Shown here piece after piece: positions 1 through 64,000 of a stretch of 64,000 nt of DNA. Under the pieces are notes generated by a model. It was given only the letters and a program-made list of their open reading frames with translations, did not search any database and was not told the origin of the DNA. The stretch is from Thraustochytrium sp. TN22. Taxonomy: Eukaryota; Sar; Bigyra; Thraustochytrida; Thraustochytriidae. Position numbers and translations under genes: made by a program. The stretch covers positions 1-64,000 of the forward strand of contig JABLUY010000173.1 in the NCBI GenBank assembly GCA_013306675.1. The letters run 5' to 3'. Position 1 is the stretch's first letter. Every line of letters begins with the position of its first letter.

Positions 1-156
1 CGCGGGCTCGCGGGCTCGCTCGGCGGCGCGGCGCGGCGCGGCGCGGCGGGCGCGGAGCGAAGCGGCGCGGCGGCGGCGGCGGGATTTTGAATTGCGCACG
101 CGCGGGCGAGGGACAGGGCGGCGCGGCGCGGGGCGGCGGCGGCGGCGCAGGACGGG

Positions 157-1185
157 ATGAAGGCAGTGGTGTACGACCGGCATGGGCCGGTAGACGAGAC
201 GGTGGACCTGGATAGGAGGTTCCCGAGGGCGTTTATTGAGAAGGGCGGGAGCGAGATTCTGGTCAGGGTCATGGCGGCGTCCGTCTCGTACAAGGACCTG
301 CGCGAGGTGCGCGGCGACTTTAAGAGCGTGTCGTCAGCGACGCTGCCGCGCGTGCTGGGACGCGACGTGAGCGGCGTGGTGGAGGCCGTGGGCGAGGGCT
401 GCTGCAAGTTCCGCGTGGGCGACGAGGTCATCGGCATCGTGCCGAGCGGCGCGCTGGCGGAGTTCGTCGCGGCGCCCGAGCACTTCTTCGTGCGCAAGCC
501 CAAGCGCGTGTCGCACCTGCACGCGGCTGCCTTCCCGCTCAGCGGCCTGCTGGCCTTCCAGTGTCTGTACCTGCACGGCAAGCTGCGCGAGGGCGAGAAC
601 GTACTGATCATCAACGGGTCGGGCGGCGTAGGCAGCCTGGCCATCCAGATGGCCAAGTACAAGAAGGCGCGCGTGTGGGCGACGGCGTCCACGCACATCG
701 AGATGGTACAGAGCATCGGCGCAGACCACGTCATCGACTACGCGCGCGGCGACTGGTGGGACATTCTGCGCCGTGAACACAAGAAGATGGACCTTGTGCT
801 GGACTTTGGCGAGGGCTTCAGCGCGTGGCGCCACTGCCAGGACATCCTCGACCCGGACTCGGGCCGCTTCGTGACCATCGTGCCAGATGTGGCCGATGGG
901 CCGGTCGAGTTCTTCAACTACAAGCTCGGCCAGTCGCTGCGCTCGGTCGCCTCACTTCGCACCTACAAGTACGTGGACGACGTGGACCTGTCCAATCGCG
1001 ACCACCTCACCTACATCGCCAAGATTGTGCAAAACGGCCACCTCAAGCCCATTTTGGACCCCGATTCACCCTTTGACTTTAAGCCTGCCGGCGTGCGCGC
1101 GCTTTTCCAGAAGCTCGAGTCCAAGCATACGCGCGGCAAGCTCATCATGAACATCGCCTGCGACACGGGCCAACCGGAGCCTTGA
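157..1185 (+). CDS. MDR-family NAD(P)H-dependent quinone/enone oxidoreductase
   Basis: 342-residue single-exon member of the medium-chain dehydrogenase/reductase superfamily. The N-terminal GroES-like fold (about residues 1-125) carries the usual GRDVSGVV and VGDEVIG elements. A Rossmann fold follows, with the nucleotide-binding loop NGSGGVGSLAIQMAK at 153-167. There is no cluster of zinc-binding Cys/His residues, so it is closer to quinone oxidoreductases and RTN4IP1-like proteins than to classical zinc alcohol dehydrogenases; it should reduce quinones or activated double bonds with NADPH. The start is the first ATG after a GC-repeat leader. Length fits the family. No targeting signal is evident. 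The exact substrate cannot be told from sequence. It converges with the minus-strand gene to its right. Confidence 0.9.
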   Translation: MKAVVYDRHGPVDETVDLDRRFPRAFIEKGGSEILVRVMAASVSYKDLREVRGDFKSVSSATLPRVLGRDVSGVVEAVGEGCCKFRVGDEVIGIVPSGALAEFVAAPEHFFVRKPKRVSHLHAAAFPLSGLLAFQCLYLHGKLREGENVLIINGSGGVGSLAIQMAKYKKARVWATASTHIEMVQSIGADHVIDYARGDWWDILRREHKKMDLVLDFGEGFSAWRHCQDILDPDSGRFVTIVPDVADGPVEFFNYKLGQSLRSVASLRTYKYVDDVDLSNRDHLTYIAKIVQNGHLKPILDPDSPFDFKPAGVRALFQKLESKHTRGKLIMNIACDTGQPEP

Positions 1186-1219
1186 CGAGACCCGCGTTGG
1201 CGTTGTGCGATATTGAGAT

Positions 1220-1254
<35 letters not shown>

Positions 1255-1534
1255 ATACGCGCGTAGTAGGTAGGCGGCTTTTAGGCTACATATTTGTGTT
1301 CTGTTGTGTGTTTGTGAGATGATGCCCACCTACGAGGCGCAGGAAAGAGGAAGCAATAGTCGTGCAGAAAAGGGACGCTCTTGCAGCACAGGTATGATGC
1401 CCCCCCCTTTGGCGTTGGAGCAAGGGTGCTTCTCTCTTCTGCTGCATTGGCACAGCCGGCCCGAGTCTAGCTTTGTGGTCCCCGGCCCTGAGAAGGTTAC
1501 ATGAGAAAGGTGGCTGTCCGCATGATTGCGGCGG
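1186..1534. other. Convergent intergenic region with (GA)15
   Basis: The 3' ends of the oxidoreductase and the PAP2-family gene meet here. It holds an uninterrupted GA dinucleotide run at 1223-1252 and otherwise unique, AT-richer sequence. I see no gene. Confidence 0.6.
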
Positions 1535-2746
1535 TCAGCGTCGTCGTGGAGATTGCAGCGTCCCAAAGGACTCGTAGCCCTTGAGCGCAAGCTCATCGTT
1601 GCCATCATCGAAGCCCTCGGGAACGAGGAGGCCGTGCGACGCTGGGTCTGGGCCGTCCAGGACAATCTGAGGCGCCGAGTCGCGGCGCTGGTCCGCAAGC
1701 AGGTCCGCGGCGTCGTCCGTCTCGAAGTCGCCCTCTAGCGAGAGACGCGACTGCGGAAAGGGCGTATGGTAGAAGCTGCGCTGGTGCGGGCGCTGCTGGT
1801 GGCTGCTGAGGTCCTTGTCAAAGTCTGGGAGGCCAACGAAGTAGAGGTCCTCGGCGCCGGCCTCGAACCAGAGGACGAACTTGCTGAGCAGGCCGTTGCG
1901 GCTGTAGTGGTGCTCGGAACCAATCATGCCGAGCGCGTCCAAGCGCAAGAGCACGACCCAGTGGTGGTAGCCAACCCAGAGCGCGGCCGTGAAGGAAGAC
2001 CACACGAAGACATCGGCCGTGTAGTGCGCGCGCGTGCAGAGGATGAGCATGTAGCCAACGAGGCAGTAGACGTACACAAGGAAGCGTACGGTGCGCCTGC
2101 CGGCGCCTGCCAAGCCGGCCGCGTCCATGTAGTAGAGCCAAACCAGCGAGGTGAGCGTGATGTTGACCACGTGCAGCGCGAAAATGATATCCACGCAGTT
2201 GGAGGCCTGACGCACGAAGACATTGAGTGCCACGAGCAAGGCGTTGTCTGTGACATCGTCGTGCAGCGAGCAGCGCGTGGCCGTGGTTGGAGGCCGCACC
2301 GTGAGCATGCGCGTGAGGCCGCGCGCCGCAGAGAGTATGCCAGACATGAAGAACCAGCGGCGCAGCACAGTGACACCCACTTCACTGCACGCAAAGCGCG
2401 TGATGGTCACGAGCACGCCGACCAGCACCCAGACCTCGGTCAGCTCCGGCACGCCCCACGCCGGGATGACCTCAAAGCCGACGTCCGGGAGACCTCGCGG
2501 CACGCACTGCGCCTTGAGATTGCCGGCGGTGGCGTTGCCCACGAGCGTGCCGGGCAGTGCCGCCAGGATCTCGTCCTTGACCGACACGCTCGAGTTCTCA
2601 AAGACCGCTACGCCGCGTCTGTGCGCTAGCACGATGAACACGAAGCCCAGGTACATGCCGACGAGCCAGACCAGCACGGCCACCAGGAGCCCGCGCGCGC
2701 GCAGGGCCCGCGCCCAGGGGCTGTGCAGGTGCTCCAGCGACAGCAT
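1535..2746 (-). CDS. Sphingomyelin/inositol-phosphorylceramide synthase-like PAP2 membrane protein
   Basis: 403 residues with several hydrophobic helices (about 20-42, 103-120, 172-207, 218-240, 246-268). The catalytic triad of the PAP2_C/sphingomyelin synthase family is visible: His192 in the CVDIIFALH segment, then His241 and Asp245 in the AHYTADV segment. The H-x3-D spacing of the second motif matches the family, and the distance between the two motifs is similar to that in human SMS. Known members move a phospho-head group from a phospholipid to ceramide in Golgi or plasma membrane. The head group (choline, ethanolamine, inositol) cannot be assigned here. The C-terminal 120 residues are an acidic, polar cytosolic tail. 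ATG start at 2746 follows a GCC-repeat leader. Confidence 0.82.
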   Translation of the reverse strand: MLSLEHLHSPWARALRARGLLVAVLVWLVGMYLGFVFIVLAHRRGVAVFENSSVSVKDEILAALPGTLVGNATAGNLKAQCVPRGLPDVGFEVIPAWGVPELTEVWVLVGVLVTITRFACSEVGVTVLRRWFFMSGILSAARGLTRMLTVRPPTTATRCSLHDDVTDNALLVALNVFVRQASNCVDIIFALHVVNITLTSLVWLYYMDAAGLAGAGRRTVRFLVYVYCLVGYMLILCTRAHYTADVFVWSSFTAALWVGYHHWVVLLRLDALGMIGSEHHYSRNGLLSKFVLWFEAGAEDLYFVGLPDFDKDLSSHQQRPHQRSFYHTPFPQSRLSLEGDFETDDAADLLADQRRDSAPQIVLDGPDPASHGLLVPEGFDDGNDELALKGYESFGTLQSPRRR

Positions 2747-2772
2747 CGCGCCCCGCCGCAGCCGCCGCCGCA

Positions 2773-2819
<47 letters not shown>

Positions 2820-3769
2820 TGCCGCCGAAGCGAGCGAAGAAATAAAGCAGAAGAAGGTCAGGACGACGCCGGCCTCCTCGTCACCGCGGCGAAGTGAATG
2901 CCAGCGCAAAGAAACGCCCCGCCGCCGCCGCGCTCGGGCGCGCCGCCGCCGCGCCGCCGCGCGCCGCGCGCTCTCGCCGCGCTCGCCGCCGCCCGCCGCC
3001 GCCCGCTCTCGCCGCTCGCCCGCCGCCGCTCGCCGCGCCGTGCCGCGCCGCGCCGCGCCGCGCTGATTTGATTGTCGTTTGATGTTTCTTGGTTTGTTTG
3101 CCCGCCTCGGACAGACTCAGGGTAGCCTGCACTGGCAGGCTTGCGCGGCCAGACCGAAGTCTGCCTCCGCGCCATAGCCCACTTGCAGCGAACCTGTGCG
3201 GCGCGCGGAAAGAGGAAATTTCTTCTGTTCTTTACTTTTGAAGGTGACACGGTCTCCACTGCCAGCCTCGGCAGCGTGTGCGCCTCGGCGACGCCGCAGT
3301 GCATCAGGGAGGCGGGCGACCTCCTGCAGCGGATGCATGCGACATGCGTGGCGCGCGAGCTGCTCGCGAAATTGACAGTGAGGTCGCTGTCGAGCCGAGC
3401 GCCCTCGCACGGGCCATGACTCCACGCTTCGCGCGAGCCTGCCTGCCTGCCTGCTCGCAACCGCGTCTTGGGAGCAGCTCCGGCTTGTCCGTGCCAAAGC
3501 CCGTTCTGATGATGCTCCGGCCCCTTTGCTTTTCCTTCTTGATCTTCTTGATGTTCTTCTTCTTCAGCACCGTGAACGCCACTCCAGGCGCGCCGTACGC
3601 GAGCGAGTCCTCCGCCGGGGGTGCCGGGGGGCGCCGCCGGTGGCATGCGCGAGACCGGCGGCACTGGCCTGGATGGCGGCGGCATCTCCTCAAAGCCTGC
3701 TACGGAACGTCTACCTCGTCCTCCTCATCGAGAAGATAGCTCACCTGTGGCCCTTCTTCTTTTTCTTCT

Positions 3770-3844
<75 letters not shown>

Positions 3845-3863
3845 TGTGCTTGTGCTTGTGCTT
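2747..3863. other. Intergenic region between two minus-strand genes, repeat-rich
   Basis: Contains an almost pure (GCC)n tract just upstream of the PAP2-family start (about 2757-2828), a pyrimidine/GC-rich promoter-like zone to 3065, unique sequence, and the CTG array listed separately. On the minus strand between about 3400 and 3800, three successive frames look codon-biased (see findings), but I cannot define a gene. Confidence 0.45.
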
Positions 3864-3864
3864 T
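3774..3864. repeat. (CTG)n / (TTGTGC)n array directly after a stop codon
   Basis: About 23 CTG units with one TTG interruption, then three TTGTGC-like units ending at the stop codon of the minus-strand methyltransferase. Read on that strand, the stop codon is followed in the same frame by Lys-His repeats and a poly-Gln stretch, so it lies in the 3' UTR. Confidence 0.9.
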
Positions 3865-5366
3865 TAGGCAGCCGCCTCCTTGTAGCGAAAGAGCAAGCAG
3901 CGCTGAGTGCCGCGGTGGTCAAGATCGCCAAAGGACAGAAAGTCGAGACGACCCGTTGCGCAGAGGAGGGCGCGCACCTCGTCCTGGCGCTTGGGGAAGT
4001 TGCCCGGCGTCTCCAGAGCGAGAATAGCGCCCGGGCGCAGCGACGAGGTGTGCGAGACAAAGGCCGCGACGGCACGGTAGCCTCGGAGGCCGTCGTCGCC
4101 GCCGGAATAGCCCTTGACCGGCACCTTGGCGAAAATCGGCATGAGCTTCGTCACGTCATCCTGGAGATATGGCGGGTTGCACAGGACCGCGTCGAAGAGA
4201 GGAGCGTCCGGGAAAGGGTCCGGGTCCGTCGCGTAGTCGCTCTGCGCGAAAGAGCAGCGGTCCGCCAGGCCCAAGGTCTGCGCGTTCTCGCGCGCAATAG
4301 CTACAGCGGCCTCGGACACGTCCACACCGTAGCCGCGCCAAGCGGCGGCGGTGAGGCGCGTCTTGAGCAGCGCGAGCAAGAGGCAGCCGGAGCCGACGCC
4401 CAGGTCCAGAGCGGCGCCGGGCTGCGCGCTGCGGTCGCCGAGTGCCGCGGCAAGGGAGTCGACCAGCGCGAGCGAGCCCGCAAAGGGCGCGAAGACGTCT
4501 GGTGCGATGCGGAGCTGCAGTCCTCCAAAGTCCTGCAGCCCGAGTGTGTATGCGAGTGGGTCGCGCTCCGATGCGAGTTCCTTGGCCTGCGCAGCGTCCA
4601 CGCCGCCGCCGACCAGTTCGGCCTCTCGCCTCCGCGTCTTGTTGTCCCAGGCGGACTGCTCGCGCTCGCCGAGCTGCTGGAAGCGCGCCAGGACGTCCTT
4701 CGCATCGGCAAAGTCCACCGTACCGCCCCCCGCGGGCAAAGTAAAGCTCAGGCCGCAGGTGGCAAACTTGCTGCCGCGAAAGCCGCGCGAGCGCAGCTTG
4801 AGCGCTTTGGAGCCGTGACCCACGAGCGGGAAGCCCACTTCCCGCAACGAGGCCTTGATGGCCGCCTGCATGATGCAGCTCCAGTGAACCTCGAGCAGGC
4901 TCAGCCAGCCGCCCTGGGCGTTGTTGCTGCGGTAGTGCGCCACCACGCGCACCGAGAAGATCTCATCCATGACTGTGCGGTGCGTGCGCACGAGCGCCGC
5001 CACGTCCTCCTCGCCCATCTTGCCGTGCACAATCCAGATCGAGAGCTTGCGCACCTGCCGCGCGCGGCACAGCTCGCGCAACTGGGCCAGGCGCTCCTCG
5101 CTCGTGGACGCCACGAAGACGTCCTGCGCGTTGCTGCTCAGCGACTGCTCATACAGCACCGTCCACGCCTCGCCGCGGTCTTCGCGCAGCAGCACCTGCA
5201 GCTGCGGTCCCGACACGTTCGGCGCCTTGATGCCCGCCACCAGGTCCTCCTGCACGTGCAGCACCCTGTAGTGCTCGTGCGAGCTCTTGCTCTTGCGCCG
5301 CGCCTTGTTCGCCGCCGCGCGCGCCGCCCTGCGCGCCGCCTCCCCGTCCTCCTCGCGCGGCTCCAT
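3864..5366 (-). CDS. HemK/PrmC-type N5-glutamine methyltransferase
   Basis: 500 residues from the first in-frame ATG (5366). The C-terminal half is a classical PrmC/HemK enzyme: the linker signature PLAYTLG...F (about 270-280), AdoMet motif I DLGVGSGC at 321-328, and the catalytic NPPY motif at 397-400 that binds the Gln amide. Family members methylate the GGQ glutamine of class I release factors. The N-terminal 260 residues are not the short helical bundle of bacterial PrmC. They begin with an Ala/Arg-rich basic segment and a domain I do not recognise (with a HGKMGEEDV stretch). It could be an organellar enzyme, but the targeting signal is not clear. A CTG array follows the stop. Confidence 0.85.
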   Translation of the reverse strand: MEPREEDGEAARRAARAAANKARRKSKSSHEHYRVLHVQEDLVAGIKAPNVSGPQLQVLLREDRGEAWTVLYEQSLSSNAQDVFVASTSEERLAQLRELCRARQVRKLSIWIVHGKMGEEDVAALVRTHRTVMDEIFSVRVVAHYRSNNAQGGWLSLLEVHWSCIMQAAIKASLREVGFPLVGHGSKALKLRSRGFRGSKFATCGLSFTLPAGGGTVDFADAKDVLARFQQLGEREQSAWDNKTRRREAELVGGGVDAAQAKELASERDPLAYTLGLQDFGGLQLRIAPDVFAPFAGSLALVDSLAAALGDRSAQPGAALDLGVGSGCLLLALLKTRLTAAAWRGYGVDVSEAAVAIARENAQTLGLADRCSFAQSDYATDPDPFPDAPLFDAVLCNPPYLQDDVTKLMPIFAKVPVKGYSGGDDGLRGYRAVAAFVSHTSSLRPGAILALETPGNFPKRQDEVRALLCATGRLDFLSFGDLDHRGTQRCLLFRYKEAAA

Positions 5367-6492
5367 CCTCGCCGCCGCCCGCTCGTCTTTGCTCCCACTC
5401 ACAGTCGGGGCCCGCGCTGCCGCCGCTGCGCCACGAGCTAGATGCCTGGCTGCCACGAGTCATCCGAGAGAGACCAACATCATCAAAGACAAGCGTCTGA
5501 TCAAGGGCAAGCACCAAACTGCACGCACGCACACATGCACGCAAGCGAGCAAGCGAGCCAAGAAAGCGATGTGCTTGTCGAGGCTTCAAGTTGCTTGGCT
5601 GCCATGATCGAGCGAGGCCATGCCACCAGTGGACTGCTGCACAGCACGCACCGTGACACAACGAAGCTTTTACACTGTTACATGCACGCACGACATGCGT
5701 AATAACTATCACCCGGCCATCACCGCTACCCAAGGCCGATGTGGATCTTGGCTCCCCCAGACGCAGGCAGGGCAAGTTGGGGCGGCGTGAGTCCACGAGC
5801 CAGCGAGATCAGTTAGCGAGCGAGAGCGACCAGCCGGCGAGCCTGATCCAGGTAGCTCGCTTGCTTGCTACTTGCTTGGCTGCTTGCTAACTTACTAATC
5901 TTACCCGTCGACGCTGCGGCGGCCAGTGACTGGGGCCCTTTCAAAAAAGAAAGAGAGACCAGCCTGAGGCCGGCGCGCGCGCGGCGCGCGGCGCGGGGCG
6001 CGGCGGCGGCGGCGGCGGCGGCGGCGGCAGGCGCGGCGGCAGGCGCGAGCGGCGGCAGGAGGCGGCGGCGGCGGCCGGCGAGAGCGGCGGCGGCGCAAGC
6101 CGGAGCTGGGAGAGGGCGAGGCGCCATCCGCAGCGCGCGGAGCGGCGGCGGGGCGGACCCGCTCCTCGGGGGCCAAACGCGCTCGCGCTCGGCGCGGCAG
6201 AGGCGCGCGCGGCGCGGCAGCGGCGAGAGCAAGGCGAGGGCAAGGCGGCAGCGGCGGCGGCGCCCGACCTCCGGCGGCGGCGGCGCGCGCGCGGCCTTCC
6301 TCGCCCGGGCGCGAGGGCGGTATCGGCCGTGCTGGCAGCAACTGGCAGGCAGGACAGGCCACGCGACCCGAGGGAGTCCTCGCGCGCAGGCAGCGCAGCC
6401 ACGCCGCGAGCGCGAGCGTGGCGGCCGCGGCGGCAACGGCGGCGGCAGCGGTGGTGACAGCGACAGCGGCAGCGGCAGCGGCAGCGACAGCG

Positions 6493-6524
<32 letters not shown>

Positions 6525-6645
6525 TGCGACTGCGACTGCGACTGCGACTGCGACTGCGACGGCGACGGCGACTGCGACTGCGACGACGGCGAACGACGAA
6601 CGGCGACGACGACGACGAGCGCAGCGCAAGCCCGTGTGACGCGAG
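5367..6645. other. Divergent upstream region with hexamer repeats
   Basis: Lies between the minus-strand methyltransferase and the plus-strand polycystin gene, so it should contain both promoters. 5460-5940 is unique sequence with no gene I can support. 5960-6420 is GC-rich, low-complexity. 6436-6596 is a run of GGCAGC, GACAGC and GACTGC hexamers ending about 50 bp before the polycystin ATG. The repeat translates into Ser/Asp/Cys or Ala/Thr strings, which I do not take as coding. Confidence 0.5.
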
Positions 6646-7061
6646 ATGAACAGGATGTCGGCCGTCACGGATGAGACGGACTTGAACGGTGCGGGCAGCA
6701 CCGGCGCGACTGGGCGGCAGCCGCTGCAGCCCCGAGCGATGCAGAACGTCTCGTTCGAACTTCAGCACCAGGAAAAGCTCGCCGAGGGAAACCCAGACAC
6801 CTCCAAGAGGCCAGCGCCGACGCCGTCGCCATCGCCAGTGCCAGCATTGCCGCCGGGGCGGGTGGGGAGCGAGGCATACGAAGAGCACGTCGGCAAGAAG
6901 CTGGGCTTGACCAAGGTATCGCAGCTCGAGGGGAGCGCCATGCGGAATGGGAACGGTTCCTTGACGGGGTCGCAGCGGCGGCTGCGTTTCAAGAACGGCG
7001 ACACGCCTCCAAACTCATCCGCGAGGCTCGCGGATGGCTTCGACGTCGACGAGGACGATAT
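6646..7061 (+). CDS. Polycystin (PKD2-type) channel, 5' part, cut by transposon insertion
   Basis: The first 138 codons of a TRPP-type cation channel gene, up to a transposon insertion in an Asp-rich segment (FDVDEDD then Ile). The encoded region is a polar cytoplasmic N-terminus with a Pro-rich linker. The frame runs 19 codons into the transposon and stops at 7119, so this allele would give a 157-residue fragment. The rest of the gene resumes at 13579. Joining 6646-7061 to 13579-17020 with one ATAT copy gives 3858 nt, exactly divisible by three and open throughout, which identifies the two parts as one gene. Confidence 0.85.
7058..7061. repeat. ATAT target-site duplication, left border
   Basis: Host ATAT immediately before the CCCAATC end of the short transposon copy; repeated at 9399, 13530 and 13575. 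Confidence 0.8.
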
Positions 7062-9398
7062 CCCAATCACACCTCTATGCTTACTCGTATCCGCCTACCA
7101 CGCGGGGGTCCCTCGGTGACGCCCGGCACAGGGGGCACTAAAGCGTATTAAGAGGGTACTTTACTCCCGATTTGCTCCAAAAAAGTGGCCTAGAGTCTGG
7201 CGAAGTTAGTTCCGCATTCGATCAAAAACGCAGCGATGGGGCCGAGCTTGAAGAGGCCCACTCGAAGCGACCCAAGGCTCCTGCCCCCTATTCATTTTGG
7301 CCGAAGGCGTGGTGGTTAGGATGAGATGAGCTCGGCAGTTCGCCCAGAGCGGCTTTGGGGGGAGCTCGCGCGCGACTTCGTCGCGGAGCGCGCTGGAGCC
7401 GCAGGCGCTGCGGCGCGCGGCTGCAGGCGGCCCTGGCGGGTGCCTTGTGCCTGCTCTCAGCTCGCACGCCCCTGCCGCAGCGCTTGGACGTGGAGTCGGG
7501 CCCGCACTGCGACATCATGGCATCGGCGAGGCCTAACCACCGCGTGGAGGACGACAGCGACAGCGACAGCGACAGCGAGTTCGTGCCCCTGGACAAGCGG
7601 GACACAGGGGACGAAGACGAAGAAGGAGAGGAGCTTGGCGACGAGGATGCTCGTGCTGAGGCCGCTGCGCAGCAAGACTTCGAAGACATACTTGCGTTGG
7701 TCGACGAACCGACGCGTGGTGCGAGTGCATGTTCGAGGTCGGCCTCATTCAGCACAAGACCGTTCCGGGGCTCGCAGTCTCGCCGGATGGAGTCGCTCGC
7801 GTCCGGCTTCCAGGCGCGGAGTGCGACGCATCGTCAGTACTATGCAGCGTCGAGATCAAGACGCGCGTCGCGCCTGGAGGCGCGGTAGACGCACGTATCG
7901 TGAGCACCCAGATGAACACGTGGGGGACGAGACTTGGTGGAAGGCCATACCTGCCGAGCACCGCGCGCAAGTCTTGCACCAAGCTGTGGTCCTCCAAATC
8001 GATCACGTGCTCTACGTTGCTGCCAGCACGAGTTCGTGTTTGTACGCCTGCCTCGTTGAAGTGCCTCCGGACGCCCGGCTCGCCATGGAGCGCGCTCTGA
8101 AACCGTGGGCGGACAAGCTCACGACATGGGCGCACCAGAGCATCGACAGCGGGTGCGCCGCCCAAGCCACCTGCCATCTTCGGCGAGGAGGAGGGGGCGG
8201 TGCTGAGCTCGCACTTCCGGCTGTGGCGCGCCATGCGCAAGCTTGTCGCTCTGAAGGGGCCCATGCGGCCCGTGCATGTCATCAAGTGCTTACCGCAGGA
8301 GCTATACAACGTCGCAAAGGGCGGCGTCGACGGAAGCACACAGTACGTGGAGCAGATCACCAACACGCAGTGCATGAATCTGAGCTGCGACCAGAACATC
8401 GCGTTGCGCACGTACAAGCAGCTCGTTGTCAACGCCATCGTGGTCTACCGCTACTTACAGGCTGCGAGGAAGAGCAACCTCGAAGACAGCGACGGGCTAA
8501 AGGCCCTCCGCGACAAGGTGAACCGCTCTGAAGCGCTCAGCACTGTCTCGTTCCGCCTCACTGTCGACATGGTCCGTCACGTCTACAGGAGCAGGCAGCT
8601 CGATACGGCGCAGGTGGAGTTCAACATGCAGCCAAGCATGCCCAAGCCCACTGGGCTCACCAGGGAAGCGGCGAGGGACCTCGTGACCGCCGGTAAGCGC
8701 AAGCGAACCCCCGAGTTGCAGACGTTCTTCAACCCCGGCCAAGCCCGCGACAGCCGCCTCGATGCCGCACTGCAACATGACTCAGAGGCAGCGGGAAAGG
8801 CATCCTTCAACGCCAACAACAAGAGGATTCCCGCCAAGCGGCTCTGCGTCATCTGCGGCAAGCAAACGCACCGTCGTTGCACCATCTGCGGTGTGCCTCT
8901 GCACGTGTTCATGAGAAAGAATGAACGCACAACCTGCTTTTCCAAGTGGCACACGCGCGTGCGCGTCGAGCCTCACGAAGGCTTCAAGAAGCGCAAGACA
9001 AACGTCAACGGAACACCTTCGCCCATTTGCCTCGATCATGTCGATTCGAGCAGCGCCAGTGCCTCGTCCGGTACCCCTACAGCGCAGAGCAGGAACGACC
9101 ACGTAGCCCAAGCCAGCTACACCGACACCCCATCAAGCCATAGTTCAAGATCCTCTCGCAGCAGCCTCAGCACGAGTCCATCGTGCCCTTGATGCAGCCC
9201 AAGTTGGCCTCAGCATCCGCACAGGCCAGTCGGAAGTGACCAACACTTTACGCTTCCATACAAACCCAGTAGTTGAAAGTTCCAAAAATGATTAGAATCA
9301 TGATAGCAACAGGTCAGTCGAGCGCAAGCAGGAGAGCCGATTTACTAGGGATAATATGGCTATCCTGATTAAACTCCGTCTAGGGCGATGGGATTGGG
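7062..9398 (+). mobile_element. piggyBac-type DNA transposon, short deletion copy
   Basis: 2337-bp element. It starts CCCAATC and ends GATTGGG, a 7-bp perfect terminal inverted repeat (11 bp counting the flanking ATAT), and is bordered by ATAT on both sides. CCC-type ends with a 4-bp duplication fit piggyBac, although ATAT replaces the usual TTAA. It is almost base-for-base the same as the long copy to its right, apart from two internal deletions: about 1.77 kb removing the first two thirds of the transposase core (junction about 7711-7714, with a two-base filler) and 19 bp near 7918. It cannot make an active transposase but keeps both ends, so it could be moved in trans. Confidence 0.88.
7517..9192 (+). 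pseudogene. Deleted piggyBac transposase-nuclease gene of the short copy
   Basis: Remnant of the same gene as in the long copy. The acidic N-terminus (from ATG 7517) is followed by the 1.77-kb deletion that removes both first catalytic Asp residues of the DDE core. The sequence then continues, in a different frame, with the PD-(D/E)XK nuclease (SPDG at about 7778-7789, EIK about 7851-7859). The 19-bp deletion then disrupts the end of the nuclease domain. From about 8170 a long open frame covers the GGVD segment with the third DDE Asp and the Cys/His domain (CVICG...CTICG...CFSKWH) ending at 9192. That last frame has stayed fully open. Confidence 0.82.
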
Positions 9399-9402
9399 AT
9401 AT
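9399..9402. repeat. ATAT shared between the two transposon copies
   Basis: A single ATAT separates the right end of the short copy from the left end of the long copy, as expected if one element inserted into the duplication of the other. Confidence 0.8.
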
Positions 9403-12400
9403 CCCAATCACAGCTCTATGCTTACTCGTATCCGCCTACAACGCGGGGGTCCCTCGGCGACGCCCGGCGCAGGGGGCACTAAAGCGTATTAAGAGGGTAC
9501 TTTACTCCCGATTTGCTCGAAAAAAGTGGCCTAGAGTCTGGCGAAGTTAGTTCCGCATTCGATCAAAAACGCAGCGATGGGGCCGAGCTTGAAGAGGCCC
9601 ACTCGAAGCGACCCAAGGCTCCTGCCCCCTATTCATTTTGGCCGAAGGCGTGGTGGTTAGGATGAGATGAGCTCGGCAGTTCGCCCAGAGCGGCTTTGGG
9701 GGGAGCTCGCGCGCGACTTCGTCGCGGAGCGCGCTGGAGCCGCAGGCGCTGCGGCGCGCGGCTGCAGGCGGCCCTGGCGGGTGCCTTGTGCCTGCTCTCA
9801 GCTCGTACGACCCTGCCGCAGCGCTTGGACGTGGAGTCGGGCCCGCACTGCGACATCATGGCATCGGCGAGGCCTAACCACCGCGTGGAGGACGACAGCG
9901 ACAGCGACAGCGACAGCGAGTTCGTGCCCCTGGACAAGCGGGACACAGGGGACGAAGACGAAGAAGGAGAGGAGCTTGGCGACGAGGATGCTCGTGCTGA
10001 GGCCGCTGCGCAGCAAGACTTCGAAGACATACTTGCGTTGGTCGACGAACCGCCCGAGCGGGGCTTGCCCGGCTCAAGCGCGACTCGAAAGGCAACGAAG
10101 GGTCGCAAGGCTGAGACGCGGTGCAAATGCGGATCGACCAGCCACAAACGTACGAGCTCCAGGGCATGCCCGCTTTTCAACGCGGCCGACTCCAGGAAGC
10201 CAGGCCGCAGCAAGGCCTCCGCGAAGGCTGCGGCAGTCAAGGTCACCGATGCGGAGGTGTCAGGTGACTGGGAGCTGCTCCCCTGCCCGGACGAGTATGA
10301 GCTCATGTGGCAGGAAGATGCGAGGTCAATGCTCTTCGACCAGCGTGCCAAGGCTCATGTCAAGTACATGAAGGATCGCGTGGAAACAACGCTGAGCAAC
10401 CTCGGCCGCGATCCCGACGAGATAGGTGTCTTCGATGTCTTCCACCTCCTGGCTGAAGACTTCGTTCACGAGCTCTTCAAGCACGCTCATAGAAAGATGC
10501 TCACGCTCTTCAAGGCCACGCTTACAGAGCAGGACTTTTGGCTGTTCCTCGCCATGTACAACTTCTTGCAGGTGCTCAATCTCTCAAAGGAGTTGTGCTT
10601 CGAGATGGCCATTACACCTCTCCGCCGTGTGATTGGCCCGAACGTTCAACTCCTCGGCATCGAGATGTTCAACCGCATTCAGCGGTGCATCACGATGGTC
10701 GATCCGAACATGGGCGTGTCGACCTCGACGACATGGACGGACACGTCTGACATGGTCAAGTACTGGGAGCACATGGAAGTCACTGCCTTCAAGGCCACTC
10801 GAAACATGGTCATGAGCCCACATTCCACGCTGGTCATTGACGACGAGCTCGTTGGCTCGCGCGCAGGAGATGTGCAGGTGAGGAGCATCAGCAACCGCAA
10901 GGCCGGTAAGGACGGCATCAAGAACGACAACATCGCGGACTCGCTCCTTCGCGTCGTGTACGCCATCCGCCACCAGCGGCGTGAAGAGTGGAGCCAGCAA
11001 CACGCGGTGGTTGCGCTGCTGAAGGATGTTGAGGTCCGCCTCGGGAAGGACATGGGCTGCCTAGTGGCCGCCGATCGTGGCTACTCGAAGAAGCTGCTCT
11101 GGGAGACCCTCGCCTCCAACAACTGCAGTTTCTGCATGGTAGGCAAGATCGACCACCCGATGCGGGGGGAGAGTGAGCTCAAGCAGAAAGAGATTGATGC
11201 TGGTGCGTCGGCCGCGACCCGGCCGAATGTGGTGCCAGACGGAGGGCGCCAAGGTCGCGAAATCTTCACGATGCGCTCAACAGTGCAGCTCAGCCGTGGC
11301 GGAGCCTCCAACCAGAAGGACATCCATGCCTTCGCCTTTGTCGACTTCCAGTCTGCCACGTCGCGCGAAGCTCGCCTCATCCGCTTCGTGGAGTGCGGAA
11401 CCGGCCACGCGGAGCGCATGCGCAGCACGCTGGTGCTGGTGCCACGGTCAATCTCCGGCGAGGAGCCGCTGTTCCTGCCAGGCAGCAAGAATAACACCGG
11501 GACACGTAAGAGCATCGCGCTAGAGCTCATGGACAAGTGCAAGCCGCTCACGTGCTCTCAGCGCTGCACCGACTGGTTCGTGCTGCGGGTCTTTTGCATC
11601 ACTGGCACTGCGAGCGAGAAGTTCGCGTTGCAATGTCCTGAGGCCCGTCAACTGCTGCGCAGAAGAGGGAAGGCGCACACGGACAACGAGGACGAGATGA
11701 TGTCGGACGAGGAGATGGCTCGTTTCATCTCCCGCTCCTGGGTCTTCACCCGGGGCGTATCGACCAAGGACATGAGGACCGGGTCGATGAACGAGGCGTC
11801 CGTGGCCTCAAGCATACGTAAGCAGGCGTGGTGCGAGTGCATGTTCGAGGTCGGCCTCATTCAGCACAAGACCGTTCCGGGGCTCGCAGTCTCGCCGGAT
11901 GGAGTCGCTCGCGTCCGGCTTCCAGGCGCGGAGTGCGACGCATCGTCAGTACTATGCAGCGTCGAGATCAAGACGCGCGTCGCGCCTGGAGGCGCGGTAG
12001 ACGCACGTATCGTGAGCACTCAGATGAACACGAACTACTTCTCGTGCATTGTGGGGGACGAGACTTGGTGGAAGGCCATACCTGCCGAGCACCGCGCGCA
12101 AGTCTTGCACCAAGCTGTGGTCCTCCAAATCGATCACGTGCTCTACGTTGCTGCCAGCACGAGTTCGTGTTTGTACGCCTGCCTCGTTGAAGTGCCTCCG
12201 GACGCCCGGCTCGCCATGGAGCGCGCTCTGAAACCGTGGGCGGACAAGCTCACGACATGGGCGCACCAGAGCATCGACAGCGGGTGCGCCGCCCAAGCCA
12301 CCTGCCATCTTCGGCGAGGAGGAGGGGGCGGTGCTGAGCTCGCACTTCCGGCTGTGGCGCGCCATGCGCAAGCTTGTCGCTCTGAAGGGGCCCATGCGGC

Positions 12401-13529
12401 CCGTGCATGTCATCAAGTGCTTACCGCAGGAGCTATACAACGTCGCAAAGGGCGGCGTCGACGGAAGCACACAGTACGTGGAGCAGATCACCAACACGCA
12501 GTGCATGAATCTGAGCTGCGACCAGAACATCGCGTTGCGCACGTACAAGCAGCTCGTTGTCAACGCCATCGTGGTCTACCGCTACTTACAGGCTGCGAGG
12601 AAGAGCAACCTCGAAGACAGCGACGGGCTAAAGGCCCTCCGCGACAAGGTGAACCGCTCTGAAGCGCTCAGCACTGTCTCGTTCCGCCTCACTGTCGACA
12701 TGGTCCGTCACGTCTACAGGAGCAGGCAGCTCGATACGGCGCAGGTGGAGTTCAACATGCAGCCAAGAATGCCCAAGCCCAATGGGCTCACCAGGGAAGC
12801 GGCGAGGGACCTCGTGACAGCCGGTAAGCGCAAGCGAACCCCCGAGTTGCAGAAGTTCTTCAACCACGGCCAAGCCCGCGACATCCGCCTCGATGCCGCA
12901 CTACAACATGACTCAGAGGCAGCGGGAAAAGCATCCTTCAACGCCAACAACAAGAGGATTCCCGCCAAGCGGCTCTGCGTCATCTGCGGCAAGCAAACGC
13001 ACCGTCGTTGCACCATCTGCGGTGTGCCTCTGCACGTGTTCATGAGAAAGAATGAACGCACAACCTGCTTTTCCAAGTGGCACACGCGCGTGCGCGTCGA
13101 GCCTCACGAAGGCTTCAAGAAGCGCAAGACAAACGTCAGCGGAACACCTTCGCCCATTTGCCTCGATCATGTCGATTCGAGCAGCGCCAGTGCCTCGTCC
13201 GGTACCCCTACAGCGCAGAGCATGAACGACCACGTAGCCCAAGCCAGCTACACCGACACCCCATCAAGCCATAGTTCAACATCCTCTCGCAGCAGCCTCA
13301 GCACGAGTCCATCGTGCCCTTGATGCAGCCCAAGTTGGCCTCAGCATCCGCACAGGCCAGTCGGAAGTGACCAACACTTTACGCCTCCATACAAACCCAG
13401 TAGTTGAAAGTTCCAAAAATGATTAGAATCATGATAGCAACAGGTCAGTCGAGCGCAAGCAGGAGAGCCGATTTACTAGGGATAATATGGCTATCCTGAT
13501 TAAACTCCGTCTAGGGCGATGAGATTGGG
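9403..13529 (+). mobile_element. piggyBac-type DNA transposon carrying an internal nuclease domain, long copy
   Basis: 4127-bp element in the same orientation as the short copy and separated from it only by ATAT. Ends are CCCAATC...GATTGGG. It encodes the full set of transposase parts (see the CDS at 9858). About 450 bp of leader precedes the coding region and about 200 bp follow it. Scattered base differences between the copies show they are not a simple assembly duplication, but they are few, so both insertions are recent. Position, ends and coding content fit piggyBac; a size over 4 kb is large for the family because of the added domain. Confidence 0.9.
9858..13323 (+). CDS. piggyBac-like DDE transposase with inserted PD-(D/E)XK (YqaJ-like) nuclease
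   Basis: Starts at ATG 9858 with an acidic Asp/Ser-rich N-terminus and a small Cys/His motif (KCGSTSHKR...CP). The piggyBac core follows: the first catalytic Asp in the IDDELVGSRAG segment (about residue 328), the second in AADRGY (about 406). Then come a nuclease domain with MNEAS (Glu about 646), SPDG (Asp about 681), EIK (Glu 703, Lys 705) and a downstream Gln/His helix (about 640-800). The piggyBac fold resumes with YNVAKGGVD (third Asp, codon at 12460) and ends in a C-x2-C-x7-C-x2-C...C-F-x3-H domain at 12970-13080, the family's hallmark. The frame changes by one base near 12280-12300, after the nuclease, and the same change is in the short copy. It is therefore either an old defect, a small unseen intron or a programmed shift. 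Domain identities are from motif recognition, not a search. Confidence 0.82.
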
Positions 13530-13533
13530 ATAT
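13530..13533. repeat. ATAT between the long copy and the right-end tip
   Basis: Follows the GAGATTGGG end of the long copy and precedes the 41-bp tip fragment. Confidence 0.75.
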
Positions 13534-13574
13534 GGCTATCCTGATTAAACTCCGTCTAGGGCGATGGGATTGGG
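13534..13574 (+). repeat. 41-bp extra copy of the transposon right end
   Basis: Repeats the last 41 bases of the element (GGCTATCC...GATTGGG), flanked by ATAT on both sides. It matches the right end of the short copy exactly and differs by one base from that of the long copy. Inside the elements the same 41 bases are preceded by an internal ATAT, so this looks like the remnant of a third, nested or recombined element. With the preceding AT it supplies an ATG (13532) in frame with the host channel gene. Confidence 0.85.
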
Positions 13575-13578
13575 ATAT
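13575..13578. repeat. ATAT target-site duplication, right border
   Basis: Right-hand host copy of the duplication; host codons resume at 13579 in the phase left at 7061. Confidence 0.8.
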
Positions 13579-16500
13579 TGACGACGATGGTGATCGTGAG
13601 GGCGGTGGCCAGGCCAAAGACCCACACCCGCTGGCGCCTGGGCTAGCGGCCGAGACTGCACCGCCGCGCGGCATGGAGCGCAACGCGTCGCAGCGGCTGC
13701 GTGACGCATGCAAGGCGTCTACAGAGATGCCCGCAGTATCGCCCTCAGCCTACTCGGAGGCGAACTCGCAGGCGGCGGTAGTCCCTGGAGACTTTCCTTC
13801 AGCGATTGTGGTCATGGGCGACGGCGAGGACGACGAAGACGACGAGGGCGACGAGGGCGAAGACAGCGAAACAGAGAGCGGGTTGGCACCGCGAAGAAGG
13901 AGATCGCCGAGCCGCTCGCCGGACACCATGGGCATTCCCCTCTTCGAGATGTACAAGGCGACGCGAATGCTCAAGATGCAGGCCAAGTGTCTCGAGGGCC
14001 TCGTGTTTTTCATCTTCGTGGTGACATTTACCTTTGTGTACGTGGAGATGCGCGCCACGGTGCTGGCGGGCGAGACGACGGAGGCGCTGCTGGACTTCTT
14101 CGTGAACGAGGAGTTCGTGGCACTCTCCGTGCCCGGTCTCGAAGGCGAACCCTTCTTCCGCAAGACCTACCGCGACATCAAGACGATCGAGGAGTGGTGG
14201 CTCTGGGCGCTTGGCCCGCTATCCGAGGGCCTCTGGTACGAATACGACGACCCCGCCATGCCGCCCGGCGGCATGCCAATGGGCGGCTCCCAAAATTTCG
14301 TCCTGGGCGGCGCCCAAGGCGGCGTCCTCTTCCGGACGCTGCGCATGCGCGACGACTCGTGCTCGCGCAGCTTCTTCGAGACCATGCAGATGGTCAACCG
14401 CAGCGCTGAAGAGTGCTACGGCTCCTGGCCCGTGGTCGATGCGGAGGACCCGATGGACGCCTTCATGAATCCGCGCATCGACACGAGACCCTTCGGCCTG
14501 GCCGTGAACGAAACCATGTCGGGGGCCGGCCTCAACTTGACGGCCGAGTCCGCGGCCCTCGCCGAGAAGGCATTCACCTACACTCAGGATATCGGATCCT
14601 CGCTCGAGGGAACGCTCCTCGGCCAAATGTACCTGTACCGGAATCAATACGGAGTCGGGGGTCACCTCGTAGACCTACCCGTGGACAACGATGGCGGCCT
14701 GGCCACCGATACGCTCACACGCATGTATCTGGGCAACTGGCTCGACGTGGCCACACGCGTGGTCTCCGTGGAGTTCAACGTGTACAACCCAAGCACCAAC
14801 GTGGTGACGGCGATCCGGTTCTTCACGGAGTTCTCGCAGACAGGCATGATCAGGCCCTCGTATCGCTTCTATCACATCAACGCGATGCTCTGGAGTCACC
14901 TCGCACCCGGCTATTACATCCTCGTCTTCGTGTTTCTCGTGCTCCTCGTCACGCTCTCGTACAAATGGATGCGGCGCATCCTGTGCTCGCGCCGCCTCAC
15001 GAAGCAGGTGCTCAAGTGGAACTTCGTCTTTGACACGGTGCTCCTCATCCTCTTCTGGTTCTCGCTCGGCGTTCTCAGCATGATCACTCAATACTCGAAC
15101 GTGATCCGAGAGGAGGCTTTCCGCGAGACTGTGGTGAGCTCAACCTTCACGTCGCGCATCTTCGAGAACGCCGAGGGCATGCACTCGGTGGACGCGCTCT
15201 GCTCCATCAACATCATGCTGGCCACCGTCAAGCTCATCAGCTTTTTGCCCTTTAAGACGACACGCACCATCTGGGCGACGCTCGGAGGCGCCGTCAAGGA
15301 CATTGTTGTCCTCGGGATCGTCGTGCTTGTGTTTTGGGCCGGCTTTTCGGTCGGCTCGCACGTCACCTTTGGCTCGCTGGGCTTCTTCGACTTCAACCGC
15401 ATCGACCGCACCTTCGGCACGCTCATGGTGCTCATGTTCTCCGGCAGCATCGAGTTCAATGCCATGCGCGAGGTCTCCTTCACAGCGGCGCCGCTCTTCT
15501 ACTCCATCTACATGATCTTCATGTGGGGCGTCATGCTCAACCTTTTCGTGGCCATCGTCGTGCTCACCTACGAGCGTTACACGCAGTGGCAGTCCAACTT
15601 TGAGGCCTGGTCCGAGCTGCACCACGGCATCAACAACACGCGCATGATCATGAGCTGGCCAGAAATCGCGCAGCACCGCATGCGCCACTTCTACCACGAC
15701 GTGCGCATCAACTTTCTCAAGACCTTTTACAGTGCCGACGACAGGCCACTTCGCAACAACAGGTCCGGCGCGACCCAGGGCAACAGGAAGTTTCCGGGCC
15801 AGGTGCCCGCGTTGGGTGACGCGAACTCGGAGGACGGCTCCATCGCCGACGGCGGCGCCACTGGCGCCAGCGCCAATCACCGCAGCAACGCTCACGAGAC
15901 TGCCTCGGAGACCGACCTGAACGGCGAGGAGGGCCACGACGCCAGTGCGCAGCGCGCCTCGGGGCTCAGCGTCGGCGCTTCGTCCCACCGGGCTTCAGAA
16001 TCGCGCTCCGGGATCGGCTTCCCCTGGTACTCGCAGAGGCACCTCTCTGGCTTGAGCTCGCAGAGCGGCAGCCGCCGCGGGACCAAGTTCTTCTCGCCCG
16101 GCCCGGCCTTCACCCCCGCGGAGGCCGTCGACCTCTTCCATGTCGACCAAAAGAGCGCCAGCCTCGAGAAGCTGGCCCTCGACGTCTACTCTCTGCGCGG
16201 GCTCGAGGGCGAGGAGCGCGCAGCTCGCCTCGAGGAGCTCAAGAATCCGTATTTCAAGCTCTTTCGCGAGGCCGCGCGCCGCGTCTTGTGGCAAGGCCAG
16301 GTCAAGAGCACACGCAATCTGCTTGTTCGCTTCTACAACACGGCAGCGCTCGAGACCACCATCATCAAGCGCTGGCGCCAGGAGGTCGACTTGCAACGCG
16401 GCTCCTCCTCGCAAAGCAACTCGCTCAGCATTTACGAGCGCCTCTCCGCTTTCTTCTCTCGCCTCCGCTCGCCCTCAAAGAGCGACCCTACCAAGAAGAA

Positions 16501-17020
16501 GTCTCCTAGGGTCCGCGCAACGAAGAAGCTCGTGCGCTTGCGCGTTATCCAGAAGCAGGAGAAGGAACTGGCCGACGCCAAGCGCGCCATCAAGCAGATC
16601 CTCAAGGACACACAGCGTCTCTACAAGAAGCATCGCCAGAGCTTCAATGCCATCATGCGATCCACCTGGCAGCACGCCCCGGACGAGGAACGTCTGGAAG
16701 AAATTCCCTTCCTCGAGCTCCAGGAGATGCTCTTTCCCTGCAAGTTGGGTGAGTGCGCTACGTGCGACAAGGCGCGTAGCACCAAGCCAGCCCGCGATCT
16801 CGTTGAGAACTTTGCCCTGCTGCGCAAGCGCCGCACCATCTTTCACGGGAACCGCCGCCGCATGCCGCGCGTGCGCCGCAATCTAGAACTCTCGGTGCGC
16901 CTTTCCGGGTCGCCCGTCACCCGCCAGCACAGCATGCCCATGGGCAGCCCAAACACGCATGGAGGCGGCTCTGTGCGGTCTCCCAGCGTACCACGCAGTG
17001 CGGCACGCCAGCTCGAGTAG
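13579..17020 (+). CDS. Polycystin (PKD2-type) TRP cation channel, main 3' part
   Basis: Encodes all the channel's membrane parts. After an acidic linker comes a first transmembrane helix (GLVFFIFVVTFTFVYVEM). The large extracellular polycystin domain starts with the DIKTIEEWWLWALGPL segment and has several N-glycosylation sites. Then follow helices YYILVFVFLVLLVTLSY, VFDTVLLILFWFSLGV, the MLATVKLISFLPF voltage-sensor-like helix, KDIVVLGIVVLVFWAGFSVG, a pore segment with the SGSIEF filter and the last helix MIFMWGVMLNLFVAIVVL. The long C-terminus has two charged coiled-coil stretches. Polycystins are non-selective Ca2+-permeable channels, often ciliary. An ATG at 13532 in the transposon tip is in frame, giving an alternative 1162-residue product without the host N-terminus. 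Confidence 0.92.
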
Positions 17021-17075
17021 GATCAAACATAGATTGTAGTGAATCTCACATGCCATGTACGATCTGCGATGCACT

Positions 17076-17275
17076 GCATTGCATTGCATTGCATTGCATT
17101 GCATTGCATTGCATTGCATTGCATTGCATTGCATTGCATTGCATTGCATTGCATTGCATTGCATTGCATTGCATTGCATTGCATTGCATTGCATTGCATT
17201 GCATTGCATTGCATTGCATTGCATTGCATTGCATTGCATTGCATTGCATTGCATTGCATTGCATTGCATTGCATT
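17076..17275. repeat. (GCATT)40 perfect pentanucleotide array
   Basis: Exactly 40 uninterrupted GCATT units between the 3' ends of two convergent genes (stops at 17020 and 17327). The unit has no stop in any of the six frames and gives an ATG every 15 bases on the minus strand. I regard those open frames as an artefact of the repeat. Confidence 0.95.
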
Positions 17276-17326
17276 GCAAAGTGATGCGATAAGTTTTGAC
17301 ACATGCCTGTATTGCTCTCTGGCTAT

Positions 17327-20300
17327 TCACTTGCGCGGTTGCCGAACACCGGGCCGCGCCGCGCGTCGCAGGCCCAGCGCAGACTCCACGCTCACACTAG
17401 GGCCTCCGGTACCCGCAATGTCCACGTGCAGGAGCCGTCCCTTGGCCTTAATATTGATCTTGGGCTTGCTTTGCTTCTTGGCCGCCTGCGCAGGGCGTCT
17501 CTTGGCAGCCTTCGCCTGATGTTCCTCAACCTCCTCGTCCTCTCTTGCCGCTGCGTCCTCTTGCTCACGCCGCAATCTTGACAGCTGGTGAGCAAGCTCT
17601 GCTTGCCGGAGCCATGCCTCATTGCGCAGCTCCGCAATGGCTTCCTGAGCGACCTTGAGGTCCTCTTCATAGTGCAGCACCTTGCCTTGCGCTTCCACGA
17701 GCTTCTCCTGTGACTGTGCGAGTGCGGTCTGCAAGTTGAGCAGGTCCGACTCGGCCTTCTGCGCCTTGACCTGGGCTGCTGCTTGATTCGCCTCGAGCGT
17801 TGCCTTGTGGCCTTGCTCGCGAGCTTCAGCGCCCTCGAGTTCGGTTCGTGCTGCAGCGAGCTCTCGCTCTGCATTCGCCAGCGCGAGCTGGCTGGCTTCG
17901 ACGGCAGCGCGCTGATTGGTCAACTCGACGTGAAGATCAGCCTGCGCAGTCTCGTGCTCGCGAAGGGCCGCCTCGCGCGCCTCCTCGACATCCGCAACGA
18001 GGTGCTCCGCGCGCTTGCAGGCATCCTGCGCGGCGCGGCACGCCCGGTGGGCCCTGTCACGCTCGACCTGCAGCGTGGCGACCTGCTCACGAAGCGTATC
18101 GGCGATAGCCTTTTGCGTGCAATGCGCCCGGTCCGCTTCCTGCGAGGCGGACTCCGCGGCGTGCAACGCAGCGGTGGCCTCCGTGTGCTTTCGCTGCGCC
18201 TCGTGCAGTCTCTCACGGAGTACGCGGGTTTCTGCCTCGTAGGTCTCGCGCTGACGCTCCCATGCGGTGCGCTCCTGCATGAGGCGAGATGCTTGTGCCG
18301 CCTCCCTGGCGTCCACGTAGCTCACCACGTCCGGGACCGCTACCTCGAGGCCCGCGACGCTGACGCAGCGATCCGGCAAGGACCCGGACATCTCTCCGAG
18401 GCCCTCGCGGAGAGCGGTCTGCAGGGCGTCGAGGTCTTTGTCCAGCGCGTCACGAGCTGCCTCTGTGAGCTCTGGCTCCGCAGCCGTCATGGCCGTAAAG
18501 CTGGTGCAGGCCTCCAAGGCCGTCCAGCGGTCGTGCCAGGCGTCGAGTTCGTCGCGCTGTCCACGCTCGAGCTTGAGAGCGTCTTCTTGCGCCCGCATCA
18601 CAGCCTCATGCGTCTGCACCAGGTGCACGAGCGGTCCAAGAACGCCGACGGCAAACTGCGAGATTCGCTCGAACCGATCCTGGGAGAGGGCCGAGGACAC
18701 CCCCACCATGAGCGCGCCAAGCACGCCGCCCGAGTCCGGGTGTCGTAATGTGATGCCCAGTACGTGTGGCGCGAGCCGATGGAGACCGAGAGCCGTCTCG
18801 GCGCGCCGATTGCGCCGTGCGTCGCGCGAGGCGTCGTCAACCATGACCGAGTCGCGCTGGCCCGGCGCGAGGAGCGCGCTCTCGATGCCCTCGGCCGCCC
18901 CTGCTTCGCACGTGCGGTTGCCGCGCCAGAGGGCGACGCGACCACCTTGCTCCTTTTCCACGCAGAGCCACGCCTGGCAGCACTCAGGGACCAACGATGG
19001 GAGCACGCAGGTCTCCAGGGCCGCGCTGAGGTCTGCCAGGGAATGCGAGGCATGCAGGCAGCCCCGGATGGCCTCAAGCCACTGCTCGGAGGCTGTGGTC
19101 TCCACACGCAGCTTCGCCTCCTCCGCTTTGCGCGTGCGCAGGAGCACAGCCGCGCGGGGCGCTACGACGTGGCGAAAAGCCAGGACCTCGGCCTCCGCAA
19201 AGGGCGTGTCGGACTTGCGCAGGAGCTTAAAGCCGCCGTCGCGGAGCATATGGCGCGTGCCGAGCGCGGCCTCGTCCCCCGCCTTGCACTCCTCGTGAAC
19301 CTGCCCTCCTGCACCATCGACGATTTGGGCGCCCAGAAGACCGGCAAGACGCTCGAGGGCCGCTTGGGCGTCGACTTCGTCGTACGCGACCCGCTCGGCC
19401 CCCTCATCCGCGGCCATTTGCGCGATGGCGAGTGCCTCGCGCAGAGCGGCGGCCTCGGCGCGCGTCTCTCGCAGCGCGGCGTCCGAGGCCCCCAGCGAGG
19501 TGCGCAGCGTAGAATTCTGTGCACTGAGGTCGGCGCGGACCGCGTCGAGATCGTGGCGCAAGGAATCGTGGCTCTCACGCAAAAGGGCGTGCCTGCTGAC
19601 CAGGTCGTTGTGCTGTGCGCGCAGGTCGTCCCGGTCGCGCTGCAGGACGTCGCGCTGGGCCTCAAGCTCGGCGACCTGGGCCGCCAGAGCGGCGCGCTCG
19701 GTGTCTGCAGCCTGCTGTCCGGCCTGGCTCTCCCCGAGCTGGGCCTCAAAGCCCTGGGCAGCCGCAGCGTGCTCCAAAATGGCCTGCCGGTCGAGGAGAA
19801 AGGGCCCGACGGAGGCGCGCACGAAGAAGCGCACGGGGTCGGCGTGGAGCGGGGTGAAAGTGACGCGGTCGTCGCGCAGCGCGAGGCCCACTGCAAAAGT
19901 GTAGTCGTCGGCCGACGTCGAGGACGGGTCCTCGCCGCCGGCCGCGGCGGCGTCCAGCAACACGGGCACGTAGACGCGCGAGCAGTTGGGCATCAGCTCG
20001 AAGGCGTGGTCGCGTCCGTCCGAGAAGACCATGCGGCGCGCTGCACAGCATAGGTGCGCCGGCGAGGACGGGTCGAGGCGCTGCCAGGCGGCAGCGGGCG
20101 CTTCGAGCCAGGTGACGCCGGCAACGTTCTCGTAGGCGACGAGCGAGACGCGCACGAGACCGACGATGGCAGCGAAGGCGGTCTCGAGCGCGGCGATGGC
20201 AATTTCGGTGTCCTTGGCGCGCACGGCACGCAGCGCGCTGGCGGCCGCGAGCAAATCTGCGTTGCGACGCACGGTCTCGGCGTGCTCGTCGGCGGTGGCA

Positions 20301-21082
20301 CGCAGGTCCGCGATCTCCCCTTCGCGCGCCTCGAGCAGCGCGCACGCCTCCAGGCGGAGGCGGTCCGCGTCGCTGGCGCGCTGCGAGGCCACGAGCGCCT
20401 CGGCACGCACGGCTGCGGCGGCTTCCTCGGACGCGAGCCGCGCCGCGAGCGCCTCGCTGGCATCGGTGCAGCGCGGGATAGCGAGCGCGAGTGCGAAGGC
20501 GAGCGACTCAAGCGCCTCGCGTGGTGCGGCACTCCGCTGGCGCCGCATACGGACCCGAAGGACGCCGCAAAGCGCGTCCAGGCCCACGGGCTGGTGGAAG
20601 ACCATGGTGGCGTCATCGTCGTCCACCACGTGGGCGACGGGCGCGGCGGTCCGCGCAATCTCAACGAGGATGCCGGGCGGGAGCGGGGGGGCATCGCGGG
20701 CGCTCCAGGCGGTTTGGCGGTCCGCGTGCAGGACGTAGAGTGCGACTTCTTGCACGTCGTCACCGAGGCCGGCGCGGGCGTCGCGCGCCACGGCGGCAAC
20801 GAGGTCCTCACAGGTGCGGCAGGGCGCGAGTAGGCGGCAGGCGCGGGCGAAGGCGGCCTCGTGGCGCGCTTCTCCGTGCCTGGCGGCCTCGCGCCTATGC
20901 AGAGCGTCCTGGCGCGCAGATAAGCGGGCGGCCGCCCTATCGAGCTGGTGCGTGAGATGCTGGAGCTGGGCGTCGAACTCCTGGTCTGCCTGCCGCGGCC
21001 CGGCGTTACCGTCGAGCGTGCGAGCGTGCCTGCGGCGCACCTCGCGCAGGTGCTGCTGCGCAGCGGAGCCGCGGTCGGCCAT
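17327..21082 (-). CDS. Long coiled-coil protein with GAF-like segments
   Basis: 1251 residues from the first in-frame ATG (21082, MADRGSAAQQ). Alternating long Glu/Gln/Ala/Arg-rich coiled coils and three more globular segments. The globular segments (about 60-170, 260-420 and 650-820 by eye) have the alternating pattern of GAF domains: hydrophobic strands such as EVALYVLHADRQTAW and CCQAWLCVEKEQGG, and an ending like GVLGALMVGVSSALSQDRFE then a helix. The last 370 residues are almost continuous coiled coil and end in a basic tail (KPKINIKAKGRLL). Such a build suits a cytoskeletal, centrosomal or ciliary scaffold, but I recognise no named family. The GAF assignment is inference. Confidence 0.72.
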   Translation of the reverse strand: MADRGSAAQQHLREVRRRHARTLDGNAGPRQADQEFDAQLQHLTHQLDRAAARLSARQDALHRREAARHGEARHEAAFARACRLLAPCRTCEDLVAAVARDARAGLGDDVQEVALYVLHADRQTAWSARDAPPLPPGILVEIARTAAPVAHVVDDDDATMVFHQPVGLDALCGVLRVRMRRQRSAAPREALESLAFALALAIPRCTDASEALAARLASEEAAAAVRAEALVASQRASDADRLRLEACALLEAREGEIADLRATADEHAETVRRNADLLAAASALRAVRAKDTEIAIAALETAFAAIVGLVRVSLVAYENVAGVTWLEAPAAAWQRLDPSSPAHLCCAARRMVFSDGRDHAFELMPNCSRVYVPVLLDAAAAGGEDPSSTSADDYTFAVGLALRDDRVTFTPLHADPVRFFVRASVGPFLLDRQAILEHAAAAQGFEAQLGESQAGQQAADTERAALAAQVAELEAQRDVLQRDRDDLRAQHNDLVSRHALLRESHDSLRHDLDAVRADLSAQNSTLRTSLGASDAALRETRAEAAALREALAIAQMAADEGAERVAYDEVDAQAALERLAGLLGAQIVDGAGGQVHEECKAGDEAALGTRHMLRDGGFKLLRKSDTPFAEAEVLAFRHVVAPRAAVLLRTRKAEEAKLRVETTASEQWLEAIRGCLHASHSLADLSAALETCVLPSLVPECCQAWLCVEKEQGGRVALWRGNRTCEAGAAEGIESALLAPGQRDSVMVDDASRDARRNRRAETALGLHRLAPHVLGITLRHPDSGGVLGALMVGVSSALSQDRFERISQFAVGVLGPLVHLVQTHEAVMRAQEDALKLERGQRDELDAWHDRWTALEACTSFTAMTAAEPELTEAARDALDKDLDALQTALREGLGEMSGSLPDRCVSVAGLEVAVPDVVSYVDAREAAQASRLMQERTAWERQRETYEAETRVLRERLHEAQRKHTEATAALHAAESASQEADRAHCTQKAIADTLREQVATLQVERDRAHRACRAAQDACKRAEHLVADVEEAREAALREHETAQADLHVELTNQRAAVEASQLALANAERELAAARTELEGAEAREQGHKATLEANQAAAQVKAQKAESDLLNLQTALAQSQEKLVEAQGKVLHYEEDLKVAQEAIAELRNEAWLRQAELAHQLSRLRREQEDAAAREDEEVEEHQAKAAKRRPAQAAKKQSKPKINIKAKGRLLHVDIAGTGGPSVSVESALGLRRAARPGVRQPRK

Positions 21083-21619
21083 GGCAGGCAGACAGACGCC
21101 CAGGTGGCGGCGGCGGTGACGGCAGCGGCGTTTGACTCTAGCGTTCACTTCGTACGAACCGCGGGCTCCTGGCTGGCTGGTAATAATTAGCCTCGCTCGC
21201 CGGCCGCAAGCCTCTGGCTAGGGCTGGCTAGGCTAGGCTAGTACGTACAAGGACGAAAAAGGGCGTGTGTCGGTTGAGCGGGGACGTGGGGACCAGGTAA
21301 ATCTGTCCCATAGGTGAGCACGACCACGTGTTGAAGACCCTCAGGCTTCCTACCGTTCGCCCTACCACTCAATAAAGGCCAAGACAGCGCAAGCCGAGAA
21401 TGAGGTCAAGTCGCGGTCGTCGTTCATGCCAAGAATGTGCGTGCGCATGCGGATGATTAGGTTTGTCCGAATGCACCGTCCGAGGCGCCTGTGCTGGAGG
21501 GCATGGAGATTGAACGTAAGGGACAGGCCACGGTAGACCAAAGAGGAGGATTTGTAAGGTAAGCTACATGCGATACATAAGGGGACACAGAGAAAACAGA
21601 GAGGGGCTCAGAGCAGCGT
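21083..21619. other. Intergenic region with CTAG cluster
   Basis: 5' side of the coiled-coil gene and 3' side of the next minus-strand gene. 21190-21245 is a cluster of GGCTAGG/CTAG motifs. The rest is unique, AT-richer sequence without an open frame of note. Confidence 0.5.
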
Positions 21620-22507
21620 CTAGCTCCGGAGGAGAAAATCGAGGCATGGGATGAGCGAGGCCCACGCGATGCCGGCGGCGGCTTTGGTTGGCGCACTGCG
21701 GTGCGTTCTGGTGACGAGGCCGAAGTCGTCATGGTCGTTACTGTCGTCGCTGTCGTCGTGGTGAATGTCGTCATCCTCGTCCTGGAAGAAGTCGACGTCT
21801 TCGAAGCCGCGGACGAAGTCAGCATGGCGCTGGTCGGCGAAATTTGCTGCTCCTGCTGCTGCTGCTGCTCCGGAAGAGGAGGGGTTGCCTGCGCGGCCGT
21901 CGTTGCAGCCGTCCTCATCCTCGGACTCGCTGTAGTCTCCAACCTCGGCGTCGACAAAGAAGGACAGCGGGATCTTGCGCCAGGGCCGCGTGCGGCGCAT
22001 GGCGTTGAGGCGGTTGCGGAAGTCAAGCGCGGCCTGCAGCTCGCGGTCGTCCGGCACGCGCAGGCCGATGGCCGCAAAGCGATGCGCGGGGACCGTGGAA
22101 CGGAAGAGGGCGGGCGTGCACTGGTGGTGCTGTGACTGCCGCACCGTGAGCGAGTGTGAGGCGGGGTCTTCGCTGGCCGGCGTGAGGGGCGAGCGGTCCT
22201 CCGAGGACGCAGCCGTAGACACGGAGGACGCAGAGCTCTGGGAGCTGGCGACCTTGCGCAGACCCGAAGTACGCGCCACGACCCTCTTCTTCCACGCTGC
22301 CTGCGGCGGGTGGCGCCTGCGGCACGTCCTGCTGGTGCTGTTGCTAGCGAGGCTCGTGCTGCTCACCGTCCAGCGCCTGCCCGCGGCCGGCATGTCCGCG
22401 CGTGGCTTGGTGACAACCTCCGCGACCGCGTGGCGCTGCCTGAGCCCGTGCTCCATGGTCACCAGCAGCACGTCCGTGCTCTCGTCGACGGCCTGCAGGC
22501 TCGTCAT
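21620..22507 (-). CDS. Hypothetical acidic protein
   Basis: 295 residues from ATG 22507 (MTSLQAVDE). Three zones are visible: a Ser/Thr/Arg-rich N-terminus, a compact segment (about 140-185; ELQAALDFRNRLNAM then PWRKIPLSFFVDAE) that looks like a folded conserved core, and an Asp/His-rich tail ending in a hydrophobic stretch (AGIAWASLIPCLDFLL). I do not recognise a family. Coding status rests on the length of the open frame and codon bias in the core. The frame remains open upstream to 22768 but without another ATG. Confidence 0.5.
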   Translation of the reverse strand: MTSLQAVDESTDVLLVTMEHGLRQRHAVAEVVTKPRADMPAAGRRWTVSSTSLASNSTSRTCRRRHPPQAAWKKRVVARTSGLRKVASSQSSASSVSTAASSEDRSPLTPASEDPASHSLTVRQSQHHQCTPALFRSTVPAHRFAAIGLRVPDDRELQAALDFRNRLNAMRRTRPWRKIPLSFFVDAEVGDYSESEDEDGCNDGRAGNPSSSGAAAAAGAANFADQRHADFVRGFEDVDFFQDEDDDIHHDDSDDSNDHDDFGLVTRTHRSAPTKAAAGIAWASLIPCLDFLLRS

Positions 22508-25500
22508 GCGGTCTTGCTGGCTGTGCGACGACGATGTGACGGAGGCGGTCGGCGCAAAGCTCCAGCGTTCGGCTGGCTGGCCGCTGGATGCCCGGGGCGG
22601 GGCGAGGCGGGGCGGGGCGGGCGTTGGCGCGGCGACCCCGCGCTCGCCTGGGTCTCTGGCGTGCCTCAGCCGCCTGGCTACAAGCCAAGCTCTTCTGCTG
22701 CTGCAAGCTTGGCGAGGGAGAACTTCCGGAGAAGAAGTAAAAGGCTCACTGTCAGTGCCGTTGGCCACCCCGGCGATCGTGGTCGCCGGCTCGGCTCAGC
22801 GAGCGCCGAGGCACAGCGACGCCGCGAGACGCCAACCGAGCCGAGCCGAGCCGAGCCGAGCCGAGCCGAGGCAAGCAAGCAAGCTAGCTAGCTCCGCCGC
22901 AGCTGCCACGCGCGCTTGGCGAGGAATGGGATTGGCGGCGTGACCTCGACTGCTGCTGCGTTGCCATGCACCGCCATGCACCCCGTCTTGGAAGCTAGTG
23001 ATAGGTGTCCGTGCACAGCTGGCACTCTGCATTGCACTCGCATCTGCAGAGCGGGTGCACGTTCGCGTACGGTACTACACACGTTTCGTGGCATAGCCCC
23101 GTTCGCGCACAGGGTCTGCGATCTTGCGAGAAGGGAGCGTCGAGCGTCGAGCGTCGAAATGGAGATCGCCTCCCGAAATGCGCGACGTGACGACGCTGCG
23201 CCTCCCGAAATGCGCGACGTGACGACGCTGCGCAGCATCGGAGCTCATGGCGACGCGCCGGGCGGGCCGCGGGCCGCCGCCACGGCCGTGAAGACATTTG
23301 CCGACGAACGAACCTGGAAGCCAAGTTTGGTTTGCTTTGGGTTGTCGTCGCTTGTCGAAGAGCGTTGCGATGGCGAGCAAGAGCGCGAGCTGGCAGTGGC
23401 AGCCTGGCGGGTGGTCAGCCGGTCCAAGCTGGCCGCCAGCGGCCGAGGTCAGGCCGCTGTGAAAAGGGTCGCGAGTGTCGATCACGCACAAGTATTGGAC
23501 GCCCCCCACCCTGTCTGCGGGGTGGCTGTGGTCCGTGGAGGCGCGGAGAAGGGCGGCGGTCGTGGGTTGCACAGAGATGCGCCGGCGCCGATGCCGCTCC
23601 ACCGCGCCTGCACAGCTTCTGTGCGTGAGGAGGGCTGACTGCGTGACTTGCACTCGTTGTCACGGTTTTGGGGCCGCGGGCATGCTGGCGGGCAGCACTG
23701 TGGGACCTGGATACAGCCCGCAGCTGCGCACAGGGCCTGCGTTACGCGCAGTGGCAGCAGGGCGGCCTGCCAGTGGCTGCCAGGTTGCGTGATCGGCCGC
23801 GGAGCCTTCCCGAGTCCTGCCTGCGCTTTCAAGTTGACTCACTCCTTGCGTCCACATACGTCCAGCGGTGGGACTAGCTACAAGTGCCGGGTCGGTCGCG
23901 GCGGCACGGCAAGTCTCACGCGGAAGCAACCGGTCTCATGCGGAAGGAGGTTGTGCAGCCACAGCCGTGCTGGTTGCCAGGCGCGATCGGCCAACCAGCT
24001 CGCAAGGTTTAAGAAAAGCTAGGCCTGCCTAGGCCTCTCTCTCTCTCTCTCTCTCCCATGATTCCTCCTTCGAACTTGCTTGGTGGCTGGCTGCCCGTCC
24101 CCCCAGTGTCACCACGCGCCACTCACGCCTCCTTCCTGAGCTTCGCCTTGCCTGCGGCACTGGCGACACTGACCGACGCGAGGGGACAGCGCGGAGCGAG
24201 CTTCCCGTCGCGGTTTTCGCTCCGAGCCGCGCGCCAATGAAGTTCTCGCCGCCCGCGGCGCGGCGCTTCGGGCCAGGCAGCCGCACAGCGCGCCGCAAGA
24301 AGCCACGCGCCGTGAAGCCACGCGCCGTGACGCACGCCAAGGCGCGGCGAAGCCAAGGGCGATGGCGCGCCGTAGGCTCCCTGGTCGCAGAATGAATCAC
24401 GTAGGCTCGATCTTCCTGTGGCACCACGTCAGTACGCGCCGCGCTCTAGTAGCCGAGCTAGGAGCTAGCCCTGGCGACAGCGACCACGAAGGCGAGCTGG
24501 CCTGGCCAGCCAGCACCAGCACTGCGCTGCGTGCAGCCGAGAGCGCACGGCACGAACTGTGATGCCATGATGGGTGAGGCTGGATCCTGCGGTGACGGCG
24601 AAGCGCGAGGCCGCATCACGGCGCCGTCCGGGGCCACCGAGTGCTCGCTCGCTCTTTGCAGCGTGCAGTGCGTGGCGCTCTCTCGGCGCGTCTGTGCGAG
24701 CGTGCTGCGCGCTGCGCACGCGAGCGAGCGAGCAAGCAAGTAAACTTAAGCGCGAGGATGGACGAATCTCGCCGCACGCCGCTGCGCTGCGCTGCGCTGC
24801 GCTGCGCTCTGCGCCTGCGGCGGCGTCCGCCGAGAGCCCCTGGCGCGCCTCGCTCGCGGCGGCGGCCCCGACCGGCCCCCGCGCGGCCGGCTGAGGCTGG
24901 CCGGCTGCCTGGCCGGCCGGCTGCATTGCTGCTGGCTTGGCTGGCTGGCTGGCTGGCTGGCCCTCGCGACTTCTCAGGGGCGCGGCGGAGCGCGCGCCGC
25001 CGCGCCTTCCTGCGCCAGCCGGCCGGGCCTCGGCGCTTGACGCCAGCCAGCTTAGTGGCAGCAGCGACCTGGTCATGGCGGGCAGTTGGAAGGCGGAAGT
25101 CGCCTGCTTCTACTTGCTTGTGGCTGCTTCTTGCTTGACGAACTCGACGGGCGCTTCAAGTTCCCGCCGCGCTGCCTGTGCAGCAGCAGCAGCGCTTGAC
25201 TTGACCCACCGCGCGGCGCGGCGCGGCCAGAGCGGCGCGGCGCGGCCAGAGCGGCGCGGCCAGAGCGAGCACTGCAGGTAGAGGGCTGGTCCGGGCCAGA
25301 GAGGGCGGCGCGTCGAGCGCGGCGCGCGTGGGAGCGAGTCTCAGCGAAAGGTCCCCAAGCCGAGTCAAGCCAAGCCAGCAAGCCACCAAGCACTTGCTCA
25401 CGCACTGCCGTGCCTGCCTGCCTGCCTGCACGCCGCGAGCGAGCGAGAGGAGGCGAGCGAGCAAACCTGCAAAGAAAGCGCTGCGCTCCGCGTGTCTCGC

Positions 25501-26765
25501 TCCGCGCGTCGAGTCTCGCTCAGCCGCGCTCTCGGGTCTTCTCGTCTCGTGCTCGGCGTCTCGTCGGTGGGGATCGTGGATCCCAGGCACTTGACGCAGG
25601 CGCGCAGGCAGCAAGGCAGGCAAGGCAGGCAAGCAGGCCGAGTCAAGTCTATCAAGCGCCGCGGCCTTGGCTTCCTTCGCTCGCGGTCGCGCGCTCCATC
25701 GAGCCCTCGGCTCCGCTGCGCTCCGCTCCCGCGGCGCCCCGGTCGATCTCGCCAGCGGCGGCGCCCGCGGCGCCCGCGCGCCTGCGCCCGTCAGGGTCGG
25801 CCGCTCGCAGGTAGCTGCTGCGCTCGTTGGGGAAGAAGCGCACGTGCAATCCAGCAGCGGCGCCAGCCAGCACCGCGGCAAACCGTCCACCTCGGCGCTG
25901 TGCAGCCGCCGCACTCGCTCCACCGCGCTGGCCAGCGGCAGCAGCGCCGTCACGCGCCGCGGGCGACCACCGGGCAGCCAGCCGAGCAGAGTCGTGGCGG
26001 CCACGGGCTGGGTCGGCGCCTCGATCTTCGCAAGCGGAGCGACCACGAGCAGGCATTTTCATTTCAAATCGGCATAACCAAGCCGTCGCGCGAGGCGAGG
26101 CGAGCCCGCGCGCCACGGCCACGGCCACGGCCACGGCCGCGCAGTGCAGTGCAGCGCAGCGCAGCGCAGCACAGCACGGCAGTGCAGCGCAGCGCAGCGC
26201 AGCGAGGCAGCGCCTCGGCGGTTGCTCGCGGCCTCCTCACGCGGTACCCGTCACCGGGCAGGGACCTGCCGTAACAACAGCCGACTCCGCTCCACTCCAC
26301 TCCAACTCCTCGCGGCCGCTCGCTCGCTCGCGCCGACCCACGGCCGCGCGGCAGGCAAACGCAGAGGCGAGCGCAGGCGCAGCGGCAGCGCAGCAGCGCA
26401 GCAGAGCAGCGCGGCGCGGCGCGGCGACCCACCCGCCAAGGCGAGCCAAGCGAGCCTGGGCGGCGCGGCCGAGGAAGAAGCAGCGGCGGGGTGGCGCACT
26501 GTGAGTCACGAGCGAGCGGGCCTGCGCGTAGCCAACTGAGCCGGGCGAGAGCTACTTGACGCGTGGCGGGCGCGGCAAAGCGGCAACGCGGGAGAGCGCG
26601 CGCGAGCTCGGTCGCAACGGCAGCGGCGTGCAGCGCTCGGCGGCAGCGGCCAGCCAGCGAACGAGCGAGCGAGCGAAGGAACGAAGGAGCGAAAGGGCGA
26701 CCGCGAGGTCGCGGGTGGGATCGCGGCCCGTCATCGCGTGTTTCTGCTCGGCGGCAACGGCGAGC
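22508..26765. other. 4.3-kb gene-poor divergent region
   Basis: Between the hypothetical minus-strand gene and the plus-strand MYB gene. Made of simple and low-complexity blocks: (CCGAG)7 at 22836-22870, a 32-bp direct repeat at 23168-23231, a CT run at 24035-24055, GGCT/GGCC runs near 24890-24960, and GC-rich AGCGCAGC strings to 26550. Many open frames cross it on both strands, but none has a start, domain or composition I trust. The last part is likely the MYB promoter and 5' UTR. Confidence 0.5.
23168..23231. repeat. 32-bp perfect tandem direct repeat (two units)
   Basis: The unit GCCTCCCGAAATGCGCGACG... occurs at 23168 and again at 23200 without change. A shorter GAGCGTC triplication precedes it at about 23136-23156. 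Confidence 0.85.
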
Positions 26766-28601
26766 ATGGAGGACGTCGAGCGGCGGTTGCCGGAGGACGA
26801 GCGCTCGGACCTGCCGGACTTGGAGGCGCTGCTGGACCCTCTGCTGGGCGATGTGGACGCGGTGAGCATCATGAAGGACGATGTGATGATGCTGGACGCC
26901 ATTCAGGCGGACGTGACGGAGGAGTTCCTCGAGGGCGTGGAGACGCCGCTGACAACCATGGTGGTCTTCAACGACGACTCGCTCGAGCCCAGCAAGCCGA
27001 GCCAGCTGCGCAGCGCGCCCACCGACACTGCCAGGCCAACGGACGAGGTCGAGGACCTCATCTCGTCCAAGGACTCTGCGCTGCGCATGATTGAGTTCCT
27101 GCAGGGCCAGCTGCGCGCCAAGCAGGACGAGATTGAGGAGCTGCGTCGTGGCGGCGCCGCCACGACGCTGCCCGCTGCTGCGGCGGTCTCGCAGCCCGTG
27201 GACGTTGGCTCGCGCCCGCTGCAGCTGCGCAAGAACCTCAACGATGACTTTGAACGCATCGTCGAGGAGGCAGTGGCCGCCGTCCAAGACACCTCCGAGG
27301 CCGACTGGGACCACGCGCGCGCGCTCAAGTCGGCCTCCGGCGCCGACCCGCGCACGCGCACGCGTAGTTCCTCGCTGTCCTCGGTCGCCGACGTCTTTGA
27401 GCCGCTCCCGGCTATCCAGCCAGAGCAGCCGCAGCCGCAGCCGCAGCCGCAGCTGCAGGAGCAGGACCAGGCGCAGGCGCAGCAGCAGGACCAGCAGGCA
27501 GCGCGCCGCAAGAAGCGCAAGCTTTCGCCGCCTTCTTCGTCGCCGGCCGTGCCGGCACTTTCCTCTTCTTCGTGTTCGCCTTCGTCCGCGACCTCGATGC
27601 CATCCACAAAGCGCATTCGCAAGCCATCCGCCAAGGTCGTCGCTGGCATGGAGTCGGACTCGGCGCTCGCTGAGGCCGTGGCGGCCGCACGCGCGCCCGA
27701 GCTCCCCTCGCAGCGCCGCGCCTCTTCCTCGAGCGCCGCATCCACGGCCTCGTCCACATCGAGTACCGCGCGCCTCGCGCGCCTCGCCTCGTCCGCATCT
27801 TCGGCCGATTCGGTCGGGTCCGCGGACGACGGCGCCGATAGCGACGGCGAGGGCGAGGGCGGCTCCAAGAAGACCGCGCGCCGCTGGACCTCGGAGCAGG
27901 ACGAGGAGCTGCGCCGCGCCGTGGAGCGCCACAACGGCCAGAACTGGAAGGCCATCGCCAGCATGGTGCACGGCCGCGACCATGTGCAGTGCCTGCAGCG
28001 CTGGAAGAAGGTGCTTCAGCCCGGCCTCGTCAAGGGCATGTGGAGCAAGGAGGAGGACGACCTGCTGCTCGAGCTCATGAGCACCAGCAAGCCCAAGAAC
28101 TGGGCCGAGGTCGCACAGCGCATCCCCGGCCGCACCGCCAAGCAGTGCCGCGAGCGCTGGAGCCTCAACCTTGATCCGGCCATCAACCGCGGCGCATGGA
28201 CGCAGGCTGAGGACGAGCTTCTCCTGCGCCTGCACGACAAGCTCGGCAACCGCTGGGCCGAGATCAAGCGTCACCTTAAGGGCCGCACCGAGAACGGCGT
28301 CAAGACGCGCTTCAAGAGCATCGAGCGCGCGCGCGCCAAGGATCGCGAGGTCACCTGGACGCCCGACCTTGAGAAGCAGCTTCACAACATCGCCGTGCGC
28401 TTCGACTGCCAGATGGACGAGGTCGCCAAGCACCTGCCGCGCCTGCTCCGGGGCATCTCCTCCCAGGCCATGCGCGAGCACTGCAAAATTCTGCGCGATG
28501 CCGAGGCGCGTCGCGCCCGCGCTGCCGTCGCTGCGGGCCCGCGCGTGCATGGACTCAAGTTCCCTGCTGACAACCCGCTGCTCGCTACCAACCGCTGGTG
28601 A
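26766..28601 (+). CDS. R1R2R3-MYB transcription factor
   Basis: 611 residues from the first ATG in frame (26766, MEDVERRLPED). Residues 1-130 are acidic and could be an activation region. A Gln/Pro-rich low-complexity middle follows, with a basic KKRKL signal. Three MYB repeats lie at about 372-420 (RRWTSEQDEELRRAV), 424-471 (GMWSKEEDDLLLEL) and 476-521 (GAWTQAEDELLLRLHD), each with the spaced Trp pattern and the DNA-reading third helix (CLQRWKK, QCRERWSLNLDP, VKTRFKSI). A fourth, weaker SANT-like block (TWTPDLEKQLHNIAV) follows. The 3R arrangement is that of c-MYB and plant MYB3R proteins, nuclear regulators often tied to the cell cycle. The frame upstream of 26766 is open but has no ATG. 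Confidence 0.93.
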   Translation: MEDVERRLPEDERSDLPDLEALLDPLLGDVDAVSIMKDDVMMLDAIQADVTEEFLEGVETPLTTMVVFNDDSLEPSKPSQLRSAPTDTARPTDEVEDLISSKDSALRMIEFLQGQLRAKQDEIEELRRGGAATTLPAAAAVSQPVDVGSRPLQLRKNLNDDFERIVEEAVAAVQDTSEADWDHARALKSASGADPRTRTRSSSLSSVADVFEPLPAIQPEQPQPQPQPQLQEQDQAQAQQQDQQAARRKKRKLSPPSSSPAVPALSSSSCSPSSATSMPSTKRIRKPSAKVVAGMESDSALAEAVAAARAPELPSQRRASSSSAASTASSTSSTARLARLASSASSADSVGSADDGADSDGEGEGGSKKTARRWTSEQDEELRRAVERHNGQNWKAIASMVHGRDHVQCLQRWKKVLQPGLVKGMWSKEEDDLLLELMSTSKPKNWAEVAQRIPGRTAKQCRERWSLNLDPAINRGAWTQAEDELLLRLHDKLGNRWAEIKRHLKGRTENGVKTRFKSIERARAKDREVTWTPDLEKQLHNIAVRFDCQMDEVAKHLPRLLRGISSQAMREHCKILRDAEARRARAAVAAGPRVHGLKFPADNPLLATNRW

Positions 28602-29328
28602 TCGAACCACTTTGCTTCTTCAAGCCCGAGTTGACAAGAGAGAGAGAGAGATACGACGTCCAAGGAGTGGGCCGGCCTGAAAAGCTCGTGCATGCACGCA
28701 CGCACGCACACACGCATGCACCAAGGCGAGGCGAGGCGAGACGAGATCAGCAACGGAGTGCCTGTCGGCGCCCCAGGCTCGCGTCTCTCGCTCAACTCAG
28801 CCTTGTCGGTGTATTCTCATGCTCGGCCTGTCTCTTCGCCTGAACCCTTCTGACTTCGCGACGTACCATTAGCACCTTCTAGTTCGTGATACTTCTGAGA
28901 TGAATATGATTGAGAATGAGCTCTGCTGACTGCTGGTTTGTCTGTCTGGCTGATCGTCACGGCCGTCTGTCTGTCTCCTCATCCCTTTTTTTTCTTTTTC
29001 TTCTCCACAGTCACTCTTCGCATTCACAAGTCGGTCTGTCAACGCTGTGTGAAGACAGTCAAACCGATCGCCGGGTCTCTCTCTCTCTCTCTCTCGGCAA
29101 GTTCGCACATTTTTCTCTCCTCAGATCAAAACAAAGCCACCCGGTAGTAGTGGCTGAGCAACAGACATTGACACATTGTGTGACTGGAGGTTCGGAGACT
29201 CCACAGTTACGAGATGTCACGATAGTTGACCGCGTCACGGGCAGCACTGGCACTGCCAGTGGCGCTGCACCGTCACGGGCGGCACGGCCCGGGCGCGCCG
29301 CGCCAGGGTGCGTGTGACGAGTCATCCT
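28602..29328. other. Convergent intergenic region with CT and GA runs
   Basis: 3' flanks of the MYB and GAA1 genes. Holds a GA run at about 28639-28650, CGCACGCACACACGCATG repeats near 28690 and a CT run at about 29075-29096. No gene seen. Confidence 0.55.
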
Positions 29329-31476
29329 TCACAGCTTTCGCCCTAGGGTGCCAGAAAGCACAGCGAAAGCGATCAAATGCGCTGGCGCGTGCACAACAAG
29401 GAGCAGCGGCACGTGCATGAGGCCATCCGCCTCGAAGGCCAGGGCCAGAGCCTGCAGCGTCGCGCCCATGTCCGCCGACGCGCCGCCCGCAAGCCCCCAG
29501 GCGCTCGGGTCCGCCACCACGTGTGGCAAGACCAGGATCGCAAGCACCGGGCAGACGAGCAGCCAAAATACGAGCCCAACGAGGAATCCCCCGAGACCCT
29601 GAGCAGGCCGCACATTGGCATAAAAGAGCGAGGTCCAGCACGCCGAAACGAGCGCGAGCGGGTAGTTCACCATACCGACGACTGCGTGCGCCACAATGAG
29701 ACACAGCTGCAGCAGCGGTCGCACCACCTTCCAAAGCTCGTTCGGGCACGCCGGCTGCGCCCGCCGCCGCAGGAGGTACATGACGAGAAAGGCGCAGAGC
29801 GCGGCGAGCCCGGTGGTGTGCGCCGGCTGCCGTAGGCCCCGAGCGCGACCCGTGAGCAAGAAGGCGCCGTAGGCCACGGCGGTCGCCAGCACGCCGATGG
29901 CCGCCAAGATGGCCGCCACCGGGTCGCCCTTGCGCATACTCCACACGTGCAGCGAGCGCGGCCGTGCCTTGTCCGGGCCTACGAGCGCGCTCGCGCCGAC
30001 ACCCGTGCCAGCGGCGCCCGTCTGCGCGCACGCCTGCAACACGCCGAGCAGCAGCGGCGCCAGCGCTAGGACGAGAGAGCCCGAGTACTCGCCAATGCTC
30101 ACGAAGAGGTCCAGGTCGGGGATGATGTAGAGGAAGTAGGACTGGTGGATCTTCTCCTCCAGGTTACTCAGGCTGCGCAGCGTGTGCTCCGTGACGCGCC
30201 CGAGCGCCACACACGCCTGGTTGGGCTGCGCCCAGCGCCGCGCCGGCGACTGCCCATACGCCGTCGCCAGTGAGACCGCGTGTACGTCGTACGGGAGAAG
30301 CTCCGCGTGCAACCCGGTTGGCCCAAACGCCACGCCCTGCATGAAGCGCAGCATCTTCTCCATGCGCCCAAGGTACAGATTCACGGCGGCGCGCGAGGGC
30401 GCCTGCGCGCGGCCCAGCACGGCGCCGGCCGCCTCGTGCAGCGGCGTCGCCAGCTTTGCGCGCGCCGCAGCCAGCACGTCCTCGCCCTGCGCGCCCGTGG
30501 GCCACTGCGTCAGCTTGACGCGGTCCATCGTGGGCCTCGCGTGCATTTTGAGCAGGTGCACCACAACGTTCACCAGGTCCAAGTTTGGCAATAGGCCGTT
30601 GCCACCCGGCACGCGCACGTCGATGGCCTCCGCAAAGTACCCCGGGCCCGGCGCACGATCCGTGTCCAGCACGAGGCCGCCCACCAGCAGGCCGGCGTGC
30701 GACACATTGGCACGGGAGCCGTCCGGCGCCAGGCCGGCGTGGTACCGCTCGGTCCACGTGCGCACGCCGGCGCGATCCCGGGCCACGAGCACCACAAGGT
30801 TCTTGCCAAGCCAGTCGGCGTCCGCCAGCAGCTCCGCGATCGCCAGCGCCAGGCCCACGCTTGAGCAGCCCTCGCCCTCGCCGAGCGACCCGCGCTTCGC
30901 GACCAAGATCATGGCGTCGCGGCGGTCCGCGGCTGCCCGCGGCCGCAGCACGCCAGAGACCTGGCCCAGTGCGTCCACGTGCACGTCCTCGAGGCCGGCG
31001 CGCAGCATCTCGTTCGCGATGACGGCCCCGCGCCGCCCGCCCGCGGCCACGGTCGCTTCCAGCGCGTGCGCGCGGAGCACGTGCGCGTCCGCAAAGGCCG
31101 CGCGGCCTGCGCCGGGACTCAGTGCGTTCTCCGAGAAGTACGTGCCTCTGCACTTGAGCTCGCCCGTCGTGATGCACACCAGCGGAAAGAGGCCGACCCA
31201 CACGAGCCCGAGCACGAAGAGCACGACGCCGACGCGGCCGGCGCGACTCAGGACCGCCTGGACGACGCGCTCCAGCGCCGAGGGCGGCGGCGGCACCGCT
31301 TCCGCTGCCGCTGCCGCCGCCGCCCCCGCGTCCCCGGCCTGCGCCTCTCCGCTGCGCGCCTTGGCGCGGGCGGCGGCCTGCATGCCCGCGTGTGCCGCCG
31401 TCTCGCGCACGATCTCCACGTCGCGCGCGGCGCCGCCAACGCCGCGCCGCTGCCGCGGGCCGGCCGTCGACGCCAT
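29329..31476 (-). CDS. GPAA1: GPI transamidase subunit GAA1
   Basis: 715 residues from ATG 31476. A cytosolic Ala-rich N-terminus precedes a first transmembrane helix (VGVVLFVLGLVWVGLFPLV). A large lumenal domain with an M28 peptidase-like fold follows, and then a cluster of C-terminal helices beginning with the family signature LEEKIHQSYFLYIIP and VSIGEYSG. GAA1 is a core subunit of the ER complex that swaps the C-terminal signal of secreted proteins for a GPI anchor, and it helps recognise the GPI lipid. The subunit is usually 600-650 residues; the extra length is the N-terminus. The window also encodes a small secreted protein with GPI-signal features at 39606. A short upstream frame lies in the presumed 5' UTR. 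Confidence 0.9.
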   Translation of the reverse strand: MASTAGPRQRRGVGGAARDVEIVRETAAHAGMQAAARAKARSGEAQAGDAGAAAAAAAEAVPPPPSALERVVQAVLSRAGRVGVVLFVLGLVWVGLFPLVCITTGELKCRGTYFSENALSPGAGRAAFADAHVLRAHALEATVAAGGRRGAVIANEMLRAGLEDVHVDALGQVSGVLRPRAAADRRDAMILVAKRGSLGEGEGCSSVGLALAIAELLADADWLGKNLVVLVARDRAGVRTWTERYHAGLAPDGSRANVSHAGLLVGGLVLDTDRAPGPGYFAEAIDVRVPGGNGLLPNLDLVNVVVHLLKMHARPTMDRVKLTQWPTGAQGEDVLAAARAKLATPLHEAAGAVLGRAQAPSRAAVNLYLGRMEKMLRFMQGVAFGPTGLHAELLPYDVHAVSLATAYGQSPARRWAQPNQACVALGRVTEHTLRSLSNLEEKIHQSYFLYIIPDLDLFVSIGEYSGSLVLALAPLLLGVLQACAQTGAAGTGVGASALVGPDKARPRSLHVWSMRKGDPVAAILAAIGVLATAVAYGAFLLTGRARGLRQPAHTTGLAALCAFLVMYLLRRRAQPACPNELWKVVRPLLQLCLIVAHAVVGMVNYPLALVSACWTSLFYANVRPAQGLGGFLVGLVFWLLVCPVLAILVLPHVVADPSAWGLAGGASADMGATLQALALAFEADGLMHVPLLLVVHAPAHLIAFAVLSGTLGRKL

Positions 31477-31831
31477 GCCGCTCGCGCCCTGCACCGCCGC
31501 CGCCGCCGCCGCCGCCGCTGTTGCTGCCGCGCTGTTTAGCCTCTGGTCTTGCCAAGGGCGGCGAGCAGCTCAGGCTCGACGAAGATCTCGCCCACGGCCA
31601 TGGTGGCCGCTGCCTTGGACGGGCGCCGCTCTGGCATGATCTCCTCTCACCCAGGTCCAGGAACGAATGTTGCAGGCTTTGAGCGTTGACAAGAGACGAC
31701 TTGATCTGATCTGGCTGACAGTGAGTGATGGTTGTGACAGAGAGAGGTTGGCTAACTTAGAATGTCAAGCGGCGACGTCGGTACTAGCTAGCCAGAGCTA
31801 AGCTTAGAGCTCTAGCTGGCTAGGCCTAGGC
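31477..31831. other. Short intergenic region, GAA1 leader and CTAG cluster
   Basis: Contains the presumed GAA1 5' UTR with the small upstream frame. At 31785-31835 there is a dense cluster of CTAG, AGCT and AGGCCTAGG palindromes next to the stop of the BRCT gene. Confidence 0.5.
31536..31637 (-). promoter_or_regulatory. Possible 33-codon upstream ORF of GAA1
   Basis: ATG at 31637, stop at 31536-31538, 60 bases before the GAA1 start. The peptide (MPERRPSKAA...LGKTRG) is codon-biased like the genes around it. It could lower translation of GAA1 or be a tiny independent gene. Support is only its position and open frame. Confidence 0.3.
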
Positions 31832-32578
31832 CTAGACGGCGTGGTGCGTCTCGCACCACTCGCAGGAGGCCTTGCCGGAGTCATGGCACGAACAGCAGCA
31901 GCCGAGGTCGATTTCGATGACGGGCGCCACGGTGACGTAGTCGTCCTCAGAATCATCGTCGCTTCCGCGCGGCTTGGCGGGCGGCGCGGGCTTGGCTTCC
32001 GGCACCTTTTGCAAAAAGGGCTCGAAAGGGACGATGGCCTTGGCGGCGTGACAAGCGTCCAGAAAGCCAGCAGAGACGACCGGGACGTTATGCTTGAGCG
32101 CCTTGCGCACCTTCTGCGAGCGGCGGCGCACGGCGCGGTCCGAGGCGACGAGAGCGAAGACGCGCTTGTGCAGGATGCCGCTCACGGCGCCACCGGCGCC
32201 GACCACCTGGTCGCGCAGGTCCTCGAAGCTGACCTCGACGTCGTCGGAGCCGTCGTCCTCGTCGTCATCCTCGTCGTCGTTGCTGCGCACGGTGACGCCG
32301 AAGACCTTGCCCTTGAAGAACTTGAGCTTCTTCTGCAGCGCCTGCTTCTCGCCGGCGCGCTCCGCCTCGGCCCCGTCGCCGCCGGCCTTGGCCTTGGCGG
32401 CCTTGGCCTCGGCGGCCTTGCGCCGCTTGCGCTTGCGCCGCTCCTTGGCACGGGTGGCCGCCGGCGCCGGCGCGGCGGGCGGCGCGTCCTCGTCCGAGTC
32501 GGAGTCCGCCAGCACCACGTGCTGCGCGCGGCCGGCGGCGGGCCGGCCGCGCTTGCTGCCGCGCGCGGGCGCCTCCAT
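31832..32578 (-). CDS. BRCT-domain protein with Cys-rich C-terminus
   Basis: 248 residues from ATG 32578 (MEAPARGSKRG). The N-terminus is basic with an acidic DSDSDED patch, followed by a Lys/Ala-rich helix. One BRCT domain lies at about 85-188: FFKGKVFGVTV strand, GGAVSGILHKRVFALVA, and the VPVVSAGFLDACHAAK end with its conserved Trp position replaced by Phe. The tail carries a tight Cys/His cluster (CCCSCH then CEWCETHH) that could bind zinc. BRCT domains read phosphopeptides or poly-ADP-ribose in DNA repair, so a nuclear repair role is likely. The whole architecture is not one I know. Head-to-head with the protease gene. Confidence 0.78.
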   Translation of the reverse strand: MEAPARGSKRGRPAAGRAQHVVLADSDSDEDAPPAAPAPAATRAKERRKRKRRKAAEAKAAKAKAGGDGAEAERAGEKQALQKKLKFFKGKVFGVTVRSNDDEDDDEDDGSDDVEVSFEDLRDQVVGAGGAVSGILHKRVFALVASDRAVRRRSQKVRKALKHNVPVVSAGFLDACHAAKAIVPFEPFLQKVPEAKPAPPAKPRGSDDDSEDDYVTVAPVIEIDLGCCCSCHDSGKASCEWCETHHAV

Positions 32579-32865
32579 CGCGCCGCGCGCGGGCCGCCAG
32601 CCGGGCGTCTGCGCGAGGCCGCGGGTCTGGCGCGGGGCCGAGGCCGGGGCCGTGGGTGGCCCCTGCCGCGCCGCCTTGAACGTGAAGGCGGCGGCCACTG
32701 GCAACCCAACCCGAAGCCAGGCCGCCGGCAGACGCCCAAGCCCTCGCTCGCCGGCGCGCGCGCGGCGAGGAGGGCGGCGGCGGCGGCGGCGGCGGCGGCC
32801 GGGGCGCTCCGGGCCCCTCGGCCCGCGCGGCGCGGGTTCCGCTGCGGCGGCGGCGGGAGGCGACC
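32579..32865. promoter_or_regulatory. Bidirectional promoter between BRCT gene and protease gene
   Basis: 287 bp separate two divergent start codons. The sequence is GC-rich with a GGC-repeat next to the protease start. No TATA-like box is seen. Shared promoter is inferred from spacing only. Confidence 0.5.
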
Positions 32866-34086
32866 ATGGCGGCGGCGCTGGCGGCGCTGGCGGCGCTGGC
32901 GACGCTGGCGACGGCCACGGCGACGGCGGAGGCGGCGACGGGCGGGCAGGGCGGCGAGCCGCTGCACGTGTGGGCGGCGTTCAAGGCGGAGTTTGGGCGC
33001 ACGTACGCGAATGCGTCGCATGAGGAGCAGCACCGCGCCGTGTACGAGGACAACGTGGCGTACATCGCGCGGCGCAACCGCGAGCAGACTTCGTTCAAGC
33101 TGGGCGTGAATGAGTTCGCGGACGTGAGCGCGGAGGACTTTCGCGCGCGGCTCGCGACGACGGTGATGACGCCTGGCCTGCTGCGCTCGCGCGCGCCCTT
33201 CCACTTCGCGGACCGCATGGAGGACCTCCCTGAGCGCGTGGACTGGCGCGAAAAGGGCGCCGTGACGGAGGTCAAGAACCAGGGCCAATGCGGGTCGTGC
33301 TGGGCGTTTGCCACGGTAGCTAGCATGGAGGGCAGGTACGCGATCGCCACGGGCGCGCTGCGTAGCCTGTCGGAGCAGCAGCTGGTGGACTGCTCGGCCG
33401 CGAATGCGGGCTGCTCGGGCGGCAACATCGAGCGCGCTTTCGATTTCATCATCCACAACGGCGGTCTGGATTCGGAGGACGACTACCCGTATGAGGGCGT
33501 TAGGGCGGCCTCCTGCGACGTGGCGCGCGACCGCCGCGTGGTGGCGCGCATCCGCGACTTTCGCGATGTGGAGCCGCACAACGAGCAGCAGCTGCTGGCG
33601 GCCGTGGCGCGTGGTCCCGTGGCCGTGGCCATCGAGGCGGACCAGCGCGACTTTCAATTTTACCAGAGTGGCGTCTTCGACGGCACCTGCGGCGATAAGG
33701 TCGACCACGGCGTCACCGTGGTGGGCTACACAGAGGATGCCTGGATCGTGCGCAACTCGTGGGGTTCCTCGTGGGGCGACGAGGGCTACATTTACATTAA
33801 GCGCGGGCTCTCCTCCCGTACGCACCCGGCCGGCCTGTGTGGCATTTTGACGGCGCCCAGCTACCCGCTGGTGGGCGACCATGACCCTGTCCCGCTACCG
33901 GACCCAACGCCAGGCCCGCAATTGCCTTGCGACTGCACGTCCTCTTGCGAGTCCATGTGCAACCAGTTCGGCATGAAGTGTTGCTCTGGCAAGGGCGGCA
34001 ACTGCAACTGCCAGCCGCCGCGCGACACCTGCTGCGACTACGGCATGGACCCCTGGCAACTACTGCAGGAGCAGCAGTCTCTCTAG
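32866..34086 (+). CDS. Papain-like cysteine protease (C1A) with Cys-rich tail
   Basis: 406 residues. Signal peptide about 1-23, then an I29 inhibitor prodomain (WAAFKAEFGRTY, LGVNEFAD). The mature papain domain starts near LPERVDWREKGAV (about 121). Catalytic residues are Gln139, Cys145 (QCGSCWAF), His281 (DHGVTVVGY) and Asn297 (NSWGSSWGDEG). A Pro-rich hinge leads to a C-terminal segment with about twelve Cys (350-395; CDCTSSC, KCCSGKGGNC, DTCCDYGMDPW), similar in style to the granulin domain of some plant and protist cathepsins but not a clear match. The enzyme should be made as a zymogen and act in the lysosome/vacuole or outside the cell. All key residues are present. Confidence 0.95.
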   Translation: MAAALAALAALATLATATATAEAATGGQGGEPLHVWAAFKAEFGRTYANASHEEQHRAVYEDNVAYIARRNREQTSFKLGVNEFADVSAEDFRARLATTVMTPGLLRSRAPFHFADRMEDLPERVDWREKGAVTEVKNQGQCGSCWAFATVASMEGRYAIATGALRSLSEQQLVDCSAANAGCSGGNIERAFDFIIHNGGLDSEDDYPYEGVRAASCDVARDRRVVARIRDFRDVEPHNEQQLLAAVARGPVAVAIEADQRDFQFYQSGVFDGTCGDKVDHGVTVVGYTEDAWIVRNSWGSSWGDEGYIYIKRGLSSRTHPAGLCGILTAPSYPLVGDHDPVPLPDPTPGPQLPCDCTSSCESMCNQFGMKCCSGKGGNCNCQPPRDTCCDYGMDPWQLLQEQQSL

Positions 34087-34258
34087 GCATGAAGCGAGAA
34101 TGAGGAGATGATGGCTCATGATTTTCCTGCTGTGCCAAACGCTCTAGCGCGTAGAAGGGGCATGCAACCCTGCACATGACATTGCTGCGCAGAATCAAGA
34201 CATTACTGCAAACTCAGCAAGGGTCGGCTTTGCTTTTGTGTGTGGCGAATGGGGAGTT

Positions 34259-34521
34259 GCTTGCTCTGGTATTGCCAAAATCACTCTTTTCGCATTATTG
34301 CTGGTACCCTACCATCGTGTGACGGAGTCATGACCGCCAGAGTGAGCGACCGAGGTCATCCAGCTGTGATAGGCGCGACCAGATCCCAGATTCGGTGCAA
34401 ACGTTGCGCAGCTTGCTCTGGTATTGCCAAAATCACTCTTTTCGCATTATTGCTGATACCCTACCATTGTGTGACGGAGTCATGACCGCCAGAGTGAGCG
34501 ACCGAGGTCATCCAGCCGTGA
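34259..34521. repeat. 111-bp direct duplication in the 34.1-34.6 kb intergenic region
   Basis: 34259-34369 and 34411-34521 are near-identical (four differing bases by eye), spaced with a period of 152. The unit contains GGTATTGCCAAAATCACTC and GTGAGCGACCGAGGTCATCC. It is AT-richer than surrounding genes. Confidence 0.88.
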
Positions 34522-34593
34522 CTCATCGAAAAAAGAATCACCACTCAGCTTCCGTCTTACTTGTTTACACCGAATCTGGGATCTGGTCGCGCC
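34372..34593. repeat. 31-bp inverted repeat enclosing one copy of the duplication
   Basis: 34372-34402 (GGCGCGACCAGATCCCAGAT...) pairs with 34563-34593 in inverted orientation with one mismatch. The 222-bp unit between the outer edges could be a small non-autonomous element or fold as a hairpin. No clear target-site duplication is seen. The right arm ends 18 bp before the next gene's stop codon. Confidence 0.8.
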
Positions 34594-34611
34594 TGTTGCG
34601 CGTTGAACCAC

Positions 34612-35631
34612 TTACGCCGGCATGACATTGAGCATGCGCTTGGAAAAGCTCTTCCAGTACTTGCTGAAGGCCTTGATGTCGGACTTGCTGCTCTCGTGCT
34701 GGTTGAGCTCGTCGCGCATGGCGCGGAGCAGATTGAACTCGGCGTCGAAGAGCTCGGCCAGCTCGGGGCAGGTGATGATGTTGTGAGCATCATTGTCGAA
34801 GTCCTTGACGCTGGCGAGCACCTTGCTCTTGCCGATCTGGTACTGCTCCTCCTCGTGGTCCATCCTGCGCTCACGCTTGTCCGGGTTGGTATGACCCTCG
34901 GTGGTGGCAGTCTTGCTCTTGCGGCGCTGGCGGTCCTTGCCGTCGCGGTGGTGCAGCGTGTCAGTGCGAAGCTGCTTGATCTCCTTGGCGCGCGAGTTGA
35001 TGTGCTTGAGAGAGGTGTACCCACCGGCCGCCGAGATGGCGCGGTCGATGCGGCCGCTCGCGTTCATGACGTCCTCCGGCATGCTGCGGCCGCGGCGGTC
35101 AAAGTTCTTGGCCTTCTCCTGGAGATGCGCGCACCTGCGCATGGCCTGGTTCATGTCCTTGAGCGCGAACTGGACGCGCTTGTGCATCTTGATGAAGTGC
35201 TCCCACTCCTCCTTGTCGGCCTGCGACGGCTCCGTGAAGTTCGAGTGAAAGTGCCGCTGCTTCCACTGCTTGGTGCGCTGCCAAAAGCCCGGGTGCTCCA
35301 GCTTGCGCGTGGCGTGCATGCCGTCCTCCTCAGTCATGGCATGCTGGTGCGTGGACGCGCTCGTCTGTGCCTGCGCCTGCGCGTGCGGCTCGCTTTCGAG
35401 GTGCTCGTGGTCGTGCTCCTCGGCCTTGAGGGCGGTCTGCTCGTCCCCGTGAGTCGAATCCTCATCCGCGGTCATGCTGTCCTCACTCAGCTTGCTCTCT
35501 TGCGGCTGCGCCTCGCTCGCGATGGCCGAGTTCTCCTGGTGCGCCTGCTGCTCCTTGTTCAGGCCGGCATGCTGCGACTTGCTGTAGCCGCCGTCGTCCG
35601 TGTACGTGTCGTTGTCATGGTTGGCCAGCAT
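34612..35631 (-). CDS. Hypothetical charged helical protein
   Basis: 339 residues from ATG 35631 (MLANHDNDTYTDDGG). The first 120 residues are acidic, Gln/Glu/His-rich and probably disordered. From about 120 there is a helical region (PGFWQRTKQWKQRHFHSNF; EWEHFIKMHKRVQFALKDMNQAMRRC; CPELAELFDAEFNLLRAMRDEL; AFSKYWKSFSKRMLNVMPA) whose long amphipathic helices resemble a BAR-type or other coiled-coil fold. I cannot name the family. The frame stays open to another ATG at 36054, adding 141 Arg/Ser-rich residues of different composition, so I prefer the inner start. Confidence 0.62.
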   Translation of the reverse strand: MLANHDNDTYTDDGGYSKSQHAGLNKEQQAHQENSAIASEAQPQESKLSEDSMTADEDSTHGDEQTALKAEEHDHEHLESEPHAQAQAQTSASTHQHAMTEEDGMHATRKLEHPGFWQRTKQWKQRHFHSNFTEPSQADKEEWEHFIKMHKRVQFALKDMNQAMRRCAHLQEKAKNFDRRGRSMPEDVMNASGRIDRAISAAGGYTSLKHINSRAKEIKQLRTDTLHHRDGKDRQRRKSKTATTEGHTNPDKRERRMDHEEEQYQIGKSKVLASVKDFDNDAHNIITCPELAELFDAEFNLLRAMRDELNQHESSKSDIKAFSKYWKSFSKRMLNVMPA

Positions 35632-36486
35632 CGTGCAGCTTGCGGGCGGTGTTCTTGCTTTGCTTTGGTGTAAAAGGGCGGCTTCTCGATCTCCAACGTT
35701 TTGGGTCTGCTCCCGGTTGGCCGCGTCCGCCGCCGTCGTGAGCACATGCTCTGCACGGGGGGGATAGCGACCGAGCTTCAGCGCAGAAGTCTCGACCCCG
35801 TGCACCGCAACACCGCAACTACCAAGCGGCTTCTCGAGCCCACTGCAGGCTCCGCTTCGCTCGGCGGCGTCATGAAGCGGCGACCACTGGCAGCGAAGCG
35901 CACCGAAGCGGGCGGGAAGCCTGGCCGAGATGGAGGCGGAAAGGAGGCCTGGCCTGCTGGCCGCGGGCCGGGAGTCGAGGCGAGAGCCAGAGGACCTTTC
36001 AGACTCGGACGGCGTGCCGCGCCGCCGACCACGGGCGCGGCGCTGCAAGGTCATAGCAGGGGGTGCGGATCAATCGTCCGCACGCCCGCACGCTCGTGAC
36101 GGGACTTTCCGGGGCAGGGGACAGCGCGCGCGCGCGCGCCGCTGGCTACGCGAGAAAAGAAAGAAAGGAGTCAGCGAGGAACCGCGCGCCGTGGCCTACC
36201 AGCTTGCGCTCAGCAGCCCTCAGCAGCGCTCAGCAACACGACCGCGCGTTCTCGCACAGGCTCGCACAGTCCGAGTCACTCCGCCTTGCTCCGCCTTGCT
36301 CCACTGCAGTCGGCGACTCGGACCTCCGAGGCGGAGCCTCTCCACAGTTCCAGGTCTCGCCTTGCGCCCGCAGTCGTGTTGCTGTGGACGCTTGCGTCCG
36401 GCCGTCGTGGGATGACAACGCCTGTCACCGACCCAGGCGCATTCTTCACTGGCACTGTCACTCACGGCGACAGTGGCGTACCGGAA
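35632..36486. other. Intergenic region, possible N-terminal extension
   Basis: 35632-36054 is open in frame with the gene to its left and may be its leader or N-terminus. 36055-36486 is unique sequence with CACAGGCTCGCACAG and GCTCCGCCTT short repeats, and no supported gene. Confidence 0.4.
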
Positions 36487-37317
36487 TCAGACCACACTGG
36501 CAGAAGCCAGCACCGCCGACCGCCGTGAGGGCTCCAGGAGGGTCATGAGCCTTAGCGCCACGGCGAGAAGCGCGAACACCAGCAGCAACGCGAGCACGCG
36601 GCGGGCACGTGTGACGACGGCTGCGGCGCGAGAGCCAGAGAATCCAGCTCCGAATCCGAGCGGGACGTGCTGAAGCCCTGCACCGCCGCCGCATGGGTGG
36701 GCGCCGTCATGGCTGCTCTGACTGCCGCTCCGGTCGAAGCGCAACACGTGGACGCCCTCGCGCTGCGCCACAGACGCCGCCTCATTCGCGCAAGCCGTGC
36801 TGGCGCCAGGCAGGTACAGCTTGCCCTTGTACGGGTCGAACACGAAAACGTCCGCGTCCAGGCTTCGCAGGAGCTTGCGCCAGAGGTCCGGCGTCTCCCC
36901 GTGGCTCCGCAGCTCCAGGCCTTGATCCGTGCGTAGCATGTGCAGAGTCACGACGTGGCCCGACGCTGACCCTTGGGCGCCCTCGTGAATCGCCTCGGTT
37001 TCTTCTTCTTGGTGAGCATTGTCGCTCAGCGTCGCGGACGGCGGCCCGAGCCCAGCAAAGTACATGACATACGAGTTCCACGGCGCAGCGGCCTCGCGCT
37101 CAGCCACGAGCTGCGCTTCGTCACGGACCGTGTCGAGCGCCTCGCCCGCGTGAGCTAGGCGCACGTCCTCCACGCCCTCTTGGCGGTAGCCCAGCAAGTG
37201 GCCCAGCCGGCGGCGCAGCTCGCCCACCGTGAGCATGGCGTCGGCGCTCGGCTCGAGCGCAAGCGCGAAGGCCTCGCCCTCGGGGCCGCGCACGCGTACC
37301 AAGGCCGGCGGCGCCAT
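36487..37317 (-). CDS. Ubiquitin-like-fold protein with C-terminal membrane anchor
   Basis: 276 residues. The N-terminal 70 residues look like a ubiquitin-like fold: strand ALVRVRGPEGEAFALALEP, helix TVGELRRRLGHLLG, VEDVRLAHAGEALD. The middle has a HVVTLHMLR strand and an FVFDPYKGKLYLPG segment without known match. A single hydrophobic helix near the C-terminus (VLALLLVFALLAVALRLMTLL) is followed by a short tail, so it is probably tail-anchored with the ubiquitin-like part in the cytosol. HERP-like ER proteins share that layout, but I see no closer evidence. Start is the only nearby ATG. Confidence 0.6.
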   Translation of the reverse strand: MAPPALVRVRGPEGEAFALALEPSADAMLTVGELRRRLGHLLGYRQEGVEDVRLAHAGEALDTVRDEAQLVAEREAAAPWNSYVMYFAGLGPPSATLSDNAHQEEETEAIHEGAQGSASGHVVTLHMLRTDQGLELRSHGETPDLWRKLLRSLDADVFVFDPYKGKLYLPGASTACANEAASVAQREGVHVLRFDRSGSQSSHDGAHPCGGGAGLQHVPLGFGAGFSGSRAAAVVTRARRVLALLLVFALLAVALRLMTLLEPSRRSAVLASASVV

Positions 37318-37829
37318 CCTGGCCTGCCAATTGCAGTCGTCCGCCCGCGCCGTCCTGCTGGTTGTGGTTGGCGCTGCGCCGCCTTGAATTTGAATTCTGA
37401 AAGTTTGAGTCCAGGCTCTCTAGCTAGCTAGCTGGGCTGGGCTGCTGTGAGTGAGGACTCATCAGAGACCCAAACCATTTTCAAACCCAAAGGGTTTGGG
37501 TCCTCATCAGAGACCCAAACCCTTTTCAAACCCAAAGGGTTTGGGTCGCTAGCTAGCTAGCTAGCTAGCTCTAGCTTGGCAGATGGTCTTTGATGCGGGT
37601 CGCTAGCGAGATGGTTCAGGATGCAACTCGCGATCCAGCTTGCCTGTTGGTCCATGATTCATCTACTTGCCAGCTGGAAAGACCAAAAGCAAAAGGTGAT
37701 GGGGCGCCAACACGCGATCGAGCTTGCCACTTGCCTGATCGATCTGATTCTCAAAGTTTCTATCTTGCCAGTTGGTTCACGATTCAAATGGTTCATCAAC
37801 GATTCAACATATGGTAGTAGACGCATCCG
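37318..37829. other. Intergenic region with palindromic tandem repeat
   Basis: Holds CTAG runs at 37420-37435 and 37548-37575 and, between them, the 45-bp repeats listed next. 37580-37829 is unique, AT-richer sequence without a gene. Confidence 0.5.
37458..37547. repeat. 45-bp tandem repeat (two units) with internal hairpins
   Basis: Units at 37458 and 37503 differ by one or two bases. Each contains GACCCAAACC...GGTTTGGGTC arms and an inner AAACCCAAAGGGTTT palindrome, so each can form a stem-loop in DNA or RNA. It is located between two genes whose 5' and 3' ends face it. Confidence 0.85.
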
Positions 37830-38801
37830 TCAGAGCTTAGCCTTGCCATCCTTGTCCCAGGACCCCTCTTCGAAACCGAGGCCCTCAAAGACGGTTTCGT
37901 CCGTGAGCGCGCGGTGGGCGTTGGCGTAGGTGTTCTTCTTGATGCCGGCCATGGACTTGCGGTACTGGGGGCCGCGGAAGCGGTCCTTGGCGATGAGTTC
38001 CTGAGTGAACTCGAGCGCGACCTCAACCACGCGGTCGGCGGCCACGGCATCGGCGACGAGGCGCTCGCGGACGAGGTCCTTGGCCGTGTAGCGCTTGCCG
38101 TAGACGATCATGTCATTGTGCATGTGCACGGGCGTCTTGGCCTTCATGAGCTCCGTCATGCCTTTGCTGTAGACAAGACCAAGGTCGATGGCTGGCACGA
38201 AGAAAAGGCCCTTGTCGGCGACCATGACGCGGTAGTCGAAGGCCAGCCCGAGCATGGCGCCGGCCGCGCAAAAGTGGCCGTGGATGGCCGCGATGGTGGG
38301 CAGCGGGAAGGTGAGCAGGCGCGCAAGGAGCTTCTCCGTGTCGCGCTGCAGGCGGTCCGCGCCGCGCGGGTTGGCGTCGATCCAGCGCAGGTCCATGCCG
38401 TTGCTGAAGAACTTGCCCTCGTTGGTGACCACGACGGCGCAGGCGTCCGGCTCCGCTAGCGCCGCGTCCAGCGCCGCGTCCAGCGCCTGCAGCAGCGCCG
38501 GGTTCACGCGGTGCTCGCACACGCGCGTGCCCCACGCAAAAGTCTCGTCCTTGTCCTCGCCCGTGAGCGTGACCAGCACCACGCGGCCCTCCGACACCAT
38601 GTCCACGCGCAGCATGTCGCTCGCCATGAGCCCGTCCGACACCTGGCTCTCCGCCACGCTCGACAGCCGCCGCTGCACCACCGACAGCCGCGCGCCCTCC
38701 GACGTGCCCTTGGCCTTTCTATCCCTGCCGCCCGCGCCGCCGACGCCGCCGACGCCGCCGACGCCGCCGAGCCCCAGGCACTGCCGCAGCCCGGCCAGCA
38801 T
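37830..38801 (-). CDS. Enoyl-CoA hydratase/isomerase family protein, probable peroxisomal isomerase
   Basis: 323 residues with a crotonase fold at about 65-290. The oxyanion-hole segments are EGKFFSNGMDLRW (first) and HGHFCAAGAMLGLAFDYRVM (second). The acid residue typical of hydratases is not obvious, and the sequence resembles delta3,delta2-enoyl-CoA isomerases (ECI type), which prepare unsaturated fatty acids for beta-oxidation. The C-terminus is AKL, a functional PTS1-type peroxisomal signal. The N-terminus has a Gly-Val repeat (GGVGGVGGVGG, coded by a GCCGAC nonamer) and a basic RRLSS stretch that could also act in mitochondrial import. ATG start at 38801. Confidence 0.85.
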   Translation of the reverse strand: MLAGLRQCLGLGGVGGVGGVGGAGGRDRKAKGTSEGARLSVVQRRLSSVAESQVSDGLMASDMLRVDMVSEGRVVLVTLTGEDKDETFAWGTRVCEHRVNPALLQALDAALDAALAEPDACAVVVTNEGKFFSNGMDLRWIDANPRGADRLQRDTEKLLARLLTFPLPTIAAIHGHFCAAGAMLGLAFDYRVMVADKGLFFVPAIDLGLVYSKGMTELMKAKTPVHMHNDMIVYGKRYTAKDLVRERLVADAVAADRVVEVALEFTQELIAKDRFRGPQYRKSMAGIKKNTYANAHRALTDETVFEGLGFEEGSWDKDGKAKL

Positions 38802-39605
38802 CTCTCAGTCAGGCTGGTCTAGCTAGCTCTAGTAGCCCGTCAACGCGACGCTGCTCGGCGCGAGTCCGACCGCCGCCGCCGCCGCCGCCGCCGTCGCCGC
38901 CGCCGCGCCGCCGAGCCCCGCCGCCGCCGGCCGCGCGCGACTCCGAGTCGGCTCTGCCGCGGGCCCGGCTGCCCGGCCTGCCGCGCCGGCAGCGGGACGC
39001 GCGCGCCGCCCGCGCCCTCGGCTGCTTACTTACGCGCGCACTGTGCACAGCGCCCGAGGATCCCGCCAGGGCATGACGCAGGCGGGAGCGCGAGCCTCGT
39101 GCGCAAACTTTCGCGCCAGCGAGCGCAGCGACGAGCGCCCGGGCTCTGGCGCCTCGGGAGCGGCCGTGCAGGAGCGCGCTGGGCGCAAGCCTTGCTCAAG
39201 CCTGGCCCGCCTCAGCATGGCACGCCGCGCCTTGCACGCGTCGCCCTTGAGAGGGAACTGGCACGTGGCAGCCGCCGCAGCCGCGCACAGCCGCACTGCA
39301 GCATGCACCACCACGCCGCGCTTGCACGCCGCCACGCGATGGTGCAGGCAAACGGGCTACAGCCAGGCGCAGTGCGCTCCGGCCGCGATGGTCTCCCTCG
39401 AGCAGCTCGAGCCTCTCGCGGGCTTGCCCCGCGAGCTGCCGTGTGCGCGGGAGAGGGAGGCAGCAAGCAAGGTCTCGTCTTGACCGTGAGCCAGCCAAAC
39501 TTGGTCATCGATCGTAACGGCCTCACTGTCAGCGCGCGCGGAGCACGGCGGCGGCGGCGCGCAGGGGGCAGACGGTGAAGTGCGGGCGGCGGCGGGCCGG
39601 CGAGC
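38802..39605. other. Divergent intergenic region
   Basis: CTAG motifs at 38818-38832, then GCC-repeat DNA to about 38940, then mixed GC-rich unique sequence. It should hold the promoters of the isomerase (left) and the secreted protein (right). No gene I can support. Confidence 0.5.
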
Positions 39606-40224
39606 ATGCGGGCGGCGGTGGTGGCGCTGGCGCTGGCGCTGGCGCTACTGCTGTGCGCCCGCGGCGCAAGGGCGCAGGTGAAGGAGTTCCACAAGGTGTA
39701 CCTGTGCGATGGTGAGGGCTCGTTGGACGGCTCACGCATCCAGTACACGCTCGACTTTGCCATGTGCAAGGAGAACAACCCGGACGACTATTGCCTGGTA
39801 AGTTAGGTTGTCGCGCGGCGTTGCGCGGCGTCTTGCTCGGCACGATTCAAGAATGGTGCCTGACGCGCTCTCGCTTGCTGCTTCTCGTACTCGATGCTTC
39901 TCGTACTCGCTGCTTTCGTTGCTTCTCGCGCTCACCACGTAGAAGTGCCGCTGCGCGTTCGTCAAGTACTACAACGTTGCAAGCGCCTGCTTTGAAGCGG
40001 ACGCGGACTACGAGTCGCGCGTGCTGGCATCCAAGGAGCAGTGGGAGTCCGACTACGTGGAGCTCTGCCTGGACGGCGATACCTCGGCCGCCATCGACTT
40101 CTCACTTGACCCGACGAGCGAGAACTTTTGCAATGCGGCGTCGCGCTCAGTTCCTGGCGGCGTTGCTGTGCTGGCTTCGCTCTTCTCCACGCTCGCCACA
40201 GTGTACCTAGCCACCGTAGCCTAG
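39606..40224 (+). CDS. Small secreted Cys-rich protein, probable GPI-anchored (one intron)
   Basis: Two exons: 39606-39797 and 39943-40224, with a GTAAGT...TAG intron of 145 nt in phase 0; the joined frame encodes 157 residues. The N-terminus is a signal peptide (ALALALALLLCARGARA). The mature part is small with about seven Cys, including KCRCAF next to the splice site. The C-terminus (VPGGVAVLASLFSTLATVYL) is hydrophobic and ends at the stop, as GPI attachment signals do, with small residues (NAASRS) just before it. A surface role is likely, the function unknown. Without the intron, exon 1 would stop two codons after the donor. Confidence 0.75.
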
Positions 40225-41599
40225 GCTAGCCTGGTCGAGGCGAAGGGCCCGATGACTGGCGCCCAACAATGTATCTTAGAGCTTGCACAACAGTCGACGC
40301 AACGCGTGTAGCCAGCAAAGCACTTGCCTGGTCTCCGGCTCTCCTGGTGCCTCCCTTTGCCCCTCGGGCGTCCCACTTGTCCCGACGCAACGTAACGTGC
40401 TCCACATCTGGCATCCCATGTCCACCCGGGGACTTTGCACAGCGCCCTTCCTCAAAAGGCGTGGCGGGATCGCCACCGCCCTGTCCGCTGGCTAGCTAGT
40501 GCCTTGCGGCCGCGCCCAATCCATTCTGGCATGGCCAGCTTCCGCAAGCTCGTCTCGCGCTTTCCACGCGGCGCCCCATCTTCGCCGCGACTCGCGCAGC
40601 GCCCCACCTCTTGACGGGCGCTCGGCGTCACGCCCCGCGTCGCGTGCGGTCGCGGGCGGCAGAGCGCACGTCCGCGGCCGTTCGGCCCCGTGGCGGGAGT
40701 CACGCGGGCGGCCAGCGTGCTGGGCCTTGCTGCGCCTTGCTGCGCGCCCTGCGCTTCGCGACGGACTGCAGCCCCGCGCCAGGAGCGTGGCGCTCCCTGA
40801 CGAACGAGCGAGCGGCACGCAGCCCCTGCCTGCCATCATCTCCCGTTTCGAATTTGAAAACGAGAGGGCGCATTCGGAATTCAAACCAGCGCTGCAGACC
40901 AAGATCGATCGAGGCCGGCCAGCAGCGCGGCGACGGCGCTCCGCGGCGGCGGCGGCGGCGGCGGCGGAAACGCCCCGGCTGCCTGGCAGACGGAGACGGT
41001 GAGTATCGCCCGCCCGTGGCCGGCCTGGCCGCCCCCACTCACGCACTCAGGCTGCAGCGCTTTGTTTTGTTTCATTTGACCAGTGAGCCCAGCCACTCCC
41101 TTCCCTTCCTTCATTCGCCTTGCTTGGAGACCGACTCCGGCAAAGGAGACGGCCGCGGGCTGGACTCCCGCTTGCGCCAGGCGTGCGACGCCGCGACGCC
41201 GGAGCGCCGCGAGCAGACCCTGTGAGTGAGGCGCGCGGCAGAGCGTCGCGAGCGAGCGAGCGAGCGTCGCGAGCAGGTTCGTGACGCGAGCTCGGCTCGG
41301 CCCGGCTCGGCTGGCGGCGCGGCCGCGACGGGCGGCGACGGCGAGTCTGAACGAGGCCGTGCCTGAGAGTGAGAGGCACGGCGCTCCGTGACGGGCCGGC
41401 CCTCCAAGCGCTCTTCTCTCTCTCTCTCTCGCCCTCCCTCCTCTGCTCCCGGTCGGGCAGTCGCGCGTCGGCCTCAAGAGCAGCTCGCAGCGCAGGGCAG
41501 CGCAGCGTGGCGCGGCGCGGCGCGGCACGGCGGCGGGCGTGCGGAGACCGCGAGGGCGAGCGAACGGTAGCAGCGCGTAGCCGGATCGCGTGCAGCAGG
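40225..41599. other. Upstream region of the membrane glycoprotein, with two candidate 5' UTR introns
   Basis: Begins with CTAG motifs at 40207-40232. Two stretches look like introns of a spliced leader exon series for the gene at 41600: 40999-41083 (GTGAGT...TTTCATTTGACCAG) and 41222-41460 (GTGAGT...CTCTCT...CGGGCAG). Donors, pyrimidine tracts and AGs are good, but there is no coding frame to test them against. 41410-41430 is a CT run. Confidence 0.4.
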
Positions 41600-43480
41600 A
41601 TGCGGAACTCCGTGGCGGCCGGGCTCGTGGCCGTGGCGGTGGCGGCGGCCTCGGCCCAGGGCCAGCAGCTCTACGAAGACGCTGTGCGGTTCACGTACGT
41701 GTGCCGGTACGATGGCGGCGACACGTTGAGCGCGAGCGGGTCGTTCGGCCCGTGCATGTACATGAACGAGACGTCGCTGCGCGTCTCGGGCAGCACGCGC
41801 GTGTATGCCGAGATGGTGGAGATCGCCGACATGAACGCCACCACGGACCATCACTACGGCTGGAAGATCTACCTCAACGGCACGGTGGGGGACCAGATCG
41901 ACGCCAAGATCGAGCACAACTTTACGGACGCTGGCCTGATCATGGGCGGCAACCTGAACAACCACATCAACGCGGTGGACGTCAGCTCGTCTTCCTCGGA
42001 CGGTGAAGCCATGACTTGGCAGGTGGACGGCGCCTCCATCCCGAGCGACCTGGCCGGCCCGTGGCGCTTTAGGTACTCGCACAACGGCAACGAGAAGTGT
42101 CTCGCGCTCTCGGACTCGGGCCGCGCGCACCTGCTCAACTGCACGTCCAGCGACACGCAGCTGCGCCTGGTCAAGTACACGTCGCCGCCCACGAGCCGCC
42201 CGACCACGTACGCGCCCACGTCCACGCCGCAGCCCACCTCGGACAACGCCGACACCTTCTCGGAGATGGCCATCATCCTGCGCAAGTCGCTCCTCGACGT
42301 GTACTCGCGCGGCCTGCTCATCGGTCTTGGCGTCTCCACCGGCAGCAACCCGAACTACTACCCGGCGTCGGGCGACAAGCTGCAGCTCAAGAGCCTGCAG
42401 AAGAACTTCAACAAGGACGACGAGCTCGCTCAGTTCAAGATGCTCTGGGACTACGACGAGGACTACCACCTCTCGCTCACGCGCGACTCGGGCGACGACA
42501 CCGACCTCGTATTGGAGTCCATCAAGAACCTCAACAAGCTCGGCCGCGACCCCATCGACACCTACGGCTACGTGCTGCTCAGCGAGGTCTCGGGCAAGGT
42601 CAAGCAGCGCTTCACCATGGTCAAGACCGGCCAGACCAGCACCAAGGGCACGCTCGTGAAGATCGTCATTGGCGACAACATCAAGTCCTCGACTGCGGAC
42701 TTTAGCAGCAGCGACCTCTGCCTCACCGTCGCCAGCTGCGACCCGTGGAGCGAGGACACCTGCCGCCCCAACTCCAACCTCGTTGGGTGCGAGGACTCCT
42801 GCGACGACTCCGACAACAAGCAGGAGGGCATCGTCAATGGTACCTACGTCAAGCTGGCGCGCTGCATGACTGCCTACAACGAGGCGCAGATCTTCGCCAT
42901 TATCACCGCCGAAGAGGCGCTCAACGTCATTGAGGAGGCATCCACGGCGCGTCCCACCTTCGCGCCCTCCGCCTCGCCCACTTCAGCCGTCACCACGGTG
43001 ATCACCAACCCGCCCACCACCGAGCAGACTCAGGCCGCCACCGAGTCGCCCACCGCCACCAACGAGCGCGTCGAGAGCCCGGGCAGTGATGACGATACCT
43101 CTTCGGGCCCGGACGCCTTCATTTGGCTCTACGTCGTCATCGCCGCCGCCGTCGCCGCAGTCTTTATCTTCCTCGTTGCCCGCCGCCGCCGCCGCAACCG
43201 TGACCGCAGCGAGTACGGCACGGGCGATTTCAAGTCAGGCATGGGTCCGCTGGGCTACGACGATGACGACGACGACGACGACCAGGAGCTCTATAACTCC
43301 TTCGCTACCGGCGCCGGCGCTGGCACGGCCCGCACCGCCGATGCTGCTGCCGTGCGCCGCACTGGCGCCAACAACAGCGGTCTGGACCAGCCCATGATCA
43401 ACAAGCGCTCCAACTCCATGTCCTTCGAGCCGCACGTTGCTCACTTCGAGCAGGAGGCCGGCTTTGTCGCGCGGGTTTGA
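41600..43480 (+). CDS. Type I membrane glycoprotein with PT-rich linkers
   Basis: 626 residues from ATG 41600. Signal peptide MRNSVAAGLVAVAVAAASAQ, a large extracellular part with several N-x-S/T sites (MNET, MNAT, LNGT, HNFT, LNCT, VNGT), two globular blocks separated by a PTSRPTTYAPTSTPQPTS linker, a second Ser/Thr/Pro/Glu-rich stalk, one transmembrane helix (AFIWLYVVIAAAVAAVFIFLVA) with a stop-transfer RRRRRNR, and a cytosolic tail with an Asp8 run. The first block (RFTYVCRYDGGDTLSASGSF) and second block are not families I can name. PT-linkers of this style are common in stramenopile surface proteins. The open frame upstream to 41369 has no ATG. Confidence 0.82.
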   Translation: MRNSVAAGLVAVAVAAASAQGQQLYEDAVRFTYVCRYDGGDTLSASGSFGPCMYMNETSLRVSGSTRVYAEMVEIADMNATTDHHYGWKIYLNGTVGDQIDAKIEHNFTDAGLIMGGNLNNHINAVDVSSSSSDGEAMTWQVDGASIPSDLAGPWRFRYSHNGNEKCLALSDSGRAHLLNCTSSDTQLRLVKYTSPPTSRPTTYAPTSTPQPTSDNADTFSEMAIILRKSLLDVYSRGLLIGLGVSTGSNPNYYPASGDKLQLKSLQKNFNKDDELAQFKMLWDYDEDYHLSLTRDSGDDTDLVLESIKNLNKLGRDPIDTYGYVLLSEVSGKVKQRFTMVKTGQTSTKGTLVKIVIGDNIKSSTADFSSSDLCLTVASCDPWSEDTCRPNSNLVGCEDSCDDSDNKQEGIVNGTYVKLARCMTAYNEAQIFAIITAEEALNVIEEASTARPTFAPSASPTSAVTTVITNPPTTEQTQAATESPTATNERVESPGSDDDTSSGPDAFIWLYVVIAAAVAAVFIFLVARRRRRNRDRSEYGTGDFKSGMGPLGYDDDDDDDDQELYNSFATGAGAGTARTADAAAVRRTGANNSGLDQPMINKRSNSMSFEPHVAHFEQEAGFVARV

Positions 43481-44226
43481 GACGAGCGAGCGAGCGACGC
43501 GCGTGCCGCGTGCCAGCGTCACGTGCAAGTCCAGCGTCACGTGCAAGCTGTAATTTTTTCCTCTTGACGCACTCCACCCACACAGACACACACACACACT
43601 TAGTACTCGTACGCACACAAGCGCCCGAAAGTATATGAGACCATCTGATGCTCGCACCCATGTGTGTTCGTTCGCTTATGGCCAGAGATGAATCGATAGA
43701 TGCGCTTCCGTTTCCAGTGCATGCGACAGACGTCAAACAGACCACGCGCTTTGTTTGACCTTTCTGCGCGTGCAGCCAACGTGCGGCCATTGCACTCGGG
43801 AGACATACTCTGATATCTCTGCGGTGCGTGCCAGACAAGGTGGTGGTACATTTGTGCGCCTGACTTGAGTATGTTCTTTTGAATGCATGCATGAATGAAA
43901 TAGTCGTGTCCTTCTGACCCAGCTTCTGCTGCTTGCTGCTGCTTGTTGCTGCTTGCTGCTCTTGCCGATGCCTTGGCAAAAGAGGCACTGGAAAAGTGCC
44001 TTTATGTATGAGGTTGCGGCCAGCCGTCTCCTGACCGTCTCTGCTATCTGACTCTCGCTCGCTGATTCGCTGATTCGCTGGTTCACTGGCTCCTCTCTTC
44101 TACTTTTTCGCTCGCCGCGCCGTGGAGAATGACAACGATGCTTCGGCGGAAATCCTGCCGTTGCCATTCTCGGTTGGGCCTCTGCCGTTCGCTTGTCTGT
44201 CGTTTGCTTGTCTGCCGTTTGCCAAG
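43481..44226. other. Convergent intergenic region
   Basis: 3' flanks of the glycoprotein and the peptidase. Contains short CACA runs near 43585, a CTGCTTG repeat at 43925-43962 and AT-richer unique sequence. A long plus-strand open frame entering from the right is antisense to the peptidase and is not a gene. Confidence 0.55.
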
Positions 44227-46833
44227 CTAGACCTTCATCTTCTTGGCATTCACGGCGTCGGAGGTGCCCAGGAGGTGCTCGTCAAAGTACTCCTTGACGC
44301 GCTTCTCCATGTAGATGCGGTCTTGCAACCTGCGTGGAGAATGGCGTTCGTCGGGAAAGAGGAGGAGGTCATAGTGCTTGTTGGCGGCGATAAGAGCGTT
44401 GATGAGACGCGCGGTGTGGCGAAAGTGCACGTTCTCGTCGATGAGGCCGTGCACGAGCATGAGCTTTCCACGCAAGTTGCGCACGTGCGTCATGACGGAG
44501 CCCTCCTCGTAGCCAGTCGGGTTGGTGGCAGGCGTGCCCATGTAGCGCTCCGTGTAGTGCGTGTCGTAGCCATCCCAGTGCGTGACGGGCGCACCGGCCA
44601 CGGCAACGTGGAAGACGTCGGGCCGCTTCACAAGACACATGGCGGACATGTAGCCGCCATAGCTCCAGCCGTAAATGCCGACGCGCGCAGGGTCCGCGAC
44701 GCCAATTTGGACGAGGTGCTGCACGCCGGTGACCTGGTCGTCCACCTCGACGGTGCCCATGCAGTGCTTGACCGCTCCCTCAAAGGCCAGCCCGCGAAAG
44801 GCACTCCCGCGGTTGTCAACCTTGAGCACAGCGTACCCAGCGTCCGCCAGGCGCTGGGCGCGCATGTCCACCGTGACGTCCCAGCCGTTGGCAACGCGCT
44901 GCACGTGCGGGCCGCCGTACACCGCAACCACAAGTGGGTACGGGCCGGGCCCGTGGCGCGAGGCCACCGGCCGATACAGCGCGCCGAAGAGCTCGACCGC
45001 GCCGTCGCTCGAAGGGAAGCGGATCAGCGTGGGCTCCACCAGCAGGGACCGCAGGCGCCCCAGCTCCTCGCGCACCAGCGGGCTCTCCGTGCCGTCGTGC
45101 AGCGTGTACAGGGGCGCCAGGCCCTTGTCGCCGCCGACGCCGCCCGTGAGTCGGTAAAGGACCGTCGTGGGTGGCACCGTGGTGCTGTGGTGCGTCACCA
45201 CGGCCAGGTCGCCCTCCGGGTCCATGACCATGGCGTGCACACCCGTCACGCCCGCCGTGAGCGGCACGAGTTCCGGCTGGGCATCGGTGCTCCACAGCGA
45301 GCAGCAGTACACATGACGCTCCAGCGGGCCCTCCTTGGTGGCAGAAAAGTAAACCAGCCCACGCTCCAGGTCCAGCTGCAGCAGACCCGTCACCATCCAC
45401 TCGCCCTCTGGACACAGTGGGCGAACCAGCGAGGTCTGTCGCGTCTGCGCGCAATAGTGGTACAGGTACAGCTTCATGAAGCCCTCCTGGCGCTCCGAGC
45501 CCCACACGAAGAAGAAGTTCGCGCCGCCGCTCGAGCCGCCGCTCGTGCTCCCGCTCGCACCCGACGCCATCCCGAAGATGCCGCCGCCAACGCCGCCGCC
45601 AACGCCGCCGACGCGCCCGTCTGCGCTCTTCATGACCACGTCCGCGTCCGCACCGCGCCGCGGCAGCCCCAGCTTCAGCTCGGCGGGGCGCGACTCGAAC
45701 GAGACGAAGAGATCGTGCAGGTTGATCCAGGTGGCCGACTTCTCGTGCACCAGCACCGTGCGCTCGCCGGTGTCCAGGTCGTACCGAACCAGGAGCAGCT
45801 CCGATTGCTCACGATTTTGCAGCTGCGCCGACAGCGACCCGTCCGGGAGCCAGTCCACCCGCGCCAGATACATGTCCGGGTCGTTCGCGCCCTCCACAAA
45901 GCTCGTGTCCAGCCACTGCACCGCAGGCACGCTACCGCTGCTGCTGCTGCTGCTGCCGCCGCCGCCGCTGCTGCCGTTGCCCCCAGCGGGCGGCGGCACT
46001 GCCACTACACCCAGCTTCACGCGCGGGTTTTCGCGGCCCGCAAACGGATACCGGTGGTCCTCCTGCGCCTCGGGGCCCACCGCATCGCTGCCCTGGTGCA
46101 TGATGCGGAACTCGGGAATGTGCGACTCGTCTACGAGCTCAAAGGCCAGCCGCTCGCTGTCGGGCGACCACCAAAAGCCGTGGTATCGGTCCATCTCCTC
46201 CTGCGCGATGAAGTCTGCAAGACCGCTCGTCCTGCCATGCCCGCGCGAGCCGAACGTGAGCCGCACGGGCGCCGCGCCCTGCGTCTCGACGTCCTGCACG
46301 TACAGCTCCGCGTCACGCACGAAAGCCACCATGCCGCCGTCCGGCGCAAGCTGCGGGTCCAGCGCCCCGCCCTTGGCGTCGTCACCGGGGGCGGCGGTCG
46401 TCGCCTTGTCGAAGACCTTGCGCGGCGCCGCGCTGCGCGTCGTCTCGCCCATATCCTTGAGAAAGATGTTACCGTTCAGCGGGATGAGCATGCGCGACGT
46501 CAGCTGTGGCGACGTGCCCCAGGCGTACTGGGTGATGCCCACAGACATTTGCCGGGTACGCTCGCGCCGCAGCTTGTCCTCCAGCGACAGCGTTTCCTCC
46601 GTGTTGCTCTGCTCCGCGCTTGCCTCCGGATCCCACAGCTTGTACGGTTCGCCCTGCGCGTTGCCCTGCTCATCCAGATCCATGCAGAAGAGCTGCCGTT
46701 TGAGCAGATTCTCGCTCGAGTCCGGGTACAGGAACGCCAGGAACTTGCGGCACGGGCTGAACGCCGTGTGCGTCGGTGACACCACGCCCGGCATGGGTCG
46801 CGCCGCTACGATCACCTCGTCGAGAAGGTTCAT
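44227..46833 (-). CDS. Dipeptidyl peptidase 8/9-type serine protease (S9B)
   Basis: 868 residues from the first in-frame ATG (46833, MNLLDEVIV). N-terminal beta-propeller with the substrate N-terminus-binding Glu pair in [21 protein letters not shown], as in DPP4/8/9. The C-terminal alpha/beta hydrolase has the nucleophile in [10 protein letters not shown], Asp in [10 protein letters not shown] and His in the PDERHSPR segment. There is no signal peptide or N-terminal membrane helix, so it should be cytosolic like DPP8/9, removing Xaa-Pro dipeptides. The propeller contains a Gly/Ser low-complexity insert (45,520-45,600) and another at 45,930-46,000. A Gly/Arg-rich open stretch runs upstream to 47112 without an ATG. 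Confidence 0.93.
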
Positions 46834-47712
46834 CCTCGCTCCGGCCGCGCCGCCCGCCCGCCGCGTTTCCTCGCGGCGCCGCTGCACCCGCTGCCCCTCC
46901 TCCGCCTCGCGACGGCCCTCGTCCCGGCCCTGCCCGGCCCGGCCCGGCCCGCCGCACCAGGTCCGCCGCGGGCCTGCGCCGCTTCGACCGGGCTCGCCGC
47001 CGCTCGCCGCCGCCGCCGCCGCCGCCGCCGCGCCGCGCCGCGCCGAGCCGCACGCGCAGGATCGCCCCGAGCCTTCGGGCTTTGCCGGCGGCTGCAGCCT
47101 GCTCGATCTCACTCATCATCACTGTCAGGCAGGCAGGCAGGCAGGCAGGCAGAGGCAGGCTCGGGCTGCCACTGCAGCGGCGATGACGAGAGAGAAGAGG
47201 CTTCCAAGCAGAGGAACTTGGCGTGAAAGAGAAGATTGACCGGCACCGCACTGCGACCACGAGACGGTGGCGAGCCTGAGCCTGAGCCTGAGCTTGAGCT
47301 GACTGTGACGAAGGACTCGCCGACGGACTCGGTCGTTCATCAAGTTGTGGCGGGCCTGCTCCGGCGATGAGGCTGCAGAACAAAAAGCGACGCACAAGCA
47401 CCGAAAGACCTGCAGGAGCTGAGCGAGCTGCAGGGGCAGGAGCGGCAGCAAGAGAAGCACTGGCAGAACAGATGGAAGCGGGAGCACGGTGATCCAAGTT
47501 GTGGGGTGCTTTTCACTCGACACGTTACTACCACGGCAGAAAGCTCAATGTCAAGCACAGCTTGCACGCACGGTCAGGCAGAGTTCATCATCATTCACGG
47601 TGGCAGACGGATGCTCGTCATCATTCAAGGTGGCACCTGGCTGCGCTCAGAGGCTCGCGCGTGAACCTGCCCCGGAGAGCTCATGAACCTCGTCACGGCG
47701 GGCTACTAGGGC
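46834..47712. other. Intergenic region with (GGCA)n
   Basis: GC-rich leader of the peptidase to about 47100, a CAGG/GGCA run at 47126-47152, short GAGCCT repeats near 47275, and CATCATTCA(A/C)GGTGGCA half-repeats near 47590-47630. No supported gene. Confidence 0.5.
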
Positions 47713-50482
47713 TCAGCAGGAAAAGGCTGCCTCGACAGCGTCGCGCATGGCAGGGACGTCCAAAAAGGGGATGACGTCGTAGGCGAGGCAGGCGGTCTGA
47801 AAGGCCTCCGCGGTGAGCGCGAGGCCGGTGTCGGCGGAGCCCGATCGGCCCAGCGAAGCCTCTCGAAAGATGCGCAGGATCTTGCGGCTTGTGAGCTGCG
47901 GGTTGGCCCGCTGTAGGATTCCGGTGAATTCGTCAAAGGAGAGCACGCCGTTGCCATCGCTGTCGCCGCGCAAAAACAGCTGCCGGAGCTTTTCCTCGAC
48001 GTGCTCCTGCCGCGCCACGAGCACCTTGACGAGGCTCTCCAGCGCCTTGTCCACGTCAATCACAACCCGGTCAACGCGGTTTGAAGCGTCCCTGCTGCCT
48101 CGCTGGTCCTCCTCCTCAGCGTGCAGCATGGCATTGCGCACGTGCAGACGGACCGTAGTACGGTCGCCGGACGAGACGCCGTGAGGCAGGCGCATCTCCG
48201 TCACGCGCTTGCCCTTGACGTTGGTGTGCTCCGAGTGCACGGCTGCCATCTTCTCCACAGCGCGGCAGTACACATTGACTTTGCGCGGCGGCAGAAAGGT
48301 AGAGTACACGGCGCGCAGGCAGTCCACCGCTCGGGACAGCGGCACGTAGGCGCGGTCTTCGTGCAAAAGGACGTCGCCCTCCGGCGACACGGCAGGCGCC
48401 GGAGCCGGAATGCTGCAGTCGACCTGGTTGCCGTTCCCATGTTCGCGCTCGTGCTCGCGCTCACGCTCGCGCTCGCGCTCGCGCCCGCCCCGCCCAGGAC
48501 GTGCCGCAGCCCTGGCGGCGACTGGCGGCCGCAGGAGCCACTCCCGAACCTGTATAAAGACCTGCAGGATGCTGTTGTTGCGGATCGGGTCTGTGGAGGC
48601 GCACAGGAAACGCGCAAAAAGGCGCACCCGCGCATGCTTCTTCAAATGCGCGCGTGTCGCCGCCACAAGCTCGTAGAGACGCACCTCTGCGATACGACGC
48701 AAGCCGTGCCGAAAGAGGAACTGCTCAATGGTGAAGTCCACAAGTGACTGCAATGGAAGCCCGTCGTGCGCGTCGCTGCGGTCCGCGAGTAACTTGGCAT
48801 CGTACAGAGCGTGAACTTTGTCCAGGAGCCACCGCAGCGACTGCGGCGGTGCCTCTGTGATGGTTTGCGGTAGATTCACCAAGAAGGACGTCAGCTCGTC
48901 CGTCATGCGGAAGCCCGTCTTGCCGCTGTTCAGGACGCGCACAAGAATATCGCTCGACAGGCGCGGCGCCTCGGGGCGATGCGTCGCGGAATGCTCGTCG
49001 CCCTCCTCGCTGCCCCGTGTGGAAGGGTTGGAGCCACTAGAGATCTCGGTCGGAAGTGCGTCAGTGGCCTGCGCCGCCGCCGTCTTCTTGGCGTCGCTCG
49101 TGCTCGGGGACTTGACGTTTGGGCTCAGCGGGGCGGCGTGCGACTGCGCCCGGACGCGCTGCAGGGCCTCGGTCTGCTCGTTGAGGCGGCGGCGCGCCTC
49201 GGCGACGAGCTGCTGGCGCGCCTGCTGCGCCTCCTCGTTTAGGCGCTCGATCTCGAGGAGCTCCGAGGCGGTCACTTCCTTCTGCACCTCCACCTTGCAG
49301 CGCGGGCAGCGCGCGAAGTTGAATGCGCGCCACCAGAGCGTCTTGGCGCTCGCACGCTGGCTCACGTACATGACATCCTGGTTACCGGCGCCGAAGCCTT
49401 GCCGTGGCTCACTGGTCATCGTGCCCTTGTGCTTCATAAGCACAAGCTCTACATTGTCGCCGCGCAGCTTGGCGGCCATGAATTTGGCGTCCTCGCGCTT
49501 GCCGCGACGTGCCTCCTCCTCCGCCACCTGCAGCAGCTTCTCCATGTTGCTCAAGATGACCTGCTTGGCGTGGCCCTGATCTTCGAAAGAGGTCACGAGC
49601 GAGTCCAGCGCCTGCAGCGGCTGCTCCAGCGCGAGCTGCATTGGGTCTGCAGCCGGCGCAACTCCCTCGGACGCGTCCGCCAGCAGGAGCCGCCGAGGAG
49701 ACTTGCTGGGCGACCGCGCGCGGCGCATGAGGTCCTCGGACTCGCCGCGCAGCATCTCGCGCAGGTGCTCGACCTCCTCCTCCAGCTCGCCGATGCGCTC
49801 GCTTTGTGTGCGCACCACGAGGTCGTTGGCCGTCGTCTGCGCACGCAGCACGCGCTGGTCGCTCTCGAGCGTCATGATGCGCACGTGCAGCGCCTGCTCC
49901 CGCACGCGCATCTCCGATGCCCTGCGCCGCAGGGCGGTCACACGCTCCGCCTGCATGCGCGACGTGAGGGCCAGCAGCTGCTCGAAGCAGTTTACGTACC
50001 GCGTGCGCAGTTTCCCGAGGATGCGTCCCAGCTGCGCGTGCCGCCCGTCCATGCCCTGGGTCAGCTCGGCGAAGTGGTGCGTCAGCTCTTGAACGCGCGC
50101 TACCACCTGCATGAGCTCGTCGTTGTGAGCGGCGCGCTCCTCAGCGCCCTCGCGGTCATGCTCATCCTCCAGCAAATAGTCCCCTCCCTCCTCCTCCTCC
50201 CCCCCCCTCCTCCTCCTCCCGCGTGCGGTCCTGTTCGACTCTGTCGGGCGTCTCCGGCTTGGCGTCCGCCTTGGCCTGCACGTTGCGCAGGAAGCTCTCC
50301 TTGTCGCCAGTTGGGCTCGACCACCATCGCGACCTGGCTTCCTCCAGGCGCTGCAGCTCACGTTTTGCCGGAGCATTGGCGCCTTCGCCCTGGAGCACGG
50401 GCTGCTGCTGCAGCTTCTGCTGCCTCCCGCCAAGGTCGCCGGTACTCGCCGTGTGTCGCGCCTTGCCGATGGCCGGCAGCAT
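47713..50482 (-). CDS. EF-hand coiled-coil protein, frame broken at a C9 run
   Basis: About 922 residues if read from ATG 50482 (MLPAIGKARHTASTGD) through one frame change at the C9 tract 50199-50207. The first 90 codons are in one frame and the remainder in another, and both frames encode Glu/Gly strings at the junction. Removing one base from the tract joins them, so this is an assembly error or a real null allele. Domains: coiled coil (about 100-240), a central segment with a possible zinc pair (CPRCKVE), a second coil, and an all-helical domain (about 490-640) starting near SSDILVRVLNSGKTGF. A canonical EF-hand loop (DSDGNGVLSFDEF, about 47927-47963) lies near the C-terminus. Probably a cytoskeletal or ciliary Ca2+-sensing protein; I do not know its family. 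Confidence 0.7.
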
Positions 50483-50898
50483 GGCCGCCGCCGCCGCCGC
50501 CGTGCTGCGGCGGGCAGCGCGCAGGCCGCGCTGCGCCACGCTGCGCTGGGCTGCGCGCGCCCTTCAAGGTTGGCGAGCTAGCCCGCCCGATGCCAGAGTT
50601 CAAGAACCCGGTGGCGGCGGCGGCGGCCACGAGCGAAACGGACAGGTTTTTTCCAAGGCAGCCCAGCCTGGGTCACGGTCCTGCCCAGGCACAAGACGCA
50701 CTCGTCGATGGCGGCGACAGACAAGGCGACGGAGAGCAAGAGGAGCATGGCGAGGAGCGCGAGATGATGGAGAGCAGCGGTAATTCGTTTGTGCACACGC
50801 TGGACCCAGAACCTCACGGGGCCGGCTCACAGGCTAGCTAGCTAGTTGGCTAGATTCCACGCATGGCGGAGCGCCGGCGCAGGGCGTGCGGCGAGCGC
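50483..50898. other. Intergenic region with CTAG motif
   Basis: Leader of the EF-hand gene and 3' flank of the COX7C-like gene. CTAGCTAGCTAG at about 50833-50845. A minus-strand frame with a hydrophobic stretch (50578-50817) was considered and not accepted. Confidence 0.45.
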
Positions 50899-51690
50899 TT
50901 AGCTGGAGAAGCCGTGCTTCTTGTTCTGGAAGCGGACGCTCCAGAGGGGGATGGCGATGCCCAGGCCGGTGACGCCGAAGACCACGGCGGCCACGGCGGC
51001 CTTGCTGAAGGGCGGGTGGAACACGCGGTGCTCATCGTGGCCGCCGCCCAGCTTGGGCTTGGTGGCGGTCACCAGCGAGCGGGAGTTGCCGGCGCGGAGC
51101 GCGGAGCTGTGCAAGCGAGCGGGCGGGATCGATCGTCAGTCAAACCGTGTCTTGAGCAAGCTCGGTCGGTTATATCCATGCGCACTTCCGACGCGGCCCG
51201 GAGACGGGTCGCACCAAGAGAGGGACGGAGAGGAAAGCCGAGCGCCCAGCCCGAGCAAGGCTGGTCGCGACCAGCTACAGCGTCCCCTCCCTCCCCGGGT
51301 GCGCTCCCTCGTCCAGCTCGTGGCTGCTGCTGCTGCTGGGTAGCGTCACGAAGCGTCCCTGGCCGCTGCCTCGTCGTCGCGCGTCTCCGCGGAGCGCGCG
51401 AGCGGCGCGGCGGCGGCGCACGGGCGGGGGCGCGAGCAGGCCTGCGGCCCGTCCCCGCGCCGCTGCTGGTGCGCGCGCGGTCGCGGGCCGCGGCGGCGGG
51501 CGGCGGCGGCGGCGGCGGTAGCACGCGCGGCGCTGCCGCCGCCCTTCATCGGCGGCCAAGCTTTCCCATCTCTCTCTCTCTCGCGCTCTCACGCGGCGCG
51601 GGGCCGGCGGCGGCGCGCGGGGCGCGCGGCGCGCGGGGCGGCGGCGGCGCGAACGTACCGGCGGGCGGCCGCGGTGGCGAGGGCGATCAT
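50899..51690 (-). CDS. Cytochrome c oxidase subunit 7C-like protein (two exons, 32-nt first exon)
   Basis: Exon 1 is 51690-51659 (32 nt, ATG ATC GCC CTC...) and exon 2 is 51106-50899, with a 552-nt intron beginning GTACGT and ending CACAG. Phase 2 joining gives 79 residues. The N-terminus (MIALATAAARRSALRAGNSR) is a typical mitochondrial presequence, made only when the exons are joined. The mature part HRVFHPPFSK, a single transmembrane helix (AAVAAVVFGVTGLGIAIPLW), then SVRFQNKKHG has the layout of COX7C/yeast Cox8: an F-S-containing entry, one helix, and a basic matrix or intermembrane end. It would be a structural subunit of complex IV. Exon 2 alone has no ATG. Confidence 0.78.
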
Positions 51691-51831
51691 CGTGGCGGGG
51701 GAGGGGGGCGGGCGAGGATGCGCGGCGGCGAAAGGAAGGCCTCTTCTTTCGAGCTTTGCTGGTTGGGCCGCTTTGTGCAGCCGCGGGGCCGCGCCCAGCC
51801 TGCCCCCCAGCCAGTCCCTGGCGCCGGAGGC

Positions 51832-52170
51832 CTAGCGGGGAGATGGGGGCACAGGGGAGGCGGAGCGCGGCGCCGGGACTAGGGCGCGCAGGTCCTCGCG
51901 TACGAGCGCGAGGTGGTCGTCCAGAGCGCCGTCCAGAAAGGCGGCCAGAACAGCGCGCTGCGGCGCGTCGCAGGTCTTGCTGGCCAGCTTGGCGACGGCG
52001 TCGCGCAGCGGGGCCACCTGCGCCTCCGTGTGCCGCAAAAGGTTCACCTCACGAGCGAGCGCCTCCCGGGCAGTCTCGAGGCCGGCCTCGAGGCCGGCGA
52101 GCTCGGCCTGTTCAGCGCTTGTGCGCTCGCGCAGCTGCAGCAGCAGCGACTCCATGTCGCGGCTGTCCAT
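51832..52170 (-). CDS. Small coiled-coil protein
   Basis: 112 residues, ATG at 52170. Residues 1-65 form a Leu/Glu/Ala heptad helix (MESLLLQLRERTSAEQAELAG) with no Pro, and a second helix follows (AVLAAFLDGALDDHLALVRE) before a Pro/Ser tail. Small subunits of adaptor or tethering complexes have this look, but I cannot name it. It is divergent from the gene at 53061. Confidence 0.6.
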   Translation of the reverse strand: MDSRDMESLLLQLRERTSAEQAELAGLEAGLETAREALAREVNLLRHTEAQVAPLRDAVAKLASKTCDAPQRAVLAAFLDGALDDHLALVREDLRALVPAPRSASPVPPSPR

Positions 52171-53060
52171 CTTTGCTGAGAGGAGGAGCGCCGACCGAAG
52201 GCGAAGGAAGGATGATGCCGCTGATGACTTGCGGGCGAGCGGGATTGCAAGCGATGAGCGCTGCGCGCGGTGAGCGCTGCGAGCGATGAACGCTGTTTGC
52301 CTGCCGGTCTCTCAAGTCACTGGCAGGCACAGGCATGGTGCTCTTTTTGCATTTTCTTGCACTTGCAGAATTCAGTGAGTTGGTTACTCTTCAAGTCGCG
52401 CGATGCGGGTTTCCAACGGCTTTTGGGACTAGCTAGCCTAGCGGGAGCACCTGAGCGACACCAACCCGAGCCTCATATTATCGGTCTGCGTTGACTAGGC
52501 CTACAAGGTATGTGAGCGGTCCACGAGCCAGGTACCAACGAGCCCAGCAAGAGAGAGTTTGTTGAACCCTGCATGCATGCCTTGAACGGAAAGCTTCAAA
52601 GCTGCTTGGCTGCAAGTGGTGGTCTTTCTTGGCCTCGACCTGTCACGAGGTATACAAAGCCTCTCTGCAGAAGCTTCCCCCCTCACAGAAGAGCGCGTGG
52701 CCATCATGATAGCGAGGCTCGCACGTGTCCATGATGAAGTTATAAAAGCTGCACGGCATCAGAGGCAAGGCCTCCACCCGGACTCGGAGCATCCTTCGCC
52801 AGGCTGGTGCTCTTCAAGAGCCTGAGGGTGAGGCACGCAGACTGAAGCAGTGGCCCATCATGGCCACTGTAAGGGCTGAGGCTAAAGTCCGCGTCCGTGG
52901 CGCCGCCGGAGCTGGCGTCGGTCGCGTCCGAGTCACGGTGGCCAGGCGCGGCGTCCCGCCACTCCCGCCGGCGCAGAACAGAATCAAAGTCTCGAGCGAG
53001 CGCCGGCGAGCAAGAAAGCGAGCGGGCGGGCGGTCGGGCAGGCGCGAGCGAGCGGGCAGG
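52171..53060. other. Divergent intergenic region
   Basis: Promoters of the coiled-coil gene and the chalcone-isomerase-like gene. CTAG motifs at 52430-52440; otherwise unique sequence with several SINE-like length AT-richer patches but no recognisable element. Confidence 0.45.
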
Positions 53061-54351
53061 ATGCTGCGCACGGCGGCGTGGCGCGCGGCGCAGCAGGGCG
53101 CGGCCGCGGCCGCAGCACGGCCGTGGACGGCGGCGGCCACGGCGGCCACGGCAGCCACGGCGGCCACGGCGTCGGCGCGCGGCGCGTGCCTGGCGGGGCC
53201 TGGGCTGGGCCTGCGGCGCGGCGTGGCGCGGCTGAGCTCGCAGGCGCCGCGCGGCAAGACGGAGACCGGGCGGTTCCAGCGCAGCGCGGTGGAGAACAAG
53301 CCCAAGGTGCTCGTGGCGGTCTTTGCGTTCGGCATGGCGAGCGGCATCATCAGCCTGGTGGCGTTTTTCGAATTCTCGCGCGCGCAGTGCGAGGAGCGCA
53401 AGGGCCCGTCCGAGGCGGACTCGCTCATGACCGTGGTGGAACCCGTGACGCAGACGAAGTTCCCGCTCACGCTCATGGGCTACGAGACGCATGACAGCAC
53501 GCACTGGCTCGTGGCGCGCACCGTGCGCTGCATGCTGGGTTTGTGCTCCATCTCGCGCGCGCGCGCGTACAGCTACGCCATCTACCTCTCTTCGGAGGCG
53601 GCGCAGTCGTGCCAAAAGGCCAAGACGCTGGAGGAGGTGACGGACATTCTGCTGCCCACGCACGTATGCGCCGAGGAGGCCGCGCATGCCGAGGACTCCA
53701 GCTTCGACTCGCTCCCGGACTTTGTGCCGGCCAGCGCCTTCGCCGGCGCCAAGAAGGGCTACGTTTTCACCATGAACGCCGCCAAGGGCGGCCTCGGCTA
53801 CCATAAGGACGAGAATGGCCGCGCCAGTGAGATTGCAAAGGAGTCCCGCGTGTACGTTTGCTCGTGGTCTGAAGGGACCATGTCGGGGTTATGATGGGGG
53901 GAAGACGCAGAGCAAAGAGAGACTGACCGAATTCGCTTGACTCGAACTTTGAACACGAACGCGCAGGGCGTACCCGAGCATCGCGCTGCGGCTCGTCATG
54001 CTGCGCGACCAGAACGGCGACCACATCGCGCACGGCTTCGACCGCACGCTGCTGCACCGCATCCGCGCAGCGCAGGAGAACAAGGCTGGTCCTGGCAAGG
54101 ATGCTCTGCGCAAGCTCACGCAGCTCGTGGCGCGCCGCAAGGAGTGGCATGCCGGCGATACGCTCGAGTTCGTGCGCTTGGCGCACGGTTACGTGGACAT
54201 TCGCATTAACGGCACCAAGGAGCTCACGCTGCGCTCCGAGTCCTTCTCCTGGGCCGTCTTTGACGCCTACCTCGGCCCCAAGGGCCACATGAGCGCCGCC
54301 AGCCGCGAGGAGCTCCTTGAGCGCACGCAGGAGATCGCAAGCCTCATGTGA
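53061..54351 (+). CDS. Mitochondrial chalcone-isomerase-like protein (one intron)
   Basis: Exons 53061-53851 and 53967-54351; intron 53852-53966 begins GTACGT, ends GCAG and is phase 2. Together they encode 391 residues. The N-terminus is a mitochondrial presequence (MLRTAAWRAAQQG...GVARLSS), followed by one transmembrane helix (VLVAVFAFGMASGIISLVAFF). The rest is a chalcone isomerase-like domain (MGYETHDSTHWLVARTVRC, ARAYSYAIYLSSEAA; second exon YPSIALRLVMLRDQNG and a GTKELTLRSESFSWAVFDAYLG ending). Members of this non-plant group (yeast Aim18/Aim46 type) sit in the mitochondrial inner membrane and may bind haem; enzymatic activity is not expected. Without splicing the first exon stops at 53894. 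Confidence 0.82.
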
Positions 54352-54726
54352 ATGGGTGCAATTGCCTGCTAACTTAGCTACTGGTAGAGCTTAGCCCTTG
54401 CGAAAAAGGTTTTTAAGTATGCCTCGCCCCACGGGGGCGGGCCAACCCTTTATTCACACGGGGCACTCAACTTGCCATTGATGTGAGGCAAGACTACAGA
54501 GACATGGTTGATGAGAGGCAAGACTACAGAGACTCGGTCAGATTGTACCACTCAACTTGATGTGAGGCAAGACTACAGAGACATGATTGATGAGAGGCAA
54601 GACTACAGAGACATGGTCAGAGTTTATGGGTGGGTTGTACAAGAGGGGGGGGGAACAATGGTACGGAGCAGTGTGTCGATACAGAGCTGACTGGCCGGCG
54701 GGCGGGTTGCCTGCCTGCCTGCCTGC
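54352..54726. other. Convergent intergenic region with nested tandem repeats
   Basis: Downstream of the chalcone-isomerase-like gene. The unit AGGCAAGACTACAGAGAC occurs at 54486, 54516, 54565 and 54595 (spacing 30, 49, 30), i.e. two copies of a 79-bp block each with an inner pair. A CTCAACTTG motif is also repeated. No gene. Confidence 0.7.
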
Positions 54727-55128
54727 TCAGGGCCCGGCGAAGGCCATCAGTGCGATCATGAGGACAATGGCCACGACCACGTTGAAGATGAGCTCGTAGA
54801 CGCCCCACGGCTCGTTGTCGTCCAGGTCGCCGTCGGAGCGGAGCTTGCCCAGATAGCTGCGCGCCTTGGCGAGCTGCGCCGCCAGCTCGCGCTTGCTCCT
54901 GCTGCGCCGATGTCGGCGTCGGGCAGCGCGATCTCCGCTGCTGCCGCCGCTGGCGGACGTTGTGCACGTCATCCACGCCCTGTGCGCGGGCTGGAAGGCG
55001 AAGCTCATGAGCGCGTTCTCAGGGATGGTCTCCAGCCCGAAGCTCCTCACGCCGCGCAGCTTGCGCATGCCGGCGGCGGCCTCGACGCGCGGGGCCGCCG
55101 CGTCCACGCCCGCGCCCGCCCTGCACAT
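54727..55128 (-). CDS. Small single-pass membrane protein
   Basis: 133 residues from ATG 55128; an inner Met (residue 21, MRKLRGVRSFG) is also possible. The protein has a short segment ETIPENALMSFAFQPAHRAWM, a basic Arg-rich stretch, a helix (SKRELAAQLAKARSYLGKLRS) and one C-terminal hydrophobic helix (ELIFNVVVAIVLMIALMAFAG) that reaches the stop. It is probably tail-anchored in an intracellular membrane. I do not recognise it. Confidence 0.55.
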   Translation of the reverse strand: MCRAGAGVDAAAPRVEAAAGMRKLRGVRSFGLETIPENALMSFAFQPAHRAWMTCTTSASGGSSGDRAARRRHRRSRSKRELAAQLAKARSYLGKLRSDGDLDDNEPWGVYELIFNVVVAIVLMIALMAFAGP

Positions 55129-56832
55129 CCGCTGCGCCTCGCGCAGCACACCGCAGCGCCCGAGGGCCGCGCGCCGCGGCGCCCTCCCTCCCTCTTTCCC
55201 TCGTACGCGGCGTCCGCGGTGACGGCGCGCGTCGCCGCCGCGAACTTGTGCACCGCACCACTGGCGCGCGCGCGGGGGCCGCGCGCCCGCGAGCGAGCGA
55301 GCGGCGGCGAGCGCGCGCGGCCGCGGAGGGCGGCCGGGCGCGCGCGCCGCGGCGTCCGGGCTCTGTGCGCCGCCGCGCGCCGCGGTCCCGGCGTCCTGCC
55401 CGGCCGCGGCCGTTCTGAGTTAGCCTCGTCGCTAATGTTGGCGAGGTCCTCCTCGCGCTGCTCGCAGGTTGCCGCCGCGCTAGATTCGCGCGCCACGCGC
55501 ACCGGACCCGGCGGCGCGGCGCTTCGAGCGCGGGGCGGCGCGCCGCGTCCGCTGGCAGCGCGGGACTCTCAACGGTGGTGGCCGGCGACTTGTCCGAGGC
55601 CGGCTTCGAGCACGACGAGGACTCGGAGGACGGCCAGGACGAGGTGCAGGCCGGAGGGCCAGGATTGAGAGGGCCAGGATGGGCCCCAGGCGAGGGCGGA
55701 GCGGAGCGCCTCGCGGAGGGGGGCTGGAGAGCGAGCGGGCCCGGGTTGGGGTTCTGGCCGCGGAGGGATCTGTCTGTCTGTCTGTCTGTCTGTCTGCCTG
55801 GGCGTCGACGGGCGAATCATGGGCAGGCGAGATGCGAAGGCGTCGCGCCGCATCTTGTCTGCTAGTTAGTGTGCGTGCGTAGTAAGTAGCCTGGAGCGCG
55901 AGCGGAGTCCGAGCGGCTGGAAGGAAGAGCAAGGCGCGGCGAGGCTGGCTCGGGAAGCATCCAAGGCCTAGCTGCGTGCGGGAGCGCCGTGGCTAGCGTG
56001 GCGAGGCTGCGGTGACGTTGATAACGAGGCCGCGTCGCGTGCCTGCCAGTGCTGCTGTCGCTTGTTAGGGTCTTGCATCGCCAACTCACGACACAGAAGA
56101 TCCAAAGCGGCTCTGCGGAAGATCCGAAGTTGAATCTATCTCACGCGTGCCAGCCAGGACTGCCAGTGCGCTCTTGTTTCCGCAGTGTCGCTCGCCGCCC
56201 CTACGCGCTCGCCGCACCCGTGCCCTCGCACCCTTCATACCAGGCGCTGCAGACTCCGCCACGCTTCGCGACGAGCGCTGCCTCCGCTGCCGTCGCGCTT
56301 CGCATGCGAGTCGTCCGTCCGAGTTCAAGTTGGACGCCCTCAGGCTGAGCCCTCCGAGTCGAGCCATCCGAGTCACGGTCCGCTCACGACGCGCAGTGGC
56401 CCGCGGAGTGGGCCGCGCAGTGCCCTCTCCACGCGTGGCTCCCACTCGGCTCCGTCTCGGTCGTGGTCATGGCTCTGACGTGCGCATCGATCGACCCGGG
56501 CCACACGTACACCATCGAGGACCTCTTCACAGGCGAACGTCGGCGGCGCACGCCACAGGTCTTCTCCACTGCACTACGCCGCCGATGCCTCACTCCACTG
56601 GCAGGCCTGCGACCTGGTCAGAGGTCTCGGCGTCGTCTCGGCCCTGTCTCGGCTCCGTCTCGGCTCGTCCTCGGCTCTATTTGCCCAGGCATGCGTCCGC
56701 TGGAAAGGCGGCCAAGGAGGGCAACCGCCGCGCGGGCGAACCGGGACGAGCAGGAGCTGGAGCTGGAGCTGGAGCTGGAGCTGGAGCTGGAGGCAAAGCA
56801 GCAGTGCAACCGCCGCGCGGGCGAACCGGGAC

Positions 56833-56878
<46 letters not shown>

Positions 56879-57107
56879 TATACCTGGGCCTGGAGCTGGA
56901 GCTGGAGCTGGAGCTGGAGCTAGAGCAGGAGCAGGCGCTGGAGCTGGAGCTGGAGCAGGAGCTGGAGCAGGAGCTGGAGCTGGAGCTGGAGCTGGAGCTG
57001 GAGCCGCCAGAGCCAGAGCGGGAGCAGAGGAGCTGGAGCCGAAGCCGGAGCGGGAGCAGGAGCGGGAGCAGGAGCGCCTGCAGCAGTGCGGCCAGCGGCG
57101 CAGCGCG
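55129..57107. other. Upstream region of glycosyltransferase, with simple repeats
   Basis: GC-rich low-complexity DNA to 55550, a (TCTG)n run at 55769-55797, unique sequence to 56740, then the hexamer array. The reading frame of the next gene is open from 56463 (first ATG 56469) through the hexamers, so a longer N-terminus is possible but would consist largely of Leu-Glu and Gly-Ala strings. Confidence 0.5.
56748..57002. repeat. GAGCTG/GAGCAG hexamer minisatellite
   Basis: Runs of GGAGCT and GGAGCA, interrupted once by a second copy of a 33-bp block (AACCGCCGCGCGGGCGAACC...) at about 56724 and 56808. In frame it encodes (Glu-Leu)n then (Gly-Ala)n ahead of the glycosyltransferase. Confidence 0.88.
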
Positions 57108-58763
57108 ATGCGCGCCGGGGCGCGCGAGTTCGAGGCGCGGCGGCGCGCGGCCGCGGCGCCGTGGTGGCGGCAACGGCGCGCGGTGGTGGGCGCGCTGGGC
57201 GCAACGGCGGTTCTGGCGGTGGTGGGGTGGCTGTACCACGTGGCGCTGGTGACGCAGGACCTGCAGCGGTCGGTGCGAGCGGGGGGCAAGGCGCTGCGCA
57301 ACCTGGACTTGGAGGCGCAGGCGCAGGCGCTCGAGGACAGCGCGGCGCAACGCAAGGCGACCGCAGCGTACGATGCGCTGGCGGAGGCGGCTGCAGCGCC
57401 CGTTGACCCGGTGCTGTACCTGTACGCGGAGCGCGACTGCAAGGGCGACGTGGTGACGGCCATACGGCCGCGCGAGGCCGGCAGCACGGATCTGCATGGT
57501 GTGTGCCAGTACAACGCGGCTTCGATGCGGCTTGAGGGCGGGCCGGAGGTCGATTTCTACTCGAGCTGCAACTCGGGCCGCGACTACATCGGCTCGCTCT
57601 TCGCGTCCGAGGGCTGCGTGCAGCGCTACCACTACCCCTCGGCGAACTCCTTCCGCTTCGTGTGGGAGTCGTCGCTGGCGCGGCGCCAGATTCCGGACGA
57701 GGTCCTGGAGACGCAGTGGGCACTGCAGGATCACCGGCCCTCCAAGCCGGCCGGGGCGCCGGCGCGCGCGCGCATCATCTTCTCGTGCGAATCCTCCGAG
57801 TACTTTGGCTACCAGGTGTGGGCGAACTACTATGCGTTCCTGACGAGTGGGCAGTCCAGCGCGTCCTGGACGCGTCTCCTGACCGCTGGCCGTCGTGATG
57901 ACTTGCCCACGGTCACGGACGGCCTCGCCACCTTCCAGGCCAAGCGCTCGCTGTACTCGCGGCGGTACTCGCCCATCAACAAGCCGGACGTCATCACCAA
58001 GTGGTTCGCCTCTCAGGACCGTCCCCGGGAGGAGGTCATGGTGGTCATCGACCCGGACAACTGGCTCCTCAAGGACCTTGACGCCTACGTGGCCCGAGTC
58101 AAGCCGGGCTACGCCATCGGCGAACCGGCCTATTACCACGGCAGCCGCACGGCGCAGAAGCTCTGGAAGGAGGTCTGCCAGCGCAACTGCGACGTGGAAG
58201 CCGACCTCGTCGGAGTCCCTTACATCGTGCACCGCGACGACCTCGCAGCCATCGCGCCACTCTGGCGCTCCTACACCATCATGCTCAAGGATCGCATGGA
58301 GCGCGATGAGGACTTCAAGAAGCAGTTCGGCCACCTCGACCTCTCCTGGGCCGCTGAGATGTTCGGCTACAACTATGCATGTGCGCACGTTGGCGTGCGC
58401 CACGAGGTCGTGCCGCGCATTCAGGTCCGTGACGTCGACTCGGAGCACCGCAAGGACCGCCTGCAGGAGGTCGCCATGATCCACGTCGGTCGCGCCTGGT
58501 TTCCGCCCGACTACCCACCCGCTCAGAAGTGGGCGCACACCGAGGGCAAGAATTTTAGGCGCTTCGGCCAGCAGGTTTGGTGCAAGTGCAACTTCACCGC
58601 CAGCACCATCATGCCGTGGCCCGTGCCCCCCGAGGCCGATTTTCAGAGCACCAAGACGCTCGAGATGCTGCACTACTCCAAGGAGCGATTTGGCCCTATT
58701 CCTGTCAACACCGAGTTCCGGCGCGGCGCCTCGCGCGGATCCTACGGCCACAGCTTGAACTGA
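57108..58763 (+). CDS. SERGT/HPAT-like Golgi glycosyltransferase
   Basis: 551 residues from ATG 57108 (MRAGAREFEARR). Type II topology: basic N-terminus then one helix (AVVGALGATAVLAVVGWLYHVALV). A spacer with a Cys-containing beta segment (LYLYAERDCKGDVVTAI...) follows, resembling small crystallin-like repeats. The catalytic part starts with IIFSCESSEYFGYQVWANYYAFLTSGQ, has a DPD metal site in VMVVIDPDNWLLKDL, and the GYAIGEPAYYHG and SWAAEMFGYNYAC segments typical of peptidyl-serine galactosyl- and hydroxyproline arabinosyltransferases of plants and algae. It probably adds sugar to Ser or Hyp of secretory proteins; donor and acceptor are not known. An in-frame ATG at 56469 could extend it. 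Confidence 0.8.
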   Translation: MRAGAREFEARRRAAAAPWWRQRRAVVGALGATAVLAVVGWLYHVALVTQDLQRSVRAGGKALRNLDLEAQAQALEDSAAQRKATAAYDALAEAAAAPVDPVLYLYAERDCKGDVVTAIRPREAGSTDLHGVCQYNAASMRLEGGPEVDFYSSCNSGRDYIGSLFASEGCVQRYHYPSANSFRFVWESSLARRQIPDEVLETQWALQDHRPSKPAGAPARARIIFSCESSEYFGYQVWANYYAFLTSGQSSASWTRLLTAGRRDDLPTVTDGLATFQAKRSLYSRRYSPINKPDVITKWFASQDRPREEVMVVIDPDNWLLKDLDAYVARVKPGYAIGEPAYYHGSRTAQKLWKEVCQRNCDVEADLVGVPYIVHRDDLAAIAPLWRSYTIMLKDRMERDEDFKKQFGHLDLSWAAEMFGYNYACAHVGVRHEVVPRIQVRDVDSEHRKDRLQEVAMIHVGRAWFPPDYPPAQKWAHTEGKNFRRFGQQVWCKCNFTASTIMPWPVPPEADFQSTKTLEMLHYSKERFGPIPVNTEFRRGASRGSYGHSLN

Positions 58764-59088
58764 CTGACTGGGGGCAGCGCGTAGATGCGCTGCTTGTAGT
58801 CAGCGCCGCGCCGCTGCACTGGCAGTGAGAAGAAAATTTTTATGAAAATGGGCATTGTGGTGGGTGGAACCATGGGATACCCAAAGCAGAAGAGACTTTG
58901 CCGTTTGACCAAGCCCGGTCACGACAACTTCTTGAACACAAGTCTCTCGGTGGCCAGCCAGCACCGAAGTGAAGCGAGCTCTTGTGCTTGCCTGCTTCGT
59001 GCCTCTTCCTTTCCCAAAAAAAGAAGTCCGAGTCAAATGATGTCAGTTGGGCCCCACCTGCCGGCAGCCATACCGCCAATCTAGCTAT
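58764..59088. other. Convergent intergenic region
   Basis: 325 bp of unique sequence between the stops of the glycosyltransferase and the SNF2 gene. No repeat or gene seen. Confidence 0.6.
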
Positions 59089-62000
59089 CTAGTCAATCAC
59101 GATGATGTCCTCCTCGGAGCCAGCACCAAGGTCGATGACACCGGATTTCTCCTTCTCCTTCTTCGACAAAATACTCCCCTCCGGCACGAAGCCCGCCTGG
59201 AGACGTCCCGATGTGATACAGGCGGCGACCCACTCGGGCCTTTTAAAGACGCACCGAATCGGCTGTTGCGGCATGTGGACAGCCTGCGTCTGGGCATCGA
59301 TCCGCTGTTGCCAGCTGCTACAGAGCCCTGCCAGCCGCTCGCGGCGGAAGGAGGACACCACGAACTGGCAATTGACGTTGCTTGGCTGATCCGAGTCGAT
59401 CGCCACCACGACGTTGGCGCCGTTGCGCTGAAGCGCCTCGATGAGCTCGTCCGCATTCGGCACACGCTTGCGCAGCACCAGCACAGAGTGCGGAGCAAAT
59501 ACTCCGCGCGGGTCTGGTGGCTTCTGCATGTACCAGCGATCTAGACTGACCTGGTAATTGGGTTCCAGGTGGCTGTACCTGGTATAACTATACGGGCCCT
59601 GCAGCATGCGCTGGCCGGAGTCGCCAACAACCTGCCGACCATGGTGAGCACCAACCTGACCGACGCGGTCCGCTGCCTGGCTGCCAGCGGGCCTATAGGC
59701 GGCGCTGCCGCTGCCGCTGCCGCTGCCGCTAGGCAGCTCGCCCTTCTTCATGCGCGCGACCATATCGGCAGCCTTGGCCGCGGCAACGTGGGGAGGAAAG
59801 TTCTGCTCAAGGTACCTGGCCTCCAGCTCCTTCACCTTGGCGAACTCCGCCAGCGCTTCTTCACGCGCCGCTTCGGTCTGGCGCTCCGCATCGTCCTCGT
59901 TCAGCAGCAGATCTTCGAGACAGAAGTCCGTCACAAAGTCTGTACCCCCGCGGTCGTTCGTGAGCACGCGCTGGAGAGCAATATCACGACGTAGGGCCCG
60001 CTTCTGCTGCATCTCCTTCTCCGTTGTCACCGGATCAACAACGACCTGGATCTCGCCCCCGTCGCCGCCATCAGCCGCACCCTGGCCCTTGCCGTTCGCC
60101 TGTAAGTGCTTGGCAACTCCGCCTGCGGCCTCGGCTTCGCCGTTCACGGCGTTCTTGGCGATGGCAGCGCCCTCCGCGCCGTTGGCAACGATCGTGTCCC
60201 CATCGGTGTTGGCGATGGCATTCGCCTGCGGCACTATGCCGCGTGCGGCCTCCTCCTCCGCAGTCTTGGCTTGGCCGCCACCTCCCTCCTCCTGGCCTTC
60301 TTGAAAGGCATCATCGTCATCGTCATTCTCCTTCTCGATCTTGGTCTCTTTCCCCTCCTCTTCGGCTTCATCCATCTGCTCCTCGTCCTCATTCTCGTTC
60401 TCCTCCTCGTCCTCTCCAGTCTGCAGGTCGTCGCGGAGCTTGGCAGGGTTAATGGTTGCCTTTTGCTGTTGGTTGAAGCGGCGTATGCTGAAGAAGTTGC
60501 GCAGGTCCGCCGCGTGGATGGTGCGCTTGGTGGCGCGAGCGTCGACGACACGCGAGGTCAGCGACTCCTTCTTTGTCTGCTGGTCAAAGATCGTGCGCTC
60601 CATCGTTCCAGCCGCAACGAGACGGTAGACAAAGACCGGCTTGGTCTGGCCGAAACGGTAAGCACGGCACATGGCCTCGTGGTCCAGGCAGGGGTTCCAG
60701 CAGGCGTCAAACATGACGACACGGTTGGCCGACTGCAGGTTGAGGCCCTCGCCGGCCGCTCGCGTGCTCGCCAGGAAGATGCACTTTTCGTGAACGGGCG
60801 CCGCGTTGAAGTCATCCACGATCTTGTTGCGCTCGCTCTGCGGGGTCGACCCATCGAGCCGCGAGAAGCCGATGGAGATGCCCGGCAGGTACGGGCAGCT
60901 GTCCGACCCAGCATCCAGCAGCGGGTTGCCCTTGCGCGCCTTTGCGCCGGGCGTTGCGCCTTCGCCGTCTCCATCGCCGGTGCGGTCCGTGTCTTCGGAA
61001 CTGGTATGCGCCTCGTCCTCGGCCGGGCCGTGGCGGCCTGCAGTGTCTTCTTCGTCAGAATCTGCGTCATCCTGCAACTTGATGAGCGCCTGCTGCTTGG
61101 GAACGAGCTCGTTGTGGGCACGAATGATGGCTTCAATGATGTTGAGCGTCTGTACGCTCTGCGAGAAGACGATGGTCTTCTCGTTCTGCTCGCGGATCTG
61201 ACGCAGCAGCGAAAAGAGGACGACCATCTTGCCCGAGTCCGAGAGGTGCGTCTCGGGCTTGTAGTTTTGCAAAGCGTCGCGCGCCCATGACAGCGCATGC
61301 CTGGACGCGGGCAGCGCGCCGCCCTGATCGTCGATGGCCAACACTGCGCCGTCCTCGTCGTCCTCCTCCTGCATCTGCCGCATCACGCGATCGTGCTCGA
61401 CCTGCTGCAAGCGGGAGATGCGGTTGTCCTCCTCAAGCAGGTCCTCCTTGGAGAGCTGCGCCTCGATGCCACCACGCAGCTGTGCCCCGCGCCAGGAAGC
61501 GCGGTGCCAACGGTGCAAGGTGAAGCGCACCATGGAGTCAGGTGCCACGGCCATGTTTCGTGATTCGCGCACCGTCTCTTCGTATCCGTGGTCGCAGCAC
61601 TGCATGCCGTTGACGCTCTCAATCTCGTCAAAGGGCTCGAACCAGAGCTGGTCTGGATCAGCGCTGACGGCAGCACCAACAGCGCCGGTAGGTGACGAAG
61701 ACGACGACGACGAGGTGGAGGAGGAGGAGGAGGAGGATGTAGCAGCAGCTGCCGCCGAGGCCGCCGCCGCGGCGGCCGCCGAGCTCGCTCCGCCATGAAC
61801 GCGAACGACACGAAAAACGAGGAGGCGGTTGGCGGGACTGTAGCGGTCCGCGGACACGTCAAAGGACTGCACCTCAATTGGTAGCGTGTCCAGCACAGAG
61901 AGCGGGACGTCGATGGTGACGACTGCGAAGACGCCGTCGCGCGCGCCTAGGCCGGCTGCACTCGAGCCCTCGCTCTCGCGGAACGTGTTGCAGATGATGT

Positions 62001-63097
62001 CCGGGTGGTTGACGATGGCCAGCGAGTAGTGGTAGGCCGCGATGATGCCGCCGTTGCGCGAGGTACCCGCGTCGCCGTTGTCCGCAGCCTCGCCCACGCG
62101 GTGGCGCACAAAGGCCTTGTACAAGGTGCCTTGATGCTTTGTGAGCCGGCAACGCACCACCCACTCATACTTGGGTGGGAGCTCGCGCGCCAGGTGCTGC
62201 GAGTCGCGCCGTAAGATGATGGAGCGCAGCATGTCGTTGAGTACCATGGTGCGCGAGCGCGCGAGTGAGACGTCTTCGGGTTTGGAGTCGGCTGCTTGGC
62301 CGTTCTCAATGGGGATTTTGAACTGATGCTTGAAGACCTCCTTGGACTGCAGGAACATGGGCCGTGCGAAGTTCACCATGCACCAGTATTCGTCGAGGTG
62401 GTTCTGCAGCGGGTATCCAGTGAGCACGATGCGCCGCCGCGTGCGGATGAGCGACATGGCCTTGACGATTTGCGACTTGGCCTGCCGTAGGCGGTGGCCC
62501 TCGTCAACGATGACGAGCGAGGGCCCCGGGTCGGTGGCCAGCAAGCACCGGGCCCTAATCGCCTGCTCCGATTCAGGCGGGTCCGTCTCCTTGGGCTCCT
62601 GTACCAGGGAGCGGAACATCTCGTAGCCAGTCAACAGCAGGCCGCCCTCGGCCTGCCAGCGCTCCAGGACCTCGAGCCTCTGCTCGAGACGCGAACCGGT
62701 ACGCGTGTCCAGCACGCGGACGTTGAAGAGCTTGAGCGCCTCGCGATACTCCGGTATGTCCTTGTCCAGCCACTTGTGCAGCTCGCGGTGCCAGTTCAGC
62801 ACCACGGACGTGGGTGAGACGACCAGAACGGTCGTCTTGCGGTTCGGGTCCTGCGTGTCCTTGTGGTGCTTGAGGAAGGTGTGCATGAGCGAGATGTTCT
62901 GCAGCGTCTTGCCAAGGCCCATGTAGTCAGCCAGGATGCAGCCGCTCAGCGTGTCGGACTGCACGTGGCTCCAAAGGAACCTGACGCCCACGGCCTGGTG
63001 CGGCTTGACCACCTTGGAGAAGATCGGGTCCAGCCTCACGCGAGGCACGTGTTTGTGTCCAGCCTTTCCGTTGGTCTTACCCATGTTTGCTGGTGCC

Positions 63098-63196
<99 letters not shown>

Positions 63197-63690
63197 GCTG
63201 TTGCTGAGGACGAGGACGAGGATGTGGCAACGGGGGATGTTGTTTCTGCTGCCGTCGTTGTTGCCGCTTCAGACGCTGGCGCCGCGGCCTCATCCTCGGT
63301 CTTTGCCTTGTGCGCGCCATTTTCGGACTCGGCCTTGGCCTCGTCCGATTTGGCCTCGTCAGCCTTGACGTCCCAAAGCGGAATGCCCTCCCGACGGTCC
63401 TTCTCGGAAATGGCCTCGATGGCCCACTTGCCGGCGCGCCGCGCGCCGCGCTTCGCCCGCTTGAGCAAGCGCTCATCCAGCTTGGACTTGGCTTGGTTGA
63501 TCTTGCGCTTGCGCTGCTTGTTGGCGCTCGGGCCCGCAGCGCTCGCGTCTCCCGCCAGGAAACGTTCCGTGGCCTCCGCGCGCGTGCCCGGCTCGGCGCC
63601 CGCATCCTCGTCGTGTAGCTGCGCGTCCCCCTCGTCCTGCTGCTGCTCGTCCAGGTCGGAGCCCATCTCGTCCAGGTCCGCCATGCTCAT
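59089..63690 (-). CDS. SNF2-family ATPase of the ATRX/ARIP4 group with PDZ-like insert and BRCT-like end
   Basis: 1533 residues from the first in-frame ATG (63690). Acidic, Lys-rich N-terminus with a (Gly-Ala)n array. First ATPase lobe: Walker A DYMGLGKTLQN, SPTSVVLNWHRE, DEGH box, and LTGYPLQNHLDEYWCMVNFARP, the ATRX-group form. Between the lobes is a segment ending FDEIESVNGMQCCDHGYEET that looks like half of a PDZ domain. Second lobe: QSVQTLNIIEA, GSTPQSERNKIVDDFN, STRAAGEGLNL, MCRAYRFGQTKPVFVYRL. Then an Asp/Glu-rich linker and, near the C-terminus, a BRCT-like fold (VFAPHSVLVLRKRV ... CVFKRPEWVAACITSGRL). A DNA translocase for chromatin or repair. PDZ and BRCT calls are by pattern only. 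Confidence 0.88.
63098..63199. repeat. (GCTCCT)n hexamer array inside the SNF2 gene
   Basis: About 17 units. Read on the minus strand (GGAGCA) it encodes the Gly-Ala string in the disordered N-terminus. The same hexamer makes up part of the array before the glycosyltransferase at 56.8 kb. Confidence 0.92.
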
Positions 63691-64000
63691 CCGTGCCGCG
63701 CTGCGCGGAGTCAGCGCCGCGCTCCGTGCGGACGAGGCCGCTGGTGCACGTGCGCCGCGCGCCGCCCGCCGCCGCCGACGGAGTGCAGGATGGACGTCGC
63801 TCTGGCGTCGCGGCCACGTCTGGGAGCGGGAGGGAAAAGTTGTTTGCAAAGGGAGCGACGCTGCGCGCGCAGCGCGTACTCTACCGCGCCGCGCCGCGCC
63901 GCGCCGCGCCGCCGCGCCGAGCGGGCGAGCGAGCGAGCGAGCGCGCGCGCTCCGGCCGAGCTAGCCCCGTCGCCTGCCCACGCCGAACGCCGCGCCAGCG
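63691..64000. other. Leader and promoter of the SNF2 gene
   Basis: GC-rich upstream sequence with GCGCC and GAGC runs at 63880-63950. The reading frame stays open to 63849 but without an ATG. No other gene seen before the window end. Confidence 0.5.

Follow-up and report, generated by a model that had tools for sequence, protein, structure and literature searches.

The stretch of DNA analysed here (the window, 64,000 nucleotides) holds a mobile element whose protein carries the catalytic marks of a piggyBac-type transposase on either side of a second nuclease block. The locus is likely a recently active cut-and-paste transposon, with a piggyBac-fold DDD transposase that carries a lambda-exonuclease-type (YqaJ) PD-(D/E)XK nuclease between the second and third catalytic aspartates (D2 and D3). 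Two copies, A and B, lie head to tail, each starting with CCCAATCACA and finishing with GATTGGG, and the computed element termini are CCCAATC/GATTGGG. The array is made up as follows:

7058..7061, no strand: ATAT target duplication, left flank of the array
7062..9398, + strand: copy A, a deletion derivative with complete ends, 2,337 bp (from repeat comparison, ends and length)
9399..9402, no strand: one ATAT common to copies A and B
9403..13529, + strand: copy B, the full-length element, 4,127 bp (from ends and length)
9403..9412, + strand: left terminal inverted repeat CCCAATCACA, with its partner GATTGGG at 13523-13529
13530..13574, + strand: ATAT, then a repeated partial right end (from the repeat family)
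13575..13578, no strand: ATAT target duplication, right flank of the array

The host reading frame is uninterrupted once 7062-13578 is removed and the window is rejoined at one ATAT, and the array is therefore taken as an insertion into a coding region with its ends correctly placed. The host gene (window 6646-17020) is interrupted within its N-terminal coding part and encodes a large membrane protein that looks polycystin-like by eye. The internally deleted form represented by copy A is the commonest among the element copies found in the genome. Inspection by eye of the main deletion of the derivative revealed no special repair signature, and filler bases at the deletion junction were dropped as a candidate after comparison with other full-length copies.

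The genome assembly (37.9 Mb, 453 contigs) yielded four full-length copies besides numerous deletion derivatives, with at least 49 matches in total (49 of 366 candidates scored). Flanks were analysed in 40 distinct copies with both ends present. Identical 4-bp flanks occur in 34 of them (ATAT in 24, ATAA in four, ATAG in four, CTAT in one, TTAT in one and TTAA in none), and the middle bases of the target are TA in all 25 insertions away from other copies. As the target is not TTAA, the element is filed as a piggyBac-fold lineage and not as a canonical piggyBac. The two flanks differ in the remaining six copies (L009, L013, L018, L024, L029 and L065), five of which have ATAT on one side, which might be a flap brought along by the element itself. 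A sequence other than ATAT stands on one or both sides in 16 copies, with the two flanks identical in ten and not identical in these six. Copies lying in or beside another copy number 15 of the 40, and by eye several of them occupy the ATAT within the right end of the element itself. In 34 of the 40 rows the length equals that of copy A, with 3-15 positions of difference; the remaining six rows are of other length and outside this comparison. The spread looks recent because the copies are nearly identical. The full-length copy L004 (C33) shows 35 differences from the window copy, clustered and mostly of few base-change types, which look like assembly or sequencing noise.

The coding region of copy B contains the following features, all on the + strand:

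9858..12662, + strand: ORF1, with the N-terminal region, D1, D2 and the nuclease (homology only up to about 12275)
10122..10178, + strand: motif C-x-C-G-x4-H-x6-C, which we take to be zinc-knuckle-like
10833..10868, + strand: D1 motif VIDDELVGSRAG, Asp codon 10839-10841
11064..11087, + strand: D2 motif VAADRGYS, Asp codon 11073-11075, 78 residues past D1
11253..11402, + strand: post-D2 stretch, beta-rich in the relatives' models (strands from the models, place from the sequence)
11541..12275, + strand: nested lambda-exonuclease/YqaJ-type PD-(D/E)XK nuclease domain
11793-11795, 11898-11900, 11964-11966 and 11970-11972, + strand: nuclease residues E, D, E and K
12087-12158, + strand: Gln helix of the nuclease
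12283..13323, + strand: ORF2, in another frame, with D3, the second helical part and the Cys-rich end (ORF start 12331, homology upstream to about 12283)
12433..12474, + strand: D3 motif LYNVAKGGVDGSTQ, Asp codon 12460-12462
12976..13083, + strand: C-terminal Cys/His-rich motif

The motifs named in the preliminary description of this DNA are all present at their places, including IDDELVGSRAG (10836-10868), AADRGY (11067-11084) and KGGVD (within 12433-12474) for the transposase, MNEAS (within 11781-11804), SPDG (within 11886-11909) and EIK (within 11955-11978) for the nuclease, and C-x2-C-x7-C-x2-C (12976-13020) and C-F-x3-H (13066-13083) for the C-terminal end. Its central observation, a nuclease block placed after the second and before the third Asp, is borne out by the order D1, D2, nuclease, D3, with D3 after the block. 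Two details are to be revised. The nuclease had been assigned to residues 640-800, and the domain starts near 11541 (residue 562), about 80 residues sooner. The region had also been described as a single protein at 9858..13323, but in the window copy D3 lies in another frame than D1, D2 and the nuclease, so that no single open frame spans it. Beyond what that description gave, the element has defined ends, target duplications and many copies, with a deletion derivative immediately upstream.

The same frame relation, with a frame change before D3, recurs in all the full-length copies found, four in number and of equal length, and the 164-nt stretch spanning the frame change is identical in 37 matching locus entries, several of which overlap one copy. 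L004 falls outside these 37 entries because of substitutions, and it has one stop in ORF1. Owing to the frame change before D3, and in L004 also to the ORF1 stop, the full-length copies may be without a full protein product. An intron as the source of the frame change was dropped as an explanation, as homologous residues resume within about 10 codons on both sides. A paralogue in the same genome (L005/P0001; L005:1216-4857, C239) has 43% identity and retains all catalytic residues in a single open frame 1,213 codons long; the design is whole in relatives, while the window family as assembled is split. No transposon ends were found around L005 within 2.5 kb, the criterion being a CC...GG pair flanked by the same 4 bp on both sides, and a search with the exact end patterns of the window element found none around L006. 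L005 could be an old copy left in isolation or a gene adopted by the host.

Outside its own genome, the protein has at least 10 homologues (about 8,000 candidates scored per database search), and the design is for this reason considered more than chance. Eight of the ten outside relatives have the nuclease block after D2 and before the D3 motif, the other two (P0009 and P0013) ending before D3, and the eight with both halves are on record as single proteins (as protein records, not DNA). All of the ten relatives found whose length suffices to judge possess the block; in P0012 the initial part of the nuclease domain is missing, and the protein runs on into an FKBP domain. In an 11-row alignment (A5, gaps set aside, with P0009, P0001 and the own-genome paralogues L036-L038 left out), the transposase columns are conserved at D1 (10/10), D2 (10/10) and D3 (8/9, Asn in P0011), and the nuclease columns at E, D and E (9/9 each), K (8/9, Glu in P0015) and Gln (8/9, Glu in P0014). 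Outside the alignment, P0001 keeps all catalytic residues and P0009 has Lys for the nuclease Glu. Both active sites are kept in members down to 25% identity with P0005.

Several further loci and records were noted alongside these relatives. P0009 is a Hondaea fermentalgiana record named histone acetyltransferase HAC5, the end of which is a truncated copy of a window-type transposase. The paralogues L036 (C151), L037 (C232) and L038 (C11:135834-136967) are diverged, with long open frames, and by eye both of their domains seem to have lost catalytic positions; they are candidates for host-adopted genes. Three piggyBac-family (PF13843) loci of the same genome (L046, L047 and L048) show no nested nuclease when their translations are read by eye. 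Among 50 pattern matches in viral contigs, no relative was confirmed.

Structure models of two relatives (mean pLDDT 55.9 and 65.8, with low confidence around D1, D3 and the Cys-rich end) address the question, posed at the outset, of whether the two transposase parts close into one fold around the nuclease. In both of these moderate-confidence models a piggyBac fold surrounds the insert. In a second structural comparison, model residues 177..997 align with 117..520 of piggyBac (6x67), a range that spans the all-helical dimerization/DNA-binding parts on both sides of the catalytic core; piggyBac was absent among the 50 PDB matches listed by Foldseek for the first model, with lambda exonuclease and Tn5 present. 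The nuclease part of the models matches the fold of lambda exonuclease, and the E, D, E-x-K order is present. Both models place beta strands after D2, followed by the nuclease, and judged by its position this beta-rich stretch would occupy the place of piggyBac's insertion domain. The Cys/His columns are conserved and align to the piggyBac chain at 553-594 with a negative score and low model confidence.

Profile searches give a graded picture across the family. The suggested Pfam assignment of the nuclease to YqaJ holds for the relative P0015, which scores above the cut-off, and does not extend to the window protein, which stays below it. DDE_Tnp_1_7 is above the cut-off in P0013 (26.0 vs 22.4 bits), below it in P0008 and P0009, and without a match in the window protein. 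Alone, the window protein yields weak matches in Pfam/NCBIfam scans to YqaJ (0.008-0.07), DDE_Tnp_1 (0.035) and SgrT (down to 4e-4), the last of which is taken as chance. Genome-wide PF13843 and PF09588 searches recovered other loci and not the window element. A PDB sequence search gave nothing relevant with a 5-row profile or with P0013 and a relevant match with an 11-row profile, and hhalign against single sequences of the own genome gave weak matches to the YqaJ gene L049 (probability 30%, E 5e-4) and the piggyBac-family gene L046 (probability 7%, E 0.005). Taken together, the order of parts, the conserved active sites and the relatives' models support the view, already put forward in the preliminary description, of a piggyBac lineage with its own second nuclease.

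By analogy with piggyBac, the RNase H part would nick the transposon ends, make hairpins over the 4-nt flank and open them, and joining would take place at 4-bp H-TA-D target sites, in the manner of piggyBac at TTAA. The nuclease, presumably active, would act on DNA ends within the same complex, and its favoured role would be to resect the 5′ strand of the broken donor site and also 5′ flaps. The fold of the nuclease is that of 5′-3′ resecting enzymes such as lambda exonuclease, a type that viruses employ for trimming DNA ends. Such resection would interfere with seamless closing of the break and direct its repair towards a homologous copy, by which a cut-and-paste element would gain copies. 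We tentatively propose that the nuclease, acting in the transpososome, resects the donor break and removes the complementary 4-nt overhangs on which seamless piggyBac excision depends. Repair would then have to draw on a homologous copy, and a seamless cut-and-paste enzyme would have been rebuilt into one whose activity adds copies. Resection of the donor break is favoured because seamless closure costs the donor copy and homologous repair restores it. An element leaving an ATAT site may take its 4-nt flap along to a target of slightly different sequence, which would yield unequal flanks of which one is ATAT; ATAT on one of two unequal flanks is consistent with this hairpin/flap pathway, the alternative being recombination between copies.

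The main rival to donor resection places the nuclease at the transposon's own ends, where it would trim 5′ flaps or open hairpins, with gap filling at the target completing integration and no action at the donor site. This is a tentative possibility. The insert lies in the interval of the piggyBac insertion domain, which is reported to touch the hairpin, and end processing was proposed by the Dada authors for their nested exonuclease (PMC3706591). The division of the 16 copies with a non-ATAT flank into ten matched and six unmatched, five of the latter with one ATAT, is also what is expected if the element's own flap is sometimes kept and sometimes trimmed. However, the same unequal flanks could arise through recombination, given that 15 of the 40 copies are inside or next to another one, and piggyBac is described as opening its own hairpins. 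That the nuclease is degenerate, or a purely structural or DNA-binding substitute for the insertion domain, would agree with the apparent loss by eye of both domains' catalytic positions in the long open frames of L036, L037 and L038 and with the Lys of P0009, yet this is improbable in view of the conservation of E, D and E in 9/9 and K in 8/9 of the window element and eight outside relatives, a count outside which P0009 and the paralogues stand. Moreover, a beta-rich stretch still precedes the nuclease in both models, so that no replacement is needed.

The frame change itself might be used, in that ORF1 alone would provide a nuclease protein lacking D3 and rare frame-shifting the whole transposase. 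The constancy of the frame relation in the four full-length copies found, and of the 164 nt across it in 37 matching entries, together with the recency of the burst, fits such use, but a mutation shared by inheritance within that young burst explains the same pattern, while the intact paralogue L005 reads through in a single frame and eight outside relatives are recorded as single proteins; we regard use of the frame change as unlikely. A nuclease nested near an active site is also the classic layout of an intein, and the block could be pictured as an invading intein or homing-endonuclease-like parasite removed after translation. This is very improbable, for Pfam scans (E up to 10 or up to 1) contain no intein/Hint family, the block is missing from none of the ten relatives where they are long enough to tell, and the fold match is lambda exonuclease. 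The data are compatible with donor resection, flap trimming and hairpin opening alike, and donor-break resection is the favoured proposal.

In a natural piggyBac relative with a predicted end-processing enzyme built in near its active site, transposition and the processing of broken ends may be combined in a single protein. PiggyBac itself excises seamlessly and serves as a gene-transfer tool. The suggested use of ATAT-type targets by a piggyBac fold would offer natural material for studying target choice. The preliminary description had known of no piggyBac of this design, and a term-based literature search, with Repbase and most subscription journals outside its scope, likewise found no piggyBac with YqaJ or lambda exonuclease; as far as searched, the combination of piggyBac fold, PD-(D/E)XK enzyme and ATAT-type target is new. 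The principle of a nested nuclease is already known, with Dada as its precedent. If the proposed role is true, DDE transposases, as exemplified by the window lineage and Dada, would have acquired nucleases of this sort more than once in an equivalent position. A natural piggyBac relative of this kind makes it testable why varied DDE transposons (window lineage, Dada, KolobokE, ISL2EU) carry exonucleases and whether these serve donor breaks or transposon ends.

Among known systems, the element resembles piggyBac (Trichoplusia ni; 6x67) and piggyBat (9c0f) in fold, in the D1-D2 spacing of 78 (D268-D346 in piggyBac), in YN-x6-D with the third Asp (Y439/N440/D447), in CCC/GGG ends and in a 4-bp duplication with a TA core, and perhaps also in the C-terminal Cys motif. 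Unlike them, it has D2 and D3 separated by an added nuclease domain (about 245 residues), uses an ATAT-type target instead of TTAA, and has the N-terminal zinc-knuckle-like motif. With lambda exonuclease and YqaJ nucleases (1avq, 3sm4; PF09588) it shares the fold, the E, D, E-x-K order and the downstream Gln helix, whereas the nuclease here is a domain inside a transposase and not a stand-alone enzyme.

Among transposons that pair a transposase with a nuclease, Dada elements (Laccaria bicolor, Ectocarpus siliculosus) likewise nest an exonuclease in a DDE transposase, after the second Asp and before the DxxH motif (PMC3706591). As described there, the Dada nuclease is of the DEDDy class (DnaQ-like, 3′-5′), unlike the lambda-exonuclease match of the window element, and Dada targets small-RNA genes. 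The window array sits in a protein-coding frame. KolobokE is a DDE element with a lambda-exonuclease-like PD-D/ExK nuclease, and Kolobok elements make 4-bp duplications (PMC9587614); the KolobokE nuclease lies downstream of the transposase domain instead of being nested, and the Kolobok superfamily has 5′-RR ends and TTAA in contrast to the CCC ends found here. ISL2EU, a DDE element with a PHIS transposase, carries its YqaJ-domain protein in a separate ORF and duplicates an AT dinucleotide (PMC4482050), while the window element has a 4-bp duplication and, in relatives, a nuclease between D2 and D3 of one protein. PiggyBac elements with a DEDDh nuclease, reported in PMC3627910 with citation of Kapitonov et al., share with the window element the possession of an accessory nuclease and differ from it in the class to which that nuclease belongs.
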